Source of the DNA: Deltaproteobacteria bacterium
Lineage (GTDB): Bacteria; Myxococcota_A; UBA796; GCA-2862545
Reading direction: 5' to 3'
Length of the DNA stretch: 64,000 nt
Assembly: GCA_006226595.1 (NCBI GenBank)
Contig: SBGP01000069.1
Span: 62,001-126,000 of the forward strand
Shown here piece after piece: positions 1 through 64,000 of the stretch. Position numbers and translations under genes: made by a program. A model generated the notes under the pieces. That model did not search any database. It saw nothing but the letters and a program-made list of their open reading frames with translations, and was not told where the DNA came from. Positions within the stretch are counted from its first letter, which is position 1; each line of letters starts with the position of its first letter.

Positions 1-1806
1 GAAGCCTGGCGCGCCGTCCGCCTCGACCTGCACCTCGACAAGCGCGAGATCCTCACCTGGTACCTCAACCGGGCGAGCTTCGGGCCGGGTACGGTCGGCA
101 TCCAGGCCGCAGCTCGCCAGACCTTCGACGAGGAGGCCCGCAGCCTGTCGCTCTCCGAAGCCGCACTCCTCGTCGGCGCCCTCCGCGCCCCTTCCCGCTT
201 GCATCCCTCCGTGGACCTCGATGCCGCGCGGACCGAGCGACACCGCGTGCTCGAGCGCATGCGGGTGACCGGGGTCATCGCCGCCGAGGAGGCCGAGCGC
301 GCGGAGGCCGAGCCCATCGAGCTCCGCCGGCCCGCATCTCCGGGAGACGCCCCGCACTTTGCCGCCCACCTGCTCGCCAGCCACCCCGACACACGTATTC
401 ACAGCACCCTGGACCTGCGGCTGCAGCGCGAGGTCGAGGCGGTGGTCGCCGAGCAGCTCGCGCGGCTCTCGGGGCGCTCGGTGGACCATGCCGCCGTGCT
501 CGTTGCCGAGCTCACCGACCGCGGTCCGGTGGTGCGCGCGTGGGTCGGCTCCGGCGACTGGACCGCCGACGACGGCGAGAACGACGGCGTGCGCACCCTG
601 CGCTCACCAGGAAGCGCCCTCAAGCCCTTTCTGTACGCGCTGGCCTTCGAGAAGGGCTGGTCCGCCAGCGACGTCCTCGCGGACCTGCCGGTGTCGTACA
701 CGACGAGCCACGGCTCGTGGTCGCCGCGAAACTACGGCGAGGACTTCGCCGGACCCGTGTCCCTGCGTACCGCGCTCGCGACCAGCGCGAACATTCCCGC
801 GGTTCGCCTGCTCGACGACCTCGGCGTCGCCACGCTCCAGGAACGCCTCGTCGCGCTCGGCCTGCCGCTCACCGAGCCCGCGAGCAGCTATGGGCTGGGC
901 CTGGCTCTCGGCGGTGGCGAGGTCACCCTCGAGCAGCTCGTCACCGCCTATGCCGCCCTGGCCGACGGCGGGCGCTGGCGTCCCCTGGCCCTCGCCGACG
1001 CTCCCGAGGTCGAGGCCGTGCCCGTCTACCCGCCGATGGCCGTGTGGCAGGTCGCGGACGTGCTCTCCGATCCGGTGGCCCGCGCCCCGGGCTTCGGCCG
1101 TGACTCGGTGCTCGCCCGCGCGTACCCCGCCGCCGCGAAGACCGGCACCTCCACGGGCTTTCGCGACAACTGGACCGCCGGGTTCACCGACCGCTGGGTA
1201 GTCGGCGTGTGGGTCGGCAACTTCGACGGCAGCCCGATGGGCGACGTGAGCGGCATCACTGGAGCCGGCCCGATCTGGGCGGCGACGATGGACCTGGCGA
1301 CCGGGGGCGAGAGCCGACCGTTCGATCCGCCGGGCGCCACGATCGAGCGGCAGACCTGCGCGCTCTCGGGCCTCACGCCGGGGGCTCACTGCCCACGCAC
1401 CCACGACCACCGCGTGCCCGCCGACAGTCCCGCGCCCGCGACCTGCGACTGGCACGACGCCTGCGGGGTGCGCTGGCCCGCGGAGTACCTGGGCTGGGCC
1501 ACCGAGCGTGGCTTGCTCGGCGCATGTCAGGGCGGCGGGGCCGGCGCGATCGCCTACCCGACGGACGGCGCGGTGCTCTACGTGGACCCCCGCCTGCCCG
1601 CCGCACACCAGCGCGTCCCTCTTCGCGCCGCGGCCCCGGCCGGCGCTCGCGCGACCTGGCACGTCGATGGCCGGGCGATCGCCGAGGTCGACGCCGAGAG
1701 CACGGCCCTGTGGACGCCCACCACCCGCGGCGAGCACGAGGTCAGCCTGCACCTGGATGGCGAGGAGGTCGGTCGGGTGCGGGTGACCGTGGGTGGCGTC
1801 GAGTAG
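1..1806 (+). CDS. pbpC: Penicillin-binding protein 1C, 5'-truncated by window edge
   Basis: Bifunctional peptidoglycan synthase of the PbpC family, acting at the outer face of the inner membrane. The reading frame is open from base 1, so the start and the catalytic part of the glycosyltransferase (GT51) domain lie outside the window. The first ~70 codons still match the end of GT51 (ILTWYLNRASFGPGT). The transpeptidase domain follows with SALK (catalytic Ser at codon 205, Lys 208), SAN, and KTG at codon 380. The last ~90 codons form a beta-sandwich like BiPBP_C, the usual PbpC tail. This is one of two pbpC genes in the window (the other is at 19327-21660). The next gene begins 31 bases downstream. 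Because PbpC is often encoded beside a bacterial alpha-2-macroglobulin, another such gene may lie upstream; this is inference only. Confidence 0.93.
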   Translation, partial: EAWRAVRLDLHLDKREILTWYLNRASFGPGTVGIQAAARQTFDEEARSLSLSEAALLVGALRAPSRLHPSVDLDAARTERHRVLERMRVTGVIAAEEAERAEAEPIELRRPASPGDAPHFAAHLLASHPDTRIHSTLDLRLQREVEAVVAEQLARLSGRSVDHAAVLVAELTDRGPVVRAWVGSGDWTADDGENDGVRTLRSPGSALKPFLYALAFEKGWSASDVLADLPVSYTTSHGSWSPRNYGEDFAGPVSLRTALATSANIPAVRLLDDLGVATLQERLVALGLPLTEPASSYGLGLALGGGEVTLEQLVTAYAALADGGRWRPLALADAPEVEAVPVYPPMAVWQVADVLSDPVARAPGFGRDSVLARAYPAAAKTGTSTGFRDNWTAGFTDRWVVGVWVGNFDGSPMGDVSGITGAGPIWAATMDLATGGESRPFDPPGATIERQTCALSGLTPGAHCPRTHDHRVPADSPAPATCDWHDACGVRWPAEYLGWATERGLLGACQGGGAGAIAYPTDGAVLYVDPRLPAAHQRVPLRAAAPAGARATWHVDGRAIAEVDAESTALWTPTTRGEHEVSLHLDGEEVGRVRVTVGGVE

Positions 1807-1837
1807 TACGGTCGCCCGACCCTGACTCGGAGATCGG

Positions 1838-2740
1838 ATGTCCCGCCTGCTCGCCCTGCTGTTGCTCGCCGGCTGCCCCAAGCCCGCCCCCACCGAGCCC
1901 CCGGCGGCGGCGGTCGAGCCCGCCCCCGAGCCCGAGGCCCCCGCGGACCCGATCGAGGCCAGGTTCCAGCAGGCGGATGCCAGCGGCGACGGTGCGATCC
2001 AGCGCGAGGAGCTCGTCGACATCACCGGCGGAGACGGCGAAGCCACCGAGCTCATCGCGATGTTCGACGTGAACGGCAATGCCCAGATGGACCGCGACGA
2101 GTTCGGCGCCTTCGCGCGCTCGACCCAGAGCCTGCTCGAGGTCGAGCCCTCCGAGATCGCGCAGTACCCGCGCTACGGTGCGAACGCGGCGGCGAGCTTC
2201 GCGTACATGGACGCCAACAAGGACGGCGCGGTGACACCGGACGAGGTGGGGCCCGAAGCGGGCCTGCTCGACACGGACGGCAGCGGGGACCTCTCCGCGG
2301 CCGAGATCGAGCCGCTGATCTACGCGACCATCGACGTGGCGTTCATCGACGTGCTGCAGGACAAGCTCCACACCGTGGGCTCGCAGACGAGCTTCACGGC
2401 GGCGCATCTCGCGCGCGCCGTGCGCCTGCTTCCCGAAGACTTCGGGGCCGGTCCCGAGGACCTCGCCGCCCACGACGCCGACGGCAACGGCGAGCTGGCG
2501 GGAGACGAGCTGCGCGCCTGGCTCATCGCGGGCGCCGAGCAGGCGCAGTGGACCTGGGCCGACGCGAACGGCGACGGGATGGTCGACGGCGGTGAGCTCG
2601 CCACGCGCATGGTCGTGCCCAAGGAGGCGCAGCCCTCCCTGTTCAAGGACCTCGGCGTGAAGGGCAAGAGCCTCGACCGCGACGCCTTTGCCCGCTTCCG
2701 CGCGCTCGCCCGCGACGCCTTCGCCAACCGCCCCCAGTAG
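1838..2740 (+). CDS. EF-hand calcium-binding lipoprotein
   Basis: A 300-residue exported protein with a short hydrophobic leader ending in a lipobox (LLAGC, Cys13), so it is probably a lipoprotein. A Pro/Ala/Glu-rich linker (about 14-37) is followed by at least six EF-hand-like loops of the DxDxDG type: DASGDGAIQREE, DVNGNAQMDRDE, DANKDGAVTPDE, DTDGSGDLSAAE, DADGNGELAGDE and DANGDGMVDGGE. Most keep Asp at positions 1, 3 and 5 and Glu/Asp at 12, so calcium binding is likely. The second loop (DVNGNAQMDRDE) has Asn at positions 3 and 5. The ATG is preceded by a purine-rich GGAGATCGG. It follows pbpC by 31 bases and precedes the MaoC gene by 8, suggesting one transcription unit. The specific role is unknown. 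Confidence 0.85.
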   Translation: MSRLLALLLLAGCPKPAPTEPPAAAVEPAPEPEAPADPIEARFQQADASGDGAIQREELVDITGGDGEATELIAMFDVNGNAQMDRDEFGAFARSTQSLLEVEPSEIAQYPRYGANAAASFAYMDANKDGAVTPDEVGPEAGLLDTDGSGDLSAAEIEPLIYATIDVAFIDVLQDKLHTVGSQTSFTAAHLARAVRLLPEDFGAGPEDLAAHDADGNGELAGDELRAWLIAGAEQAQWTWADANGDGMVDGGELATRMVVPKEAQPSLFKDLGVKGKSLDRDAFARFRALARDAFANRPQ

Positions 2741-2748
2741 GAGCCCCC

Positions 2749-3162
2749 ATGGCCGCCCTCGACCTCACCGTCGGGCAGACCGCGACCCGCTCGCTCACCT
2801 TCACCCAGCGTCACGTGGACCTGTACGCCGAGATCAGCGGCGATCGGAACCCGCTGCACTTCGACCCCGAGTTCGTGGCCGCGACCCCGTTCGGCCGCCC
2901 GGTCGTGCACGGCGGGCTGACCAGCGGCATCCTCAACGCGCTGGTCGCCGAGGACATGCCAGGGCCCGGCACCGTGTTCATGAGCATGGACCTCAAGTTC
3001 ACCGCGCCCGTGTTCATCGGCGACACCATCACCGCGACGGCCGAGGTGCTCGAGGTCCACGAGCGCAAGCCCGTGTGCCAGCTCGCGGTGCGCATCGTGC
3101 GCAGCGACGGCACCGAGGTCCTCACGGGCACGACGTGGTGCTACCGGTTCATGCCCGGCTGA
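2749..3162 (+). CDS. MaoC-like (R)-specific enoyl-CoA hydratase
   Basis: A 137-residue single hot-dog-fold protein of the MaoC/PhaJ type. Such enzymes hydrate trans-2-enoyl-CoA to (R)-3-hydroxyacyl-CoA in the cytoplasm. The family active-site pattern is clear: YAEISGDRNPLHFDPEFV with the catalytic Asp and His, followed by VVHGGLTSGI. Length is typical for the stand-alone form. The ATG has a good ribosome site (AGGAGCCCCC) and lies 8 bases after the EF-hand gene. Substrate chain length cannot be read from the sequence. It is an ordinary metabolic gene between two lipoprotein genes, so a functional link to them is not evident. Confidence 0.88.
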   Translation: MAALDLTVGQTATRSLTFTQRHVDLYAEISGDRNPLHFDPEFVAATPFGRPVVHGGLTSGILNALVAEDMPGPGTVFMSMDLKFTAPVFIGDTITATAEVLEVHERKPVCQLAVRIVRSDGTEVLTGTTWCYRFMPG

Positions 3163-3202
3163 TCGGGTGGTCGCGGCCGAGCGCTCAGGGCATGCTCTGC
3201 CC

Positions 3203-4390
3203 ATGCTTCGACCCCTCCCCCTGCTGCTTCTCGTCGCCTGCGGCGGCGGCCTCCCCGACGCCGACAACCCGATGGGTCTGTTCTCGATGCGGTGGGAACC
3301 CGTACTCGACGCCAGCGAGGACATGGACTTCTCCTTCGGCGAAGACCGGGCCTGGGTCGTCGTCGACGAGGAGCTCACCGTCTACGATGCCGAGTGGACG
3401 CAGATCATGCGCGTGGGCGACGTCCAGGCGGTCGGCGCGGTGCTCGACATCGGCGTGTGGCTCACCAACGGGTTGGTGCTGCGCTCGGAGGCCGGAAGCG
3501 GCGGCAGCCTGCTCACCCTGCCCACCGAGCTCGGCACGCCGATCGACATCCGGCGCGGCGACGGCGGCGAGCTGTGGATCCTCGGTGAGGCGAGCACCGG
3601 CGGCGCCATCGCCTCCTCGACGGACGGCGGCAACACGTGGATCGTGCGCGCCACCGAGCTCACCGCGGGGGGCGAGCTGCCCGAGACGCTGAAGCTGCGC
3701 AGCACGCTGGGTGGCGTCACCGTCGTCGACGCGACGAACACGACGGCTGGCACCAGCTCGACGTGGAAGGTCACGGGCTCGGGCGCCGAGGAGTGGCTCG
3801 ACGGCGCGTTCCTCGAGTACCCGGCCGCGCGCATCGACGGCGGCTGGGTCGGCAACCTCGTCGACCGCCGCGAGCAGTACGACGCGACGCCGGTGGGCTA
3901 CGCCGACTCCTGGGCTCCGGACGCCGCGGACGGTTGGGCCTGGACCCACGCGGTCGGCATCGACCTGTCGCCCGAGCGCGTGCCGCTCACCGTGGTCGGG
4001 GCCGATGCCAACTCGATCGTGTACGCCCACGACACGGTGACCCTGTACCGCACCACCACCGCCTTCTCGCCGGACAACGACCAGACCGCGGACATCGAGC
4101 CCGGCTACCAGTGCTCGGTTCGCCACCGCATTGACTGGACCGAGGAGTCCAGCGGGCTCGTGCGCGACAGCCGCGTGCGCAACGGCTTCACCGAGGAGGT
4201 GTGGCTCTACGAGATCGCCGCGGACGGTCTCGTCCCGCTGCACGATGACGCCATCGCCCCCGAGAGCGGCGCCGACGTCGCGGTGGGCCTCGAGCGGTGG
4301 ATGTACGTCGCCGATGCGGATGGCACCTGCCTGTACATGATCACCGGCAAGGACATGACCGGCGGGGACTTCTGGATCGAGCCCCGATAG
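3203..4390 (+). CDS. Predicted lipoprotein, function unknown
   Basis: A 395-residue protein. The ATG at 3203 was chosen because it puts a lipoprotein leader at the N terminus (MLRPLPLLLLVAC, lipobox LLVAC) directly before a Gly-rich stretch. An in-frame upstream start at 3167 would bury that signal. The mature part has alternating hydrophobic and charged segments, suggesting beta strands. Two pieces (EDRAWVVVDEELTVYDAEW and ASSTDGGNTWIVRATEL) resemble blades of BNR / sialidase-type propellers, the second being close to the SxDGGxTW Asp-box. A beta-propeller is therefore a reasonable guess. Gene ends 4 bases before the convergent Nudix gene. No catalytic motif recognised. Confidence 0.75.
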   Translation: MLRPLPLLLLVACGGGLPDADNPMGLFSMRWEPVLDASEDMDFSFGEDRAWVVVDEELTVYDAEWTQIMRVGDVQAVGAVLDIGVWLTNGLVLRSEAGSGGSLLTLPTELGTPIDIRRGDGGELWILGEASTGGAIASSTDGGNTWIVRATELTAGGELPETLKLRSTLGGVTVVDATNTTAGTSSTWKVTGSGAEEWLDGAFLEYPAARIDGGWVGNLVDRREQYDATPVGYADSWAPDAADGWAWTHAVGIDLSPERVPLTVVGADANSIVYAHDTVTLYRTTTAFSPDNDQTADIEPGYQCSVRHRIDWTEESSGLVRDSRVRNGFTEEVWLYEIAADGLVPLHDDAIAPESGADVAVGLERWMYVADADGTCLYMITGKDMTGGDFWIEPR

Positions 4391-4394
4391 GCGT

Positions 4395-5033
4395 TCACGC
4401 GTTCGTGCGCGCCATGTGCAAGATGTCCTCGGGCCCGAAGCGGCGGCCATCGAGCGGCGGGAGCGGGATGCCGAGGACCTCGGCGAAGAGGCCCATCGCC
4501 TCGTAGAGCACCAGGGCGCTGCCGCCGTACATCACGTGGCCTTCGTGCTCGAACACCGGCGAGACCCAGACCTGGCCTTCCATCTCGAAGGGCACGCCCT
4601 CCCATGCCGGACGTGCCAGCCACTCGCGGAGGTCGAAGCGCAGCACCTTCGCGACCTCTTCGGGCTCGGGGACGAGCGCGGTGTCGGAGACCAGGCCGAC
4701 GAAGGGCTCGAGGCGGTAGTCCGAGGTGTACAGCGGCCAGCTGGACAGGCGGCCGAGCACGTCGATGTCGCCGAAGCCGAGCTCTTCGCGCGCCTCGCGC
4801 AGCGCCGTGTGCTCGATGTCCGCATCGCCATCTTCGGGCTTGCCGCCGGGAAAGCCGACCTCGTTCGCGTGTCGCCGGAGGGTCGCGGCCCGCACGATGG
4901 CGAGCACCTGCGGCTGCGCGGACCACACCACCGGCACCAGGACCCCGGCTTCGAGGTGATTGGTGCGCCCGGGGAGAGCGGGCCAGCGCTGGGGCTGGTG
5001 GGCGCGAAACACGGCACGGAGGCGATCGAGCAT
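4395..5033 (-). CDS. Nudix hydrolase, CoA pyrophosphatase type
   Basis: A 212-residue Nudix protein of the UPF0035 / NudL (CoA diphosphatase) group, which cleaves CoA and derivatives to phosphopantetheine and 3',5'-ADP. The group signature (L..R...LR.H...V.FPGG..D) is present at residues ~46-69 as LRRHANEVGFPGGKPED. The Nudix box continues as TALREAREELGF (77-88) with the metal-binding Glu residues. The ATG at 5033 sits only two bases after a GGGAGG; an in-frame GTG at 5054 is the alternative. Convergent with the upstream lipoprotein and divergent from the TetR gene at 5146. Cytoplasmic housekeeping role is likely. Confidence 0.85.
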   Translation of the reverse strand: MLDRLRAVFRAHQPQRWPALPGRTNHLEAGVLVPVVWSAQPQVLAIVRAATLRRHANEVGFPGGKPEDGDADIEHTALREAREELGFGDIDVLGRLSSWPLYTSDYRLEPFVGLVSDTALVPEPEEVAKVLRFDLREWLARPAWEGVPFEMEGQVWVSPVFEHEGHVMYGGSALVLYEAMGLFAEVLGIPLPPLDGRRFGPEDILHMARTNA

Positions 5034-5145
5034 GACCTCCCATAGCTGGTCCACGCCGGGTGGGTCGGCAGCGACACCGTGTTCCGCGGAGGTCCCGGGT
5101 CGCCTCGACCGCGAGGTCGGAGGTAGAACACTGCCGAGGAGGACG

Positions 5146-5721
5146 ATGGACGGACGCAGCAAGCCGCGCCCCGGCGTCGAGGCCCAGCGACGCGCGATTC
5201 TCGAGGCCGCGCTCGCCCTGTTCGGCGAGCGGGGCTCCTCGCAGACGTCCATTGCCGAGCTCTGCCGCCACGCCGGCGTGTCCCGCCCGACCTTCTACCG
5301 CTGCTTCGAGGACAAGGACGCGGTCGTCGCCGCGCTCTACGACGAGGCCGTGCACTCGCCCATCCGCGATGCCCTGGTCGCGATGCAGCGCGCCGAAACC
5401 GAGGGAGAGGCGGTGGTCGGCCGGGTCGTGGATGCCATCTTCGACCAGCGTGCGCACGCCGAGTTCCTGTTCGCGGAGGCCCGAGATCCGGACAGCCCCG
5501 CCGCCGCGATGATCCGCGCCGCATACGCCCAGATCGTACCGGCGCTCCAGGCCGGGCAGCGCGCTCGCGGCTTGCGCGAGAGCTCACCGATCGTGCTCGA
5601 AGCCCTGCTCGTCGCCTGGCAGTGGATGGTCGCCACGCACCTGTCCGAGGGCGACGCCGCACGAGCGAAGGTCCGTGACGCCGCGTGGGAGCTGACCCGA
5701 CAGGTCTTCACCGCCCGCTGA
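5146..5721 (+). CDS. TetR-family transcriptional regulator
   Basis: A 191-residue protein. The N-terminal ~60 residues are a TetR helix-turn-helix domain (AILEAALALFGERG, then IAELCRHAGVSRPTFYRCF). The C-terminal part is helical and would hold the ligand pocket, with no obvious similarity. Start at ATG 5146 is supported by GAGGAGG six to eight bases upstream. It ends 82 bases before the membrane-protein gene at 5804, and the intervening region carries a perfect palindrome (5771-5794) that is a strong candidate for its operator. Likely a local repressor of the downstream gene; ligand unknown. Confidence 0.9.
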   Translation: MDGRSKPRPGVEAQRRAILEAALALFGERGSSQTSIAELCRHAGVSRPTFYRCFEDKDAVVAALYDEAVHSPIRDALVAMQRAETEGEAVVGRVVDAIFDQRAHAEFLFAEARDPDSPAAAMIRAAYAQIVPALQAGQRARGLRESSPIVLEALLVAWQWMVATHLSEGDAARAKVRDAAWELTRQVFTAR

Positions 5722-5770
5722 GTCGGCGACGGCTCGGCGACGACACCTGGACACGGGTCGTCCTCGCCGC

Positions 5771-5794
5771 TAATCTTACTAGACTGTAAGATTA
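5771..5794. promoter_or_regulatory. Palindromic operator, probable TetR site
   Basis: Perfect inverted repeat with 9-base arms and a 6-base spacer: TAATCTTAC-N6-GTAAGATTA. It is strikingly A+T-rich for this genome and lies 9 bases before the ATG of the membrane-protein gene, in the gap between that gene and the TetR gene. Size and symmetry are typical of TetR dimer sites. Binding here would block transcription or early elongation of the downstream gene. Confidence 0.75.
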
Positions 5795-5803
5795 GGAGCT
5801 CCC

Positions 5804-6628
5804 ATGCTCGGCACCGCCACCGCCCCCCGGGCGCCCTCCTCCGTGTTCCGTCCGCTGGCTCGCACCTGCAGTGCGACGACCCTGCGCTTCTTCGCCGGTT
5901 GGACCGCGGTCTTCTGGGGTGGCGTCGGCGTGTGTGCCGCGCTGTTCTTCGTGGGCGTGCTCGACTTCGCGACCAGCGCCAAGGCCGGTCTGTACGCCGT
6001 GAGCGTGTGGCTCAACGCCTGCCTGCTCGTGTTCGCGCTGCCCGCGAACCGGGAGCGGCCGCGGCTCGCCGTGTACCACGACGCCCTCGTGGTGTGGATG
6101 CTGTCCTACTTCATGACCAACGCCCTGTGGGAGATCCCGTGGGTGCTCGCGTCCCCTTTCGTGTTCGACGGGCTCCACACACTGGACGACGTGGTGGCGT
6201 GGACCGACTGGATGCGCGAGAGCCCACTGCACATGACGTGGTGGATGCTCGCCTCGTTCAGCGCGGTGGACCTGCGCACGGTCAACCACGACCCCACCTT
6301 CTACACGCTCGAGCTGTACGCCTTCGTGAACGTCGCCACGGTGCTGTGGTTCTTCAAGCTCAACCGCGAGCGCTCGCCGTTTCGCTACCTGATCCCGGTG
6401 CTCGGCGCGGGCGAGCCGGTCGCCGCGACCTTCATCTTCTCGGGCTCCGAGGTGTTCTCGGGCTTCGCGAACATGCCCGGCGGGACCGCCGACACGCTGC
6501 TCGCCCTGGTGTGGACCCAGTATCAGTACCTGCTGTTCCCGCTCGTGTTCGGCGCGCTGTCGTGCCGCCTGCTGCTCGACGACTGGCGCCGCGCGCCCCA
6601 CCTCTACCCGGAGGTCGACGACACGTGA
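5804..6628 (+). CDS. Multi-pass membrane protein, function unknown
   Basis: A 274-residue inner-membrane protein with about seven hydrophobic segments (for example AVFWGGVGVCAALFFVGVL, GLYAVSVWLNACLLVFAL, LVVWMLSYFMTNALWEIPWV and LLALVWTQYQYLLFPLVF). Several conserved-looking polar or aromatic residues lie inside helices (TNALWEIPW, MTWWMLASFSAVDLR). The TNxLWE pattern is faintly reminiscent of the EXPERA/emopamil-binding fold, but this is not strong enough for a call. It directly follows a TetR gene and its palindromic operator, so it is probably the regulated target. The ribosome site AGGAG overlaps the operator's right edge. Confidence 0.7.
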   Translation: MLGTATAPRAPSSVFRPLARTCSATTLRFFAGWTAVFWGGVGVCAALFFVGVLDFATSAKAGLYAVSVWLNACLLVFALPANRERPRLAVYHDALVVWMLSYFMTNALWEIPWVLASPFVFDGLHTLDDVVAWTDWMRESPLHMTWWMLASFSAVDLRTVNHDPTFYTLELYAFVNVATVLWFFKLNRERSPFRYLIPVLGAGEPVAATFIFSGSEVFSGFANMPGGTADTLLALVWTQYQYLLFPLVFGALSCRLLLDDWRRAPHLYPEVDDT

Positions 6629-6661
6629 GGTAGGCTGCCCGCCACTCTTGGAGGCATGCCG

Positions 6662-7447
6662 ATGAGCACACCCGAGCTGCCGGGCCCCAGCGAAGAAGAG
6701 GTCCACATCCACTCCGCCGCCGACGGCCAGGTCGGACCGCTGTCGCGCTTCGCGCTCAAGGCGAAGCTCGATGCCGGCGAGCTCAAGCCCACCGACAGCT
6801 TCTGGTTCGCGGGCATGGACGAGTGGCGCCCGCTCTCGGCGCGACCGGAGCTGTGGGAGGGCCTGCCCGATCCGAACTCGGTGCTCAGCGAGGACGACCG
6901 CCTCGATGGCGTGTTTAGCAACCTGGTCCAGGCGAGCTGGGACTACCACGCGGACCACAAGTTCGCGTCGCACGTGGACGAGGTGTTCCTCGGCGCGATC
7001 ATCACCGGCTACCTCGACAACGGCTGGTCGCTGATCGACATCACGTCGGACGGGACCCACCACTACCTGCGCTTCGAGGACATGGGCGACCACAGCCGCT
7101 CCATCGTGCGCTTCACCCACCTGACGCCGCAGCTGGCGCTGTCCCAGGTGCTCGGACACCGGGCGAGCGTGGTCATCGGCTACGGCGAGCGCATCAAGAA
7201 CTTCAGCAAGGTCTGGGGAGCGATCAAGGCCGAGTACAAGTCCGGCTTCCTCTCCGGCGACACGCCCGGCACCATCAGCGTCGATGGCGACATCTCCTCG
7301 CAGTACGTCTACTGCCAGGTGCCGCTGTTCCTGTGCATCGACGACTACGTGAGTCGTTCCTACGAGATCGACTACCCCAAGCTCGACTCGCACCTCGACG
7401 CCACCACCCATGCGCTGCGCAAGTACCTGCGCGCGCGCTTCGCCTGA
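6662..7447 (+). CDS. GYF_2-domain protein with unknown C-terminal domain
   Basis: A 261-residue cytoplasmic protein. Residues ~10-65 form a GYF_2 (DUF4339) module: VHIHSAADGQVGPLSRFAL, then LDAGELKPTDSFWFAGMDEW, with the characteristic GP and final W. Such modules bind partners or peptides. The remaining ~170 residues match no family I recognise but resemble the whole product of the next gene (see findings). The second ATG at 6662 was preferred over 6656 because GGAGG then has normal spacing. The next gene begins 16 bases after this stop, so the two are likely co-transcribed. Confidence 0.75.
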   Translation: MSTPELPGPSEEEVHIHSAADGQVGPLSRFALKAKLDAGELKPTDSFWFAGMDEWRPLSARPELWEGLPDPNSVLSEDDRLDGVFSNLVQASWDYHADHKFASHVDEVFLGAIITGYLDNGWSLIDITSDGTHHYLRFEDMGDHSRSIVRFTHLTPQLALSQVLGHRASVVIGYGERIKNFSKVWGAIKAEYKSGFLSGDTPGTISVDGDISSQYVYCQVPLFLCIDDYVSRSYEIDYPKLDSHLDATTHALRKYLRARFA

Positions 7448-7463
7448 GCGGAAGGAGATCCCC

Positions 7464-7991
7464 ATGTTCGGACTGCTTGCAGCCTTCCAGCACTCCGCCG
7501 AGATGCGCGAGTCCAAGGACGAGATGCTCATCGGCGAGATCGTGCGCGCCATGGCTCGCCAGGGCTTCCCGTCGATCCAGTTCCGCGCCGGCAACGACCG
7601 CCAGTACGTGCGCTTCAAGACCGTGACCGACCCCGTCCTGCACACGGTCACCGTGGTCCTCGACCGCAAGACGGGCAGCGGCGCGCTCTCCGCGGCCATC
7701 CTCGGCAGCAAGGCCACGCTCAAGATCACCGCCGAGATCATGAACCGCGTCGCCGACCCCGACGACCTGATCGCGATGTACAAGACCGACTTCGCGAACA
7801 TCTTCAAGATGCCCGTGATGGGCGGCATCAAGCTCAACCACGAGCTGAACAGCGTGTTCGCGACGACGACGAAGGTCATCGAGATCGACCACTACGTGAA
7901 CAAGGGCGATGCCGGCGTCGAGAAGATGGTGGCCATGCTCTCGGGCACGATTGGCGAGCTCAAGGAAAAGCTCGAGCCCTACAAGCGCTGA
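7464..7991 (+). CDS. Conserved hypothetical, paralog of upstream C-terminal domain
   Basis: A 175-residue soluble protein with no signal peptide or recognised domain. The ATG at 7464 has AAGGAGATCCCC in front. Its layout parallels the C-terminal part of the upstream GYF_2 protein: an N-terminal helix ending in a DE pair (SKDEMLIGEIV versus SHVDEVFLGAII), a strand with QYVRF versus HYLRF, a segment LSAAILGSKATLKITAEIM versus LSQVLGHRASVVIGYGERI, and then Y-K-hydrophobic motifs. The two seem to be tandem duplicates, with GYF_2 fused to only one. Function unknown; a two-subunit assembly is possible. Confidence 0.7.
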   Translation: MFGLLAAFQHSAEMRESKDEMLIGEIVRAMARQGFPSIQFRAGNDRQYVRFKTVTDPVLHTVTVVLDRKTGSGALSAAILGSKATLKITAEIMNRVADPDDLIAMYKTDFANIFKMPVMGGIKLNHELNSVFATTTKVIEIDHYVNKGDAGVEKMVAMLSGTIGELKEKLEPYKR

Positions 7992-8055
7992 CAGTTTTTG
8001 TCTTCGGCCCGGACGGCGGTTCGGCGGTGGATACATCGGAGTCCCTGGAGGACCG

Positions 8056-8412
8056 ATGCCCACCCCGCCGCCCGTCACCGACCACGTCCGCACCAAGCAG
8101 GACGACTACCACTCCGCATACGTGGACGAGGTCGCCGCCGCGGTCGCCAAGCACCCGGTCGTCGTCGTCGGCATGTCCGTGAACCCGCACGTCAAGCGCG
8201 CTCGCCAGGCACTCGACGCCGCGGGAATCGCACACCACTACATCGGCTACGGCGGGTACCACAACCTGTGGCGCGAGCGCCTGGCCCTGAAGCTGTGGAC
8301 GCGCTGGCCGACCTTCCCCCAGGTCTTCGTGAACGGCACCTTCATCGGCGGTGCGAACGAGACGCAGCACATGCTGAACAGCGGCGAGCTGCAGAAACTG
8401 CTCGACAGCTAG
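8056..8412 (+). CDS. Glutaredoxin-like protein lacking all cysteines
   Basis: A 118-residue protein. The C-terminal half is plainly glutaredoxin-like: WPTFPQVFVNGTFIGGANET contains the TxP cis-proline loop (86-88) and the glutathione-binding GG. The N-terminal strand-loop-helix that should carry CPYC or CGFS reads VVVVGMSVNPHVKRARQALD, so the active-site cysteines are replaced and the protein contains no Cys at all. It cannot act as a thiol oxidoreductase or coordinate a cluster through the usual Cys. A scaffold or glutathione-binding role is possible. ATG 8056 follows CTGGAGGACCG. A hairpin lies just downstream. Confidence 0.8.
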   Translation: MPTPPPVTDHVRTKQDDYHSAYVDEVAAAVAKHPVVVVGMSVNPHVKRARQALDAAGIAHHYIGYGGYHNLWRERLALKLWTRWPTFPQVFVNGTFIGGANETQHMLNSGELQKLLDS

Positions 8413-8422
8413 CGAGCGCCCG

Positions 8423-8458
8423 TCTGCGATCGGCAGATCGTTTGCTGCAGATCGCAGA
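8423..8458. terminator. Long hairpin, likely terminator
   Basis: Inverted repeat with 14-base arms (TCTGCGATCGGCAG / CTGCAGATCGCAGA), one mismatch and an 8-base loop, starting 11 bases after the stop of the glutaredoxin-like gene. There is no strong T-run, so it may slow polymerase or protect the 3' end rather than terminate alone. An operator for the following operon is an alternative reading. Confidence 0.5.
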
Positions 8459-8561
8459 TTGCACTCCGGATCGACGCGCCCCGACGGCACGATCTGCCCG
8501 GTAGCAAGCGGATGGAAGGCCTGGCCCACTCTTCGCAGTACGGTCGACCCACGAGGTCATC

Positions 8562-11500
8562 ATGCTGCTGCTGCTGTCCGCCATCGCCTGGACTGCCCCC
8601 ACCGTCACGCCCGCGACCGTGCCCGCCACCGGCCACCAGGAGGTCGAGGTCGAGGTCGAGCGCTTCGGCCGCTACGCGCTCGAGGTGAGCTCACCCCGCG
8701 GCACCGCGGTCCAGCTCGTCGACAAGATGACCGGCCCAGGCCCGTCCAGTGGCCGTCGCGGCGAACAGGACGGGCGCCTGGACGTGTTCCTCGAGCCAGG
8801 TCGCACCAAGCTCTGGCTCGAGTCGGCCAGCGACGGCACGGGAGAGACGACCGTGCGGGCCTCGCGCTTCGAGGAGCTTCAGGGACCGGATCTGCCGCTA
8901 CTCATCGAGCTCCGCGAGGAGGTCGGCACCCTCGGCGACCGCGAGCAGCGCAGCTGGTGGATCGACGTCCCCGAGCGTCGCCAGGTCGAGATCGAGGCCG
9001 CGGCCCGGCACCTCGGTGACCTGCGCCTGTGGCAGGACGGCACCTGGTTGCACCCGACCATGCCGAGCTGCGCCGCCTTCGAGCCCGAAGCCGGCATGCC
9101 GTGGACCCGCTGCCAGGTCTCGGTCCAGCTCGAGCCGGGCCTGTACCGGGTCACCGCGTACGGCGCGCCATCGGCGCCGTGGACCGAGGACAGCGACGAG
9201 CAGCCATTCTGGCTCCGCTACGGCCTGCCCGTGCTCGGGACGCCCAGCGAGCAGCGCATCACCCTCGACGACAAGGGCTATGCCCGGTTCCGCGTGCCCA
9301 GCGGCACGGCACGCCACGCGCGCCTGGCCCTGCCCGAGAACCTCGCCAACGCCGCCGTCGGCTTCGGTGGAACCACCTCCGGCTTCGCGCGGAGTCATCG
9401 CTGGGCCGAGATCACCGATGAGAGCCGCACCCCCGAGACCACGGTGTCCATGGGCGGCGCCGGCGAGATCATGGTGCGCGGCAAGCCCGGCCAGGTCGGC
9501 ACGCTACAGGTCCTGCCCGCCACGAGCTGGCGGCGCACACTGAAGTCTGGACGGCACGTGCTCACCTCGATCGTCGGCGCCCACGAGGCCGACGTGCTCG
9601 ACCCGACCGGCGTAGTCGCCCGCCAGCGCAGCGACGGCACCTGGGTCATCGCCGAGGACTACGCGCTCCAACTCGAGTCCGGCAAGCGCTACGAGCGTCA
9701 GTTCAACCTGCTCTCGTCCGCGGCCATGCTCGTGCGCCTGCCCAGCGACGGCGAGTGGAGCTTCGAGCTCGAGGGCGAGGCCGAGGTCATCGTCGAGCCG
9801 TTGATGATCACCAAGCCGCGCAACTACCGCTCACCCGAGTTCAAGGGCGGTTCCTACGTGGAGGACTTCTCGACCGGCCTCCACGTGGTCAGCCTGCGTC
9901 CGACGACCCCCGGCATCGTCACGCTGAAGATCGCGCCGAACACGTGGGGGCGCAGTGCGCGCAGCCTCATCGGCGGCGACCTGCCGCTGATGAAGACTCC
10001 TCGTCCCACCCTGCAGGACCTCGACTTCCGAGGGCAGAACGGCGACACGCTCATCGTGTTCGGCGCCCCTGACACGCTCACCGCCACGGATGTGCGCGAG
10101 CTGCCCGCCCCCCTCGAGCAGCCGCTGAGCCTGCTCCTGCATCCCGGCGAGACCGTGGAGCTTCGCGCCACCGTGCCCGAGCGCGGGGTGATCACCGCGA
10201 CCGGAGCCGACGGCGAGCCGGCCATGGTGCAGATCGAGGGCACCGGTTGGCAGGAGGTCGCGGAGGTGCGCCCGGGCGCCGAGTTCACGGTCGAGGTGAC
10301 CAACCCCGGCAAGACGCGGGCCCGCGTGTCGCTCGCGTGGACGCCGCACACGCACCTGCCGAGTACCGCGCCACCGCCGCTCACCCCGGCCCAGCTCGCG
10401 ACACTGCCCGACTTCGACGACATCCGCGCGGGCGCCCCCGTGTACCTCGACATGGAGCGGACCGAGCGCCGCACCTTCGACCTCGTCGTCGACGAGCCCG
10501 GTCTGTACGCAGTGCAGTCGACAGGTCTGCTCGCCACCCGCGGCGACATGCGCACCCGCACCCGCACGAGCTTCGCCGCTGGCAACCAGAACGGTGTGGG
10601 CCGCAACTTCCTGGTCGGTCGCTACCTGGGCTCCGGGCAGTACCAGCTCACGGTCACCGCGCAGGGTCGGAGCATGGGCCACCTCGGCGTGGAGCTCGCG
10701 AGGGCCCGCCAGGTCGACGGCGGACCGCTGCTCGACGGCGAGCCCGCCCGCATCACCCTTCCGGCCGGCGATGCCGTCGCCTACGGCCTCGACGTCCCCG
10801 CGGACGGCAACTACCGCATCGAGTCCGTGGGACTCGGACGGACGTTCACCTGCCGGATCGAGGATGCGGACGGCTACCCGATCACCGCCCCGGCCGAGCA
10901 GACCTGCAGCCAGCGGCTGTTCCTGCGGGATGGCCACTACTCGGTGGTCGTCGCCCCCGAGCGCACCGAGAGTCGCCGCCTCACCCGGGCCGTCCGCGAC
11001 GCCGATGTGCTCACCCGCGATGGACACGGCCCGCACGCGCTGCGCCTCGACACGCGCGAGACCCACACCTGGACCGAGCCCGCCGACAAGAGCGCGCCGC
11101 GTCCGCCGGACGAGTGGACCTTCACGCTGCCCGCCGACGCCTCGGTCACCGTGCACCTCGACGACGCCATGACCGGCACGCTCCACGGCGCCAGCGGGGA
11201 ACTCGGTCGCCTGCTGCCCGGCCAACCGTTCGAGCAGCTGCTGCCCGCGGGCGACTACCGCCTCGAGCTGCGGTCCGCGCGCCGCGACCACGGCCTGACC
11301 TACGGCGTGCGCGTGGCGACCTGGGAGCTGCTGTCGGGCATGGAGCGGCAGGTCGTCGCCCCCGGCGAGATCCCGGTCGGCGTCGGAGGAGACGGCGCAC
11401 TGACCTTGGCGAGCTTCGGCACCACCGACGTCCGCGCCACCCTTCGTGGGCCCGACGGCGAGGTCATCGCGAAGAGCGACGACCGGCCGGACGACTGGAA

Positions 11501-13559
11501 CTTCCGCATCGAGAGCCGTGTCGCCCCGGGCACCTACACCCTCGAGATCGCGCCGGTCGCCGGCGGCTCCGCGTCGACGCGGGTTCGCATGGTCCAGCCA
11601 GAGGAGGTCGTCGAGCCCGCCCTCACCAACGGCGAAGCGGTGACCGTGGTCCCAGGCGTGGCGGTCCACACCTTCCCCGTCCCGCGCAAGCCTGGTCACG
11701 TGGTGCTCGCCCACGCCACGAGCACCGAGAGCCTGGGCGTGTCCGTCGAGATCGCCACCGACACGGGCTGGCGGACGCTGGGCACCGCCACCGGACGCGA
11801 CGTCGCCTTGCCCGCCTGGCCCGGCGCCGGCGACATCCGAGTGCGGCTGTGGAGTCTCGATCCACGCGGTGCGGAGGCCACGCTCACCGTGACCACCAGC
11901 CGCGCCCAGAAGGTCGGCGAGCGCGCGCTGGCCAGTGGCGTGAAGGCCGGCGGCAAGGCCCCCCTGTCCGCGCTTCGACTCGCCGCCGACGCCGGAGTGT
12001 TCGCCCTCGATCGCCGTGAGCAGCTGTGGCAGTGCCGCGCCGACGGCGGCTGCAGCGAGGTACTCGACGCCCAGGTCTCCGCCGGGGCCGAGGGGCTGCT
12101 GCTCTTCGCGAGAGGCGCGCTCTCCGCGCACCGCATCGCCGTCGACACCGGCACCCCTCAGCTCGTGCAGATCCCCGGGACTGGCGACCGCGCGGTGGAC
12201 GTGACCATGCATCGCGGTCCCGTGGCGGTCATCGCCCGCGCTCGCGCCGGCGTACCGGTGCTCCGCCTGCACAACCAGGCCACCGATGAGGACCCGGAGT
12301 TCGGTGTGGTCGCCCTCGCCCCTCAGGCGAGCCTCGCCGTGGCCACCGGAGGCGCCCCCTACGCCCAGCTGCGCAGCGCTGACGGCCAGCCCCTCGAAGC
12401 CCGCGTGGCCGCGGTGCACTTCGCGGACCCCGAGGTCGACAAGCTCGACGCCAGCGGCCTGTTCGATGCCCACCTCGACCCGGTCACCGCCCGACGCCTC
12501 AAGCTCGGCAAGGGTCCGCACGAGATCCGCCTCACCCTCGACGCGGGCGTGGCCGTCGCGCTGATCGACGACCGCAAGATCGACCGCGTGCTGTGGGCCG
12601 ACGCGGACCCCCGCGCCTTCGCGGTGATCACCGATGCCGACGAGGCGTGGGTGCTCAACGTGGGCGGTGCAGTGGCTTCGGCTCGCGTGCGACGCAGCGA
12701 CGCCGCCCTGGCCGACCGCGTGGTCGATGCGGAGGCCACGAGCTGGTCCAGCCCCGACGCGGCGACCCGCGTGCTCACGGTGTCGCCTGGCGGGGAGATC
12801 GCGATCGCTGGCGGCGACGGCGTCCTGCTCACCAGCGAGGGTCGGCTCGTGCCCCTCGTCGGTCGCGTCTCCGCTGAGGGCGGAGGCACCGCCTGGATCG
12901 ACGCCCGCCCCGGCGTCGGCGCCGTGCACAAGCCGCTGGCGTCGGCCTCCGGAGGAAAGAAGGGCAAGGCCGTGGACGCGGGCACCGTGACCCTCGACGG
13001 GCCGGAGGCCCACCTGTCGCTCCAGGGCGAGGGACTCGTCGAGCTCGGCATCGGCGAGCCGGTGGCGGTGACCGTGCACGGAGACGAGCCCGAGACCGTG
13101 CTCCTTCCCGAGGGCGGCTGGGTTCGCCGGCTGTCCACCGGCGAGGTCGAGGTCTCGATTCGCGCCCTCGGCGGCCGCACCCTGTCGAGCACCGCCGAGC
13201 TGCGGGTCACCGCACCCACGCCGATCGGCGAGGGCATCGGTCCCGAGGTGCTCATCGGCCCCGGCGAAGCCCGCGCGTTCACCTTCGAGGTTCCCCGCGA
13301 CGGTCCCATCGGTCTCGGCGTGCGTGCCACCGCCGACCGGGTCGAGGCCACGCTGTTCGCGAACGGCACCGCTCTCGGCACCGGTCTCGTCCAGATGACC
13401 GAGGTCGAAGCCGGCCCGCACGTCCTCGTACTCCACCTCCCCAGCGACGCGGCTCCCCTCCGCGCTCGCCCCGTCCTCACCGGCATCGAGCCGCCCGACA
13501 CCGGGCCGCCGGAAGAGGTCGTCCGCCACTACCTCGAGCTCGCCTCGGAGGCCCCATGA
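8562..13559 (+). CDS. Giant exported beta-rich protein, first gene of macroglobulin-pbpC operon
   Basis: A 1665-residue protein with a short signal sequence (MLLLLSAIAWTAP) and no later membrane segment, so it is periplasmic or secreted. It is built from repeated beta-sandwich-like units. Several look like pre-peptidase C-terminal (PPC) modules, for example near residues 240, 630 (RRTFDLVVDEPGLYAVQSTG), 745 (YGLDVPADGNYRIESVGLG) and 845 (EWTFTLPADASVTVHLDD). Residues ~1135-1450 look more like a propeller (VFALDRREQLWQCRADGGC, ILTVSPGGE-like repeats). No protease or other catalytic motif was seen. Its stop overlaps the ATG of the macroglobulin gene (ATGA), and that gene overlaps pbpC in the same way, so the three are translationally coupled. 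It may be a structural or binding partner of the macroglobulin. No family recognised as a whole. Confidence 0.85.
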   Translation: MLLLLSAIAWTAPTVTPATVPATGHQEVEVEVERFGRYALEVSSPRGTAVQLVDKMTGPGPSSGRRGEQDGRLDVFLEPGRTKLWLESASDGTGETTVRASRFEELQGPDLPLLIELREEVGTLGDREQRSWWIDVPERRQVEIEAAARHLGDLRLWQDGTWLHPTMPSCAAFEPEAGMPWTRCQVSVQLEPGLYRVTAYGAPSAPWTEDSDEQPFWLRYGLPVLGTPSEQRITLDDKGYARFRVPSGTARHARLALPENLANAAVGFGGTTSGFARSHRWAEITDESRTPETTVSMGGAGEIMVRGKPGQVGTLQVLPATSWRRTLKSGRHVLTSIVGAHEADVLDPTGVVARQRSDGTWVIAEDYALQLESGKRYERQFNLLSSAAMLVRLPSDGEWSFELEGEAEVIVEPLMITKPRNYRSPEFKGGSYVEDFSTGLHVVSLRPTTPGIVTLKIAPNTWGRSARSLIGGDLPLMKTPRPTLQDLDFRGQNGDTLIVFGAPDTLTATDVRELPAPLEQPLSLLLHPGETVELRATVPERGVITATGADGEPAMVQIEGTGWQEVAEVRPGAEFTVEVTNPGKTRARVSLAWTPHTHLPSTAPPPLTPAQLATLPDFDDIRAGAPVYLDMERTERRTFDLVVDEPGLYAVQSTGLLATRGDMRTRTRTSFAAGNQNGVGRNFLVGRYLGSGQYQLTVTAQGRSMGHLGVELARARQVDGGPLLDGEPARITLPAGDAVAYGLDVPADGNYRIESVGLGRTFTCRIEDADGYPITAPAEQTCSQRLFLRDGHYSVVVAPERTESRRLTRAVRDADVLTRDGHGPHALRLDTRETHTWTEPADKSAPRPPDEWTFTLPADASVTVHLDDAMTGTLHGASGELGRLLPGQPFEQLLPAGDYRLELRSARRDHGLTYGVRVATWELLSGMERQVVAPGEIPVGVGGDGALTLASFGTTDVRATLRGPDGEVIAKSDDRPDDWNFRIESRVAPGTYTLEIAPVAGGSASTRVRMVQPEEVVEPALTNGEAVTVVPGVAVHTFPVPRKPGHVVLAHATSTESLGVSVEIATDTGWRTLGTATGRDVALPAWPGAGDIRVRLWSLDPRGAEATLTVTTSRAQKVGERALASGVKAGGKAPLSALRLAADAGVFALDRREQLWQCRADGGCSEVLDAQVSAGAEGLLLFARGALSAHRIAVDTGTPQLVQIPGTGDRAVDVTMHRGPVAVIARARAGVPVLRLHNQATDEDPEFGVVALAPQASLAVATGGAPYAQLRSADGQPLEARVAAVHFADPEVDKLDASGLFDAHLDPVTARRLKLGKGPHEIRLTLDAGVAVALIDDRKIDRVLWADADPRAFAVITDADEAWVLNVGGAVASARVRRSDAALADRVVDAEATSWSSPDAATRVLTVSPGGEIAIAGGDGVLLTSEGRLVPLVGRVSAEGGGTAWIDARPGVGAVHKPLASASGGKKGKAVDAGTVTLDGPEAHLSLQGEGLVELGIGEPVAVTVHGDEPETVLLPEGGWVRRLSTGEVEVSIRALGGRTLSSTAELRVTAPTPIGEGIGPEVLIGPGEARAFTFEVPRDGPIGLGVRATADRVEATLFANGTALGTGLVQMTEVEAGPHVLVLHLPSDAAPLRARPVLTGIEPPDTGPPEEVVRHYLELASEAP

Positions 13560-16500
13560 CCCGCCGTCCCCTTCCCCGCCTGCTGCTCGTTCCCCTGCTG
13601 CTGCTCGCGGTGGTCGCCGGCGCCACCGGCGGAAACGAGCTCCTCGACGCCATGCTCTCGCGTCCCGCCGCGGCCCGCGGCATCGTGGTCGTCCCCGACC
13701 GCTTCGTGCGGGCCTGGGACCCGATCACCGTGTTCTTCCCGTCGAACACGGGCAAGCCGGGGCCCGAAGACACGCCGGAGCGCTTCGTACGCATGGCTCC
13801 GGACCAACCGGGCGCGTGGACCTGGCTCGACGCCCAGACCCTCCAGTTCCGACCCGCCGAGCCCTGGCCGCCGCTGCAGACGGTGACCGTGTCCACCGAC
13901 GGCGAGATTGCCGAGCTCGCGACGCTGATGTCGCCGCCGAGCGCCTCCGAGCCCCGCAACGGTGCGAGCAACCTCGACCGCGTCGAGTCCATCGGGCTCA
14001 CCTTCCCGCACCCGGTGCCGGTCGAGGCCCTGGCGCGCATGATCACCCTCGACGTCACCGAGCTCTCTGGCCAAGGCGTGGTCACCCTCGACGCCGACGA
14101 CTTCGAGATCAAGGCGATGGACCGCCCCTCCGCGGACGCCCCGGCCCGCTACGCGCTGACCCTCGACCGCGCCATCGAGCTCGGCAAGCGGGTCACCCTG
14201 CGCTTCGGTCTCGCCCTGGGCGACAAGGGCGACGCGGTGTCCACCCTCTCGTTCAGCACCGCCGAGCCCTTCCGCGCGACCGCCGTGGGCTGCCCGTCGC
14301 GCACCTGGCCGGTGACCGCCGAAGGCACCCGCTACAGCGCGGATCAACCCCTGTCCTGCCGCGGAAAGGCCGAGCTGCTCGTGCAGTTCTCGGCGAGCCC
14401 CGGCGAGCTCGACCCGGTGCAGGCACGCAACCTGGTGCGCCTCGACCCCGCCGTGCCCGGCCTCGACATCGTCAAGCAGGGCGCTGGCCTCGCGATTCGC
14501 GGCGAGTTCGACCGCGACACGCTGTACGAGGTGACCCTCACCCCGGCCCTCATCGAAGACCACCGCGGGCGCGCGCTCGACATCCGCGGAGAGAGCACGC
14601 TGTACGTGCGTTTCGAGCCGCAGTCCGCGTACCTGTCGTGGTCGCAGGCGGGCATCGTCGAAGCCAAGGGCCCGAAGCGCATCGGGCTCCAGGGTCGCGG
14701 CCACGGGCGCGTGGACCTGCGCATCGTCCCGGTCGAGGCCGACAACCGCAACTTCTGGCCCCTGCACACGCCGATTGCCCTCGACGAGGAGCAGCGTCCC
14801 GCGGGCCCGGGCGAGGAGCCCGAGCCGTGGACGAGCCCGGAGAATGCGGGCAGGCACGACGTGAGCGCGCGCATCGCCACCCTGCCGATCACGGGCTGGT
14901 CGCGCATCGTCGACCTGCCCCTCGACCCCGATGGCAACGCGGCGAGCTTCGGGCTCGACGTCGAGTCCGCGCTGACCGAGCTCTCCGGCAAGCAGAAGCC
15001 CGGCCACTACCTCGTCGGCGTGCGCACGCTCGACGGCAGCACCAGCCGCGCCTGGCATCGCATCCAGGTCACCGACCTGGCCCTGTCGACCATCGAGTCC
15101 GCCGACCGCACCCGGTTCGTGGTCACCTCGCTGTCGACGGCGGCCCCGGTGAGCGGCGCGACCGTGTACCTCGAGGGCAGCCGCCGCAAGCACGGCGAGA
15201 CGACCCGCGAGTGGGCGGTGCTGTCCACTCACGTGACCGGCCCCGACGGCACCGTGGACTACACGGCGCCGGGCAGCAACGACGCGAGCTGGCGCCTGCT
15301 GCGCATCCGCGTGGTGAAGGGCGACGATCAGCTCGTGCTCGACCCGAGCCAGCCCCCCGAGCACTTCGCCGACAACCTGTGGCGCTCGAGCGGCGAAGGC
15401 TGGATGCAGTGGATGTACGGCGGTCTGTCGCACCGCGGCGAGTCCAGCGAGCTGCTCGGCCACGCCTTCCCCGAGCGTCCGATCTACCGTCCCGGCGAGA
15501 CCGTGTACCTCAAGGCCTTCCTGCGCGAGCGCTTCCAGGGGCACCTCAAGCCCCTCGGCGGCGAGGCCACCGTGGTGGTGCGCGCCCCCAACGGCAAGGA
15601 GACCCGCATCCAGACGACGCTCTCGGCGATGGGCGCGGTCGACGCGACCTTCGTTCCCGAGGAGGACGGCCCCACCGGCCACTACTCGGTGCAGGTGTTC
15701 CGAAAGGGCGGCGGCAACGCGTGGACGAACTTCCTGGTCGAGGCCTACCGCCTGCCGACCTTCGAGGTCGACCTGCATGGCGATGGCACCGTGCCGCTCG
15801 ACAAGCCCTTCGACGTGCGCATGACCGCGACCTACTACGCCGGCGGCCGCGTCGCCGAGCGACCGGTGCGGTGGCGGGTCACCCAGTACCCCTACGCGTG
15901 GAACCCGGACCCGATCGAGGGCTTCGTGTACTCCACCGACAGCCGCTTCGCGTCGCAGAGCCGCTTCCGCGCCTCCCCCGATGTGGTGCGCAGCGTGCTC
16001 ACCGATGCCGCCGGCGAGAGCGTCATCGACCTCGACCCGTCGCTCGAGCCCACCGCCCAGCCGCGCACCTACGTGGTCGAGGCCACCGTCACCGGCGCCG
16101 ACGACCAGACCGTGACCTCCACGACCCGCGTGCACGCGGTGCCCGCCTTCGCCCTCGGCCTCAAGGCGCCCCGCGTGGTCGAGAAGGCCAAGCGCTTCTC
16201 CGCCGAGGTCGTCGCCGTCGGCCCCGATGGCAAGCCCATCGCCGACCAGGAGCTCACCGTGCGCCTCGTCCAGCGTCAGTGGCACAGCCACCTGCAGGCG
16301 AGCGACTTCACCGAGGGCAGCGCCCGCTACGTGACCGACGTCGTCGACGAGACGCTCGAGACCCGTACGCTCACCAGTGGTGCGGCACCGGAGTCGCTGT
16401 CCTTCGACGTTCCCGCCGCCGGCGTGTACCTCGTCGAGGTCGAGGCCCAGGACGCGCTGGGACGCGGACAGCTCGTCACGGTCGACCTCTTCGTCGCCGG

Positions 16501-19330
16501 CGAGGAGCCGGTGAGCTGGGACCGCCCGAAGGCTGGCGTGTTCGAGGTCACCGCGGACAAGGGCCTGTACGAGCCCGGCGACGAGGCGACACTGCTCGTG
16601 CAGAGCCCCTACCAGAGCGCCCGCGCGCTGATCATCGTCGAGACGCCGACGGGCAACCGCTACGAGTGGGTGAACGTGAAGGGCGGAAAGGCCCGGTTCA
16701 AGCTCCCCATCGAGACCGGCTGGGTGCCGCGCCTGCCCGTGCACACCGTGCTGTACCGCGGTCGCAAGGACAACGCGCCGCGCACGGGCAACATGGACCT
16801 CGGCAAGCCGGTGACCGTGGCGAACACGACCTGGCTCAAGGTCGCGCCCGTCGAGAACCAGATCGACGTGCGCGTCGAGCTTCCCGACCAGGCCCTGCCC
16901 GGCGAGGAAGTGCCCGTCACCGTGCGCCTCGCCGACCCACGCGGCAACCCGCTCTCCGGCGAGGTCACCCTGTGGCTGGTCGACCGCGCCGTGCTCGCCC
17001 TCGGCGAGGAGCAGCGCCTCGACCCCCTCCCCGACTTCATCCGCGACCGCCGCAGCCGCCTGCTCGTCCACGACACCCGCAACCTCACGGTCGGGGCGAT
17101 TCCCTACGCGGAGATGCCCGGCGGTGACGGGGCCGAGTCCGAGGACCGCATGGCCGCGGAGAGCGCGCTCGATGCCGCCACCGTGCGACGCAACTTCCAG
17201 CCCGTGCCCTACTACGAGCCGACGCTGAAGGTCGGGGCGAGCGGCAAGGTCACCGTGAACGTGAAGTTGCCCGACAACCTCACCGTGTTCGCAGTGCGCG
17301 CCAAGGCGATCAGCGGGCCCGAGCGCTTCGGCGTGGGCACGGCGGACATCCGCGTGCGCCTGCCGCTCGTCGCGCAGCCCGCCCTGCCCCGCTTCGTGCG
17401 CGCCGGCGACGCCTTCGTCGCCACGGCCATCGGCCGCGTGGTCGAGGGACCCGGCGGGGCCGGAAGTGCGGAGATCCGCGCCGAGGGCCTCGACGTTCAG
17501 GGCGAGCCCACTCGCGCGGTCTCGTGGAGCACGGTCACCGCCGAGCGCATCGGCTTCGACGTGCGCACGCCAACGCCCGCGTACGGGGAAGATGGGCGCA
17601 TGGAGCGAGAGGACGTGGAGATCGCGATGGGCGTGCGCCGCGACGCCGACGGCGCGGCCGATGCCTTCGCGCTGACCTTGCCCCTGCTCCCGGACCGCGA
17701 GCGCAAGGTCGTGCGCGAGAGCCACGAGCTCACCGCCGGAGAGTCGCTGACCATCGAGGCCCTTCCCGAGCCCGCCCGCGACGGCACCGTGCAGCGCCTG
17801 GTCGTGATCTCCGACGAGCCCGCACTCGTGCGCATGGTCGCCGCCGCCGACTTCCTGCGCCTGGCCCCGGTGGGCTCCGCCGAGCAGCGCATCTCCCGCG
17901 CTCGCGCCTACCTGGCCCTCTCCCGAGCCCGGACCGATGCCGCCCTGCGCGCGTCCCAGGAAGAGCTGGACGCGGTGGTCCGCGACACCCTGGCCTTCCT
18001 GCCCGAGGTCGTCGACGGCGGAAACCGCATCAGCCAGTGGCCCGGCTACTCGGGCTCCGTCGCCCTCACCGCATGGAGCGTGCACTTCCTGATCGAGGCG
18101 CGCGAGGCGGGCTACGCCATCGACGAGGCCCTGCTCTCGCAACTGGCGGGCACGCTGCGGGCGGCCCTGCGCAGCGACTACAGCCACTTCATCGACGGCG
18201 AGAAGTGGATGGAGCGCACGCTGGCGCTCGAGGCGCTCACCGCGACCGGCACCGTCGAGGATGCCTACCTCAGCGAGCTGGCTCGCAACGCGCGCTACCT
18301 CGACCACGAGGCCCTCGCGAGCATCGCGCTCGCCGCGCACCGCGCCGGTCGCAGCGGCCAGGCGGTGGCGACCTCGATGGGCAAGGAGCTCGAGAGCGGC
18401 ATCATCACGCGGCTGTACGAGGGGCGCGAGGTGTACGGCGGACTCACGCAGCGCCTGGACTACCGCAGCCCGCTGATCCTGCCCTCCGAGACCCGCACCC
18501 TCGCGAAGATGGCCCGCGCCATCGGCCGTACCGACGCGGACAGCAAGCGACTCGACCTCGTCATCGACGCGCTGGTCACGCTCGGCCGCGAAGACGGCTG
18601 GGGAAACACCCACGCAAACGCCGCGGCGCTGTTTGCCCTCGCCGAGCGCATCGAGCGCGCCGACGGCCCGGGCGGCTCGGTCGAGATCACGAGCGAGGGC
18701 GACAAGCGCAGCGCGTCGCTGTCCAAGGACGAGCCCGTGCTCGTGCGCAGCTTCACGAGTACCGAGTCCATCGACATCCGCGCGAAGAGCGGCGGGCCGC
18801 TGCTCGTGCTCGTCACCTCGCGCTACGTGCCGGCGGCCCCGGGCGCGGAGGCCGCACCGGAAGCGAGCGGGTTCGTGGTCCACCGCGAGGCGCGTCCGCT
18901 CACCGCACAGGGCACCCTCGGCGATCTCGTCGACCTCGGCGACGGGGGCGTCAAGATCGGGCTGAGCACGGGCGGCATCGTCGAAGAGCACGTGCAGATC
19001 GTCGTCCCCGAGAAGCGACACTACGTCGCGGTCGAGGTGCCCTTCGCCGCGGGCGTGGAGCTGCTCAACCCGGCACTCGCCACCGCCCCGCCCGAGGCGA
19101 GGCCGTCCAAGGGAGACACCGCGCGTCCGGCCTACACCGCGCGCCTCGACGACCGGGTCGTTTACTTCTTCGAGACCCTCGACAAGGGCACCTGGGACTT
19201 CTACGTGCGCACCCGGGCCACCGCCGAGGGCAGCTTCTCGCAGCCGCCGGCGACCGCGCGCATGCTGTACAGCCCGGACATCCGTGGCCAGAGCGCCGGT
19301 GCCCGCATCGACGTGGCGGCGGCCCCGTGA
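13556..19330 (+). CDS. Bacterial alpha-2-macroglobulin-like protein without thioester Cys
   Basis: A 1924-residue periplasmic protein with an N-terminal hydrophobic signal (PRLLLVPLLLLAVVAGATGG). Alpha-2-macroglobulins are large traps that entangle proteases. Landmarks in order: N-terminal MG domains; the MG segment FPERPIYRPGETVYLKAFL near residue 640; the A2M segment VTVNVKLPDNLTVFAVRAKA near 1230; and an alpha-helical thioester-type domain from ~1420 (TSGSVALTAWSVHFL-like helices, GWGNTHANAAALFAL at ~1680). The thioester motif, normally CxEQ, reads GSAEQRISRARAYLAL with Ser1441 (codon TCC) in place of Cys. This form resembles the thioester-less bacterial subtype (YfaS-like) rather than the covalent one. 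Coupled by 4-base overlaps to the genes on both sides, including pbpC, the classical partner, which would repair wall breaches that let proteases in. Confidence 0.92.
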   Translation: MTRRPLPRLLLVPLLLLAVVAGATGGNELLDAMLSRPAAARGIVVVPDRFVRAWDPITVFFPSNTGKPGPEDTPERFVRMAPDQPGAWTWLDAQTLQFRPAEPWPPLQTVTVSTDGEIAELATLMSPPSASEPRNGASNLDRVESIGLTFPHPVPVEALARMITLDVTELSGQGVVTLDADDFEIKAMDRPSADAPARYALTLDRAIELGKRVTLRFGLALGDKGDAVSTLSFSTAEPFRATAVGCPSRTWPVTAEGTRYSADQPLSCRGKAELLVQFSASPGELDPVQARNLVRLDPAVPGLDIVKQGAGLAIRGEFDRDTLYEVTLTPALIEDHRGRALDIRGESTLYVRFEPQSAYLSWSQAGIVEAKGPKRIGLQGRGHGRVDLRIVPVEADNRNFWPLHTPIALDEEQRPAGPGEEPEPWTSPENAGRHDVSARIATLPITGWSRIVDLPLDPDGNAASFGLDVESALTELSGKQKPGHYLVGVRTLDGSTSRAWHRIQVTDLALSTIESADRTRFVVTSLSTAAPVSGATVYLEGSRRKHGETTREWAVLSTHVTGPDGTVDYTAPGSNDASWRLLRIRVVKGDDQLVLDPSQPPEHFADNLWRSSGEGWMQWMYGGLSHRGESSELLGHAFPERPIYRPGETVYLKAFLRERFQGHLKPLGGEATVVVRAPNGKETRIQTTLSAMGAVDATFVPEEDGPTGHYSVQVFRKGGGNAWTNFLVEAYRLPTFEVDLHGDGTVPLDKPFDVRMTATYYAGGRVAERPVRWRVTQYPYAWNPDPIEGFVYSTDSRFASQSRFRASPDVVRSVLTDAAGESVIDLDPSLEPTAQPRTYVVEATVTGADDQTVTSTTRVHAVPAFALGLKAPRVVEKAKRFSAEVVAVGPDGKPIADQELTVRLVQRQWHSHLQASDFTEGSARYVTDVVDETLETRTLTSGAAPESLSFDVPAAGVYLVEVEAQDALGRGQLVTVDLFVAGEEPVSWDRPKAGVFEVTADKGLYEPGDEATLLVQSPYQSARALIIVETPTGNRYEWVNVKGGKARFKLPIETGWVPRLPVHTVLYRGRKDNAPRTGNMDLGKPVTVANTTWLKVAPVENQIDVRVELPDQALPGEEVPVTVRLADPRGNPLSGEVTLWLVDRAVLALGEEQRLDPLPDFIRDRRSRLLVHDTRNLTVGAIPYAEMPGGDGAESEDRMAAESALDAATVRRNFQPVPYYEPTLKVGASGKVTVNVKLPDNLTVFAVRAKAISGPERFGVGTADIRVRLPLVAQPALPRFVRAGDAFVATAIGRVVEGPGGAGSAEIRAEGLDVQGEPTRAVSWSTVTAERIGFDVRTPTPAYGEDGRMEREDVEIAMGVRRDADGAADAFALTLPLLPDRERKVVRESHELTAGESLTIEALPEPARDGTVQRLVVISDEPALVRMVAAADFLRLAPVGSAEQRISRARAYLALSRARTDAALRASQEELDAVVRDTLAFLPEVVDGGNRISQWPGYSGSVALTAWSVHFLIEAREAGYAIDEALLSQLAGTLRAALRSDYSHFIDGEKWMERTLALEALTATGTVEDAYLSELARNARYLDHEALASIALAAHRAGRSGQAVATSMGKELESGIITRLYEGREVYGGLTQRLDYRSPLILPSETRTLAKMARAIGRTDADSKRLDLVIDALVTLGREDGWGNTHANAAALFALAERIERADGPGGSVEITSEGDKRSASLSKDEPVLVRSFTSTESIDIRAKSGGPLLVLVTSRYVPAAPGAEAAPEASGFVVHREARPLTAQGTLGDLVDLGDGGVKIGLSTGGIVEEHVQIVVPEKRHYVAVEVPFAAGVELLNPALATAPPEARPSKGDTARPAYTARLDDRVVYFFETLDKGTWDFYVRTRATAEGSFSQPPATARMLYSPDIRGQSAGARIDVAAAP

Positions 19331-21660
19331 TCCGCCGGGCGCTTGGACTCGCGAGCCTCGCGGGGAGCCTGGTGCTCCTCGGGCTGCTCGCGCGCGCGTG
19401 GAGCCTCTCCGCGCTGACCGAGCCCGTGCCCACCCTGCTGCTCCTCGATCGGCACGGGGCCTTCCTCGGCGAGGTCGGGACCGGCGAGTCCGAGCCGGTG
19501 GGCTTCTGGCCCGCCACCGACGCCCACGGCGCCCTGCCCGAGCGGGTGGTCGCCGCGACGCTGGCCATCGAGGACCGGCGCTTCGGAGAGCACCCCGGGG
19601 TCGATCCGGTCGCCGTCGCCCGCGCGGTCGGCCAGAACCTCGGCTCCGGCGAGCGCGTGTCCGGGGCCTCCACCATTGCCATGCAGCTTGCGCGGCTGCA
19701 GGATCCGGGTCCGCGCACCTGGCCGAAGAAGCTCGTCGAGGCGACGACCGCTCTCGTGCTCGTCGACCGCCACGGCGACGAGGCCGTGCTCGCGCAGTAC
19801 CTCAAGCTCGCGCCCTACGGAAACAACCTCCACGGCGTGGCCTACGCGGCCCGACGCTACTTCGACAAACCCCTGGACGACCTGTCGTGGGCGGAGAGCG
19901 CGTACCTGGCTGCCCTGCCGCAGGCACCGGGGCTCATGAACCCGTACGACCGCGACGGTCGCGACCGCGGTGTGGCACGCGCCCGCCGCATCCTCGACCT
20001 GCTCGCCGCCGACGGTCAGCTGGCTGCCGAGGACCGCGCCCGCGCCGACGTCGAGCTCGATGCGCTCGTGTTCCACCACCGTCCCGAGCGCCCCGCCTCG
20101 ACACTACACGCGGTGATGCGCCTCGAGGAGCGACTGCGGTCCGCCGACGAGCGTCACCGCTACGCCCAGGACCCGCGCGTCTTCACCACCCTCGACCTGC
20201 AGCTGCAGACCGAACTCCAGGCCCGGCTGCGGGAACAGATCCGCGCGTGGGAGGCCCGAGGTGCCGGCAACGCGGCGCTCATGGTGGTCGAGCTCGACAC
20301 CGGAGCCGTGCGCGCGGCGGTGGGCTCCACCGACTACTTCGACGAGCGCTTCTCGGGCTCGATGGACTTCACCCGTACGCCGCGCAGCCCGGGCTCGACC
20401 CTCAAGCCCTTCCTTTACGCGGAGGCGCTGGAGCGCGGTCTCATCGACCCGGTGCGGCCGATCGACGATCTGCAGCGAGGCCCGGACGGCATCGGCAACG
20501 CCGACAGCGACTTCCTCGGCCCGCTGCTCCCGCGCCAGGCGCTCGCGAACTCGCGGAACGTGCCGGCGGTCGAGATCCTGCGCCGCATCGGCCTCGATCA
20601 GGGCTACGGCCTGTACCGCGACCTGGGCCTGCACGAGGGCGAGCACGACGGCGCCCACTACGGCTTCTCGCTCGCGCTCGGCGGTATGCCGACGACGCTG
20701 ACCCAGCTCGTCCAGGCGAGCACCGGACTCGCCACCGACGGCGTTGCTCGGCGCCTGGTGTGGACCGACCGCGAGCCCCACGAGGTCGTCGGCAAGCGCT
20801 TCGACGAGGCCACCGCCCGCCGCGTGAGCAGCTGGCTCTCCGACCCGATGGCCCGCCTGCCGACCTTCCCGCGCATGGGACACAGCGAGCTGCCATTCCC
20901 CGCGGCGATCAAGACCGGCACCTCTCCGGACTTCCGCGATGCGTGGGCCATCGCGTGGACCGAGGAATACGCCGTCGGCGTGTGGGTCGGACACCCGGAC
21001 TGGCGCCCGATGCAGCAGCTCTCTGGCTACCGGGCTGGGGCGAGCCTCGTGCACGACGTGCTGCGCACGCTGCATCCCGTCGAGTCCGAGGGCCTCTCCG
21101 ACGTGGGGCGGCTCGGACCCGAGGGCGAGCGGCTGGTCCGCGTGTGTCCCCTCTCCGGCGGCAGGGCGACCGCCGCCTGCCCGGGACAGACGCAGGAGTG
21201 GCAGCCGGTCGAGCCAGAGCCATGCCCCTGGCACGTGCTCGCTGACGTGGACGTGCGCACGGGCGGCCTGGCCACCGAGTCAACGCCCCCCGGGGCGCGC
21301 CGTACGCGTGGACTCGCCGACCTCCCCGCGCGCTACGCGGCGTGGGCCGAGCGCGAGGGCGTCGAGACACTGCCCCGCGCCTGGGTCGACGACACGCCGC
21401 AGGTCGAGGTCCTGAGCCCCCGAGACGGCGACCACCTGCTCCGCGATCCAGAGGCGCCGGACGGCGCGGGCACCGTGCTGCTCGCCGCCGCCGTGGACCC
21501 GCCCGGAAGCCAGGTCGTGTGGTACGTCGACGGCGAGCCGTGGAAGGTCGTCGACGCCCCGTACACGGCCCGCTGGCCCCTCGAGCCCGGCGAGCACGTA
21601 CTCGAGGCGCGGCTGCCCTTCGACGCCCGCGGCGCGAAGGTACGCATCACCGCGCGCTGA
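19327..21660 (+). CDS. pbpC: Penicillin-binding protein 1C
   Basis: A complete 777-residue bifunctional peptidoglycan synthase. The GTG start at 19327 overlaps the macroglobulin stop (GTGA). Residues ~8-28 are the signal anchor. The GT51 glycosyltransferase has IEDRRFGEHPGVD (catalytic Glu82) and ASTIAMQLARL (~114-123). The transpeptidase has STLK with Ser357, SRN at 409-411 and KTG at 529-531. The ~100 C-terminal residues are a BiPBP_C-like beta domain (VEVLSPRDGDHLL to the end). It polymerises glycan and cross-links peptide at the inner-membrane surface. Pairing with an alpha-2-macroglobulin is the well-known bacterial arrangement. The convergent membrane-protein gene begins directly after the stop. 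Confidence 0.95.
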   Translation: MIRRALGLASLAGSLVLLGLLARAWSLSALTEPVPTLLLLDRHGAFLGEVGTGESEPVGFWPATDAHGALPERVVAATLAIEDRRFGEHPGVDPVAVARAVGQNLGSGERVSGASTIAMQLARLQDPGPRTWPKKLVEATTALVLVDRHGDEAVLAQYLKLAPYGNNLHGVAYAARRYFDKPLDDLSWAESAYLAALPQAPGLMNPYDRDGRDRGVARARRILDLLAADGQLAAEDRARADVELDALVFHHRPERPASTLHAVMRLEERLRSADERHRYAQDPRVFTTLDLQLQTELQARLREQIRAWEARGAGNAALMVVELDTGAVRAAVGSTDYFDERFSGSMDFTRTPRSPGSTLKPFLYAEALERGLIDPVRPIDDLQRGPDGIGNADSDFLGPLLPRQALANSRNVPAVEILRRIGLDQGYGLYRDLGLHEGEHDGAHYGFSLALGGMPTTLTQLVQASTGLATDGVARRLVWTDREPHEVVGKRFDEATARRVSSWLSDPMARLPTFPRMGHSELPFPAAIKTGTSPDFRDAWAIAWTEEYAVGVWVGHPDWRPMQQLSGYRAGASLVHDVLRTLHPVESEGLSDVGRLGPEGERLVRVCPLSGGRATAACPGQTQEWQPVEPEPCPWHVLADVDVRTGGLATESTPPGARRTRGLADLPARYAAWAEREGVETLPRAWVDDTPQVEVLSPRDGDHLLRDPEAPDGAGTVLLAAAVDPPGSQVVWYVDGEPWKVVDAPYTARWPLEPGEHVLEARLPFDARGAKVRITAR

Positions 21661-22734
21661 TCACCAGGTGCCGCTGAGCAACCGCACGTCGGCGCCCGCG
21701 AGTCCGTCGCGGTCGATGCGCGGCGACACCGTGGGCATGTGCACGACCACGCTGCTACGGTCGCCCTCGAGCCGCGCGAGGGTCGCGCCGTCGTAGTCCC
21801 GAGTCAGGTAGGTGCCCAGGCCCAGGCCGACCGCGGACAGGCCACCGACCACCGAGAAGCCAACCTGCGGCGACACCTCGGAGCCCAACGCGAACAGCGC
21901 GAGGCCGAGACCGCCGGTCAGCGCGCCGGCGTAGCCCGAGAGGTTGATCAGGTTCATGCGGCGGCGGCTGATGTCCACCTGGAACGCGGTGACGCCCATG
22001 GCGAGCATGCCGATGCCGGCACCCGCGGCGATGTTCGGCACCGCGCGCCCCTGGGTCAGCAGCAGGGTCAGCGCTCCATAGCCCGCACCCCAGGACAGGC
22101 CGCTGCGCACCATGCTCGCGTCGCCGGAGTTCGGCGGCAGCACGATGGCGCCGACGGCACCGCCGACCATGCCGGTCGCGAAGCCGCCAGCGAGGATGAG
22201 CAGGTTGTCGCGCGGCTCGGAGGGACGCAGGACCTCGAGGGCCACGGCCGCACCGAGGGTTCCCGCGAGCTCGCCCGTGTACACAGTCATCGCCTGTCCT
22301 TCGGTGATGCCGTAGCGGCTGCCGATCAGCAGCGGAGCACCGATGCCGACCCCGAGACCAAGTAGACCTCCGGTGAGCGGGGCCGCCGCGCTGCCGGGGC
22401 TCACCGCACCGCCGAGGGTGCCGAAGAACACGGGCCCGAGCAGCGCCTGGGACACCACGAGCTCGACGGTCCCGTCCTCCTGGGAGCCGGACACGCCGTC
22501 GGCGCAGACCTTGGCGACCATCGACGTGGTCTGGCGGAGATCCGCTGCCTTGCCGGCGTACTCGGTGGTCGCGAAGCTCGACTCCACCTCGCGGAGCACC
22601 TCGCAGGCTTCGCCGTACTGGCGGGCGTCCACGAGGTCGAGGGCTACCCGGTAGCGGGCCGCCGCCTCGGCGGTCTGTTCGTCGAGTGCAGCGGGGTCGT
22701 GCGCCATCGCGAGCGCCGTGAGCAATACCAGCAT
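21661..22734 (-). CDS. Polytopic membrane protein with N-terminal exported helical region
   Basis: A 357-residue protein. ATG 22734 was chosen because GGAGGAACC precedes it; an earlier in-frame start at 22782 lacks a site. The N terminus looks like a cleavable signal (MLVLLTALAMAHD). About 75 helical, charged residues follow (RYRVALDLVDARQYGEACEVL resembles a TPR helix pair). The rest is Gly/Ala-rich with roughly eight hydrophobic segments in regular alternation, as in small repeated transmembrane hairpins. The C-terminal ~45 residues are polar. No family recognised. It is convergent with pbpC and divergent from the HMG-CoA synthase gene. Confidence 0.7.
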   Translation of the reverse strand: MLVLLTALAMAHDPAALDEQTAEAAARYRVALDLVDARQYGEACEVLREVESSFATTEYAGKAADLRQTTSMVAKVCADGVSGSQEDGTVELVVSQALLGPVFFGTLGGAVSPGSAAAPLTGGLLGLGVGIGAPLLIGSRYGITEGQAMTVYTGELAGTLGAAVALEVLRPSEPRDNLLILAGGFATGMVGGAVGAIVLPPNSGDASMVRSGLSWGAGYGALTLLLTQGRAVPNIAAGAGIGMLAMGVTAFQVDISRRRMNLINLSGYAGALTGGLGLALFALGSEVSPQVGFSVVGGLSAVGLGLGTYLTRDYDGATLARLEGDRSSVVVHMPTVSPRIDRDGLAGADVRLLSGTW

Positions 22735-22837
22735 GGTTCCTCCAGGGCCCCCCTTTTGCCGTGGTGGCGAGCCGTCCGCCACTATCGGTCACTGCGTGTC
22801 ACCACGGTATCCACGAGTTCTGCACACGAGTACACTA

Positions 22838-22855
22838 TGAATGAACCATCATTCA
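22838..22855. promoter_or_regulatory. FadR/TetR-like palindrome before HMG-CoA synthase gene
   Basis: Perfect inverted repeat TGAATGA-ACCA-TCATTCA located 27 bases before the chosen GTG start of the HMG-CoA synthase gene. Its arms are identical to those of the Bacillus FadR (TetR-family, acyl-CoA responsive) consensus, TGAATGA-N4-TCATTCA. It is A+T-rich against the local background. Likely an operator for an acyl-CoA-sensing TetR repressor encoded elsewhere. Confidence 0.65.
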
Positions 22856-22881
22856 CGACATCCCCTCCCGGGAGGAAGCCA

Positions 22882-24333
22882 GTGACCGTGGGCATCGACG
22901 ACATCGCGCTGCACATTCCCCGTCTGTACCTGGACATCGAGGACTTTGCCGAGCTTCGCCGACTTCCGGCTGCCAAGCTCCAGCGGGGGCTCGGGCTGCA
23001 GGCGATGTCCCTCCCCGACGTCCACGAGGACCCGGCGACCATGGGCGCGAACGCCGCGGCCCGACTCATCGAACGCAGCGGACTGGATCCGCGCCGCATC
23101 GGGCGGATCTACCTCGGCACCGAGAGCGCGCTGGACGGTGCCAAGCCGACGGCGACGTACATCCTCGAGATGCTCACCGAGCGCTTCGCCCCGGCCTGGG
23201 GCGAGGACTGCTTCCTGCACTGCGACGTGGTCGACCTCACCTTCGCCTGCATCGGAGCGGTCGATGCGCTGCACAACACCCTCGACTGGGTGCGCGGCGG
23301 CGAGGATCGCATCGGTATCGCGGTGTTCGCGGACCACGCTCGCTATGAGCGCCACTCCCCCGGCGAGTACACCCAGGGGGCTGGCGGCGGCGCCCTGCTC
23401 GTCAAGCACGACCCGCGACTGCTCGTCATCGACGACGCGTGGGGCGTGTGCACGACCCCGGTCCACGACTTCTTCAAGCCCCGCCGGCGCATGCCCGCCC
23501 GCGAGCTGTTCGAGCAGGTCCTCGACCTCGCTCGGCAGGCCGGCGCCGAGCTGCCGCACGACCTCGCCGCGCGCATGGAGGCGGCCCTGCCCGACTCGCC
23601 GCTCGCCGAGTCCCTGTTCCACGAGGACGCGGGCGCGCTGACGCTGCACCGCGACAGCCCGACCTTCGACGGCCCGTTCTCGAACGAGTGCTACGTGCGT
23701 GCCCTGTCGAATGCGCTCGCGAACTTCCGCGCCCAGCTGGACGAGACCCGGCGCGGCACACCGCTCACCGAGCAGTGGGCGCGCATCGCCGTGCACCTGC
23801 CCTACGCACGACAGGGCCACCGCATGTTCCCTGAGCTGTGGGCCGAGGAGCGACGCGAGGACCCGGCCTTCGCCGAGCTGTTCGCCTCGCTTCCCGAGGA
23901 CGACTGGCGGCGCGCGGTCGCCAAGACCGACGACTACCTGGCCTTCGCCGAGACCCGCCTCGACCGCGGCCTGCTCGCGTCGAGCCAGGTGGGCAACCAG
24001 TACACGGGCTCCGTGTTCCTGGCGCTGTTGTCGACCCTCGCCGCCGATCTGGCCGAAGGCAACGAGCTGAGCGGTGAGCGCATCGGCTTGTGCGCGTACG
24101 GCAGCGGCGCGAAGGCCAAGGTCTTCGAAGCGGTGGTCCAGGAGGGTTGGCGCGACGTGCTCGCCGCCGAGGACCTGTTCCCGCGCCTGGCGGAGCGCGT
24201 TCGCGTGAGCGCCGATCGCTACGAGCAGCTGCACCGCGGCAGCCTCGACGCGAGCGTGCGGGAGCCCGCCGGCGAGTTCGTGCTCGATGCGGTCGGCGAG
24301 GACGGCGCGCGGCGCTACCGCTGGGTGGCGTGA
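22882..24333 (+). CDS. mvaS: Hydroxymethylglutaryl-CoA synthase
   Basis: A 483-residue enzyme condensing acetyl-CoA and acetoacetyl-CoA to HMG-CoA. The GTG start at 22882 follows GGGAGGAAGCCA and gives VTVGIDDIALHIPRLYLD, the standard family N terminus. An in-frame ATG at 22837 lies at the edge of the operator and has no ribosome site. Catalytic residues are in place: Glu81 in LGTESALDGAKP, Cys123 in DLTFACIGAVDAL, and His195 in PVHDFFKP. The central part contains an insertion with a long helical segment (ELFEQVLDLARQAGAEL). In myxobacteria MvaS also serves the alternative isovaleryl-CoA route controlled by a TetR regulator; whether that holds here is unknown. No other mevalonate gene is nearby. 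Confidence 0.92.
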   Translation: MTVGIDDIALHIPRLYLDIEDFAELRRLPAAKLQRGLGLQAMSLPDVHEDPATMGANAAARLIERSGLDPRRIGRIYLGTESALDGAKPTATYILEMLTERFAPAWGEDCFLHCDVVDLTFACIGAVDALHNTLDWVRGGEDRIGIAVFADHARYERHSPGEYTQGAGGGALLVKHDPRLLVIDDAWGVCTTPVHDFFKPRRRMPARELFEQVLDLARQAGAELPHDLAARMEAALPDSPLAESLFHEDAGALTLHRDSPTFDGPFSNECYVRALSNALANFRAQLDETRRGTPLTEQWARIAVHLPYARQGHRMFPELWAEERREDPAFAELFASLPEDDWRRAVAKTDDYLAFAETRLDRGLLASSQVGNQYTGSVFLALLSTLAADLAEGNELSGERIGLCAYGSGAKAKVFEAVVQEGWRDVLAAEDLFPRLAERVRVSADRYEQLHRGSLDASVREPAGEFVLDAVGEDGARRYRWVA

Positions 24334-24343
24334 GCCCCCGCGG

Positions 24344-25273
24344 CTAGCGGGCCCCGAAGGTCTCGATCAGGAAGTCTTCCTGGGCGTTGTAGTTGTCGTC
24401 GATGCCCTTGCGGGTAGTGCCGGCGACGACCTCGTCGCTCACGTTGAGCCCGTCGAACTCGGTCTCGGACCACAGGGCCAGCGTGCGCAGCGTGCCGCCG
24501 CCCGTCGAGTCCGCGGTCCACTCGCCGCCATCGGCGTTCTGCTCGGTGCCGTCGCGGACGAAGCCGTTGCCGTCACGAGGGATCCACACCTCGACGGTGA
24601 ACGACTGGTGGATGTACGCGTTCTCGGACTCGCCGGTGAACGTGTCCGTCGTCCAGCTGCGGGCGATGATGCCCCACCGCGGCTCGCCGTCGTTCACGGC
24701 CTCCTCGCCCTCGGGAACGTCTTCGGGGTCCGGCAGGTTGAGGTCCACCCAGCGGAAGTCCTTGTAGAACCAGTACGGCACCGTCATCAGGAGGTTGTCC
24801 TTGATGAGGTCGTTGTGGGTCTCCATGCGCGGGCAGGTCTGGCTGTCGAAGCAGTCCCCGCCGAGCAGGAAGGTGCGGACGTAGTAGTTGGGCGAATAGG
24901 GCTCGACCGGCGTCTGGTCCTCGTTCATCTGGATCGAGGCGTGCTCGAACGGCTCGTAGGCCGACACCGTGGCGACGGCGACGGGAATCGCGTCCGTGAG
25001 CGACCGATCCGGGCGCTCGATGTCGAACACGTCGTCCTCGACGAGCACCGACGGCGTGAGTGCGCGGTCCTGGTTGCGATCCGCGGTCACGTCCATGCTC
25101 AGGTACACCTGCTGCTCGAGCTGACGCATGGCGAACGCCAGATCGACCTCCTCGCCGTTGAAGCTGCGGAACGTGTACGACAGGGCGTCGTCGAAGCTGG
25201 GGTTCGCCGGCGGCGGGGCCCGCCGACAGGCGGTCGTACCGAGGGCGAGAAGGACGAGGAGCGCAGCACGCAT
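24344..25273 (-). CDS. Predicted lipoprotein, function unknown
   Basis: A 309-residue protein. ATG 25273 is the start that leaves a lipoprotein leader at the N terminus (MRAALLVLLALGTTAC, Cys16), with GGAG seven bases upstream. The mature part is acidic and rich in aromatic residues (SPNYYVRTFLLGGDCFDSQ, PYWFYKDFRWVDLNLPDPED), with one likely disulfide (DCFDSQTC). The middle and C-terminal regions look like beta strands (IHQSFTVEVWIPRDGNG). No known domain recognised. Convergent with mvaS, 10 bases from its stop. Confidence 0.72.
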   Translation of the reverse strand: MRAALLVLLALGTTACRRAPPPANPSFDDALSYTFRSFNGEEVDLAFAMRQLEQQVYLSMDVTADRNQDRALTPSVLVEDDVFDIERPDRSLTDAIPVAVATVSAYEPFEHASIQMNEDQTPVEPYSPNYYVRTFLLGGDCFDSQTCPRMETHNDLIKDNLLMTVPYWFYKDFRWVDLNLPDPEDVPEGEEAVNDGEPRWGIIARSWTTDTFTGESENAYIHQSFTVEVWIPRDGNGFVRDGTEQNADGGEWTADSTGGGTLRTLALWSETEFDGLNVSDEVVAGTTRKGIDDNYNAQEDFLIETFGAR

Positions 25274-25362
25274 TCGAGATCTCCGTTCGGCGCAAGATAG
25301 CGCACGCCCGTAACGGATCGCGAATACAAAGGACAAATGCCGTGTTCGTTCGCCCGGCCAGG

Positions 25363-26814
25363 CTAGTCGAGCGGCTCCGGCGGCAAGGACATCGGCATCG
25401 GCGGAAGGCTGCGACGCGCCACCGGCGGCACGGTCAGCGGCTCCGGCGGAAGCACGAGCACGAAGGTCGCTCCCCCTCCGGGCGTCGGCGTGTAGCGAAT
25501 CGTTCCGCCGAAGTCGCCGACGATCACGTCGTGCGCGTTGGACAGTCCCATGCCCGCGCCGCGGCCGCGCCGGGTGGTGACCATCGGCTGGAACAGCTCG
25601 GCGGCGACCTCGGCGGGCACGCCGATCCCATGGTCGACGATGGTGATCTCGACGCCGTGCTCGTTGAGCTGCAGGCGCACGTCGATGGGCGCGTGGGAGC
25701 CCGCGGCCTCGACGCTCTCGACCGCGTTCTCGAGCAGGTTGCGCATCACCGCCGAGAACTTCGCAGCCTCGCCGGTCACCGTGAGGCCTCGTCCGCCGCC
25801 GACGCGTACCTCGATCTCGGCGTCGACCAGCCGGTAGCCGAGCGACCCGACCACGACCTCGATCTCGTTGGCGACATCGAAGGGGGCGATGGACGTGGAC
25901 TCGAGCTGACGGGCGCCACCCGCGAGACCCTCGACGTAGCGGGAGGTGCGCTGCACCGCGAAGGCCGCGTCCTCGAGCGCCTCACGAAGCTCTTCGAAGC
26001 CCTGGACCTCGGAGCTCTCGAGCAGATCGCGCGCCCCGTCGACCCTCGCGCGGACCTCGGCGAGCGGTTCCTCGATGCCCTGGGCGATGCGCCCGGTCAC
26101 ACGACCTACCGTGGCCTTGCGCTGGAGCACCGCGACCTGGGCCTGGGCCTCACCGAGATCGAGCATGGCCGCCTCGAGGGCCGAGGCCTTGTCCGCGAAG
26201 CCCTGCTCGGCGTGAAACAGGTCCCACAGCGTCTGACGTCGCTGGCGACACGAGAGTGCGCCGCCGACGGCGAGTGCGAGCATCATCGCCGTGACCATGG
26301 CGCGGAAACGGCCGTCGGCGACGATGGTATCGGTGAGCCAGAACGGCCAGGGCAGGATGGCGAGGACCCAGCCGAGCACGAGAAAGCGCACCGCGGGCAA
26401 CGGCACGAACATGCCGAGTCCCAGATAGAAGAACGCCGGGGCCATGCTGAACGGGTGGTTCGCTCCCCCGTCGAACGCGACCTCGGTGAGCGGAACCATC
26501 GACACGAGCAGCGTGCCGACGGTCGCGGTGATCGCCCCTTCGACCTGGGCGTCGTCCGGGCGGGTCACCCACAGCATCAGCGCGAGGAAGACCATCACCG
26601 TGCCGCGCACCGCCCCATTGAGCAGGGCGAGGTCCGGCCGGAGCGCCAAGGTGAGCGGCGTGAACAGGAGCAGCGTCGTGAACGCCACCACCAGGTACAT
26701 GCGCGTACCGCCGAGCTCGGCGAACGCGAGGCGCTGCTCCGGCGACAGGCCCGCGGGCTCCGTGCCCCACACCCAGTCGCTAAGCCGGTCGAGCCAGGGG
26801 CTTCCGGCGATCAA
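25363..26814 (-). CDS. Histidine-kinase-like membrane sensor lacking the phospho-acceptor His
   Basis: A 483-residue protein. Start TTG 26814 overlaps the upstream stop (TTGA), with GGAGG seven bases before. About six transmembrane segments (residues ~37-205) form the sensor, then a coiled helix leads to a dimerisation-like helix. Where HisKA kinases have AHExxNPL, this reads GRVTGRIAQGIEEPLAEVR: the His is Gln245. The ATPase domain is intact: N box NLLENAVESV, G1 DHGIGVP, G2 GAGMGLSNAH. It may bind ATP but cannot autophosphorylate at the usual place. It could be a pseudokinase or an allosteric partner for another kinase. The C-terminal ~30 residues are Pro-rich. Third gene of a coupled unit starting at 27679; no response regulator lies beside it. 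Confidence 0.85.
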   Translation of the reverse strand: MIAGSPWLDRLSDWVWGTEPAGLSPEQRLAFAELGGTRMYLVVAFTTLLLFTPLTLALRPDLALLNGAVRGTVMVFLALMLWVTRPDDAQVEGAITATVGTLLVSMVPLTEVAFDGGANHPFSMAPAFFYLGLGMFVPLPAVRFLVLGWVLAILPWPFWLTDTIVADGRFRAMVTAMMLALAVGGALSCRQRRQTLWDLFHAEQGFADKASALEAAMLDLGEAQAQVAVLQRKATVGRVTGRIAQGIEEPLAEVRARVDGARDLLESSEVQGFEELREALEDAAFAVQRTSRYVEGLAGGARQLESTSIAPFDVANEIEVVVGSLGYRLVDAEIEVRVGGGRGLTVTGEAAKFSAVMRNLLENAVESVEAAGSHAPIDVRLQLNEHGVEITIVDHGIGVPAEVAAELFQPMVTTRRGRGAGMGLSNAHDVIVGDFGGTIRYTPTPGGGATFVLVLPPEPLTVPPVARRSLPPMPMSLPPEPLD

Positions 26815-27317
26815 CGAGCGTCCTCCGGCTCCTCGACCACCTCGATGCCGAGCTGGGCCTGCACCGCGCGGTCGTGCCGCTCGACCCACGCCTGCACCTC
26901 GGTGGCGCCGTAGTGCGTGTCCACCCGCTCGACCCGAGCGTCGCGTCGTAGCAACAGGTGCGCGCCGAGCCCGTACAGGCCCACGCCACCGATCACGGCG
27001 ACCCCTCCCGCGCGGGCCGTCGAGGGACTGCCGTCGACGAGCGCGAGGCTGCCGGCCCCGATGGCCGCGGCCGACGCCGCCATCGTGCCGAGCACCAGCG
27101 AATGCTTGCGGCGACGCGCGTGCTGAAGACGCGTGAGTCCGGCCGAGTCACCGACCAGGCCTGCGAACTGCTCGGCGGTCAGGGCCTCTCCGCCGCGCAC
27201 CACCTCGTACCCGCTGATCACCTGCCGCAGCTCCAGCGTGTGCGCCTCGAACAGCGCCTCCGGGCTGGGCTCCGCGGGTTCCTCCGCGAAGGCGGTGAGC
27301 AGCAAGGCCACGATCAC
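26811..27317 (-). CDS. Small exported or membrane-anchored hypothetical protein
   Basis: A 168-residue protein with a short cleavable signal (MIVALLLTAFAEEP), a helical region ~20-70, two hydrophobic glycine/alanine-rich segments at ~74-94 and ~101-123 that likely form a membrane hairpin, and a charged C-terminal tail. Its ATG overlaps the zinc-ribbon gene's stop (ATGA) and its stop overlaps the kinase-like gene's start (TTGA), so the three are translationally coupled. It may be an accessory subunit of the kinase-like sensor; this is inference from gene order. No family recognised. Confidence 0.7.
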   Translation of the reverse strand: MIVALLLTAFAEEPAEPSPEALFEAHTLELRQVISGYEVVRGGEALTAEQFAGLVGDSAGLTRLQHARRRKHSLVLGTMAASAAAIGAGSLALVDGSPSTARAGGVAVIGGVGLYGLGAHLLLRRDARVERVDTHYGATEVQAWVERHDRAVQAQLGIEVVEEPEDAR

Positions 27318-27679
27318 TTCTTCTTCCTCAGGGAGCGCAGGGCGTCCATCGCCGACCCGCCGCCCTCGTCCGCGGCCTCGCCGGTACGAGCCGGGAGCTG
27401 GCGACCGTCGGAGGGGGGCGCGTGGCGCGGCGCGGCGCGTGCCGGACCGCGTGACGCCGTGCTCGCCCCGCCGCGAGCCGGCCCACCAGGCACGAGATCG
27501 TCGATGGTGACCTGCGGTGCGTCCTCTTCCGCGAACGCGTCACGAAGGCCGAAGAGGTCCTTCATCGCGATGTGACCGCCACATCGGGGGCAGCGCACGG
27601 TGCCCTGGATGGCGACGAGGGACTCGGGATCGAGCTGCGCGCGGCAGCTCGTGCACTTGACGTGGTCGAAGTAGGACAT
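27314..27679 (-). CDS. Zinc-ribbon protein
   Basis: A 121-residue protein starting at ATG 27679. Two CxxC knuckles (Cys9/Cys12 and Cys30/Cys33) in VKCTSCRAQLDPESL and VRCPRCGGHIAM form a zinc ribbon of the kind found at the N terminus of MJ0042-type proteins. The rest is low complexity, rich in Gly, Ala, Pro and Arg, ending in a basic tail (RSLRKKK). It is soluble with no signal peptide. First gene of the coupled unit leading to the kinase-like sensor. It could be a nucleic-acid or protein-binding adaptor. Confidence 0.75.
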   Translation of the reverse strand: MSYFDHVKCTSCRAQLDPESLVAIQGTVRCPRCGGHIAMKDLFGLRDAFAEEDAPQVTIDDLVPGGPARGGASTASRGPARAAPRHAPPSDGRQLPARTGEAADEGGGSAMDALRSLRKKK

Positions 27680-27767
27680 GTCTGGAGCATACACGGACCA
27701 CGGAGTCACGGCATCTTTGCTTGCTCCCGCGCCTCGTTCGGCCAAATTGGGCGGCCCTGGAGACCAC

Positions 27768-28325
27768 ATGCGCCTGCTTCCCATCCTCGTCGCTCTCGCC
27801 GCCTGCAACCCGCCCGTCGATGGCGATGAGAACAGCGAGACCGGTGACACCGACACCGCCGTGTTCACGCTGACCCTGCCCTGGGACGACGGCGCGGCGA
27901 TCCCGACCGAGTACACCTGCGGCGCGGGTGGCGTGAACTGGACCACCCAGCCGAACCCGCTCGTGTCCTGGTCCGGCGCACCGGACGGCACCGCGGCGTT
28001 CGCGATGATCTACGTCGACAGCGACCTCTCCGACTGGGAGCACTGGGCGTTCTACACGGCGGACGCGACCGTGACCTCGATCCCCGCGACCACGTCGAAC
28101 ACGGCCTCGCTGCCGGCCGGCGTCACCGAGCTCGTCAGCCAGGATGGCCGCACCGGGTACGTGCCGAACTGCCCGTCGAGCACGCACACCTACACGTGGA
28201 CCCTGTACGCGGTCAGCGATGCGAGCGCGCTCACCGGCCAGACGAGCTTCGACGGCCTGCGCAGCGCTGCCGAGAGCGTGTCGCTCGGCAGCCTCACCTA
28301 CACGGGCACTGCTTCGCCGCAGTAG
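27768..28325 (+). CDS. PEBP-family (YbhB/YbcL-like) lipoprotein
   Basis: A 185-residue protein. ATG 27768 gives a lipoprotein leader (MRLLPILVALAAC, Cys13) and then a short acidic Asp/Thr/Glu linker. The mature domain matches the phosphatidylethanolamine-binding / Raf-kinase-inhibitor fold: IPTEYTCGAGGVN (normally the IPxxYTCDG motif), NPLVSWSGAPDGTAAFAMI and WEHWAFYTADATVTSIPA with the ligand-pocket His. Bacterial members are small, often periplasmic, and of poorly known function. Here the His-rich ligand pocket is only partly kept. ATG follows CTGGAGACCAC. Convergent with the 28329 gene. Confidence 0.82.
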   Translation: MRLLPILVALAACNPPVDGDENSETGDTDTAVFTLTLPWDDGAAIPTEYTCGAGGVNWTTQPNPLVSWSGAPDGTAAFAMIYVDSDLSDWEHWAFYTADATVTSIPATTSNTASLPAGVTELVSQDGRTGYVPNCPSSTHTYTWTLYAVSDASALTGQTSFDGLRSAAESVSLGSLTYTGTASPQ

Positions 28326-28328
28326 GCG

Positions 28329-28742
28329 CTACGCGCGCTGGCTCCGCCAGATCAGAAAGGCACCGAGCGCGAGCACCGGATCGAGGATGGCCACGGGCAG
28401 CACCATGCCCAGCGCCACCTTGTCGAGCAGGTACAGTGACCCGAACATGAAGGGCACCAGCGCGCGGTCGACGACGGTCGCGAGGGCGAAGCTCGTCGCG
28501 CCGGTTCGCCCCCCCATCACGTAGAACCAGCCGACGATCACGAGCACGAAGCCCATCATCCGCGCCCAGCCTTCCTCGTGGCCGTGAAACCCGTCGAGCA
28601 TCAGTCCGAACGCGAGCCACTGGGCCGGCACGACGACGAAGAGCACGCCGATGACCATGTACAGCACGCCGTTGGCGACGGTGTAGCGGGACAGCGGAGA
28701 CAGCGGTGGGGCCGCGGTGAGATCCTCGACGAAACCGGACAT
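28329..28742 (-). CDS. Small four-helix membrane protein
   Basis: A 137-residue protein with four predicted transmembrane segments (VLYMVIGVLFVVVPAQWLAF, MMGFVLVIVGWFYVMGG, a shorter third near FALATVVDRALVPFMFGS, and MVLPVAILDPVLALGAFLIW). The N-terminal ~20 residues are soluble. Layout resembles small DoxX-like or DUF4345-like proteins but no defining motif was found. It may be transcribed with nothing else, as it is separated by 48 bases from the upstream esterase gene on the same strand. Confidence 0.65.
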   Translation of the reverse strand: MSGFVEDLTAAPPLSPLSRYTVANGVLYMVIGVLFVVVPAQWLAFGLMLDGFHGHEEGWARMMGFVLVIVGWFYVMGGRTGATSFALATVVDRALVPFMFGSLYLLDKVALGMVLPVAILDPVLALGAFLIWRSQRA

Positions 28743-28790
28743 GGCACGCTCCTCGCCGCAGTGTCGTCGACGCGCGCACCCCTCGGCAAG

Positions 28791-29795
28791 TCAGCGCCCG
28801 ACTCCCCTCGCCCACCGGTCGACCTCGACGATCAACGCCGCCACACCGCGGCTCGCGGCCGGGATCACCCCATCCATCTGCAGATAGCCGTGGATGAGGT
28901 CGGCCTCGTCGAGGTGGGTCACGGGCACGCCGGCCTCCCGCAGGTTTGCGGCGAAGACCTCACCCTCGTCGCGGAGCGGATCGAAGCCGGCGGTGGTCAC
29001 GATAGCGGGCGGCAGTCCGTGGACATCGGCGTAGCGCGGGCTCAGCAGCGGGTCGCGCGGATCGTCGCCCCCATACATCTCGTTGTACCAGTCGATGGAC
29101 GCGGCCGTGAGCAGGAAGCCCTCGGCGAAGTGCCTGCGGGACGGGTGGTCCCCGACCCGGTCGGTGCCCGGGTAGATCAGCACCTCGAGGTCCGGGAGCC
29201 GCTCGCCCGCATCGCGGAGCGCGACACAGGCCGCCGCGGTGAGGTTGCCCCCCGCCGAGTCGCCTCCGAGTGCCATGGGTCCGTCGACCGCCGCGAGCTC
29301 GCGCCACACAGCGAGCACGCCGTGCAGGCCCTCGGGGTACGGATGCTCGGGCGCCAGCGGGTAGTCCACGGCAATGACCTCGACGCCCGCGCCCGACGCG
29401 AGCCGCCGGCAGAAGCGATCATGACTGCGGAGGTCGCCGACGACCCACCCGCCGCCGTGCAGGTAGACGAAGCGTGGGAGCTTGCCGGCTCGGGGTCGGT
29501 AGCGCCGACAGGCCACACCGGCGATGTGCACGTCCTCGGTGCCGAGCAGCGGGGCGGGCTGGGATTCGACCACCTCGACCGAGCGCAGCAGGCGCTCGCG
29601 CGCCTCGGAAGGCTCGCCGCGGTCGAAGTCGGGCTGGAACACGCGCGACAGCGCGAGCATCACGTGCAGATCGCCGTCCAGCCGCACCCCGCGGTCATTG
29701 GTCGGCGGCCGACCGAACGCGACCCGCCGCACCCGGTCCGGGAAGCTCAGCGCCGCCTTGAGCAGCTGGCGCTTGGCCTGGCTACGTCGACTCAA
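28791..29795 (-). CDS. HSL-family alpha/beta hydrolase (esterase/lipase)
   Basis: A 334-residue cytoplasmic hydrolase of the hormone-sensitive-lipase group. The oxyanion motif is HGGGW at 113-117. The catalytic triad is Ser180 in GDSAGGN, Asp272 in AGFDPLRDEG and His302 in IHGYLQ. An N-terminal ~80-residue helical cap precedes the core, as is usual. Likely acts on short- to medium-chain esters. The start is TTG 29795, overlapping the stop of the CBS-domain gene (TTGA), so translation is probably coupled. Confidence 0.9.
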   Translation of the reverse strand: MSRRSQAKRQLLKAALSFPDRVRRVAFGRPPTNDRGVRLDGDLHVMLALSRVFQPDFDRGEPSEARERLLRSVEVVESQPAPLLGTEDVHIAGVACRRYRPRAGKLPRFVYLHGGGWVVGDLRSHDRFCRRLASGAGVEVIAVDYPLAPEHPYPEGLHGVLAVWRELAAVDGPMALGGDSAGGNLTAAACVALRDAGERLPDLEVLIYPGTDRVGDHPSRRHFAEGFLLTAASIDWYNEMYGGDDPRDPLLSPRYADVHGLPPAIVTTAGFDPLRDEGEVFAANLREAGVPVTHLDEADLIHGYLQMDGVIPAASRGVAALIVEVDRWARGVGR

Positions 29796-30625
29796 TCGAT
29801 GAACAGGCCGTCGTCCTCGAGCTGATCGGCCGCAGCTCGAATCACGTCGGTCCGCGTGATGATGTGCGTCGGGCGCTCGTTCGCATCGACGATGGGGAGG
29901 CAGCCGATGCGATGATCGGCCATGACGCGGGCACAGCCGGCGGTGGAGGCGTCCTTTGGGAGGACGCGCGCTCCGAGGTGGGCGATCGCGTACTCCACGC
30001 GGCGGGTCTGGCTGCCATCCCCACAGGCGGAGACGAGGTCGCGGTAGGACACGACCGCCTCGACCCTGCCCTGCTCGTCGACGACCGGAAGGTGGCGGAT
30101 GTTCGCCTCGACCATGCGCGCGAGCGCCTTCATCGCGGGCTCGTCCAGGCGTGTCGTGAGCACGGGCGCGCTGGCGTCGAGCTTCGCGGGCCGGGTCGCG
30201 AGGATGACCTCGCTCGCGTAGCGCATCGGGTCATGCTCGCTGATCACGCCGACGGGATGCCGGTTCTCGTTGACGACGACCACCATGTCCTGGCCGATCT
30301 TGGCCAGCTGGCGCAGCACGAACTCGAGCGGGTCGTCCTCGGAGCACACCCCCTGCGCAGGCTGCATCACCGCCTCGACCGTGAGCTCGGCATCGGCCTC
30401 GTCGAAGGGCATCCACAGCTCGTGGCCCGCCTTGCCGCCCCACACGAGGCCGCCCTTGGCGAACACCGAGTAGTCGAGGAGCAGACCGGCGAGATGGCCG
30501 TCGCCATCGATGACCGGCAGGTGACGGAATGCGTGCTTGGAGAGCACCACCGCTGCCCGCGCGATGGGCTCGTCCTTGCGCACGAGTGTGGGCATCGGGG
30601 TCATCCAATCGGCGGCGGTCGCCAT
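29792..30625 (-). CDS. Four-CBS-domain protein
   Basis: A 277-residue cytoplasmic protein made of two CBS pairs (Bateman modules) with no catalytic domain. Each CBS unit shows its usual signature: WMTPMPTLVRKDEPIARA with RHLPVIDGDGHLAGLL; VMQPAQGVCSEDDPLEFV with VVVVNENRHPVGVI; then LTTRLDEPAMKALARM with RHLPVVDEQGRVEAVV; and LPKDASTAGCARVM with GCLPIVDANERPTHII. Such proteins usually sense adenine nucleotides. ATG 30625 follows AAGGAGAGCTGC. The coupled esterase downstream may be the regulated partner, but nothing in the sequence proves it. Confidence 0.88.
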   Translation of the reverse strand: MATAADWMTPMPTLVRKDEPIARAAVVLSKHAFRHLPVIDGDGHLAGLLLDYSVFAKGGLVWGGKAGHELWMPFDEADAELTVEAVMQPAQGVCSEDDPLEFVLRQLAKIGQDMVVVVNENRHPVGVISEHDPMRYASEVILATRPAKLDASAPVLTTRLDEPAMKALARMVEANIRHLPVVDEQGRVEAVVSYRDLVSACGDGSQTRRVEYAIAHLGARVLPKDASTAGCARVMADHRIGCLPIVDANERPTHIITRTDVIRAAADQLEDDGLFID

Positions 30626-30735
30626 GCAGCTCTCCTTGGTCTGGGGTGGAATGGTACGCGCGGCGGGTATTCGGCCCAGGGCCACGTACGGTTGCAGGGT
30701 GGTCCGACCCCGCGTTTCAGGGCAAGAGGGTGCCC

Positions 30736-31839
30736 ATGAGCACTTTCCACACAGATCGTCCCACGCGGCGCGTCGTGGTCAAGGTCGGCACCGCCATCGT
30801 CACGCGACCGGACGGCAAGCTGGCTCTCGGGCGCCTCGGGGCCCTCGCCGAGGCCCTGCACGGCGTGCGCGCGACCGGTGCGGAGGTGGTGCTCGTCACC
30901 TCCGGCGCCGTCGGACTCGGTGCGCAGCGGCTCGGCTTCGACAAGCGACCGACTACCGTCGTGGACCGTCAGGCGTGCGCCGCCGCCGGCCAGGGCGCGC
31001 TCATCGCGCTGTACGACGCCCTCCTGCGCCGCCTCGGGCTCACCGCGGCCCAGGTCCTGCTGACCGAAGACGACTTCCTCCATCGCGAGCAGTACCTGAA
31101 CGTGCACGCGACCCTCGAGCGCCTGCTCGAGCTCGGCGCGATTCCCGTGGTCAACGAGAACGACACGGTGAGCACCGCCGAGATCGCGCTTCGCAAGGGC
31201 GAGGTCTTCGGCGACAACGACCGGCTCTCCGCGCTCGTGGCCGCTGGCATCGACGCCGACCTGCTCGTACTGCTCACCGACGTCGACGGCGTGTTCACGA
31301 AGCCGCCGTCCGAGGACGGTGCCCAGCTCATCTCGGTGCTCGACGCCCAGGACATCGAGATCGGCGAGGCCAGCGCCGGAGGCCGCGGCGGCATGGGCAG
31401 CAAGATCGCCGCGGCTCGCCTCGCCGCCCAATCGGGCTGCCGCGCCGTGATTGCGTCGGGCCGCGACCCCGAGATCCTCGGCCGCCTGGCCACCGGTTCG
31501 GACGAGGGCACCCACGTGCCCGCGGCTGCCGCCGGCTCGAAGCGCAAGCGCTGGCTCGCCTTCGCGACCGCACCCACCGGCCGTATCGTCGTCAACGACG
31601 GCGCGAGGAGCGCCCTCGCCGAGCGCGGCGCCAGCCTGCTGCCCATCGGCGTCGTCCGCATCGAGGGCGAGTTCCCCGCGGGCTCGGTCGTCGACATCGC
31701 CGATGAGCAGGGTCGCAGCGTCGCCCGCGGCCTGTGCGCGCTCTCGGCCGCGGACGCCCGGGAGCGCATCGGCCGGGCCGGTCAGCGCCCCCTCGTCCAC
31801 CGCAACGACGTCGTGCTCATCTCTGGAGGAAGCCCATGA
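30736..31839 (+). CDS. proB: Glutamate 5-kinase
   Basis: A 367-residue enzyme that phosphorylates L-glutamate in the first step of proline synthesis. The amino-acid-kinase domain covers ~1-260 with VVVKVGTAIVTRPDGKL, VTSGAVGLGAQRLGF, IPVVNENDTVS and DNDRLSALVA. A C-terminal PUA domain (~285-360, RIVVNDGARSALAERGASL) is present, as in feedback-inhibited long-form ProB. ATG 30736 follows a weak AGAGGG. Its stop overlaps proA (ATGA), giving a coupled proBA operon. Confidence 0.96.
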   Translation: MSTFHTDRPTRRVVVKVGTAIVTRPDGKLALGRLGALAEALHGVRATGAEVVLVTSGAVGLGAQRLGFDKRPTTVVDRQACAAAGQGALIALYDALLRRLGLTAAQVLLTEDDFLHREQYLNVHATLERLLELGAIPVVNENDTVSTAEIALRKGEVFGDNDRLSALVAAGIDADLLVLLTDVDGVFTKPPSEDGAQLISVLDAQDIEIGEASAGGRGGMGSKIAAARLAAQSGCRAVIASGRDPEILGRLATGSDEGTHVPAAAAGSKRKRWLAFATAPTGRIVVNDGARSALAERGASLLPIGVVRIEGEFPAGSVVDIADEQGRSVARGLCALSAADARERIGRAGQRPLVHRNDVVLISGGSP

Positions 31840-33113
31840 CCCCCCGCGAACAAGCGGTCGCCGCCCGTGAGGCCAGCCGCGTGCTGCAGGCCCTCGACAG
31901 CGAGGCGCGGTCGGCGCTGCTCCGCCGCATGGCCGACGCCCTCGACGCCCACCGCCCGCGTATCCTCGAGGCCAACGCCGCCGATCTCGCCGAGGCCGAC
32001 GGCCTCTCCGAGGCTCTGCGCGCGCGTCTCGGCCTCTCCGAGGGCAAGCTCGAGACCCTCGCCGCCGGCCTGCGCACGCTGGCCGACAGCCCCGACCCCA
32101 TCGGGCGCGTGCTCCGGCGTACCGAGCTCTCTCCTGGGCTCGAGCTGCGGCAGGAGACGGCGCCGCTGGGTGTGCTCCTCGTGATCTTCGAGTCGCGACC
32201 GGACGCCGTGTCCCAGATCGCCGGACTTGCGCTGCGTGCGGGCAACGGCTTGCTGCTCAAGGGCGGCAAGGAGGCCCTGCACAGCAACCGGGCGCTCCAC
32301 GCCGTGCTCACCGAGGCCCTCGAGCCCGACGTGCCCGCCGCGGTGATCGGGCTGGTCGAGACCCGCGAAGAGGTCGCTGACCTGCTCGCCCTCGACGACG
32401 TCATCGACCTCGTCGTGCCACGGGGCTCGGGATCCCTCGTTCGGCACATCCAGGAGAACACCCGCATCCCGGTCCTCGGCCACGCCGAGGGCATCTGCCA
32501 CGTGTACGTCGATGCGGGCGCGGACCTCGCGAAGGCAGCCGCCATCGTGGTCGACGCGAAGTGCGACTACCCCGCAGCCTGCAACGCGATGGAGACCCTG
32601 CTCCTCGACGCCTCGCTGCCCGAGACCAGCCAGCGCGCGCTGGTCGACGTGCTGGTCGAGGCTGGCGTGGACGTGCTCGGCGGCCCCCGCGCGAGCGAGA
32701 CGCTGGGCCTTGCACCCGCTGGCGACCTGCACACCGAGTACGGCGAGCTGGTGTGCGCCGTGGAGCTCGTCGACGGTGCGACCGGCGCCATCGACCACGT
32801 GCACGCGCACGGCAGCGGCCACACCGAGGCCATCGTCACCGAGGACGCCGAGGCCGCGCGCCTGTTCCTCGATCGCGTCGATGCCGCCTGCGTGTTCCAC
32901 AACGCGAGCACGCGCTTCGCTGACGGCTTCCGCTTCGGTCTCGGCGCAGAGGTCGGCATCTCCACGGCCCGCATCCACGCCCGCGGCCCGGTGGGGGTCG
33001 ACGGCCTGCTCACCACGCGCTGGAAGCTCGAGGGCGCGGGTCACACGGCCGGCGCCTTCGCGCGCGGCGAGGTCGCCTACACCCACCGCAACCTGCCCGC
33101 GGGGGACGCGTGA
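31836..33113 (+). CDS. proA: Gamma-glutamyl phosphate reductase
   Basis: A 425-residue NADPH-dependent reductase making glutamate 5-semialdehyde, the second proline step. Family features include IFESRPDAVSQIAGLALRAG, LKGGKEALHSNRAL, the nucleotide-loop region VPRGSGSLVRHIQ, the catalytic Cys segment CDYPAACNAMETLL, and the C-terminal FGLGAEVGISTARIHARGP. ATG 31836 overlaps the proB stop and has GGAGGAAGCCC in front. The following small lipoprotein-like gene overlaps its stop by four bases. Pathway completion needs proC, not in this window. Confidence 0.96.
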   Translation: MTPREQAVAAREASRVLQALDSEARSALLRRMADALDAHRPRILEANAADLAEADGLSEALRARLGLSEGKLETLAAGLRTLADSPDPIGRVLRRTELSPGLELRQETAPLGVLLVIFESRPDAVSQIAGLALRAGNGLLLKGGKEALHSNRALHAVLTEALEPDVPAAVIGLVETREEVADLLALDDVIDLVVPRGSGSLVRHIQENTRIPVLGHAEGICHVYVDAGADLAKAAAIVVDAKCDYPAACNAMETLLLDASLPETSQRALVDVLVEAGVDVLGGPRASETLGLAPAGDLHTEYGELVCAVELVDGATGAIDHVHAHGSGHTEAIVTEDAEAARLFLDRVDAACVFHNASTRFADGFRFGLGAEVGISTARIHARGPVGVDGLLTTRWKLEGAGHTAGAFARGEVAYTHRNLPAGDA

Positions 33114-33547
33114 TCTGGCTTGCGCTGCTCGCCTGTGGCCCCTCCCAGAGCCTGGACGACGTGTCGTTCATGCTCGGCAAGTGGGAGAGCCGCGATGCGC
33201 GCGGGCTCACGCAGGAGCGGTGGATTCGCGACGGTGAGTCGATGTTCGGCGCCGGGCGCTTTACCTCCGCGGCGAGCGGGCAGGTACGCACCGAGTCGCT
33301 CCGCATCACCATCGAGGGGGGCAAGCTCGTGTACCGCGCCGATCCCGGCGGCGGTGAGGTCGCGTTCCACGTCGACCAGCTCGACGAGCACTCCGTGACC
33401 TTCGTGAACCCGAGCCACGACTTCCCGCAGCTCATCGGCTACGCCCTCGACGGCGAGCGCCTGACCGCGCGGATCTCCGGAAGCTCGTCGGGAAAGACCG
33501 GCGAGCAGACGTGGACCTTCTCCCGCGAAGCCGAGACCGCGGAGTAG
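33110..33547 (+). CDS. DUF6265-like exported protein coupled to proA
   Basis: A 145-residue protein. The GTG start at 33110 overlaps the proA stop (GTGA). The leader is very short but ends in LALLAC, a plausible lipobox. The rest follows a beta-barrel-like pattern known from DUF6265: FMLGKWESR, then ERWIRDGESMFGAGRF, ESLRITIEGGKLVYRADPGG, and VTFVNPSHDFPQLIGYAL, where the NPxHDFP motif is diagnostic. Function of the family is unknown. Its coupling to proline biosynthesis genes is unusual for an exported protein and may simply be read-through architecture. Confidence 0.78.
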   Translation: MIWLALLACGPSQSLDDVSFMLGKWESRDARGLTQERWIRDGESMFGAGRFTSAASGQVRTESLRITIEGGKLVYRADPGGGEVAFHVDQLDEHSVTFVNPSHDFPQLIGYALDGERLTARISGSSSGKTGEQTWTFSREAETAE

Positions 33548-33579
33548 CCGGCACGCGCTGCGGTGCATAGCGAAAGGCT

Positions 33580-34422
33580 GTGACCGACCTGCTCCGCGCC
33601 ATCCTTGCCTTCCACCTCGTCGCCTTCGTGGGCATCGAGCTGTGGCTCCTGTTCAGCTGGGCGCGCTGGCGTTGGCTGCTCGGAAACGACGCTCGCGTCG
33701 GCATCGTCGGCGTGCTCCGCATGCTCGCTCGCGAGACCCGAGCCGTGTACGTCATCGCGTCGTACTACGTGCGCGCCATCGGCCGCACGGGACTCCGGGT
33801 GCCACCTCAGCCCCAGGGACGCCCGGTGCTCGCGGTACACGGGTTCACGCAGAACGGCACCAACATGTGGGGCATCCGCCAGGAGTTCGAGCGGCGCGGT
33901 CGCCCGACCCTCGCCGTGCACCTCGGGCGACCGCTCCAGGCCCTCGAGCGCTACACCCCCCGCGTCGTGCAGGGACTGCAAGCGCTGCTCGACCTGCACG
34001 AAGAGGTCGACGTGGTGTGCCACTCGATGGGCGGCGTCGTCCTTCGCCTCGCGCTCGCCGAACGCCCGGACCTCGCCGAGCGAGTACGGGTCATCGTCAC
34101 CCTCGGCAGCCCACACCTCGGCACGCACTACGCCCGCGGACTCGAGTGGGTGTCAGCGGATACGCGCCAGCTGGCCACCGGCTCCCGCGACCTCGACGGG
34201 CTTCCCGCGCTCGGCGAACTGGCGCCCAACGCGCGGGTGCTCACCGTGTCCGGTGGCATGGACCTCATCGTGTACCCGAACACGCACAGCCACGAGCAGG
34301 GCGGTGAGGAGCTGCACTTTCCCCACCTCGGCCACTGTGGGCTGATCGTCGACGGAAAGGCCGTCCGCCGCATTGCGGACGAAGTCGCGGCGACGCCGAA
34401 CGCCTCCGCCACACCACCCTGA
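33580..34422 (+). CDS. Lipase-like alpha/beta hydrolase, membrane-anchored
   Basis: A 280-residue protein starting at GTG 33580. Residues ~3-30 are a hydrophobic anchor. The hydrolase core runs from ~80: RPVLAVHGFTQNGTNMWGI carries the oxyanion HG, VDVVCHSMGGVVLRLAL the nucleophile Ser149 (CHSMGG), and HFPHLGHCGLIVD the likely catalytic His. GSPHLGTHYAR matches the GTPHxGT motif of triacylglycerol lipases related to LipA/EstA. It may hydrolyse lipids at the inner-membrane surface. Its stop lies directly before the convergent Sel1 gene. Confidence 0.85.
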   Translation: MTDLLRAILAFHLVAFVGIELWLLFSWARWRWLLGNDARVGIVGVLRMLARETRAVYVIASYYVRAIGRTGLRVPPQPQGRPVLAVHGFTQNGTNMWGIRQEFERRGRPTLAVHLGRPLQALERYTPRVVQGLQALLDLHEEVDVVCHSMGGVVLRLALAERPDLAERVRVIVTLGSPHLGTHYARGLEWVSADTRQLATGSRDLDGLPALGELAPNARVLTVSGGMDLIVYPNTHSHEQGGEELHFPHLGHCGLIVDGKAVRRIADEVAATPNASATPP

Positions 34423-35733
34423 TCAGATGCCGAGCCCGGCCTTGCGACGTGCCTTGACCTCGGGGCCGCAGGCCTGCTCGACGCCTTCGATGCACGCCTG
34501 CTGGAAAGCGCCCGCCGCCTGGGTCCAGTCGCGCTTGCCGACCCAACCCTTCTGGTAGGCCATGCCCGTGAGGTAGCAGGCCCAGCCGTCGCCGGCGCGG
34601 CAGCCGCGACGAGCGAGGCGAACGCCCTCGTCGCGGTCGCGGGACACGCCCTCGCGGCCGTAGAGCGTGAGGTGGGCGATCTGGCCACAGGCCGCCCCAC
34701 CACCGTTCTCACAGCCCTCGGTGTACAGGCGGACGAGCTCGACGCTGTCCTTCTTGACCCCGAGACGGCCCTCGGCGATCTGGGCGGCGGCGAAGCACGA
34801 GCCGGGCTCCTTGGCGGAGCAGCCGAGCTGGTACATCTCGAGGGCACGCGGACCGGCGTTGGCCTCGCCCGTGGCGCCGGACTCGTAGAGCTTGCCGGCG
34901 TCGGCGCAGGCGGTGCCGTCACCCGCCTTGCAGCCACGGCCGTAGTAGTGGACCGTGTTCTTCAGGTCGCCCTTGGCGACGTGGTAGAGCGCCATGTTGC
35001 GGCAGCCGGAGGCCTCGCCTCGCTTGCACGCACGGTCGAAGAGCTCGACGGCCTTCTCGGGGCTGCGCTCGACGCCCTTGCCGGCGCGGTACAGCTCGCC
35101 GAGCGAGTCACACGCGGAGAGGTCGCCGAAGTCGCACGCCTTCTGGAAGTAGGTCGACGCCTTCTCGGGGTCGCCCTTCACGAACTCGCCCGCGAGGAGC
35201 AGGTCGGCGCTGCGCTTGCAGGCGACGACGACATTGCCTTCGCACGCACCCTCGAACAGCGCCGCCGCGCGCTGCTTGTCGCGCAGGGTACCGATGCCGT
35301 CCCACGCGAGGCGGCCGAGCTCGTAGCAGGCACGCTGGTTCTTCTTCTCGCAGGCGCGCTTGAAGTAGGTCGCGCCGCGGTCCGGGAAGTCGCCCTGCTC
35401 ACTCGGCGTACCGAGCGGGCTCTGCGAGAGGGTCCAGCCGACGGCCATGCACGCGATGGTGTCGCCGTTGTCGCACAGCGGCTGGAAGTAGGCCTGCGCA
35501 TCCTCGATGCGGGCCTGGTCGCCGTTGGTCCACTTGCTGGCCTCGCAGCCGGGCTTCCACCCCGCGTCGCAGGCCTCCTTGTACAGGCCCATCACGCGGT
35601 CCGCGGGGGCGTCGACACCGTCCTGGTCGAAGTCGACGACCAGGGCGCGAAGACCGACCTCGGCGGCGGACTCCTGGGCGAGTGCGGGAACCGAGAAACA
35701 CAGCGTGGTGATGGCGAGCAGAATGTGGCGCAT
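34423..35733 (-). CDS. Periplasmic Sel1-repeat protein with paired cysteines
   Basis: A 436-residue protein with a clear signal peptide (ILLAITTLCFSVPALAQES, cleavage after ALA). The mature part is about ten Sel1-like helix-turn-helix repeats of ~36 residues with the pattern A..Y...AC..G...AC..LG. Nearly every repeat carries a Cys pair (for example FKRACEKKNQRACYELG, FQKACDFGDLSACDSLG, FDRACKRGEASGCRNMA), as in the disulfide-locked Helicobacter Hcp family. Solenoids of this kind act as protein-binding scaffolds in the periplasm. ATG 35733 has GGAGGG upstream with somewhat long spacing. The ~200 bases before it hold no gene. Confidence 0.9.
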   Translation of the reverse strand: MRHILLAITTLCFSVPALAQESAAEVGLRALVVDFDQDGVDAPADRVMGLYKEACDAGWKPGCEASKWTNGDQARIEDAQAYFQPLCDNGDTIACMAVGWTLSQSPLGTPSEQGDFPDRGATYFKRACEKKNQRACYELGRLAWDGIGTLRDKQRAAALFEGACEGNVVVACKRSADLLLAGEFVKGDPEKASTYFQKACDFGDLSACDSLGELYRAGKGVERSPEKAVELFDRACKRGEASGCRNMALYHVAKGDLKNTVHYYGRGCKAGDGTACADAGKLYESGATGEANAGPRALEMYQLGCSAKEPGSCFAAAQIAEGRLGVKKDSVELVRLYTEGCENGGGAACGQIAHLTLYGREGVSRDRDEGVRLARRGCRAGDGWACYLTGMAYQKGWVGKRDWTQAAGAFQQACIEGVEQACGPEVKARRKAGLGI

Positions 35734-35930
35734 GGGCGCACGTCCCTCCGGGAAGGCCGATGGTAACGCCCTGAGCCGGCCCTGGGGAGGGCCGCTGGAG
35801 GGCTGACGCGAAAGCATCCGGTGAAACCACAGCTTTCGACGAAGCTTCCTGGCCCGGACGAAAAGTGGCACACCGTCGCATGGCTCGGTGCGGGCGTGAC
35901 TTCTGGACGAGCAGGCGCCGCCGAGGCGAC

Positions 35931-36992
35931 TCAGCGTGCGCTGACCTTCACGTCTCCCACCTGTACCACGCAGTCGGCCAGGGTGTACTCGCCGAGAGGC
36001 GCCTCGAAAGCGGGAAGATCGACCCGGCCGAGGTCGCTGGGACACGCGCCGTAGGTCCGCCGGAACCGGGCCACGCGGGCCGCGAGACGCGCGGCTTCGA
36101 GGGTGGCCCGGTGTTGCGCGGCATCGCGCTCGAGTGCGAGCACGGGCTCGGCCTGCAGGCCGTTGTAGATCGGATGGGCGTAGCCATCGACCTTGGTCTG
36201 CCAGGCCTCGAGCTGCGCCTCACGCTCGCTCCACGGCTGGTCGCGCATGGCGACGTACTCGTCGTAGACGGGGTGGAACACGTTGACGGCCTGGGCGAGA
36301 CCGAGCCCCGAGAAGCCGGCGAACAGCCCGGAGGCCGCCTCGTCGAAGGCCTCCAGCTCGCCGCGGTATACGCGGTAGTCGAGCACGGCGTGCAGGTCGG
36401 GGCCCTTGGTAGCGAGCTCGTCCATCCGCTTCACCGCGAGGTCCACCGTTCCCGGAGATGCCTTGGCCAGCTGGCGCACGAGCCCACGCGCCGCCCGCTC
36501 GGTGAGCGCCGCACCCGCGCGCCAGTGGGAGAGGTCACGCTGGAGCGCGTGCCCCAGTCGCCACATCGCCGCGTAGTCGTCGACCACGGCCGGCCCGTCC
36601 GCGACTGCGGCCCGACCCTCGACCAACGCCAGCCAGTCGTCCCAGTGGCCGGGAGGAACATCGAGGCTGTCGCCGATGCGCGCGCACTTCGCGGCGGCGA
36701 GGAACCCGTCGATCTCGCGGTCGACGGAGTCGATGAACGCGCGGTGCTCGGTCGCGGGCGACTCCCCCTTGAGGAAGCGTGCGTCCGCCATCGCGACCTT
36801 GGCGAGCGCCGGATCCAGCGTGGCTACCTGGTCGTAGACCGCGCAGTCGTCGCCGGTCGCGAGCGCGGGAACCTGGCGCGCGACCACCGCGGCGCGGGTA
36901 TCTCCCGCCACCTTCGTCCCGTAGGCCCAGAAACCGCCGGCTAGCGCGACGCTCGAGACGACCGCCGCGACAATGCCGCGTGTGTACACCAC
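35931..36992 (-). CDS. Membrane-anchored hypothetical protein
   Basis: About 353 residues with one N-terminal hydrophobic segment (GIVAAVVSSVALAGGFWAYG) acting as anchor or signal, and a largely alpha-helical, charged periplasmic part. The C-terminal end FRRTYGACPSDLGRVDLPAFE has two Cys with a later CVVQ, possibly a disulfide. Its form resembles small uncharacterised domains that end with a (F/Y)RxxxGxxPxxL motif, but the resemblance is weak. GTG codons at 36998, 36992 and 36989 are all possible starts; 36992 fits best with a GGAGG upstream. No recognised family. Confidence 0.65.
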   Translation of the reverse strand: MVYTRGIVAAVVSSVALAGGFWAYGTKVAGDTRAAVVARQVPALATGDDCAVYDQVATLDPALAKVAMADARFLKGESPATEHRAFIDSVDREIDGFLAAAKCARIGDSLDVPPGHWDDWLALVEGRAAVADGPAVVDDYAAMWRLGHALQRDLSHWRAGAALTERAARGLVRQLAKASPGTVDLAVKRMDELATKGPDLHAVLDYRVYRGELEAFDEAASGLFAGFSGLGLAQAVNVFHPVYDEYVAMRDQPWSEREAQLEAWQTKVDGYAHPIYNGLQAEPVLALERDAAQHRATLEAARLAARVARFRRTYGACPSDLGRVDLPAFEAPLGEYTLADCVVQVGDVKVSAR

Positions 36993-37022
36993 GTGCACCT
37001 CCGCGCGCAGCCTACCCGAGGG

Positions 37023-38102
37023 TCACGCCGCGTGCCCGGTCCGCGGCACGCGCAGGGGGAACGCTTCGCGCTTGCGGGGCTCGAAACCGAGCTGGCGCGC
37101 AGCGTCGAGGATCTTCTCGAAGTCGGTGGAGATGGTGGCTCCCGCCGACTCGGTGACCTCGTCCTCGGTGGGAAGGTCGAAGTCGTTGGCACCGAACTTG
37201 AGGCCGAGCAGGGCGTCCTCGTTCTTGGTGAGCACGCTGGTGCGGATGTGCCGGATGTTGTCGAGGTAGATGCGGCTGATCGCGAGCCAGCGCAGGTACT
37301 CGGAGGTCGGGACCTCCTCGCCGCCGAGGTCGGTGGAGTACGGCTTGTACGTCCAGCACAGGAAGCTCGCGAGCGCACCGTCGACGTCGTCCTGGAAGGC
37401 ACGCAGGCGCTCGAGGTGGTTCAGACGCTCGTCGAGGGTCTCGTCGAAGCCGATGACCATGGTCGCGGTCGATCCCATGCCCGCCCCGAGAATGGCCTTC
37501 TGGGCGGCATAGTAGTCCTCGACCTCGTACTTCAGCGGGCTGTGGCGCTTGCGGAAGGCATCGTCGAGGATCTCGGCGCCGCCGCCGGTGATCCACCGGG
37601 TACCGGCCTCGTACATGATGCGCGCGCCCTCGTCGTAGGAGAGGCGGCTCACCTTGCAGTAGTACATGAACTCGGCGACGGTGAGCTCGTAGAACTCGAG
37701 GTCGGGGTACTTGCGGCGGACCTTGCCGAAGAGCTCGGCATAGTCGGCGATGCGCAGCTTCGGGTGGAAGCCGCCGTTGAACCCGATGAGGTCGCCACCG
37801 TGCTCGACCAGCGCGTCGATGCGCTGACAGAGCTGCTCGAAGGACAGGAGGTACGAGCCGGACGTCTTCGGCAGCCGGTAGAACGCGCAGTAGTCGCAGC
37901 GCGCGACGCAGACGTTCGTGTAGTTCACGATCGCCATGATCAGGTAGCTGGCGTCGGTCGGCCCATGCAGCCGGTTGCGCGCGATGGTCGCGAGCTCGGA
38001 AAGCTGCTCGTCGCTCGCGTGCTCGTAGAGCCAGGCCGCCTCGGTGCGATCGATGCGGGCGGCGGCGGTGACCTTGTCGCGGAGGGTCTCGTACACGGGC
38101 AT
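37023..38102 (-). CDS. mqnC: Dehypoxanthine futalosine cyclase (radical SAM)
   Basis: A 359-residue radical-SAM enzyme of the futalosine menaquinone pathway; it cyclises dehypoxanthine futalosine. The 4Fe-4S motif CxxxCxxC is Cys65, Cys69 and Cys72 in NYTNVCVARCDYCAFYR, typical of MqnC. Other conserved parts are LIGFNGGFHPKLRI, TVAEFMYYCKV and ITGGGAEILDD. Length matches the family. No other mqn gene is adjacent, which is common. Presence implies menaquinone is made by this route in the organism. Confidence 0.93.
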   Translation of the reverse strand: MPVYETLRDKVTAAARIDRTEAAWLYEHASDEQLSELATIARNRLHGPTDASYLIMAIVNYTNVCVARCDYCAFYRLPKTSGSYLLSFEQLCQRIDALVEHGGDLIGFNGGFHPKLRIADYAELFGKVRRKYPDLEFYELTVAEFMYYCKVSRLSYDEGARIMYEAGTRWITGGGAEILDDAFRKRHSPLKYEVEDYYAAQKAILGAGMGSTATMVIGFDETLDERLNHLERLRAFQDDVDGALASFLCWTYKPYSTDLGGEEVPTSEYLRWLAISRIYLDNIRHIRTSVLTKNEDALLGLKFGANDFDLPTEDEVTESAGATISTDFEKILDAARQLGFEPRKREAFPLRVPRTGHAA

Positions 38103-38194
38103 CTCCTGAAGCTAGTTCCGTAACCCGTTCTGACGCCTCGCTCGGCCCCTGTGGAGCGGCATGTCCCGGGGCGCTCTCGCAACGCCGACAATGG

Positions 38195-38785
38195 TCAGCG
38201 GCTTCCCTCGAGCACCGCCTTGATCGCGCGCACGGAGGCGTAGACCTGCTCGGGGGGCGCCGCGGCCCGCACGCTCGCGGCCACCCCGATGAGCGCGGTG
38301 GTCAGGAAGGACGCGAGTTCCTCGAGGTCGAGGTCCCCGGCGAGCTCGCCCTCGCGCTGGGCATTGCCGAGGGCCTTGTGGAAGCCCTCGTGGATGCGCG
38401 TCAGGTAGGCGGCGACGAACACCCCGCTCTCCTCGTCGAGGGCGGCGCGCTCCACCGCGGTGTTGCACATCAGGCAGCCCCGGCCTCGCCAGGGTCCCTC
38501 GATCGCACTGGCGTACCCGTCGAAGGCGCGACCGATGGCGTCGAGACCCGCACCCGGTGCTTCGAGCGGTGCCAGCACGCGTGGCAGGTGCACCCGGTTG
38601 TAGCGCTCGAGTGCAGCCAGAAACAAGCCCTGCTTCGAGCCGAACTCGGCGTACATGCTCTTTCGATTCACGCCAAGCGCCTCCACGAGCGCGGCCGTTG
38701 GTGTGCCGTTGAACCCGTGCGTGCGGAACAGCTCAATGGCGCGGTCGAGCAGGTCCTCCCGCTCGTATTGCTTCTGTCGCCCCAA
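38195..38785 (-). CDS. TetR-family regulator, divergent from ABM monooxygenase
   Basis: A 196-residue protein. TTG 38785 is preferred because GGGAGGAATGC precedes it and the protein then begins LGRQKQYEREDLLDRAIELF, directly entering the TetR helix-turn-helix (TAALVEALGVNRKSMYAEFGSKQGLF). The C-terminal domain resembles TetR_C of the AcrR/NemR group with GCLMCNTAVERA, a Cys-containing motif that in NemR-like proteins senses electrophiles; here two Cys (CLMC) are present. Divergent from the 38932 gene; two inverted repeats in the shared region are its probable operators. Confidence 0.88.
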   Translation of the reverse strand: MGRQKQYEREDLLDRAIELFRTHGFNGTPTAALVEALGVNRKSMYAEFGSKQGLFLAALERYNRVHLPRVLAPLEAPGAGLDAIGRAFDGYASAIEGPWRGRGCLMCNTAVERAALDEESGVFVAAYLTRIHEGFHKALGNAQREGELAGDLDLEELASFLTTALIGVAASVRAAAPPEQVYASVRAIKAVLEGSR

Positions 38786-38856
38786 GCATTCCTCCCAAGG
38801 CGTCGCTCGTCGATGGGCGCCGTCCGGGCGCTCGAGGAGAATCCTCCGGAAACTTC

Positions 38857-38884
38857 TTGACCCAAGTAACCGAGCAGTTACCAT
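38857..38884 (+). promoter_or_regulatory. Candidate sigma70-type promoter of ABM gene
   Basis: TTGACC at 38857-38862 and TACCAT at 38879-38884 with a 16-base spacer, pointing at the ABM monooxygenase gene 48 bases on. The first operator lies between and over these elements. Weak -10; read by eye. Confidence 0.4.
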
Positions 38885-38908
38885 GGGCAAGGTAACCAAA
38901 CAGTTACC
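38865..38908. promoter_or_regulatory. Double operator of divergent TetR regulator
   Basis: Two inverted repeats with the same architecture: GTAAC-N6-GTTAC at 38866-38881 and GGTAAC-N6-GTTACC at 38891-38908. Their centres are 26 bases apart, near two and a half helical turns. They lie between the divergent TetR and ABM genes and overlap the candidate promoter, so binding would repress the ABM gene and probably also the regulator. Confidence 0.75.
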
Positions 38909-38931
38909 ACATACTCGCCAAGGAGACCTTC

Positions 38932-39300
38932 ATGTCCGACAGCCCGATCACCGTCGTCTACAAGTGGACCGCCAAGCCGGGGCAGCTCGACGCCCTCAAG
39001 GCCATCTACGCCCGCGTCACCGCCCAGATGGAGGCCCACGAGCCCGGTGCCCTCGCCGTCGACAGCTACGTCTCCGAGGCCGACAACGCGCTCTACATCC
39101 GCGATGAGTTCGCGAACGCCGAGGCCCTGGGCTTCCACCTGGGCACCACCGCTGCTGGCCATTTCCCAGAGCTGCTGGCCGTGGCCGATCCCGGCGCCTT
39201 CCTGTTCTTCGGTCAGGTGCCCGCGGAGCTGCAAGCCGCCACCCGTCAGATGGGCTTGCAGGCCGAGTTCGCGGGTCGCACCGGCGGCTTTGCCCGCTAG
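38932..39300 (+). CDS. ABM-domain protein (YgiN-like monooxygenase)
   Basis: A 122-residue protein of the antibiotic-biosynthesis-monooxygenase fold (dimeric ferredoxin-like), related to the quinol monooxygenase YgiN. The N-terminal strand ITVVYKWTAKPGQLDALKA and the DEFANAEALGFHLGTT segment with the active-site-type His are typical. Such proteins act on quinones or other small aromatic substrates, or degrade haem. ATG 38932 follows AAGGAGACCTTC. Divergent from the TetR gene and probably induced when its ligand is present; quinone or electrophile stress is a fair guess. Confidence 0.82.
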   Translation: MSDSPITVVYKWTAKPGQLDALKAIYARVTAQMEAHEPGALAVDSYVSEADNALYIRDEFANAEALGFHLGTTAAGHFPELLAVADPGAFLFFGQVPAELQAATRQMGLQAEFAGRTGGFAR

Positions 39301-39344
39301 CGACAGCACCTCCGCGTCGCGCTAGACACCCGTACGGAGGGACC

Positions 39345-39707
39345 ATGCGCGTGCAGGGAGGCTGTCACTGCGGGGCGGTGCGATTCGCGGTTGCGCTGCC
39401 CGAACCGCTCGTCGCCATCGACTGCAACTGCTCGATCTGCACGAAGAAGGGCTTCCTGCACGTGATCGTGCCGAAGGCGGACTTCCAGCTGCTCTCCGAC
39501 GCCAGCGCCCTGGCGACATACACCTTCGGCACCCACACCGCGAAGCACCACTTCTGCGCGACCTGCGGCATTCACGCGTTCTACATCCCCCGGTCCCACC
39601 CCGATGGCGTGGACGTGAACCTGCGTGCCCTCGACACGCTCCCGGCGCACACCATCGAGCCCTTCGACGGCCAGAACTGGGAAGACAACGTGGACGACAT
39701 CCGGTGA
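39345..39707 (+). CDS. GFA-family zinc-binding protein
   Basis: A 120-residue protein of the Gfa/CENP-V fold. Structural zinc ligands are Cys7 and Cys9 (GGCHCGAVRF) with Cys71 and Cys74 (HFCATCGIHAFY); the second site uses Cys27, Cys29 and Cys32 (DCNCSICTKKG). The family is named for glutathione-dependent formaldehyde activation, but most members are uncharacterised and may act on S-hydroxymethyl glutathione or related adducts. ATG 39345 follows CGGAGGGACC. Its stop overlaps the next gene by four bases. Confidence 0.9.
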   Translation: MRVQGGCHCGAVRFAVALPEPLVAIDCNCSICTKKGFLHVIVPKADFQLLSDASALATYTFGTHTAKHHFCATCGIHAFYIPRSHPDGVDVNLRALDTLPAHTIEPFDGQNWEDNVDDIR

Positions 39708-40264
39708 TCGCCGGCACCTGGCTCGCTCTGACCCCGCAGCTGGCGTTGTTCGCGCTGCCCGGCGACCCGTGGACGCTTCGGGCGGGACCTGGCGTCGAGG
39801 TCCAGATCGGCGAGTCCCACGGCTTCGAGCTTCGCACCCGCGCCCATGGCGCGTTCGACACCGACTTCCGGGTGCAGGGCCTCGCCACGGTCGAGCTCGC
39901 CTGGCTGCCGCGCATCGCCGAGGGCTGGCAGGTCGGCCCGGTGCTCGCACTCGACGTGGACACGGCCCCCTGCGCGGGCACCACGCCGCCGTTCTGTGAC
40001 GGCGCCGCCCTGTCGATCGGCGGCGCGCGCACCTTCTCCCGCGGCGAGCGCATCGACGTCGCCCTGGGCACCGAGATGTCCCAGGCCCTCGGCGACCGCC
40101 TGGCCCTGCGCCCTCGAGCACGCGCCCGCTTCTTGCACCCGTCCGGGTTCACCGCCGCCGTCGACGCCGGCCTGCACCTCCAGCAGCCGATGCTCCGCGC
40201 CGAGGTCGGTTTCACCCTGCGCTTCGGCGAGGACCGCGCTTCGGTGCCGGAAACGCAACCCTGA
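39704..40264 (+). CDS. Exported beta-barrel-like hypothetical protein
   Basis: A 186-residue protein. GTG 39704 overlaps the GFA stop (GTGA). The N terminus (IAGTWLALTPQLALFAL) can serve as a signal. The rest has alternating hydrophobic residues in strands separated by turns (VEVQIGESHGFELRTRAHG, AALSIGGARTFSRGERIDVALG, AAVDAGLHLQQPMLRAEVGFTLRF) as in small outer-membrane barrels. It ends in a Phe-containing strand followed by a short tail. No family recognised. Coupling to a cytoplasmic GFA protein has no obvious logic. Confidence 0.62.
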   Translation: MIAGTWLALTPQLALFALPGDPWTLRAGPGVEVQIGESHGFELRTRAHGAFDTDFRVQGLATVELAWLPRIAEGWQVGPVLALDVDTAPCAGTTPPFCDGAALSIGGARTFSRGERIDVALGTEMSQALGDRLALRPRARARFLHPSGFTAAVDAGLHLQQPMLRAEVGFTLRFGEDRASVPETQP

Positions 40265-40325
40265 CGCCGAGGGGCGAGCGCGCCGCACCCGCCCACGGTA
40301 TGACCCTCCCCCCAATGGAGGGCTG

Positions 40326-41864
40326 ATGTCCGCTGATCCCCGCCCTGGCTCGGTGAATCCTGCCACCGGAGCCCCTCTCGACGACGTGACCTGGAATGCC
40401 GCGGCAGATGTCGCCGCCGTGGTCGAGCGCGCACGTGCCGCGCAGAAGGGCTGGGCCGCGACGCCGCTGGCCGAGCGGGCTCGCCGAGTCCTCGATCTCG
40501 GCCGCCGCATCGCCGAGCGCCGCCACGAAGTGGTCGCCATCCTCGACGACGAGATGGGACGTGCCTCTGCCGACAGCCTGATCAGCGAGGTCGCCACCAT
40601 CGTCGACTACACCAAGGGCGTGGTCTCGGTGGGCAAGGCGGCACTGGCCCCCGAGAAGGTCGCGCTGTCCCCCATCACCTTCCCCGGCAAGAAGGCGGTG
40701 ATCGAGCAGGTTCCGCGCGGTGTCATCGGCATCATCGAGCCGTGGAACTACCCGCTGCTCCAGTTCCACAAGTCGCTGTTCCCCGCCCTGCTCGCCGGCA
40801 ATGGCGTGGTGCTCAAGCCCTCCGAGCACACGCCGCGCACGGCCCAGTGGCTGCACAAGCAGTGCGAGGACCTGTTCCCCGCCGGGCTCGTCGGCATCGT
40901 CATCGGTGGTGGCGAGGTCGGCTCGGCGCTGGTCGAGGCCGACATCGACGGACTCGTGTTCACCGGCAGCGTGCGCACTGGCAAGAAGGTGGCCGCACGC
41001 GCGGCCGAGCGCCTCATCCCGTTCTCGGTCGAGCTCGGCGGCAAGGATGCGGCCATCGTGCTCGCCGACTGCGCGCTCGAGCGCACGGTCCAGGGGCTCG
41101 TGTGGGCATCGATGCACAACGCCGGACAGGACTGCTCCGCGGTCGAGCGCATCTACGTCGAGCAGGCCATCGCCGACGCCTTCGTCGACAAGTTCACCGC
41201 CGCCGTCGAGCGACTCCGGACCACGCCGAACGAGGAGGTCGACGTCGGGCCGCTCCAGAACGCGGCCCAGCTCCGCATCGTCGAGGCTCACGTCGCGGAC
41301 GCCATCGCCAAGGGCGCGACCGTGCGCTGCGGCGGCAAGGCCACCGGCGCCGGCTACGGCTTCCAGCCCACCGTGCTCGACCACTGCGACATGGGCATGG
41401 ACGTGGTCGTCGAGGAGACCTTCGGCCCCGTCGCGGCGATCATCCGGGTCAAGGACGCGGACGAGGCCATCGACCGCGCCAACGCCAGCCGTTTCGGACT
41501 CGGCGGCTCCGTGTGGACCCAGGACCTCGCCAAGGGCGAGCGCCTCGCGCGCCAGCTCGAGGTCGGCCTCGCCCACGTGAACACGCACAAGTTTGCCGGC
41601 GTCGTGCCGTCCATCCCATGGACCGGCACCAAGGAGACCGGCACGGGCATCGCGGCGAGCCGCCACGCGTACCACACCTTCGTGCGGCCGCGGACCATCA
41701 TCGTCGACAAGGGCAAGGACCCCGAGCCGTTCTGGCTGCCGATCAGCGGTGAGCTGCTCGACATGGGCCACACGCTGGCCGAGTTCCAGCTCGGCAGCTT
41801 CCTGCGCGTGTTCACGCTGCTCGGTCTGCTCAAGAAGCGCGTGAACCGCGTTCGCGGCAAGTGA
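40326..41864 (+). CDS. Aldehyde dehydrogenase with hydrophobic C-terminal tail
   Basis: A 512-residue NAD(P)-dependent aldehyde dehydrogenase. Conserved elements: IEPWNYPLLQ, LKPSEHTPRTA, FTGSVRTGKKVA, general base Glu236 in VELGGKDAAIVL, nucleophile Cys270 in NAGQDCSAVERIYV, and EETFGPVAAI. The ~45 C-terminal residues (LLDMGHTLAEFQLGSFLRVF, then TLLGLLKKRVNRVRGK) form an amphipathic or hydrophobic helix with a basic end, beyond the usual core, and may attach the enzyme to the membrane as in fatty aldehyde dehydrogenases. Broad substrate class; long-chain aldehyde is possible. ATG 40326 follows TGGAGGGCTG. Confidence 0.92.
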   Translation: MSADPRPGSVNPATGAPLDDVTWNAAADVAAVVERARAAQKGWAATPLAERARRVLDLGRRIAERRHEVVAILDDEMGRASADSLISEVATIVDYTKGVVSVGKAALAPEKVALSPITFPGKKAVIEQVPRGVIGIIEPWNYPLLQFHKSLFPALLAGNGVVLKPSEHTPRTAQWLHKQCEDLFPAGLVGIVIGGGEVGSALVEADIDGLVFTGSVRTGKKVAARAAERLIPFSVELGGKDAAIVLADCALERTVQGLVWASMHNAGQDCSAVERIYVEQAIADAFVDKFTAAVERLRTTPNEEVDVGPLQNAAQLRIVEAHVADAIAKGATVRCGGKATGAGYGFQPTVLDHCDMGMDVVVEETFGPVAAIIRVKDADEAIDRANASRFGLGGSVWTQDLAKGERLARQLEVGLAHVNTHKFAGVVPSIPWTGTKETGTGIAASRHAYHTFVRPRTIIVDKGKDPEPFWLPISGELLDMGHTLAEFQLGSFLRVFTLLGLLKKRVNRVRGK

Positions 41865-41871
41865 GGCGCGG

Positions 41872-42711
41872 GTGAAGCTCCTCCCTCCGGGTCCCTACCT
41901 GCCGCACGGCGCCGAGCCCGCGGACACCATCGACCTCGGCGTTCGCCTGCGCGACGGGCTGTACACACGCGATGCCGTGCGCCGCGCGCGCGAGTCGCTT
42001 GGCCAGCTGCTGCCGGTGGTCATCCACCACGGCGACTTCGAGGCCGCCAGTCGCGTGTGCCAGGCGTGGCTCGAGACCTGGCCCGCCGCCGCACTCGTCG
42101 ACGAGGCCCGCGAGGCGTGGACCGAGGGCGCCGCCGACACCGCTCGGCCCGTGCTCGAGCGCGTGACCGAGCTTCACGGATTGTCCCGCGGCTGGGACCT
42201 CCTCGACAGCGGCATGGCGCTGATGCCGGACCTGTCGTGGCTCGCGGACCAGATCGGCGCCAATGGCGACGCCGTGCTCGTCTCGCGTGGCGAGGACGAC
42301 GGCAGCGAGCTGCTTGCCGAGCTGCTCGACACCACCGTGGGCGAGGTCGACTTCTCCCTCGACCCGCTCCCGGAGAGCGCACTCCGCTGGTCCGACCGCC
42401 TGTGGCCCGCCAAGCCCCAGGAGCGCGGCGAGTACATGGTGCGCTGCTGCGAGGTCGCCGCCCTGCCCGGCTCTCCCGAGCGCCTTGCCCGTGGTGACGC
42501 GAGCGAGGTCGGCTGGCTGCTGTGGGACGGCCCGCACCCGCCTCGCCCGGTGCACGCCGCAGCGGTAGCGCTGATGGAAGCGCTAGCGACACCCCACACC
42601 CGCGACGAGCTCGCCTCCGAGATCGGCTGGCGTCCGGGAGACGTCGACGCGGCGCTGGACTCGCTGGCCGCCGTCGGCGCGATCAAGGCGGTCGAGCACC
42701 AGGCCCGCTAG
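41872..42711 (+). CDS. Hypothetical protein with C-terminal winged-helix-like domain
   Basis: A 279-residue soluble protein starting at GTG 41872, seven bases after the aldehyde dehydrogenase gene. The first ~200 residues are acidic with many helices and no motif I know. The last ~65 (AAAVALMEALATPHTRDEL to the end) look like a winged helix: a helix, a turn helix ELASEIGWRPGDVDAALDSL and a short wing AAVGAIKAVEHQ. It might be a regulatory or adaptor protein linked to the dehydrogenase. Convergent with the 42708 gene; the stop codons overlap. Confidence 0.65.
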   Translation: MKLLPPGPYLPHGAEPADTIDLGVRLRDGLYTRDAVRRARESLGQLLPVVIHHGDFEAASRVCQAWLETWPAAALVDEAREAWTEGAADTARPVLERVTELHGLSRGWDLLDSGMALMPDLSWLADQIGANGDAVLVSRGEDDGSELLAELLDTTVGEVDFSLDPLPESALRWSDRLWPAKPQERGEYMVRCCEVAALPGSPERLARGDASEVGWLLWDGPHPPRPVHAAAVALMEALATPHTRDELASEIGWRPGDVDAALDSLAAVGAIKAVEHQAR

Positions 42712-43964
42712 CGCACCTGGCCGAACACGAGCCCGGACTGCAAGCCCAGGTAGAAGTGCCCCGGGTTGACGACCATGTTGTAGAGCCGGTCCGTGCGCTC
42801 GAAGTTCGCGATGGCCGCGTTGAGCAGCAGTCCGTGGCGCCACTGTGCCCCGCGACGCGTCGGCGGCGGCTCCACGTGCAGTCCGAAGTCGAAGCGCGCC
42901 ATGTAAGGACCCATGCCGAGCGCCGCCTGCGGCTGCGGGGACCAGGGCTTGCGCCCGCGAAGCCAGAGCACGCCGGTGCCGTAGGGCAATCCCACCGTGC
43001 GCGGCGTGGCCACCGTGTGGCACTGCTCGAGCGACTCGGGCGGGCGCGCCGGGTTGGGCTCGCCCGGCGTGGCATGGGTGATGTGGCATCCCCCCTCCCA
43101 CACCTCGAAGGACTGGAGGCCGAGACCGATGCCCGCGACCAACGGACCGGCGAGGAGTACGGGTCCTCCGCGCACGTTGCCGAGGCTCGCGCGGGCCGCG
43201 TTGCCCCAGCCAATCTCCATGTGCCCGAGCACACCCAGGCGACCGTAGGAGGCGAGGCCGTCCGCGGACGCACGCGGCATGAGCCCCACCCAGGCATCCG
43301 TGGGCAGGTAGTCCGAGAAGTCCGGTGGTTCGTCCACGGAGCCGTTCGTCTCGTAGAACGCGATCTGACCGACGACCCCGAGCCCGAGCCCGCCGGATGC
43401 GTACAGCCACATCTCGGTGCGCGGCGGGCGCTCGACCGGGGAGGTCGCCCAGTCCAGGGTGACAACCTCGTTCTCGACCAGGCGCGTCTCGAACCAGCCG
43501 TCGTCTTCCTTCTGGATCAGGTACAGGCCTTGGCCGGGCGGAAGATTCGTCGCCAGTGTCCCGTCGACCCACACGCGGGCGTCCTCGGGCAGCGCGGGCC
43601 CCGGGGGCGGCGTCTCAGCGGGAGGTTCCCAGCGATTCAGCGGGTGCGCGCCGGAGACCAGGCGGTCCACACTGGGCCGGATACGCAGCGCGGCGGACAT
43701 CGGGGTCTCCCAGTCTCCGCCTTGCGCGAACTCGACGACCGCGACGCCCACGAGGAAGTCTGCCCACAGCCGCGGCGGTGGCGCGAAAGTGAGGCACGGC
43801 AGGCTCTCGCGGACCTCGGCGACGATCTGCGCGTGCAGCGCCGCATCATCGCGGTCGAGCGCCGCGAGTGCATCGAGGAACAGCGTGCGAAACGCCTCCT
43901 CGTCCACCGGATCGCACTCGGGGGCGGCCTGGGCCGGCGCGAGGAGCGCGAGGAGCAGCCACAT
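42708..43964 (-). CDS. Exported protein paired with Ser/Thr kinase
   Basis: A 418-residue protein with a signal peptide (MWLLLALLAPAQAAPE, cleavage after AQA). Residues ~25-125 are helical; a PEGA-like beta segment follows (DARVWVDGTLATNLPPGQGL); the C-terminal ~220 residues contain amphipathic strands with Gly and aromatic girdles (EMWLYASGGLGLGVVGQIAFY, GVLGHMEIGWGNAARASLG) ending HFYLGLQSGLVFGQVR, suggesting an outer-membrane beta-barrel. The ATG is the last base-sharing partner of the kinase stop (TGATG), so it is translated with the kinase. Function unknown; it may be the surface sensor or cargo of the kinase pathway. Confidence 0.7.
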   Translation of the reverse strand: MWLLLALLAPAQAAPECDPVDEEAFRTLFLDALAALDRDDAALHAQIVAEVRESLPCLTFAPPPRLWADFLVGVAVVEFAQGGDWETPMSAALRIRPSVDRLVSGAHPLNRWEPPAETPPPGPALPEDARVWVDGTLATNLPPGQGLYLIQKEDDGWFETRLVENEVVTLDWATSPVERPPRTEMWLYASGGLGLGVVGQIAFYETNGSVDEPPDFSDYLPTDAWVGLMPRASADGLASYGRLGVLGHMEIGWGNAARASLGNVRGGPVLLAGPLVAGIGLGLQSFEVWEGGCHITHATPGEPNPARPPESLEQCHTVATPRTVGLPYGTGVLWLRGRKPWSPQPQAALGMGPYMARFDFGLHVEPPPTRRGAQWRHGLLLNAAIANFERTDRLYNMVVNPGHFYLGLQSGLVFGQVR

Positions 43965-45664
43965 CACTGGACCTCGCAGGTCTGGAGCAGCTTGTTGCAG
44001 CGGATGCGGCCGACTCCGCCGGCGAGGACCTGGGTGCTGCCCACCGGCGTGAGTCCCTCCCCGAAGTCCGCGAGCAGCTCGTAGCGGCCGACCGGAACCT
44101 CGCCCGGGGCGAACTGCTTGCCGTTGCGGTCGCGGAGGACGATGTCCACCTCGGGAAAGCCGAACACGGTGCCCATGGCGACGGGCTCGGGCGGTGCAGG
44201 CTCGGGCACGGGTGCGGGCGGCTCGGGAGCGGGCGGCTCGACGACCTCGGGGACCGGCACGGGCGCGGGCTTCGGGGTCGGCCTGGGCTTCGCCAACGGC
44301 GCGGGCACGGCGACCGGCGCGGGCTCCGACGCAGGCTCGGGCACGATCGGCTCGGGGGCCGCCGGCTCGGGCGCGGGCGTCTCGACGACCGGCTCTGTCA
44401 CCGCCGGTGCGGGCTGGGGTCGCAGCTGCGGGGTCGCCGGAACCTCGATCTCGGCGGTGCCGCTCTGCGACCACCACATGCCGAGCCCCATGAACAGCGC
44501 GAGCATGACCACAGCGAGCACCTGGAGTCCCGGGCGTGCCCCGCTCGCGGGAGCCGACGGCGGCGGGTCGACCTCGGCGCCGATGTCGAAGGTCTGCGCC
44601 TCCCAGCTCGCACTCTGCCCGAGGTCCAGCGTTCGATCCGCGAGTGGCAGCGCGTCCCCGTCGGTCTGCCAACCGGACATCGCCGACAGCGTCTGCTCGG
44701 TCAGCGTCTTTCCGGAGAGAGGCCCACCGTCTCGCTGCTCGCCCCAGTCGAAGGCGCGTACCCAGCTCTTCAGACGTGCGCCCGCAGCCTCGTCGGCCAG
44801 CTCCTCGCAACGGGCCGCGACCTGCTCGGCCGGGGGACGGCGCTCGGGCTCGTAGTGAAGCATCTCGGTGAGCAGCTCGACGGCAAGCTGCGCGTCGGGG
44901 GGCAGCTCGCCGAAGGCCTCGGCCACGTGCGCGTCGTGCGCCCCCGCATCCGCGGCGAGGCGCGCCATGTCCACTGGCGTGGCATCCGGGAACAGGCGGC
45001 GCCCGGCGAGCGCCTCGAACATGGTGCAGCCGAGGGCGTACACATCGGACTCGTGACGGGCCGGCGAGCGGGCGAAGCGCTCGGGGGCCATGTACGGCAG
45101 GCTGCCCATCATCGCGCTCGCGTTGGTCTGCGCCTCGCGACCCGCGACCGACGCCCACGCGATGCCGAAGTCGAGCAGCTTCACCTCGCCATGGCGACCG
45201 ATGCGGATGTTGCTGGGCTTCACGTCGCGGTGCACCAGGCGGAGCGGCGCCGCGCCGTCCGGAGGAACCGTCGTGAACGCGACGTACAGCGCCTCGGCGA
45301 CGACAGCGGACACCTCGAGCACCGCGCGCGGCGGCATCGCGCGCACGCCGTGTGTGAGCTCGGTCAGGTCCGCGCCGTCGACGAACTCGGTGACCAGGGC
45401 CACGTTTCCGTCGAGCCCCGCGAGGTCGTGGGCGCGGAGAATCGCCGGGTGATTGAGGGCGGCGAGGAGCTTGCCCTCGTCGCGCAGGCGTCGAAGCGCG
45501 TCGGGACTGGCATCGCGCAGCAGCTTCACCGCCACGTCGCTCTTCAAGCCGCCCGGCGACACCATCGTCGCCAGGTACACTTCTCCGAACCCGCCTCGAC
45601 CGAGGCAGTCGCGCATGTGGAAGCGACGTTGGCGGTCGCCCGATACCTGGCTCGGATCAGCCAT
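43964..45664 (-). CDS. Transmembrane Ser/Thr protein kinase
   Basis: A 566-residue Hanks-type kinase. Catalytic elements from the N terminus: LGRGGFGEVYLATM (Gly loop), VAVKLLRD with Lys47, HRDVKPSN with Asp146, DFG at 164-166 and YMAPERF. A linker, then one transmembrane helix at ~385-403 (VLAVVMLALFMGLGMWW), a ~90-residue Pro/Ala/Glu/Val-rich spacer, and a C-terminal ~65-residue exported beta domain (VDIVLRDRNGKQFAPGEVP) resembling PEGA. ATG 45664 was chosen; the GGAGGG is very close to it, so a start a little upstream remains possible. Divergent from tamB and coupled to the exported 42708 protein, which suggests signalling about the cell envelope. Confidence 0.9.
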   Translation of the reverse strand: MADPSQVSGDRQRRFHMRDCLGRGGFGEVYLATMVSPGGLKSDVAVKLLRDASPDALRRLRDEGKLLAALNHPAILRAHDLAGLDGNVALVTEFVDGADLTELTHGVRAMPPRAVLEVSAVVAEALYVAFTTVPPDGAAPLRLVHRDVKPSNIRIGRHGEVKLLDFGIAWASVAGREAQTNASAMMGSLPYMAPERFARSPARHESDVYALGCTMFEALAGRRLFPDATPVDMARLAADAGAHDAHVAEAFGELPPDAQLAVELLTEMLHYEPERRPPAEQVAARCEELADEAAGARLKSWVRAFDWGEQRDGGPLSGKTLTEQTLSAMSGWQTDGDALPLADRTLDLGQSASWEAQTFDIGAEVDPPPSAPASGARPGLQVLAVVMLALFMGLGMWWSQSGTAEIEVPATPQLRPQPAPAVTEPVVETPAPEPAAPEPIVPEPASEPAPVAVPAPLAKPRPTPKPAPVPVPEVVEPPAPEPPAPVPEPAPPEPVAMGTVFGFPEVDIVLRDRNGKQFAPGEVPVGRYELLADFGEGLTPVGSTQVLAGGVGRIRCNKLLQTCEVQ

Positions 45665-45761
45665 CCCTCCGCAGATTCGCCCAGGCGGCAACCGCTCGCA
45701 ACCACGTCGCGGTTATGAGTTTGCACCGAATCCGAAACTCCCCCCGAGCGTCCCTCTCCGC

Positions 45762-48700
45762 ATGAGCCCCGAGCCCCCGCGACAAAGCTCCTTCGGGCGC
45801 CGTCTGCGCGTTGCTGCCGGCGTGACGATGGGGGCGGTGTTGCTCACGTTCGTGACCTTCGTCGTCTACTCGAAGACCGACGCCTTCCAGCACCAGGTGG
45901 TGCCGGTGGTCGAGGCTCTCGTCGAGCAGCAGACGGGCGAGGACTTCTCGGTCGGGCGCATCGACATCAGCTACTGGCCGCCCGGCGTGACCGCACGCGA
46001 GCTCAGCCTCGCGCACCCGCCGACCCAGGAGTCCATCGTCACCGTCGATCGCGTGCGCCTGCCGCTCGTGCTGCGTCAGGGCCGGGTGCAGCTCGGCCGC
46101 GTCGAGATCGACCGCCCGGTGGCGCACCTGCACATCGAGCCCGACGGCAAGCTGCGCGAGTTCCGCAACGTGTATCGCCCGCCGGAGATCGCGCGTCCCG
46201 ATCCCCAGCTTCCGTGGACCACCCTCGAGATCGTCGGTGGTGAGGTGCTCGTCGATCTGCCCGAGGACAAGGGCCAGCTCCGGGTCCGCCGGCTCGAGAG
46301 CCGCAGTCACGACGACCTCGCGGACGTGTCGCTGCTCGTGCAGGTCGACGTCGCTGGCATCCAGGAGAGCATCCCGCTCACCGCGCCGAACGCGACCATC
46401 GGCGGACGCACCCTGTCGTTCCCCGAGCTGCGCATCGAGCACCGGGTCGGCACACTCGAGGGAAGCTTCGCGCACACCCTCGGCGACCAGCTCGCCGCAT
46501 CGCTCACCGGGTCCGTGCTCCTCGACGAGACGAAGCCCTGGCTCAAGGAGCCGAGAGCGGTGATGGGCCAGGCACACCTGGACGTGCAGCTCACCGGAAC
46601 GGCCAAGCAGCCGCAGGTCTCGGCCGTCGTGCTCGGTCAGGACGTCGAGCTGCAGCTCCCGGGCAAGGCCTGGCCGGTGATCTCGTACCGCATCGGTGAC
46701 GTGGTGGTCGCCGCGAACGCCTCGAAGAAAGGCATCGACATCGAGCGCCTCGTGCTCACGAGCGGCCCCGGCCAGGCGAGCGCCTCGGGCTTCATCACCC
46801 CGGAGCTCCGCCTCGAGCGCGGCAAGGTCGTCATCGAGGACCTGTCGCTCGCCCACGAGCTGCAGTCCAAGGACGCGGCGCCGACCCCGTGGGTCGACCT
46901 GCTCGGCGACGCGGAGATCGAGGTCGAAGGCACGCTCAAGCCGCTGCACCTCGAGGGTCCGTTCGACCTCTCGGTCGCCAACCTCAAGGTCGGAGACCGC
47001 CCGATCGCCGACCCGAACGTCTACGTGAACCTCGACATTCCGCACGCCTACGCTCGCGGCACGTTGACGCTCGAAAAGGACCACATCCGGCTCAAGAGCC
47101 CCGAGGTCCGCGGGCCGCGCTCCCGCGGCGCGGCCAACGTGCGCATCGGCTTCGGCCCCGGTGGCCCGCTGGACCTGCGCTTCGCCTTCGATCACGCCGA
47201 CCTCACCGACTTCGCCCCCCTCGGCAGCGCGCGGCTGCAAGGCACAGGCCGCATCTCGGGCCGAATCCATGGCCTGTTCAAGGAGCTGACCTTCGAGGGC
47301 TTCGGCGACGTGCAGCGCTTCTCGGTGACCGGCATCCCCTACGCGGACCGCCTGGTGACCACCCTCTCCTCGCCCGACATGCGCACCATCGAGTTCCAGG
47401 ACGCGAAGGCGTGGCTGGGCCAGAGTACGTACGGCGGCGACTTCTCGATGGACTTCCGCGACCCGATGTCCCTGAAGACCTCGCTCGCCGTGGACAAGGG
47501 CCGCATCCAGGACTTCGTGGGCATGTTCGTGCAGCTCGAAGGCCTCACCGGCGAGATGACCGGCACCCTCGACCTGAACGGTCCCCTGTTCGACCTCGAC
47601 GGCGAGGCCCACTTCGACCTCGCGAATGTCGACCTGTACGGCGAGCACTTCCCGACCGGCGCGGGCCACGGCTACATGGACCAGGGCATCTTCACGCTCG
47701 ACGACCTGCGCGTGACCCGCGACGAGGGCGACGAGGGCATCATGCTCCGCGGCACGGTCGGCCGGGACTACGCGCTGAACATGGAGCTCGTCGCCGACGG
47801 GCTGCAGGTCGAGACCCTCGACATCCTCGAGGGCAAGGACCTGCCCGCGTTTGGCGACCTGTCGCTCGTCGCGCGTATCGACAACAAGATCTACGACCCG
47901 GCCCCGCACGGCCGCCTGATGCTGACGAAGACCCGCTGGGATCGATCCGCCCTACCGGACTCGACGGTGAAGTTCCAGACCACCAAGGGTGTGGCGAGCT
48001 TCGAGGGCTCCCTGCTCGGCGGCACCACCGCGGTCGTCGGCACGCTCGGCCTCTGGGAGGAGCAGCCCTACGAGGTGTTCGCCTCGCTGTCCCGCTTCCC
48101 GGCCCACGTGCTGTACCCGGTCGCCGCGGACGGAAAGCCGTTCGAGGCCGTCGCCAGCGGTCAGTTCTCGCTCTCGGGCCACTTTGGCGAGAACCCCTCT
48201 CCCGTCGATCTCTCCGCGGACGTACGCGAGTTCGAGCTGTCCTGGGACCAGCACCGCCTGTCGAACACCGCGCCGTGGCACTACGAGCAGATGGGCGAGT
48301 TCTTCCTCCTCGAGGACCTCGCCCTCGCCGGCGGCGAGACCCGCATCGAGCTCGAGGAGCTGTCCGGCGGAGACGGGGTGCGGGCCAAGGGCGGCGGCGT
48401 GCTCGATCTCGACCTGCTGCGCGCGTTCGTGCCGGGCCTCACCCGCGCCGACGGCAAGGCGAGCTTCACCCTCGACGCGGAGGGCAAGCCTCCCGAAGTC
48501 AGCGCGGTCGCCGACGTGTGGATCGAGGGCGACCTCGTCCGGCACTGGTCGTTCCCGGAGGCCTTCGAGGACGTGCAGGCCCGCTTCGTGGCGCGCCCCG
48601 ACCAGTACACGCTGGTGCGTGCCGACGCCGGTCTCGGCGGCGGCTCCGTCGCGGCCTGGGGCACGATCGACGCGGACGGGTGGATGCCGACCCGCTACGA

Positions 48701-49712
48701 TCTGCACGCGACGGCCACGGACGCCCAGGTGCAGTGGGTCGACTACCTGCCGCCCGCGATCGGCGACGGCGAGCTCACGTTCACCGGTCCCGCGGAGGAC
48801 CCGCTGCTCGGCGGCGACATCACCATCGGCGAGATGACCTTCTCGGACCGCATCGACTGGGAGGACTGGGTCGTCGAGTTCCGCGACGAGCTGCTCGTCG
48901 ACTCGGTGACCGGCGAGGAGGCCTACTTCTCGATGGACGTCGACCTGCACGCGGACCGCACCATCCACCTGCGCAACAACGTCGCTGACGGCACCGCCTC
49001 CGCGGAGCTCACCGTGCTCGGCGACACGGCGAGGCCCGGCCTGTCCGGGTGGGTGCGCATCGTCGACGGCGTCGTGTTCCTCGCCGACCGCGAGTTCGAG
49101 GTCGAGCGCGGCGACGTGATGTTCCGCGACCCGTGGACCTGGGACCCGGACCTCGACTTCGACCTGCTCACGCAGATCGTCAGCCGCGAGCGCAGCTTCC
49201 GCGTGAACTACATCGTGCGCGGCCCGTTCTCGGACTGGCGCACCGAGACCCGCAGCGATCCGCCGCTGGCCCAGGCGGACGTGAACACACTGCTCTGGTT
49301 CGGGGTCACCGCCGACGACCTCGAAGACATGGGCGAGCTGCCGCAGGCCGTGGCCCAGGGCGTCGCCGACCTCATCCTCGCCGACCTGTTCATCAGCACT
49401 CAGGCCAGCGATCTGCGCGAGGACATCCGGCTCTTCGACCAGGTCGAGATCGTGACCGGCGTGAACTCCCGCGGTGACTACTCCAGCGACCCGCGCCTGC
49501 TCGTGCGCAAGCGCTACGCCGAGGCCGGTGACCTCGAAATCACCGGCGAGATCAACCTCGTCCAGCCCTCCGACCAGTACTATCGCCTCGATCAGCCCCT
49601 CACCGAAGCGTGGAGCCTCTCCGGGTGGTACGCGACCTTCCAGCGCGAGCGGACCCTGCCGATCGGCGGCGCGTACGGCGTCGACCTGCGCGCGCGGTGG
49701 GAGTCCGACTGA
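45762..49712 (+). CDS. tamB: Translocation and assembly module protein TamB
   Basis: A 1316-residue protein spanning the periplasm. An N-terminal transmembrane anchor (AAGVTMGAVLLTFVTFVVYSK) is followed by a long AsmA/DUF490-type beta solenoid rich in repeated strands such as LHIEPDGKLREFRNVYRPP and LDVQLTGTAKQPQVSAVVLG. The C-terminal ~330 residues carry the TamB signature domain (GELTFTGPAEDPLLGGDITI, VVFLADREFEVERGDVMFRD, FRVNYIVRGPFSDWRTETRSDPPL). TamB is thought to move lipids or substrates across the periplasm. It overlaps the TamA gene by 16 bases. Confidence 0.92.
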   Translation: MSPEPPRQSSFGRRLRVAAGVTMGAVLLTFVTFVVYSKTDAFQHQVVPVVEALVEQQTGEDFSVGRIDISYWPPGVTARELSLAHPPTQESIVTVDRVRLPLVLRQGRVQLGRVEIDRPVAHLHIEPDGKLREFRNVYRPPEIARPDPQLPWTTLEIVGGEVLVDLPEDKGQLRVRRLESRSHDDLADVSLLVQVDVAGIQESIPLTAPNATIGGRTLSFPELRIEHRVGTLEGSFAHTLGDQLAASLTGSVLLDETKPWLKEPRAVMGQAHLDVQLTGTAKQPQVSAVVLGQDVELQLPGKAWPVISYRIGDVVVAANASKKGIDIERLVLTSGPGQASASGFITPELRLERGKVVIEDLSLAHELQSKDAAPTPWVDLLGDAEIEVEGTLKPLHLEGPFDLSVANLKVGDRPIADPNVYVNLDIPHAYARGTLTLEKDHIRLKSPEVRGPRSRGAANVRIGFGPGGPLDLRFAFDHADLTDFAPLGSARLQGTGRISGRIHGLFKELTFEGFGDVQRFSVTGIPYADRLVTTLSSPDMRTIEFQDAKAWLGQSTYGGDFSMDFRDPMSLKTSLAVDKGRIQDFVGMFVQLEGLTGEMTGTLDLNGPLFDLDGEAHFDLANVDLYGEHFPTGAGHGYMDQGIFTLDDLRVTRDEGDEGIMLRGTVGRDYALNMELVADGLQVETLDILEGKDLPAFGDLSLVARIDNKIYDPAPHGRLMLTKTRWDRSALPDSTVKFQTTKGVASFEGSLLGGTTAVVGTLGLWEEQPYEVFASLSRFPAHVLYPVAADGKPFEAVASGQFSLSGHFGENPSPVDLSADVREFELSWDQHRLSNTAPWHYEQMGEFFLLEDLALAGGETRIELEELSGGDGVRAKGGGVLDLDLLRAFVPGLTRADGKASFTLDAEGKPPEVSAVADVWIEGDLVRHWSFPEAFEDVQARFVARPDQYTLVRADAGLGGGSVAAWGTIDADGWMPTRYDLHATATDAQVQWVDYLPPAIGDGELTFTGPAEDPLLGGDITIGEMTFSDRIDWEDWVVEFRDELLVDSVTGEEAYFSMDVDLHADRTIHLRNNVADGTASAELTVLGDTARPGLSGWVRIVDGVVFLADREFEVERGDVMFRDPWTWDPDLDFDLLTQIVSRERSFRVNYIVRGPFSDWRTETRSDPPLAQADVNTLLWFGVTADDLEDMGELPQAVAQGVADLILADLFISTQASDLREDIRLFDQVEIVTGVNSRGDYSSDPRLLVRKRYAEAGDLEITGEINLVQPSDQYYRLDQPLTEAWSLSGWYATFQRERTLPIGGAYGVDLRARWESD

Positions 49713-52700
49713 TCTCCGCCCTCGCCCTGCTCCTCGCGTCGCTCGCGCCCACGGCACACGCCCAGTCCTCCGAGGATCTGGCCGGGCTGCCGATCGCGGA
49801 CGTGCAGCTCGTCGCGCCCGACGGCGGCCTTCCCGAGGAGAGCCTCGAGTCGCTGCTCCGGGCGCGTGCCGGTGACCCGCTGTCGCTGTACGCGGTGCGG
49901 ACCGACCTGGCGACGCTCATGCGCGTCGGCGAGTTCTCCGCGGTCGAGGCGGACGCCGAGCGCTGGTTCACGCAGAATGCCGAGGGCGAGCTGCGTCCCG
50001 CGACCCTGCTCACGTACACGGTGTGGCCCGCTCCGCACGTCGAAGGCCTGAACATCGCCGGCAACGACGCGCTGCCCGAGCGCGAGGTGCGCGCAGAGCT
50101 CGGTGTCGAGCGCGGCGACGTGTTCTACGAAGAGCTGAATGCCCCGCAGGCCGCCGCGCGCCTGCTGCGCCGCTACGAGGCCGAGGGCTATCCCCGTGCT
50201 CGGGTCGACGTGCTCGCGTCTCCGACCGAGGAAGGCGTGGTCGTCGACGTGCTCATCGACGAGGGCGCCCCGCGAAAGCTGTCGAAGCTGTTCTTCACCG
50301 GCAAGCTGCCCGTCGACGAGAAGCGCCTGCGCCGGTGGGCGCGCCGCGAGGGCCTGCGCGAGGGTAAGAACGTGGCGCTCTCCGACGTCACGGCCGCCCA
50401 GCGCTTCATCCGCGAGCGACTCGCGCGCCACGATGCCCTGCGGCCCGAGGAGAGTGGGTGGGTGCAGGCTCGTGTCACCCCCGCATGGGCCGAGGAGGGC
50501 GACGATCTCGTGGTCACCTTCTCGGTCGAGCCCGGCGCGAGGCTGGCTCTCGAGGTCACCGGCATCGCCTGGCGACCGCGGTCCAAGGTGCGCCAGGCCC
50601 TCGGCATCGACGAGCGCACGCGACTGACCCGCGGCTTCCTCGAGTCCGCACCGGAGCGCATCGCCAGTGACCTCGCCCGTCGCGGCTTCTACGAGGCCAC
50701 GGCCGACGTCACCCTCGACAACGACGGCGGCGAGGCCACCGACGTGCAGACCCTGCGGGTCGCCGCCGTGCGCGGGCGCAAGCACGTCCTCCGAGGCGAC
50801 CTGCCGTGGCGCGAGCGGGGCGTGCACTTCGCGGGCAACGACCACGTCGACGCGACCAGCCTGCGCACGGTCATGGAGCAGGCCTCGCCCGACGTGCTGC
50901 GCCTGGGGCGCGTCACCGACGCCGAGCTCGAGGTGGCCCTCGCCGCCGCCGAGAAGCTGTACCAGTCGCGCGGGTACCTCGATGCCAAGCTGCGCCTCGA
51001 GAACCTGCGCGTGCGACGACGACGCTTTCCCCGATCGCTACTCGACGTCGTGTCGCGGCAGTTCGCGTGGGCGACCGAGCGCGTGCTCGTCGACCTCGAC
51101 ATCACCGTCCACGAGGGTCGTCTCACCACGCTGGCCTCCCTCGAGGTCATCGACTCCGCTGTCGAGCTGCCCTGGCTCGAGGATGTGCGCACCAACGTCG
51201 AGGCGGCCCCCTACTCGCCCCAGGCGCTGGAGCTGCTCGCCCGCCGCATCGTCGCCGACCACCGCGCGGGCGGCTTCCTCGAGGCTGACGCTCGGGTCGT
51301 GAGCCGCCTCGTCGACGGGACCAGCTACCGCGCGGCCATCGAGGTCCAGCCTGGCGACCAGATCCTGCTCCGCTCGGTCGTCACCCGAGGCATGCGTCGC
51401 ACCCGCAGCCGCTTCCTGCGGCGCGAGGTCGACCTCGAGCTCGGCGCACCGATCACCGCTTCGGACCTCGAACAGGTGCGTCGCCGACTGGTCGACCTCG
51501 GCACCTTCCGCAGCGTGGATCTGGCCCTGCTCGGCGATGAGCCCGGCCGCGACCTGCTCATCACGCTCGAGGAGCGCCCCATCCACGCCTACGAGGTTGG
51601 TGGTGGTGCGTCCACGGACCTCGGCATTCGCGCCTTCGGCCGGTACACCCGCCACAACCTGTGGGGACGCGCGCATCGCCTCGACGCGTTCGGCTCGCTC
51701 GGCGTCCAGTACGCCAGCGACTCGCTCTCCGACTGGCGCCTCGACCTCGGCAAGGGCACCGAGCCCCAGTGGCGCTCCGGCATCACCTACACGGCGCCGC
51801 GCTTTCCCCTGCGCGGACAGCGCGTGGTCGTCGACCTGCTCCTTCGCGAGCGTCGCTTCGAGCGCACCTTCGAGATGGGCCAGTTCGGCGTGTCCACCGG
51901 CCTGATCACCGCGCTTCCCACGCGCACGCAGATCCGCCTCGGCGCACGCCTCGAGCGGCGCCGACTGCAGGAAGCGGACTCCGGCGCGTTGCTGCCCGGT
52001 GAGGTGTGGACCGGCCTGTTCTCGCCGGACACGCAGGCACTGACGAGCTGGCGGACCCAGGACTCGCTCGAGGCCATCGTGCTGCAGGACTGGCGCGACG
52101 ACCCCCTCGCGCCTTCCCGGGGCGCCGTCGTGCGTCTGCTCGGCCAGATCGCGCCAGGCGGCGCCGGACTCGCCCCCAACAGCGTGTCCTTCCTGAAGAC
52201 CGAGGCCCGCGTGAGCAGCTGGATCCCGCTGCTGGGCGCGACCCTGCGCATCACCGCCGAGGGCGGACACGCGTTCATGCTCGACGGCGGGCTCCTGCCG
52301 CTCGAGGACCGCTATCGCCTCGGCGGAACCGGCTCCCTCCGCGGCTTCCGCCGCGATGCCATCGGCCCGCGGCGCCAGGTGAGCCAGGTCGACCTGGACT
52401 GGCCGTCGGGGCTCGAGCCCGTCGTCGCCGAGGCCATCCGCGCGCGTCCGACCCGCTGGGTGCCCGTCGGCGGCGACACCCGGGCCCTGGGCGTGTTCGA
52501 GCTGGTGCTTCCGCTGCCCGTGCTCGGCATGCCGTCGTGGGACGGCTACGCGTTCTCGCTGTTCACCGACATCGGCAACGTGTGGCTCGTGCGCGGACGG
52601 GAGCTCGCACAGTCCCAGTCGGACGCGATCAAGCAGCGCTTCGACGCCCCGCTGCGCAGCTCCGTGGGCGCGGGCCTGTCGATTCAGACCCCGGTCGGTC

Positions 52701-52828
52701 CGCTCGGCGTCGACCTCGCCGCGAACCTGCAGAGCCTCACGGCCACGGGCGACACCCGCACGCTTCTCCGCAAGGACTGGGAGGAGCCGCCCCTGCGCGT
52801 GCACCTCTCCCTCGGCGCGCTGCAGTAG
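49697..52828 (+). CDS. tamA: TamA/BamA-family outer-membrane assembly protein
   Basis: About 1043 residues. The N-terminal signal is ISALALLLASLAPTAHAQSS, cleavage after AHA. POTRA-like domains fill the first ~620 residues, each with the strand-helix-helix-strand pattern (for example PLSLYAVRTDLATLMRVGEF, VEGLNIAGNDALPEREVRAEL, HFAGNDHVDATSLRTVMEQA), more than the three of standard TamA. The C-terminal barrel (~630-1043) contains GGGASTDLGIRAFGRYTRHN and the lock motif RLGGTGSLRGFRRD (RGF). GTG 49697 is the likely start but lacks a ribosome site, so it probably depends on coupling with tamB. Together they form the TAM machine across the envelope. Confidence 0.9.
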   Translation: MGVRLISALALLLASLAPTAHAQSSEDLAGLPIADVQLVAPDGGLPEESLESLLRARAGDPLSLYAVRTDLATLMRVGEFSAVEADAERWFTQNAEGELRPATLLTYTVWPAPHVEGLNIAGNDALPEREVRAELGVERGDVFYEELNAPQAAARLLRRYEAEGYPRARVDVLASPTEEGVVVDVLIDEGAPRKLSKLFFTGKLPVDEKRLRRWARREGLREGKNVALSDVTAAQRFIRERLARHDALRPEESGWVQARVTPAWAEEGDDLVVTFSVEPGARLALEVTGIAWRPRSKVRQALGIDERTRLTRGFLESAPERIASDLARRGFYEATADVTLDNDGGEATDVQTLRVAAVRGRKHVLRGDLPWRERGVHFAGNDHVDATSLRTVMEQASPDVLRLGRVTDAELEVALAAAEKLYQSRGYLDAKLRLENLRVRRRRFPRSLLDVVSRQFAWATERVLVDLDITVHEGRLTTLASLEVIDSAVELPWLEDVRTNVEAAPYSPQALELLARRIVADHRAGGFLEADARVVSRLVDGTSYRAAIEVQPGDQILLRSVVTRGMRRTRSRFLRREVDLELGAPITASDLEQVRRRLVDLGTFRSVDLALLGDEPGRDLLITLEERPIHAYEVGGGASTDLGIRAFGRYTRHNLWGRAHRLDAFGSLGVQYASDSLSDWRLDLGKGTEPQWRSGITYTAPRFPLRGQRVVVDLLLRERRFERTFEMGQFGVSTGLITALPTRTQIRLGARLERRRLQEADSGALLPGEVWTGLFSPDTQALTSWRTQDSLEAIVLQDWRDDPLAPSRGAVVRLLGQIAPGGAGLAPNSVSFLKTEARVSSWIPLLGATLRITAEGGHAFMLDGGLLPLEDRYRLGGTGSLRGFRRDAIGPRRQVSQVDLDWPSGLEPVVAEAIRARPTRWVPVGGDTRALGVFELVLPLPVLGMPSWDGYAFSLFTDIGNVWLVRGRELAQSQSDAIKQRFDAPLRSSVGAGLSIQTPVGPLGVDLAANLQSLTATGDTRTLLRKDWEEPPLRVHLSLGALQ

Positions 52829-52853
52829 CCGAGCCGCTCGCCGCGCGCCTCGC

Positions 52854-53975
52854 CTAGAAGCTGCAGCTCACCGGGCCGTAGTCCAGGCTCTGATCGACGA
52901 GGTAGCCCATGATCAAGTCGTCGCGGTGGCCCGTGCCGAGCGCGCGGTGGATCTCCTCGACGGCCCCGCCGATGGCCTCGTTCGAGCCGGGCCCGGTCTC
53001 GTAGCCCCCGGCCGCGACCACTGCCTGTCCGGTGTACGGGTCGAGCACGAGGATGCGATGCCCGCGGCTCGGGCGGTCGCGCCAGTACATGTTCACGTAC
53101 CAGGCCTCGGCCGCCGCCGGCACCGGCGCGCCGGTCGCGCCCTGCCCGTACTCGCTGCCCCCCTCCCCCGCCGGGGCCCACGGCTGATCGCGCGTGGTGC
53201 TGTAGCCGCTCACCGACGCGGAGAGGGCGTAGTGCGCGGCGATGCCGTCCGTGAACGAGGTCGGCCAGGTGCCGCTCCACTCCTCCTCGGTGACGAGGTG
53301 GGCCTCCATCACCACCGGCCCCACGGAGGGCGTGTTGAGCAGCACGTCGCCGTCGACGCGACAGTCGATGCCCGGCGCGCATTCCTGCCAGAACATGCGC
53401 AGCTCGCGGTTCTCCATCGCGCAGGACCCGGTCGGCAGCGGCCGAAAGTCGACCTGCATCGCGAACGCGCCGGCCTGGGCGGCGCCGTTCCACGAGTCCG
53501 CCACCACGTACCAGGTGCCTGGCTGCACGACCCACGCGGTGCGCTCGTGGTCGCGTGCCACACAGCTGGAGGCATCCGCGGCCGACAGCACGTGCACGTC
53601 GACGTCGACCCCCCCGCTGTTGCCGGCGGTCATGTCGACGGTGAGGATGCCCGCCTGGGCGATCTGCACGGTGTACACGAGCTCGGGGCCGGACTCGTCG
53701 GTCGTCGGCGCACAGGCGTAGGCATCGGCGACGTCGCTCACGTTCGTCGCGGTGTCGCCGGTCACCGAGGCCGGCAGCGTGAGCGCAATCGGACAGGCAA
53801 AGGTGCCCTGCGGCGCGCACGGCTCGCCCGTGTCTCCGGAGTCGGTGCCGCCAGTGTCACCGGAATCGCCCGAGTCACCCGAGTCGGCGGCGCCGGAGTC
53901 GCTGTCGCCGACGACATCGTCCGGGGAGCCCGCGCAGGCGGCGAGGAGAGAGAGAAGGAACACAGATCCGCGCAT
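52854..53975 (-). CDS. Lipoprotein with Ser/Asp/Gly linker
   Basis: A 373-residue protein. ATG 53975 gives a lipoprotein leader (MRGSVFLLSLLAAC, Cys14). Residues ~20-50 are a low-complexity run of Asp, Ser, Gly and Thr, common in surface lipoproteins of myxobacteria-like genomes. Next is a ~100-residue PPC-like beta domain (GILTVDMTAGNSGGVDVDVHV, WYVVADSWNGAAQAGAFAM). The C-terminal ~180 residues (RELRMFWQECAPGIDCRVD onward, with GPVVMEAHLVTEEEW) are unrecognised, with several Cys. Convergent with tamA, 25 bases from its stop. Confidence 0.75.
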   Translation of the reverse strand: MRGSVFLLSLLAACAGSPDDVVGDSDSGAADSGDSGDSGDTGGTDSGDTGEPCAPQGTFACPIALTLPASVTGDTATNVSDVADAYACAPTTDESGPELVYTVQIAQAGILTVDMTAGNSGGVDVDVHVLSAADASSCVARDHERTAWVVQPGTWYVVADSWNGAAQAGAFAMQVDFRPLPTGSCAMENRELRMFWQECAPGIDCRVDGDVLLNTPSVGPVVMEAHLVTEEEWSGTWPTSFTDGIAAHYALSASVSGYSTTRDQPWAPAGEGGSEYGQGATGAPVPAAAEAWYVNMYWRDRPSRGHRILVLDPYTGQAVVAAGGYETGPGSNEAIGGAVEEIHRALGTGHRDDLIMGYLVDQSLDYGPVSCSF

Positions 53976-54063
53976 AGGCGCCCCCAAAACTGACAGCATC
54001 GTCATAGTTTTCGTCGACCCTCCCGTCAACCCGGGCGAAGCACTCTTCCCGCGACGCAAGCGC

Positions 54064-55827
54064 CTACGGGAAGAACGGCCACACGCTCGGCACGACGGCG
54101 ACGGCGATGACGAGGCCGAGCACGGTGAGCGGCAAGCCGACCCGCGTGAAGTCGAGGTAGCGATAGCCGCCGGGGCCGTACACGAGCAGGTTCGGCACCA
54201 CCCCGGTCGGGGTGAAGAAGGCCGCCGACGCACCCATGGCGACGACGATGGCGAAGGGTCGCGGATCCGCTCCGGCGGCGGTGGCGGCGCTGATGGCCAC
54301 CGGAAACACGAGCGCCGCGGCGGCCGGGTTGCTCACGAGGGCGGCGAGACACGCCGTGATCGCGTAGGTCGCGGCGAGCAGCACGTGCGGGCCGAGCGGG
54401 GCGGCGCCCTGGACGAGGAGATCGGCGACCAGTCGCGCGGCGCCGCTCTGCTCGAGGGCCTCGGCGATGCCGAGGGCGCTGCCGATGAGCACGAGCACCG
54501 GCCAGTTCACCGCCTGACGCACGGCGCGAGTGCCGATGGCGCCCGATACGAGGAGCACGACGAGCGCCGCCATCGCCACGACAACCAGCGGCAGTCCGGT
54601 GAGCGCAGGTGCGACGACGAGTCCGCCCACCACCAGCAACGAGAAGCGGGCGTAGCGATAGCGGGGCGGCGTGGCCCCATCGACGCCGGTCGCGAGCACG
54701 AAGTGCGGCGAGTTGCGCCACGCGCGCAGAAAGCCCGGCGAAGCCACCAGCATCAACGTGTCGCCGGCCTGGAGCACGATGTCGCCGATCTTCGACTCGA
54801 TGCGCTCGCCCGAGCGGTGCACGGCAAGGATGGCGGCGTCGTAGCGACGGCGGAAGTCACTGTCCTTGACTCGCTGCCCGAGGAGCGGCGAGCGCGGGGC
54901 GAGCACGACCTCGTAGACACCGCGATCGGCGCGAGCCTCCCCGTCGACGGGCACGAGGCCCGGGCGTCCCTGCAGGTCCTTCACCGTGTCGGCGAGGCCG
55001 GTAAACACGAGGTGATCGCCGGCGCGCAGGCGGTCCTGGGGCGCGACCGGGCGCACGACCTGGCCGGCGGCACGGCGGATCTCGACGAGGAACAGGCCGG
55101 GGAGGCCGCGAAGCCCAGCCTCCTGCACGGTGCGGCCGACAAGGGGACTGTCGGGCACGAGCTCGACCTCGGCCAGGTACTGCCGCGCGTCCTCGACGTC
55201 CGCCTCGGCCGGGTCACGGCGCCGGCGGAGCAGCCACTTGCCGGCGGTGGTCAGGTACACGATGCCGGCGAGGGCCGTGGGCACGCCGACCCAGGACAGC
55301 TCGAACATGCCGAGTTCGGGCTCGCCGCGGGCAACGAGGGCCGCGCTGACCACGAGGTTGCTCGAGGTACCGATGGCCGTGCACGTGCCGCCGAGGATGG
55401 CCGCGAACGACAGCGGCATGAGGAAGCGGCTCGGCGAGTCGCCGATGCGCTGGGCGAAGTCGCGGACGGCCGGAATGAACATCGCGACGATGGGCGTGTT
55501 GTTGAGCACCGACGACATCAGCGCCGTCGGCACGACCAGCCGCAGCATGGCCCGCGTCGACGAGCGGGTGTCGCCGAAGATGGCCCGGGTGAGCAGCAGC
55601 AGGCCGCCGGTCTCCTGCACCGCCGAGGCGACGACGAACAACACGCCGATGGTGACGATGGCCGGGTTCGCGAAGCCCTTCACCGCGTCGGCGGGGTCGA
55701 GCACCCCCGCGACGACGAGCGTCGCGAGTCCCGTGAACATCGCCACGTCCGCCCCCACCCACTCGCGCGCCATCACGACCGTGACGGCGACGAGGACGAT
55801 GAGGGTGAGCAACGCGGCGACAGCCAT
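54064..55827 (-). CDS. SLC13/DASS-type anion carrier with RCK_C domains
   Basis: A 587-residue inner-membrane transporter. Twelve or so hydrophobic segments are split by a soluble centre (~residues 205-385) holding two TrkA_C/RCK_C domains (EVELVPDSPLVGRTVQEAGL, VYEVVLAPRSPLLGQRVKDS). The carrier halves keep the paired SNT-like signatures: NNTPIVAMFIPAV in the first and SNPAAAALVFPVA in the second. Family members carry sulfate, dicarboxylates or other anions with sodium; the RCK_C form is common in bacteria with unproven substrates. ATG 55827 shares one base with the thioesterase stop (TGATG), so the two are coupled. Confidence 0.88.
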   Translation of the reverse strand: MAVAALLTLIVLVAVTVVMAREWVGADVAMFTGLATLVVAGVLDPADAVKGFANPAIVTIGVLFVVASAVQETGGLLLLTRAIFGDTRSSTRAMLRLVVPTALMSSVLNNTPIVAMFIPAVRDFAQRIGDSPSRFLMPLSFAAILGGTCTAIGTSSNLVVSAALVARGEPELGMFELSWVGVPTALAGIVYLTTAGKWLLRRRRDPAEADVEDARQYLAEVELVPDSPLVGRTVQEAGLRGLPGLFLVEIRRAAGQVVRPVAPQDRLRAGDHLVFTGLADTVKDLQGRPGLVPVDGEARADRGVYEVVLAPRSPLLGQRVKDSDFRRRYDAAILAVHRSGERIESKIGDIVLQAGDTLMLVASPGFLRAWRNSPHFVLATGVDGATPPRYRYARFSLLVVGGLVVAPALTGLPLVVVAMAALVVLLVSGAIGTRAVRQAVNWPVLVLIGSALGIAEALEQSGAARLVADLLVQGAAPLGPHVLLAATYAITACLAALVSNPAAAALVFPVAISAATAAGADPRPFAIVVAMGASAAFFTPTGVVPNLLVYGPGGYRYLDFTRVGLPLTVLGLVIAVAVVPSVWPFFP

Positions 55828-56285
55828 CAGTGGTCGGCTCCCAGGGAGCTCGGATCGAGCTCCTTGTGCACGACGTTGTACACGCCGCGACAGTCCGCGA
55901 CGACGTAGTCCTCTGGACCCTCGCCTTGCCACAACACCATGCTCGAGACGGCGACCTTGTTGCCTGCGCGCACGACGCGCGCATCGCAGTGCACGTCCTC
56001 GGGTCGACCGGGCCGGAGGTAGTCCACGCGCAGGTCGACCGTCGCCACCCGACTCCGCGTGAAGTCGAGCTGCGAAAACACCGCGAGACCCCCGGTGGTG
56101 TCCGCGAGGGTGGACAGCAGCCCGCCGTGCAGGGCCGGGCGGAACGGGTCGCCGAGCAGCTCGGGCCGATACTTCACGGAGATCCGACACGTGCCGTCCC
56201 CGAGCTCGCTGACCCGCATGCCAAGCAGCTTGTTGAACGCGATGCGCTCCTCGAAGAAGTGGATCAGGGCCTGCTGTGGCGTCAC
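55827..56285 (-). CDS. PaaI/YdiI-type hot-dog thioesterase
   Basis: A 152-residue acyl-CoA thioesterase of the PaaI group. The core motif HGGLLSTLADTTGGLAVFSQ carries the catalytic-type Asp, and VDLRVDYLRPGR is the conserved strand. An N-terminal helix precedes (LIHFFEERIAFNKLLGM). GTG 56285 is best placed, five bases after GGAGG; an in-frame GTG at 56291 is also possible. Coupled with an SLC13-type carrier, so a link between acyl-CoA or aromatic-acid breakdown and organic-anion transport is conceivable. Divergent from the 56346 gene. Confidence 0.88.
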   Translation of the reverse strand: MTPQQALIHFFEERIAFNKLLGMRVSELGDGTCRISVKYRPELLGDPFRPALHGGLLSTLADTTGGLAVFSQLDFTRSRVATVDLRVDYLRPGRPEDVHCDARVVRAGNKVAVSSMVLWQGEGPEDYVVADCRGVYNVVHKELDPSSLGADH

Positions 56286-56345
56286 CTTCACCTCCGTGCC
56301 GTCCGGTCGTGTAGCATGTGCGCCACGTACGGGAGATGACAGCAC

Positions 56346-57812
56346 ATGGCGCGCAACGGGCGTCAGGACCGCAACCGCCGACTTCGAGCCGCATTCACGA
56401 GCCAGACCGCCGCGCAGCTGCGCGAGTACGCCGCACTGTTGGCGGCGGGCGGAGACGGCATCGTCGAGAGCGTGGCTCTGGAGCTCGAGTCCGCTGCGGA
56501 CCGCGCCGACGCACTGCAGATGACGATGATCGCGGTGCGCTGTCGCGCCGCCGCTGCCCGTGTACGCGGCGGCATCTCCGCGTGGAGCCTGCGTCCGGTG
56601 GTCACGGCGCTCGCGACCTACGGCCACGGACGGGCCTTCCCGGCACTCGTCGTGGTGGCCGATCCCGCCGATCTCGGCGGCATCAAGGAGCAGGCCTCCG
56701 CCGCGTGCGAGCCCATGCACTTCCTGACCAGCACGGACCCGCTCGCCAACGCGCTGCAGTGCGAGCACATCCAGGGCGTGCTGCTCCCGAAGTCGCGCAT
56801 CGACGAAGTCGACATGCTCGAAGAACGCCTCGAGGCGCCGATCTACGTGTACGGCGAGGGCACCATCCCCGAGCGACTCGCGGCCGTCGAGGCGCGCGCC
56901 GCGGGCTGGGTCGAGGTGCCGATTCCGCTGGACGTGGTGTTGCGCAGGCTGCGTCGCGACACGTGGAAGGACTTCCTCGGACGGCCGCGCATCCTGGTCG
57001 TCGCCGACGCCGAGGAGGCGAACGCGCTGATGGAGGACCTCGAGCACGGCGACCCCGCCATGCACGTGCGTCCCCTCACCGACCCCGACGTCATCCTCGA
57101 CCAGCTCGCCGAGGTCGCCCCGGAGATGGTCGTGCTCGGGGCGAACATCGGTGGCGTCAGCGGCTCCCACACCCTCGCGGTCATGGGTACGGACGCCGAT
57201 GCCGCGGAGCTTCCCGTGGCAGTGCTCGGCGAGTCCTACTGGGTCGAGGACAAAGAAGGCGTGCGCTGCTTCGAGGACGTCGCCGCCGTCGCCGAGGCGG
57301 TCCGTGGCGTGATGGCGCTCACCCACACCGGGACCGGCTCGGTCGACCGCGTCACCGGCGCCCAGTCGCGCCCGGTGATCCTCGAGGCCATCGACCGTGA
57401 GATGGCGCGCGCCCGCCGCAGCCACATGCCGGTCACCGCCGCGGCGGTCGCCGTCGACAACCTCGATCAGGTGCGCGAGTCCGCGGGACCGGCTCGTGCG
57501 GACATCGGCCTGCGCCTGGCCTCCGAGGTGCTCGGCGCCGGCGTTCGCCACTACGACCTCGTCGGTCGCGTCACCGCCGACACGTTCCTCCTGTGCCTGC
57601 CCGATTGCTCGGAGGAGGCTGCGGTCCAGCGCCTGACCGCGCTGCACGAACGCTTCCGCAAGATCGTGCAGCAAGACCCGGAGCTCGCCGTGCTCTCGTG
57701 GTCCGTCGGCATCACCGACAGCGAGCACGGCCCCGCACAGCTGCTCCGCCGGGTCGACGATGCCTTGGAGCGGGCCCGCGCCCGCGGCAAGGCCGGGGTG
57801 ATCACCACCTGA
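56346..57812 (+). CDS. Degenerate receiver-receiver-GGDEF protein
   Basis: A 488-residue soluble protein. Residues ~1-90 form helices with an Hpt-like look (TAAQLREYAALLAAGGDGIV). Two receiver-like folds follow at ~98-210 (FPALVVVADPADLGGIKEQA) and ~217-330 (PRILVVADAEEANALMEDLE). In both, the phospho-Asp position is gone: the second reads PEMVVLGANIGG where a LxDxxMP would stand, and the first reads IQGVLLPKSRID. The C-terminal GGDEF fold (~345-488) has TADTF at 410-414 instead of GGDEF and lacks the I-site, so diguanylate cyclase activity is unlikely. It may act as a scaffold or nucleotide-sensing receptor. Confidence 0.82.
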   Translation: MARNGRQDRNRRLRAAFTSQTAAQLREYAALLAAGGDGIVESVALELESAADRADALQMTMIAVRCRAAAARVRGGISAWSLRPVVTALATYGHGRAFPALVVVADPADLGGIKEQASAACEPMHFLTSTDPLANALQCEHIQGVLLPKSRIDEVDMLEERLEAPIYVYGEGTIPERLAAVEARAAGWVEVPIPLDVVLRRLRRDTWKDFLGRPRILVVADAEEANALMEDLEHGDPAMHVRPLTDPDVILDQLAEVAPEMVVLGANIGGVSGSHTLAVMGTDADAAELPVAVLGESYWVEDKEGVRCFEDVAAVAEAVRGVMALTHTGTGSVDRVTGAQSRPVILEAIDREMARARRSHMPVTAAAVAVDNLDQVRESAGPARADIGLRLASEVLGAGVRHYDLVGRVTADTFLLCLPDCSEEAAVQRLTALHERFRKIVQQDPELAVLSWSVGITDSEHGPAQLLRRVDDALERARARGKAGVITT

Positions 57813-57849
57813 CGGCCCGGATGTGGGTCCGCCGGGATATGCGTGCCCG

Positions 57850-59037
57850 ATGCGATCCGTCTCCTTCACTGTCGAAGCCACCGCGGGCGAAGCGCGCGCT
57901 GGCACTCTCGAGCTCGCGCGCGGCACCGTGCAGACCCCGGTGTACATGCCGGTCGGTACGCAAGGCGCCATTCGCACCCTGTCGCCGCTGCACCTCGCAG
58001 ACACCGGCACGCAGATCCTGCTCGCGAACACCTACCACCTGTCCCAGCGCCCCGGTGCGGACCTCGTCGCCAAGCACGGCGGGCTGCACGGGTTCATGCA
58101 GGTCGACAAGCCCATCCTCACGGACTCGGGCGGCTTCCAGGTGTTCTCCCTGGACAAGGAGGTCACCGAGGACGGGGTGACCTTCCAGTACGAGGTCGAC
58201 GGCAAGAAGACCTTCCTGTCCCCCGAGGTGTCCATGGACATCCAGCAGAAGCTGGGGGCGGACATCGCGATGGTCTTCGACGAGTGCCTCGCGTACGGCA
58301 CCGAGAAGCACTACGCCGAGGACAGCGTGAACCGCACCGCCCGCTGGGAAGCGCGGTGCAAGGTCGCGCACACGCGCGAGGACCAGTCGCTGTTCGGCAT
58401 CGTCCAGGGCGGCTTCTGGCCCGACCTGCGCAAGCAGAGCGCCGAGCAGATCCAGGAGATCGGCTTCGACGGCTACGCCATCGGCGGCCTGTCCGTCGGT
58501 GAGGGCCACTCGCTGATGTGCGAGGTGCTCGACATGGTGTTGCCGCACATGCAGAAGCAGAGCCCCCGCTACCTGATGGGCGTCGGCCGACCGCTGGACC
58601 TCGTCGAGGGTGTCGCCCGCGGCGTCGACATGTTCGACTGCGTGATCCAGACCCGGCACGCGCGCAGCGGCACGCTGTACACGAGCCAGGGCCGCATCCG
58701 CGTCACCGACAAGCGCTACCGCCACGACATGTACCCGATCGACGCGTCGTGCTCCTGCTACACCTGTCGCACGTTCACCCGCGCCTACCTCAACCACCTG
58801 TTCCGCGTGGGCGAGGTGCTCGGCGCCACGCTGTGCACGATTCACAACATCGCGTGGTTCCACCAGTTCATGGGCAACATGCGGCAGTCGATCATCGACG
58901 GCACCTTCGAGGACTACCGCAAGTGGGTACACGAGGTGTACCCGGACGGCTCGCCAGCGGACCCCGAGGGAAAGCACGAGAAGCAGAAGCGCGCCCGCTC
59001 GAACAACAAGCGACGCGGCGGCCGCAAGCGCCGATAG
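57850..59037 (+). CDS. tgt: tRNA-guanine transglycosylase
   Basis: A 395-residue enzyme that exchanges guanine for preQ1 at the wobble position of GUN-anticodon tRNAs (queuosine pathway). Active-site regions are TDSGGFQVFSL (with the catalytic-type Asp), VFDECLAYGTEKHYAEDS, FGIVQGGFWPDLRKQSAE and the nucleophile region VDMFDCVIQTRHARSG. The zinc site is CSCYTC plus a later His (FRVGEV...HNIAWFH region). The C terminus is basic (KQKRARSNNKRRGGRKRR). ATG 57850 gives the standard N terminus. A hairpin (59057-59083) follows. Confidence 0.95.
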   Translation: MRSVSFTVEATAGEARAGTLELARGTVQTPVYMPVGTQGAIRTLSPLHLADTGTQILLANTYHLSQRPGADLVAKHGGLHGFMQVDKPILTDSGGFQVFSLDKEVTEDGVTFQYEVDGKKTFLSPEVSMDIQQKLGADIAMVFDECLAYGTEKHYAEDSVNRTARWEARCKVAHTREDQSLFGIVQGGFWPDLRKQSAEQIQEIGFDGYAIGGLSVGEGHSLMCEVLDMVLPHMQKQSPRYLMGVGRPLDLVEGVARGVDMFDCVIQTRHARSGTLYTSQGRIRVTDKRYRHDMYPIDASCSCYTCRTFTRAYLNHLFRVGEVLGATLCTIHNIAWFHQFMGNMRQSIIDGTFEDYRKWVHEVYPDGSPADPEGKHEKQKRARSNNKRRGGRKRR

Positions 59038-59056
59038 GCGCCTCGCGTCGACAGCT

Positions 59057-59083
59057 GCCGCCACGAATCGGTGCGTTGGCGGC
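59057..59083 (+). terminator. Hairpin after tgt
   Basis: Perfect 7-base stem GCCGCCA / TGGCGGC with a 13-base loop, 20 bases after the tgt stop. The tail is C/T-rich (CTCCCCTT) rather than a T-run. Probable terminator. Confidence 0.45.
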
Positions 59084-59120
59084 TCCCCTTCCGTACGCAG
59101 ATTCTGTGTAGGGAGGCCCC

Positions 59121-59702
59121 ATGCGCACAATCGTCCTCGTCCTCGCACTCGCCGCCTGCACGGGTGAGGAGCCCGAAGACACCGCCGTCGACACCGCCGA
59201 GGCGGACACGGACGCCGACGCCGACACCGATGCGGACACCGACGCCGATGCGGACACCGATGCCGATGCGGATACCGACGCCGATGCGGACACCGACGCC
59301 GATGCGGACACCGATGCCGACGCGGACACCGACGCCGACACCGACACCGATACGGACACCGATACGGACACGAGCACGCCCTCGTTCGCGAGTGAGGTGC
59401 AGCCCCTGTTCGGCCTGTGGTGCGACCACTGCCACTTCGACGGCAGCGGGGCGGACGCGGGGCTGAACCTGGCCGACGCCTACCCGAACATCGTCAACGT
59501 CCCATCGACCCAGGCGACCGCGATGGACCTGATCGAGCCCGGCAGCCTCGAGAACTCGTACCTGTGGCACAAACTGGTGGACACGCACCTGACCGTCGAC
59601 GGCGGCTCCGGAGTGCGCATGCCGAAGAACGGGCCGTACTTCGACGCCGGGCAGATGGCGGTCATCGAGGGATGGATCCTCGGCGGAGCGCCTCAGAACT
59701 AG
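59121..59702 (+). CDS. Cytochrome c lipoprotein with Asp/Ala/Thr repeat
   Basis: A 193-residue protein. Leader MRTIVLVLALAAC gives a lipoprotein Cys13. Residues ~28-88 are a nearly uninterrupted acidic repeat of DADT / DADA units, likely an extended spacer. Then comes a small monohaem cytochrome c domain: CxxCH is Cys101, Cys104, His105 (WCDHCHFDG), and the distal ligand is probably Met167 (GVRMPKNGPYFD). The organisation resembles the short cytochromes that follow lipoprotein spacers in Planctomycetes- and Myxococcota-like genomes. It should sit at the membrane surface and take or give electrons; partners unknown. ATG follows AGGGAGGCCCC. Confidence 0.85.
   Translation: MRTIVLVLALAACTGEEPEDTAVDTAEADTDADADTDADTDADADTDADADTDADADTDADADTDADADTDADTDTDTDTDTDTSTPSFASEVQPLFGLWCDHCHFDGSGADAGLNLADAYPNIVNVPSTQATAMDLIEPGSLENSYLWHKLVDTHLTVDGGSGVRMPKNGPYFDAGQMAVIEGWILGGAPQN
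59200..59380 (+). repeat. Tandem Asp-Ala-Asp-Thr coding repeat
   Basis: About 180 bases of near-regular repeats of GAC/GAT, GCC/GCG and ACC codons inside the cytochrome lipoprotein gene. A 24-base period (GCGGACACCGACGCCGAT type) is visible several times. The repeat is in frame, so gain or loss of units would alter spacer length without a frameshift. Confidence 0.85.
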
Positions 59703-59712
59703 CCGCACTGGG

Positions 59713-59742
59713 TCACCGGGACCCCATTGGTGAGGTTTTTTT
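59713..59742 (+). terminator. Intrinsic terminator with T-run
   Basis: TCACC (59713-59717) can pair with GGTGA (59729-59733), followed two bases on by seven T residues (59736-59742). The T-run stands out in this G+C-rich sequence. It lies 11 bases past the cytochrome gene's stop and closes that gene on the plus strand. Confidence 0.55.
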
Positions 59743-59831
59743 GTCGCACCCCCAGACCATCACGCGCCGGGGTGCGCATTGGGCATGGCCCCGAACTTGC
59801 AGCAGAGTGCACGGGATTCCAGGAGAGCCCT

Positions 59832-60371
59832 GTGACTGCTGCTGCCGCACGTGCCGAACGCCCGCGCCTCGTCGAAGAGACCGACGAGCAGGGCCGCGTG
59901 TGCGCCCGCGGCACGACCCTGGCAGGGCGCCGCCACGGACCGTGGACCCTCTTCCATGCCGACGGTGCCGTCCAGGCAGAGGGCGAGTACCGCAACGGCC
60001 TCAAGGAAGGCCTGTGGACCTCGTACTTCGAGAGCGGCAAGCGCTCCGAAGAGGTCTGCTACAAGCGAGGGGAGCGCCACGGTCCGTGGTCCGCCTGGCA
60101 TACCGACGGCCGCCGCGCCGGACAGCGCACCTATGCTTGGGGCGCACTCCAGGGCCCATGGGCCAGCTGGCACCCGGACGGGTCGCCCTGGGCCGAGGGC
60201 GAGTACAACGCCGGAAAGCCGCATCGCGCCTACACCTGCTGGTGGGAAAACGGCGAGAAGGCCATCGAGGGCGAGTACGAGGACGGCGAGCCCACGGGCA
60301 TCTGGGTGTGGTGGGACGACCGCGGTCGCGTGCTCAAGTCCCTCGACTACACCTGCTACGCCGAAGCCTAG
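59832..60371 (+). CDS. MORN-repeat (YwqK-like) protein
   Basis: A 179-residue soluble protein starting at GTG 59832, which follows AGGAGAGCCCT. It is mostly a run of seven or eight MORN-like units, such as RRHGPWTLFHADGAVQAEGEY, KEGLWTSYFESGKRSEEV, RHGPWSAWHTDGRRAGQRTY and PTGIWVWWDDRGRVLKSL. These form a flat beta sheet. Homologs are often labelled YwqK antitoxins, but no toxin gene is beside it here and the label should not be taken literally. Function unknown. Confidence 0.78.
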   Translation: MTAAAARAERPRLVEETDEQGRVCARGTTLAGRRHGPWTLFHADGAVQAEGEYRNGLKEGLWTSYFESGKRSEEVCYKRGERHGPWSAWHTDGRRAGQRTYAWGALQGPWASWHPDGSPWAEGEYNAGKPHRAYTCWWENGEKAIEGEYEDGEPTGIWVWWDDRGRVLKSLDYTCYAEA

Positions 60372-60649
60372 CAGCCTTCCGAAGGCCCACGCCGTGCGGA
60401 TTCGCGGGCCATCCTCCGCGAAGTTCGCAGCCATTTGCTTGCGCGCCCGCGACGCTTCGCTTACCCATCTCACGACGGGCGACGCCCGAACCCCTTGATT
60501 GACCCCGGCCCAAAGCGGCCTTTGTTTGAACCCTTTCGCGCGAACCGCGCAACCATCTCCTCGTGGAGAGCGGCGTTCCCGGGCCTTGCCTGCGGCCGTA
60601 CCGCGTGTCGTCCACGAGGTGGCGACGTCGACCTTCTCGGCGCCTGCAG
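60372..60649. other. Intergenic stretch before tRNA gene
   Basis: No protein gene fits here. A TTGATTGACC at about 60495-60504 could be a -35 element but no convincing -10 follows. A weak 5-base hairpin (CAAAG / CTTTG, 60511-60524) is followed by TTTGAACCC. Nothing else was seen. Confidence 0.4.
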
Positions 60650-60722
60650 CTTCAAGTAGCTCATCGGGTAGAGCATCAGACTCGGGATCTGACGGTAGTG
60701 GGTTCGATTCCCACCTTGAATC
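60650..60722 (+). tRNA. tRNA-Pro (CGG anticodon), unusual acceptor stem
   Basis: The sequence folds as a cloverleaf: acceptor CTTCAAG / CTTGAAT, D stem GCTC/GAGC with loop ATCGGGTA, anticodon stem TCAGA/TCTGA, loop CTCGGGA with anticodon CGG at 60683-60685, five-base variable region, T stem GTGGG/CCCAC with TTCGATT. The loop is the normal one for tRNA-Pro(CGG). The acceptor stem is A+T-rich, pair 1-72 is C with T, and base 73 is C; no CCA is encoded. Standard bacterial tRNA-Pro has a G+C-rich acceptor with G72 and A73. It could be a divergent functional tRNA, a decayed copy or an imported one. Confidence 0.75.
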
Positions 60723-60996
60723 TCCAGCCCTGAAAAGGCTGATCTGCCACCCTCACGCCCCTGGATGGACCCGGCGGTCCCGCGCTCGCGCGTGACACCG
60801 TCCCCGCCACCCGTCCCCCTGCCCGAGGCTCCGGCCCTCTCGACACGACGTCCTCCGCGGACCGCTCGGTCGACGACCCGGACTCCCCCGCACGGTGGCC
60901 GTGGCGCGCTCGGGTTGGGTCCACCGGGGGCGTGTCCCCTCTCTTGCCCTTTGTTGTTGGCCGCCTCGGCGGCATTGCCCCACCGGAAGGTGAATC

Positions 60997-62082
60997 ATGC
61001 GTGTGCTCACTGTTGCCCGACACGAGCGCGTCGCCCTCGTGCGCTCCGGCGCGCTTCGGCGTGTGCTCGAGCCCGGCCGCCACTGGGTCTTCGACCCCCT
61101 GTGGCTCACCGAGGCCATCCACTACGACGTGCGCGAGCTCGTCCAGCCCCTCACCGAGGCCGAGCCCTGGCTCCTGCCCGGCACCCGCCTGCTCACCGTC
61201 GAGCCCCACCAGGTCGCGACGGTGGCGGTCGACGGTCTGGTGCGGCGCGTGCTCGAGCCCGGCCGCTACCGGCTGTGGGAGGCGATCGAGGGCGTGTCCA
61301 TCCGCTGGCACGACACCCGCGAAGCTCCCGCTGCGCTGGTCGACAGCGACCGGCTCCAGCCCGTTCGCGGCGAGTGGACCGAGCACGTCGCGTCCAAGGT
61401 CCAGGCCCTGATCCTGTTCCACGACGGCCAGCCCGTGCGAACCCTCGCGCCCGGTCGCTACCGGGTGTGGCGCGGCTCGCCCTGGGCGGTGGTCGCGGTG
61501 CCCCTCGGACTGTCGCCCGTGGAGCTGGCGGTGCAGGACCTCGTCACCGCCGACCGCGTACCGGTTCGCGTTCGCGCCTCGGCGGCGATCCGGGTCACCG
61601 ACGCGCTGGTCCGCGCCGGCGAGACCCGGGCCACGGACCACGTGTACGGCGCCGTCCAGCTCGGACTGCGCGAGGTCGTCGCCGAGCGCACGCTCGAGCA
61701 GCTCGTCTCGGATCGGGATGCGCTGTCGGACGCGCTGCTCGCGCGCACCCGGGTGCACCTGCCCGAGGTCGGCGTCGGCGTCGAGGCCGCGTTCGTGAAG
61801 GACGTCATCCTCTCTGCCGAGGTCAAGGACCTGGTCGGTCGCGTCACCCTGGCGCGCATGGAAGCCGAGGCCCACGGCATTCGCCGTCGGGAGGAGGTCG
61901 CCGCCACCCGCCAGCTCGCCAACACCGCGAAGCTGCTCGAGAAGAGCCCCATCCTTCTTCGTCTGAAGGAGCTCGAAGCGCTCGGCGAGCTCGCCCAGCG
62001 TATCGACAAGCTGGTGGTCGTCGGCGGAAGCGACCTCGCTCAGCAGCTGCTCACCCGGCGTCTCGCGGATGAGCTCGACTGA
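60997..62082 (+). CDS. SPFH/slipin-like protein with three N-terminal beta repeats
   Basis: A 361-residue protein. The SPFH/stomatin part covers ~165-315 (VELAVQDLVTADRVPVRVRA, LREVVAERTLEQLVSDRD, GVGVEAAFVKDVIL) and ends in a helical coiled-coil region (RRREEVAATRQLANTAKLLE). There is no N-terminal hydrophobic hairpin, unlike typical slipins. Instead the N-terminal ~160 residues contain three copies of an LEPGRY unit: RVLEPGRHWVFDP (22-34), RVLEPGRYRLWEA (83-95) and RTLAPGRYRVWRG (148-160). The protein may be cytoplasmic or peripherally bound. ATG 60997 follows CGGAAGGTGAATC. A hairpin terminator follows. Confidence 0.85.
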   Translation: MRVLTVARHERVALVRSGALRRVLEPGRHWVFDPLWLTEAIHYDVRELVQPLTEAEPWLLPGTRLLTVEPHQVATVAVDGLVRRVLEPGRYRLWEAIEGVSIRWHDTREAPAALVDSDRLQPVRGEWTEHVASKVQALILFHDGQPVRTLAPGRYRVWRGSPWAVVAVPLGLSPVELAVQDLVTADRVPVRVRASAAIRVTDALVRAGETRATDHVYGAVQLGLREVVAERTLEQLVSDRDALSDALLARTRVHLPEVGVGVEAAFVKDVILSAEVKDLVGRVTLARMEAEAHGIRRREEVAATRQLANTAKLLEKSPILLRLKELEALGELAQRIDKLVVVGGSDLAQQLLTRRLADELD

Positions 62083-62089
62083 GCACACG

Positions 62090-62117
62090 ACCCCGCAGTC
62101 CACGTGGATTGCGGGGT
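62090..62117. terminator. Bidirectional hairpin terminator
   Basis: 12-base stem ACCCCGCAGTCC / GGATTGCGGGGT (one G-T pair) with a 4-base ACGT loop, starting 8 bases after the SPFH stop. It sits between that gene and the convergent gene ending at 62140, so it can serve both. The tail is CTTCG. Confidence 0.7.
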
Positions 62118-62139
62118 CTTCGTGCGTCGGGCGAGAGGA

Positions 62140-62601
62140 TCAGGCCTCGAGACGGCGCGACGCCTTCCACAGGGTCTGGTCCGGCGCACTCGGATCGTCG
62201 AAGAAGCCCTCGACCTCGGTGCGGCCCACGGTTCGGAACAGGGCCTGACGGTCCGGGTCCATGGCCACGTACAGCGGGGCGGGGCGGGCGCGAACGGCCT
62301 CGTTCACCGAGTGGCCGAGGCGCCGCAGGTAGCGCTCGGTCGGGTCCTCGGCGGTCGCGAGGTCATCGACCGTGTGGGTCGCACGCGGCTCGGCGCCGTC
62401 CTGCATGCGACCGACATCGGTGGGTGCGAAGGGCGAGTGCACGCCGGGGGTGGTCGCGGGGACCGGTCGTCGCGCGACGCGCGGGTTGTCGGAGACGACC
62501 TCGGGCGGACGGAGGGCGATGGGCTCGAAGCCCTGTTCATCACAACGCAGCAGCGTCTCGTCCGCGTCGGTCACACACAGCACATACCATTCCTTCGACA
62601 T
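62140..62601 (-). CDS. Hypothetical cytoplasmic protein
   Basis: A 153-residue protein starting at ATG 62601 with GGAG four bases upstream; an upstream in-frame start is less likely. The first ~35 residues form a small sheet (EWYVLCVTDADETLLRCDEQ), then a proline-rich linker (~42-75) and a helical C-terminal part (DPTERYLRRLGHSVNEAVRA). No signal, membrane segment or domain recognised. The 95 bases upstream are A+T-richer than average and may hold its promoter. Confidence 0.65.
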   Translation of the reverse strand: MSKEWYVLCVTDADETLLRCDEQGFEPIALRPPEVVSDNPRVARRPVPATTPGVHSPFAPTDVGRMQDGAEPRATHTVDDLATAEDPTERYLRRLGHSVNEAVRARPAPLYVAMDPDRQALFRTVGRTEVEGFFDDPSAPDQTLWKASRRLEA

Positions 62602-62696
62602 GGGGCTCCAGGGGCAAGGGTTCATGATTGGAGCCTATCTACCAACAATGTCCCAAATCAATTTCGGCTCGTTACGCGATTCGGCACAACGGCGGT

Positions 62697-63254
62697 TCAG
62701 TCGCGGCCGTCGCAGTTGCGGTCGACCCCGTCCCCGCTCACGTCCGAGGCGCCGGGAAACACGCTGCCATCGCAGTTGTCGCAGTCCTCGGGGCTCTCGA
62801 AGCCGTCCTGATCGACGTCCCAGGGTGGGTGCGGCTCCTGGGCCCCGGAGCCCACGCTGTCTCCGCAGCGGCCACAGCGTCCCTCGTGGGCCACGGTGAG
62901 CACCATGTGCGGCGCCCACGCCGCGTAGATCGGCTCGATCTCGAAGCTCGGCGTGTCGCTCGCCGCCGGTCCCTGGTACAGGGTGTCCCCCCTGCCCCCC
63001 ATCGAGGAGAGCACCAGACGCACGGTGAGCGCGTCGGTGGGCACATCCGCGAACAGGGTCACCTGCACGTCCTCGGCAGGGCACCAGTACGGATCGAGCT
63101 TCCAGGCGGGGTCGAAGGCGCAGCCGAGCTCGTCGACCCAGGCCTCGCACAGCGGATCGAACTCGAAGCCGGTGTCCCGAACATCTAGCGTCGGGACGTC
63201 GGGCACGGCGAGTTGCCGCACGCCGGGCGCACACGCGAGGAGGAGCCACATCAT
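62697..63254 (-). CDS. MopE-motif lipoprotein
   Basis: A 185-residue protein with a very short leader (MMWLLLAC), a plausible lipobox with Cys8. The middle is a beta-rich domain (VQVTLFADVPTDALTVRLVL) with several Cys. The last ~40 residues hold the MopE-type putative metal-binding motif: DVDQDGFESPEDCDNCDGSV and DVSGDGVDRNCDG, with conserved Asp and Cys. This motif is frequent in Myxococcota surface proteins. Role unknown; calcium or copper binding is possible. ATG at 63254. Confidence 0.8.
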   Translation of the reverse strand: MMWLLLACAPGVRQLAVPDVPTLDVRDTGFEFDPLCEAWVDELGCAFDPAWKLDPYWCPAEDVQVTLFADVPTDALTVRLVLSSMGGRGDTLYQGPAASDTPSFEIEPIYAAWAPHMVLTVAHEGRCGRCGDSVGSGAQEPHPPWDVDQDGFESPEDCDNCDGSVFPGASDVSGDGVDRNCDGRD

Positions 63255-63283
63255 GGTCGGAGCCTAACCGGCCCCACACACGG

Positions 63284-64000
63284 CTACTTCTTGCGCACGA
63301 CCTTGCGACGCGGCGCCCGCTCGGGGCCCTCGTCCTCGTCGAGCGAGTTGAGGATGGTCAGCGTCTCGACGTGGGGCGTGTTCGGGAACATGTCGAACAG
63401 GTCGACCTTCTCGATGGTGTAGCCACCGCCGGCGAACGCGGCGAGGTCACGCGCGAGGGCCGCGGGGTTGCAGCTCACGTACGCGATCTGGCGGGGACGA
63501 AGCTCGAGGATGCCCTCGATGACGCCGCTCTCGAGACCGCGGCGCGCCGGGTTCACGGTGACCACCGGACGGCGACCCGCGAGGCGCTTTCCGATCTCGG
63601 GCAGCACGTCGAGCACCTGACCGGCGACGAACTCGGCGTTGCGGCCGTTCTTCTGGGCCGCGTCCCGCGCGCGGAGCACCGCGCCCTGGTTCTCCTCGAC
63701 GCCGATGGCGAAGCCCACGTGGGGTGCGGCCTGCAGCGCGTAGCCGCCGACACCGCAGTACAGATCCACGAAAGAGGTCTCGCGGGTGAGGTCGAGGCGC
63801 TCGATGACCCGCTTGTACAGCAACTCGGCTACCGCGGGATTGGTCTGGAAGAAGTCCGTCGGGCCGACGGCGTAGCGCACGCCACACAGCTCTTCCTCGA
63901 TGGTCTCCTTGCCAAGCACCGGACGGCAGCGAATCACGCCCTCGTCGTCCGGCCGGAAGATGGCGTTGCCCGGGTCGTCGTTGAAGTGGACCCAGAAGCC
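63284..64000 (-). CDS. 23S rRNA (uracil-5-)-methyltransferase family, 5'-truncated
   Basis: RlmD/TrmA-family SAM-dependent m5U methyltransferase; the frame is open to base 64000, so the N-terminal part (TRAM and cluster-binding region) lies outside. Visible elements are TDFFQTNPAVAELLY (substrate-binding Gln), FVDLYCGVGGYALQA (SAM loop), the VVTVNPARRGLESGV segment in place of the usual DPPR, and the catalytic Cys in IAYVSCNPAALARDLAAF. The C terminus is basic (RAPRRKVVRKK). The N in VNPARRG is unusual, since most family members have DPPRxG. Likely modifies 23S rRNA; a tRNA substrate is not excluded. Confidence 0.9.
   Translation of the reverse strand, partial: GFWVHFNDDPGNAIFRPDDEGVIRCRPVLGKETIEEELCGVRYAVGPTDFFQTNPAVAELLYKRVIERLDLTRETSFVDLYCGVGGYALQAAPHVGFAIGVEENQGAVLRARDAAQKNGRNAEFVAGQVLDVLPEIGKRLAGRRPVVTVNPARRGLESGVIEGILELRPRQIAYVSCNPAALARDLAAFAGGGYTIEKVDLFDMFPNTPHVETLTILNSLDEDEGPERAPRRKVVRKK

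Follow-up and report, generated by a model that had tools for sequence, protein, structure and literature searches.

Three coupled genes in the 64,000-nucleotide stretch of DNA analyzed here (hereinafter the window), coding for a giant exported protein (gene 1), an alpha-2-macroglobulin (A2M) of a distinct clade (gene 2) and a cognate PbpC (gene 3), are co-inherited in mutually distant families of a single phylum, as well as on megaplasmids of Rhizobium. We propose, with a probability of roughly 0.6, that their products constitute a conserved envelope system of three components. This would be a third kind of bacterial A2M system, next to Type I, in which an A2M is paired with PBP1C, and Type II, encoded by the mag/yfa operon of six genes. 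By analogy, its role is probably one of envelope protection or defence. Bacterial A2Ms have so far been described as two types, to which this system would add a third clade with a large obligate partner and a cognate PBP1C, common to cultivable Rhizobium strains and to a lineage represented in this analysis mostly by draft genomes, and it bears on the question of what the partners of bacterial A2Ms do. In the literature searched, which took in few subscription papers, there was no description of such a third gene with A2M and pbpC.

Organization of the three-gene unit

The unit and the features discussed below map to the window as follows:

8562-13559, plus strand: gene 1, ATG start, 1665 residues; exported protein, an array of PPC-like beta modules
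11022-11321, plus strand: best-modelled beta module of gene 1, residues ~821-920, resembling PPC and collagen-binding domains
13556-13559, plus strand: ATGA overlap by which genes 1 and 2 are coupled, read from the sequence
13556-19330, plus strand: gene 2, ATG start, 1924 residues; A2M of a distinct clade
17876-17887, plus strand: SAEQ (gene 2 residues 1441-1444) where the thioester motif CxEQ is expected, from the sequence and alignment
19327-19330, plus strand: GTGA overlap by which genes 2 and 3 are coupled, read from the sequence
19327-21660, plus strand: gene 3, GTG start, 777 residues; PbpC, a PBP1C-type glycosyltransferase/transpeptidase with a BiPBP_C domain

The three lengths and the two overlaps given in the preliminary description of this DNA proved exact when the open reading frames at 8562-21660 were read again. 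The next gene after pbpC (21661-22782) is convergent on the minus strand, and pbpC is therefore the last gene of the unit. The overlap of 4 bases between genes 1 and 2 is also present in several other genomes with the three-gene order, and, since 8 further genomes and 7 plasmids show the same order, the arrangement is not due to chance. A glutaredoxin gene lying 5' of gene 1 was excluded from the unit, since it is not found upstream of gene 1 in the genome G001. A second, canonical A2M with a CVEQ motif is encoded just upstream of the window (contig positions 57430-61563), with its own PbpC at window positions 1-1788; this pair overlaps the start of the window about 6.8 kb ahead of the three-gene unit, and in the sister species a canonical A2M/PbpC pair likewise shares a contig with the three-gene cassette.

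Phyletic distribution and gene order

Gene 1 is present in 11 of 58 relatives (31-55% identity), 13 of 71 genomes of the class and 15 of 284 genomes of the phylum, five of the last coming from a distant family; a sixteenth match to the gene 1 profile in the phylum, a weak one in G101 (28 bits), was rejected as a false positive. A close A2M was recovered in exactly the same 11 relatives (over 1500 bits) and in none of the 47 others, the next A2M scoring 288 bits, and again in exactly those 15 genomes of the phylum and in none of the remaining 269 (at most 324 bits). There is thus a wide gap between the full-length cognate A2Ms, at 1500 bits or more, and the rest, at 324 or less. On a naive count, agreement of this kind would arise by chance with a probability below 1e-11 for the 58 relatives and below 1e-24 for the 284 genomes, relatedness making the true figures less extreme, and a mirror-tree correlation of r 0.95 is confounded by shared species history. 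Among 72,556 plasmids, 7 Rhizobium megaplasmids carry a nearly full-length gene 1 (27-29% identity), and the same 7 carry the close A2M (at least 1074 bits, against 234 for the next). Gene 1 was never found without an A2M of the cognate clade in the phylum genomes and plasmids searched; the deep profile searches covered these sets, and the all-species short-pattern scan reaches close relatives only.

The A2M gene is immediately preceded by gene 1 in 16 of 18 genomes (G054 and G203 being broken up among contigs) and in each of the 7 plasmids, i.e. in 23 of 25 cases; in G010 and G020 gene 1 is found elsewhere in the genome. The cognate PbpC likewise occurs in 16 of the 18 genomes and all 7 plasmids (23 of 25), the two gaps being G009 and G284, metagenome-assembled genomes that are 77% and 75% complete, and the full three-gene order is kept in 9 of the 18 genomes and in every plasmid. 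The recurrent placement of gene 1 before macroglobulin and pbpC, which the preliminary description had proposed as a check, is borne out by these counts; it had also named scattered homologs of gene 1, or its assignment to a familiar unrelated family, as outcomes that would count against such a system, and we observed neither. Its suggestion that gene 1 is a third component of an envelope defence complex is partly supported. In the Rhizobium plasmids the three genes stand as a unit of their own, with at least four different sets of neighbours (flanks of loci L128-L134), which is consistent with its having moved among them as a transferred cassette.

The A2M clade and its thioester

The gene 2 protein contains the domains bMG10 (E 9.5e-24), the bait region A2M_BRD (1.3e-19), MG2 (3.6e-16), A2M (8e-12) and bMG6 (1.5e-8), with the stretch around the bait well conserved. 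Together with the other cognate A2Ms it carries a Sec-type signal, and none of them has a lipobox, whereas E. coli YfhM has LAGC. In the tree a single clade (support 1.0) holds the cognate A2Ms, separate from the canonical A2Ms of the phylum, from YfhM, and from the E. coli YfaS piece. The last, the largest open piece of a K-12 pseudogene, has a long branch to itself that lies outside the cognate clade.

The initial labelling of this macroglobulin as thioester-less is right for the window copy, with its SAEQ at residue 1441. In the phylum the cysteine is lost in 14 of 17 cognate A2Ms, CTEQ being kept in only three (G031, G006 and G058); it is also lost in 5 of 5 Rhizobium cognate A2Ms aligned, and every unlinked A2M aligned from the phylum keeps CxEQ. 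Given that the CTEQ-retaining cases are nested on the tree, the thioester cysteine was most likely lost several times within the clade. The three CTEQ members still have gene 1, which indicates that the latter is not simply a replacement of the thioester, and the idea of an exact replacement was rejected. The presence of natural thioester-plus and thioester-minus members in one system makes the proposition that a partner protein takes the place of covalent capture directly testable. The decay of the motif is graded: several thioester-less members keep EQ, with the cysteine alone replaced (STEQ, NVEQ, SAEQ), and others are without the whole motif and its tyrosine pocket.

The cognate PbpC

Gene 3 displays the PBP1C architecture of Transgly, Transpeptidase and BiPBP_C domains, its score against TIGR02073 (438.4 bits) being below the NCBIfam cut-off of 494.2. 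The motifs of the glycosyltransferase (ED..F) and of the transpeptidase (SxxK, SxN, KTG) are intact in it and in all cognate copies aligned, and its N-terminal transmembrane segment is the only evident membrane anchor among the three members. Identity to gene 3 is 42-55% among the cognate PbpCs, also counting those of Rhizobium, and reaches 74% in the sister species, compared with 35% for the canonical PbpC of that species. The cognate copies score at least 650 bits, against at most 367 bits in genomes without gene 1. In 6 of the 18 genomes (G037, G033, G020, G024, G006 and G058) the pbpC gene sits away from the A2M gene; the possibility that PbpC is absent where it is not adjacent was rejected, as it is encoded elsewhere in these genomes (51-53% identity, over 650 bits). 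PbpC is hence the looser member, and its retention when unlinked, with none above 367 bits where gene 1 is lacking, argues that it belongs to the system. Judged from sequence, therefore, PbpC is part of the system, its gene being less tightly tied than those of gene 1 and the A2M are to each other.

Gene 1 is an array of beta modules

As the preliminary description had held, gene 1 matches no recognized family as a whole: domain searches retrieved no family in Pfam or NCBIfam, and a search of PDB with the gene 1 profile gave nothing significant. A profile comparison with A2Ms reached at most 3.6% probability, and gene 1 was thus rejected as an A2M-like protein. Self-comparison of the profile revealed internal repeats at offsets near 100, 200 and 300 residues with up to 97% probability (reversed controls reach at most 20%), indicating an array of roughly 100-residue beta modules; from these repeats, modules fall roughly near residues 12-110, 114-200, 380-460, 567-720, 723-815, 890-1030 and 1520-1630. 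The N-terminus of the window copy resembles a signal, more clearly so in several of the homologs; neither in it nor in them was a transmembrane anchor consistently found.

AlphaFold models of the two halves of the protein, run with only two sequences, are all-beta and mostly of low confidence (mean pLDDT 43 and 46); because of this, whole-model Foldseek matches were disregarded and a single confident module was used, at residues ~821-920, with pLDDT 68-82 over most of residues 850-900. Within this mostly low-confidence model, the module best matches the PPC/collagen-binding domains of collagenases, namely 5sv5 (Z 10.6, rmsd 2.4 over 92 residues) and 1nqd (Z 10.4), and it also matches the periplasmic lysozyme inhibitor PliG (Z 9.1). 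Weak PPC sequence matches in several relatives of gene 1 (best E 7.9e-5) agree with the structural match. PF04151 (PPC) itself scores 14.4 bits on gene 1, against a gathering score of 25.9, and stays below the Pfam cut-off in every member scanned, the best relative reaching 23.9 bits. Of the two resemblances suggested at the outset, the PPC-like segments thus gain moderate support from the structure of one module and the weak sequence matches, short of the PF04151 cut-off, and the propeller-like segments gain none, no propeller domain having been found (region 1110-1520 is poorly modelled). At least one module would then share the beta-sandwich fold of the PPC and collagenase collagen-binding domains; unlike the proteins that bear those domains, gene 1 is a large array with no enzyme attached.

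In all 7 Rhizobium plasmids the gene 1 protein has an LprI-type segment at its N-terminus, with PF07007 (LprI) detected at E 7.3e-8 in the one such protein scanned over its full length. The domain, shared with LprI proteins, is absent from the window protein and from those other members of the phylum that were scanned. The annotation of LprI is that of a lysozyme inhibitor, a function that is disputed: ScwA of Salmonella, which has an LprI domain, confers no lysozyme resistance and acts on or regulates the levels of a murein hydrolase (PMC7933661). Since LprI is accordingly not always a lysozyme inhibitor, the fusion points to wall metabolism or wall attack, and not surely to lysozyme.

Relationship to known A2M systems and possible function

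The unit has features of both known types. With Type I (E. coli yfhM-pbpC, Salmonella Sa-A2M) it shares the A2M domain set with its bait region and the order A2M then PBP1C, in an operon with a GTGA-coupled pbpC. It differs in that 1) an additional gene of 1665 residues stands in front; 2) the window A2M, with SAEQ and no lipobox, belongs to a separate clade in which the thioester cysteine is mostly lost; and 3) a canonical A2M/PbpC pair is present separately in the same genome. As in Type II (P. aeruginosa magABCDEF, E. coli yfaAPQST), a thioester-less A2M that keeps its bait region and has no CxEQ is encoded with a non-A2M accessory protein, yet three members of the clade keep CTEQ. Further, PbpC is present, the six-gene order is missing, and the cognate A2M apparently does not group with YfaS, itself represented by a K-12 pseudogene piece on a long branch. 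Gene 1 was rejected as a Mag/Yfa accessory relative, its profile having no match to YfaA, YfaT or YfaQ.

For the YfhM-type A2M and PBP1C, joint protease trapping and murein repair have been proposed (PMC4498604, PMC5764988), a logic that we extend to the three-gene unit. Although it lacks a thioester, MagD still traps a protease by which it is cleaved; it forms complexes with its operon partners, and depends on them for its stability and location (PMC5764988). By analogy, all three proteins would act in the periplasm, where the giant PPC-like gene 1 protein most likely binds the A2M as an obligate scaffold or docking partner. It could take over capture or positioning for a mostly thioester-less protease trap, and perhaps also bind wall-attacking hydrolases, as hinted by the LprI fusion in Rhizobium. 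The membrane-anchored PbpC, with its intact active sites, would repair murein at the site of attack. A bolder version, which we offer only tentatively, is that gene 1 founds a new class of multi-module inhibitors or scaffolds binding both the A2M and wall-attacking enzymes, and forms with the A2M and PbpC a mobile "immune" complex of the envelope, directed at proteases and murein hydrolases from rivals, predators or hosts, the partner having made the thioester dispensable and allowed its loss several times.

Another reading, somewhat unlikely in our estimate, is that the three genes are a functional unit for building the wall or surface, with gene 1 as a structural or adhesive scaffold, the A2M in a non-trapping structural or regulatory role, and PbpC making specialised peptidoglycan. 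The widespread decay of the thioester in the clade would fit this, as would the adhesive and substrate-binding roles of PPC-like modules (PPC and collagen-binding domains of secreted collagenases) and the regulation of a murein hydrolase, instead of inhibition of lysozyme, by the LprI-bearing ScwA (PMC7933661). Against it, the bait-region, A2M and bMG10 domains are kept and the surroundings of the bait conserved, the thioester-less Type II MagD is able to trap proteases (PMC5764988), and a patchy, plasmid-borne distribution is more in keeping with an accessory trait of defence than with a structural role in the core.

That gene 1 and the A2M are a dedicated pair, with PbpC a mere frequent neighbour left from an ancestral Type I A2M-PBP1C operon, is suggested by the six genomes in which PbpC is encoded away from the A2M and by G010, where gene 1 has been displaced and PbpC remains beside the A2M. 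We consider this improbable, since the cognate PbpC is kept even where displaced, is found in no genome without gene 1, and is nearer to gene 3 (42-55%) than is the canonical PbpC of the same genus (35%). The relatedness of the sampled genomes, by which the counts are not independent, and the four or more flanking contexts on Rhizobium plasmids might be taken to mean that co-occurrence reflects only shared ancestry or the recent transfer of a neutral cluster, with no functional linkage. This is very improbable, as gene 1 copies with differences at 60-70% of their positions are still accompanied by the A2M, and as both are retained in the same genome when unlinked (G010 and G020), which neutrality does not predict. 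The three-component envelope system hence remains our preferred reading.

Displaced and disrupted copies

In G020 (L016), where all three genes are unlinked, the gene 1 frame is broken by one TAG near aligned codon 709, reflecting either decay or a sequencing error. Beside the displaced gene 1 of G010 there are a partial second copy of its C-terminus and a transposase-like ORF (L022, 5132-6730 and 8569-9411), which suggests that the cassette of this genome was split by rearrangement. On the plasmid of Rhizobium sp. C104 (L134, 13443-27391) all three genes appear frameshifted, with intact copies present in other strains.

Follow-up and report, generated by a model that had tools for sequence, protein, structure and literature searches.

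A putative membrane-anchored pseudo-histidine kinase that has lost its phospho-acceptor histidine and shares a gene unit with a zinc-ribbon protein

In a literature search limited to open-licence texts, the cases of relevance were DivL, RocA, ChrS and NifL. NifL (Azotobacter vinelandii) is described as having no kinase activity and as regulating NifA via protein contact, and ADP on its GHKL domain strengthens the NifL-NifA complex (PMC8063818 and PMC9866876). The pseudokinase CA domain of DivL (Caulobacter crescentus) can bind ATP poorly (PMC4211667). RocA (group A Streptococcus) tunes CovS and DivL tunes CckA, both being pseudokinases that act on another kinase; for ChrS, heterodimer formation between a frameshifted form and HrrS has been a subject of study.

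The gene described here lies in a 64,000-nucleotide stretch of a deltaproteobacterial genome assembly (positions 62,001 to 126,000 of contig SBGP01000069.1), referred to below as the window; its features are collected in Table 1. The minus-strand translation around the H box of the window protein reads VGRVTGRIAQGIEEPLAEV. Only one close homolog was found, a protein of the same genus with 67% identity to the window protein (hereafter the sister), and full-length copies were seen in just two genomes of the collections searched, both of this one genus. The mechanical open reading frame (ORF) begins further upstream, with a GTG at 26889. The TTG at 26814 was taken as the likelier start because in the alignment it falls on the sister's initial ATG and because it shares bases with the stop codon of the gene upstream, and with this start the numbering of Gln245 is correct.

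Table 1. Features of the pseudokinase gene and its neighbours, in window coordinates
Feature	Position	Strand	Basis
C4 zinc-ribbon protein (CTSC...CPRC), first gene of unit	27314..27679	-	ORF; sub-threshold zinc-ribbon Pfam matches
Small membrane protein, 168 aa, two hydrophobic stretches	26811..27317	-	ORF; GTG start overlaps zinc-ribbon stop, stop overlaps pseudokinase start
Pseudo-histidine kinase, 483 aa	25363..26814	-	ORF; TTG start overlaps upstream stop (TTGA); HATPase_c match; ortholog
N-terminal membrane domain, about residues 1-200, about 5-6 hydrophobic stretches	26215..26814	-	hydropathy scan
H-box helix (DHp alpha 1, residues 229-262); Q245, G246 and E249 replace H, E/D and N/T/S	26029..26130	-	alignment; dN/dS 0.10
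Gln245 codon CAG at phospho-acceptor position (sister: GAA = Glu)	26080..26082	-	translation, alignment
CA (HATPase_c) domain with N, G1, F and G2 boxes, about residues 315-458	25441..25872	-	Pfam, alignment, model
Putative lipoprotein, downstream here and in sister	24344..25273	-	ORF

In order to place the acceptor site, the window protein and its sister were aligned using MAFFT with 28 distant histidine kinases (HKs) of the same order (L003-L030), which are every locus beyond the two orthologs from the full-protein search, the many further matches listed without a locus being left out. The acceptor column holds His in 28/28 distant HKs, Gln in the window protein (as the first-pass annotation had read it) and Glu in the sister. 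HisKA kinases have E/D at the +1 position as acid/base and N/T/S at +4. The distant HKs carry E/D at +1 in 27 of the 28 (His in the remaining one) and N, T or S at +4 in all 28, and both orthologs have Gly and Glu at these positions. No His occurs anywhere in residues 202-373 of the window protein; His218 of the sister precedes the H box and is absent from the window protein, leaving no DHp His common to both. A shifted acceptor His within the DHp domain is therefore unlikely. The motif register VGRVTGRIAxGIxEPL is identical in the two orthologs, and in Pfam scans the window protein gave no HisKA (PF00512) match up to E 0.1, where another HK scanned gave 7.2e-14. Judged from the sequence, autophosphorylation of the window protein at the usual place is almost certainly impossible. 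The first-pass annotation had further named fixation of Gln across a clade as the sign of a functional pseudokinase, and such fixation did not hold: with Gln in one genome and Glu in the other (n = 2), the common feature is the loss of His.

Long antisense frames lie opposite the pseudokinase in both genomes (window 25342-26913 on the plus strand; L002:1495-3183 on the minus strand). They are probably a by-product of high-GC coding, and may add constraint to the pseudokinase codons. That the window frame covers the gene could point to a wrong frame, an assembly error or a misaligned H box as the source of the missing His. We regard this as extremely improbable, given an independent ortholog that shares frame and register yet uses another codon at this position, and given that profile and fold searches both lead to HKs.

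For the window protein, Pfam yields HATPase-type matches only (HATPase_c, E 1.7e-20). The N, G1 and G2 boxes, first described as intact, keep every invariant residue, with variant letters in the F box and in G2: both orthologs have QPMVTT versus the usual EPFFTT and Ala for the usual Thr of G2, which reads GRGAGMGL in the window protein versus GxGTGLGL. Invariant columns over the 30 aligned sequences include N359, N363, D394, G396, G398, G419, G421 and G423 (residue numbers follow the window protein as given), all of which are therefore retained in the window protein. Because of this retention, and notwithstanding the altered F box and G2, ATP binding by the CA domain is plausible. The presence of all invariant CA-box residues even though the catalytic residues of the DHp domain are gone would also suit an active kinase without an acceptor of its own, whose CA domain phosphorylates in trans another DHp domain or a non-His residue. 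However, both orthologs lack the +1 acid/base E/D, the G2 Thr has become Ala and no candidate substrate was found, so that we consider such an activity unlikely.

For the ortholog pair (480 codons), dN was 0.253, dS 0.956 and dN/dS 0.264, values which are rough because they come from two sequences with a dS near 1. Split by part, dN/dS was 0.102 for the H-box helix (34 codons), which is the best conserved part of the pseudokinase, 0.228 for the CA domain and 0.304 for the membrane part. Its neighbours ranged from 0.18 (zinc-ribbon protein) to 0.49 (small membrane protein). Loss of three catalytic DHp positions and variation at the acceptor site (Q/E) are compatible with a former kinase gene decaying under relaxed constraint. 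Against this, the overall ratio falls within the range of the neighbours, both genomes have a 483-aa ORF and the gene overlaps are preserved. Decay was judged very unlikely because dN/dS is about 0.26 (0.10 in the H-box helix).

Homologs of the N-terminal membrane domain were confined to this genus, apart from weak partial matches. One of these, in genome G005, proved on inspection by eye to combine a receiver domain with the canonical His of an HELRTPL box, and is therefore not a close relative; two further weak matches, in the frames read, are not kinases of the pseudokinase type. In the structure model, pLDDT is < 50 at residues 104-165 of the membrane region, and the rest consists of a long helix to residue 266, a second helix at 270-305 and a high-confidence CA domain, which is mostly at pLDDT > 90. 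Compared by fold with the PDB, the model has histidine kinases as its best matches; DivL comes in at ranks 45 and 49.

A close homolog carrying His had been named beforehand as evidence against a pseudokinase. None was found among 58 relatives' genomes searched with the full protein, 63 genomes of the order searched with the N-terminal part or 71 genomes of the class searched with a two-row alignment of the membrane domain, the sister being the one close homolog in these collections; scans of contig collections for the pseudokinase gave nothing beyond it. The reading of the gene as a functional pseudokinase thus stands in part: the protein is conserved and under selection, has no DHp His, keeps an intact-looking nucleotide pocket and has no receiver nearby, whereas fixation of Gln does not hold. 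That the window protein works outside phosphorelay is inferred, and it could still act through the phosphorelay of another kinase.

The coupling of the pseudokinase to a zinc-ribbon protein and a small membrane protein, also proposed at first pass, was borne out. Both genes are upstream, in the order zinc ribbon, small membrane protein, pseudokinase, and each junction is a 4-nt overlap in both genomes (GTGA at the first; TTGA in the window and ATGA in the sister at the second). The zinc ribbon had matches in 13/63 genomes of the order, 12 of which belong to the family of the pseudokinase (12/21 genomes). At 10 other loci of this family, its surroundings held no pseudokinase and no clear homolog of the membrane protein nearby, and the zinc ribbon therefore needs neither. 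In another genus of the same family (genome G015), an HK gene (L072:6519-7799, minus strand) lies directly upstream of the zinc ribbon; it encodes a canonical HHELRTPL and has a HisKA match, and was set aside as coincidence. Matches to the small membrane protein, mostly weak, occurred in 10/63 genomes of the order. The putative lipoprotein belongs to a family without a Pfam name that is present in 52/63 of these genomes, often in multiple copies each. Defence-system models gave no match to the four proteins. The promoter scan found none, and two terminator-like sites were found versus 0.9 expected, neither outcome being informative.

Several features of the surrounding DNA were also recorded. 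Beside the unit, window 27678-28742 compared with L077:5390-6371 has a PEBP-like gene and its small-membrane-protein neighbour swapped in order and orientation with flanks unchanged, which looks like a local inversion relative to the sister. An HMG-CoA-synthase-like protein is encoded at window 22711-24330 (plus strand), and upstream of its gene (17524-21657, plus strand) lies a gene for a long penicillin-binding protein whose domains are transglycosylase, transpeptidase and BiPBP_C.

For the genome that contains the window, the HATPase_c matches listed number 80, of which 79 are proteins other than the pseudokinase. Four of the 79 were set aside by eye as non-HK proteins (two GyrB-like, one MutL-like and one other GHKL protein). 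Among the matches listed, His was present in all 75 remaining HK-type proteins, and the pseudokinase was the only one of 76 without it. For 16 of these 75 proteins the His was picked out visually and confirmed with a string check, and for the other 59 the search pattern had His as a fixed part, so that distance to the CA domain serves as the check on the H box; this distance was 89-119 residues in most HKs, 195 in L104 and 164 in L154. The pseudokinase is the sole HATPase_c match on its 128.6-kb contig. In agreement with the first reading that no response regulator is adjacent, none of the genome's 94 listed receiver matches is on this contig.

These counts bear on the possibility that the window protein is an allosteric partner, which tunes one of the other 75 HKs by forming a heterodimer or docking with it, or by sensing a phosphorylated receiver. 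Its plan is RocA-like and its lost acceptor DivL-like; in addition, the H-box helix is its best conserved part, and the locus is an orphan in a genome rich in HKs and receivers. However, no HK is co-located, and the best other match listed from the same genome has 28% identity over the kinase core only; with no close paralog, nothing suggests that it pairs with a sibling kinase. We treat this allosteric role as a serious possibility, though it is not the reading that we favour.

The closest named relatives of the DHp-CA core in sequence are NtrB-like sensor kinases (ZraS, FixL and AtoS type). Unlike these, the window protein is without the H, E/D and N/T/S, and all 28 aligned relatives of the order have His. 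DivL matches by sequence (4q20, E 2.4e-7) as well as by fold, and is likewise a pseudo-histidine kinase with its acceptor His replaced. In DivL, however, the replacement is a Tyr (Tyr550) versus Gln/Glu here, ATP binding is weak and the partners are CckA and DivK. The input of DivL is PAS-rich. RocA resembles the window protein in its predicted membrane segments, DHp and CA domains, and works as a pseudokinase with a kinase partner. It retains a dispensable His246 and has a CA domain without several kinase residues, whereas the window protein is the reverse, with the acceptor gone and the CA boxes present.

NifL combines an HK-type H domain and a GHKL domain without phosphotransfer with output by contact and a nucleotide effector, of which the counterparts in the window protein would be similar. 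In contrast to the window protein, which has a membrane domain and no His at the acceptor site, NifL carries PAS domains, is encoded alongside NifA and still has a conserved His. On the window protein the NifL profile scored 48.6 bits versus a cut-off of 242.45 and Pfam gave no PAS match; among the neighbours scanned with Pfam (part of the window ORFs), no NifA-type activator was found. NifL may be taken as the nearest precedent for nucleotide-dependent contact logic. The window protein is a likely analogue in working of NifL, DivL or RocA and an established member of none of these.

The window protein has the DHp-CA architecture with the nucleotide-box residues retained, and its two overlapping neighbours are also under purifying selection. 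Because the acceptor His is gone from both the window protein and its only close relative, signalling is probably by partner contact rather than by phosphate transfer. The reading we tentatively prefer is a membrane-anchored, nucleotide-binding pseudo-histidine kinase with NifL-like output via protein contact, likeliest within its own gene unit. The membrane domain would sense something, the DHp coiled coil would still dimerise and the CA domain would still bind ATP/ADP, as a conformational cofactor; the output would be direct contact with the zinc-ribbon protein and/or the small membrane protein as likeliest partner. Counting against it are the availability of two sequences only, the altered G2 and F boxes, the occurrence of the zinc ribbon alone elsewhere and the putative nature of the partner contact. 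Between an operon partner, which we lean towards with reserve, and a kinase partner, to which we give a lesser chance, no firm choice is made.

Pseudo-histidine kinases are already known; new here is the combination of membrane input, loss of the whole DHp triad, retained CA boxes and a unit with a zinc-ribbon protein. A more specific form of the operon-partner reading, which we hold to be somewhat doubtful, is a nucleotide-responsive membrane receptor that has lost the DHp triad, kept the CA pocket and signals through the co-encoded zinc-ribbon protein, that is, phosphate-free signalling within one unit. Few pseudo-histidine kinases are known, most of them bound to one pathway, and with its candidate partners encoded right beside it the window system would be a compact test of what the HK fold does without phosphate transfer.
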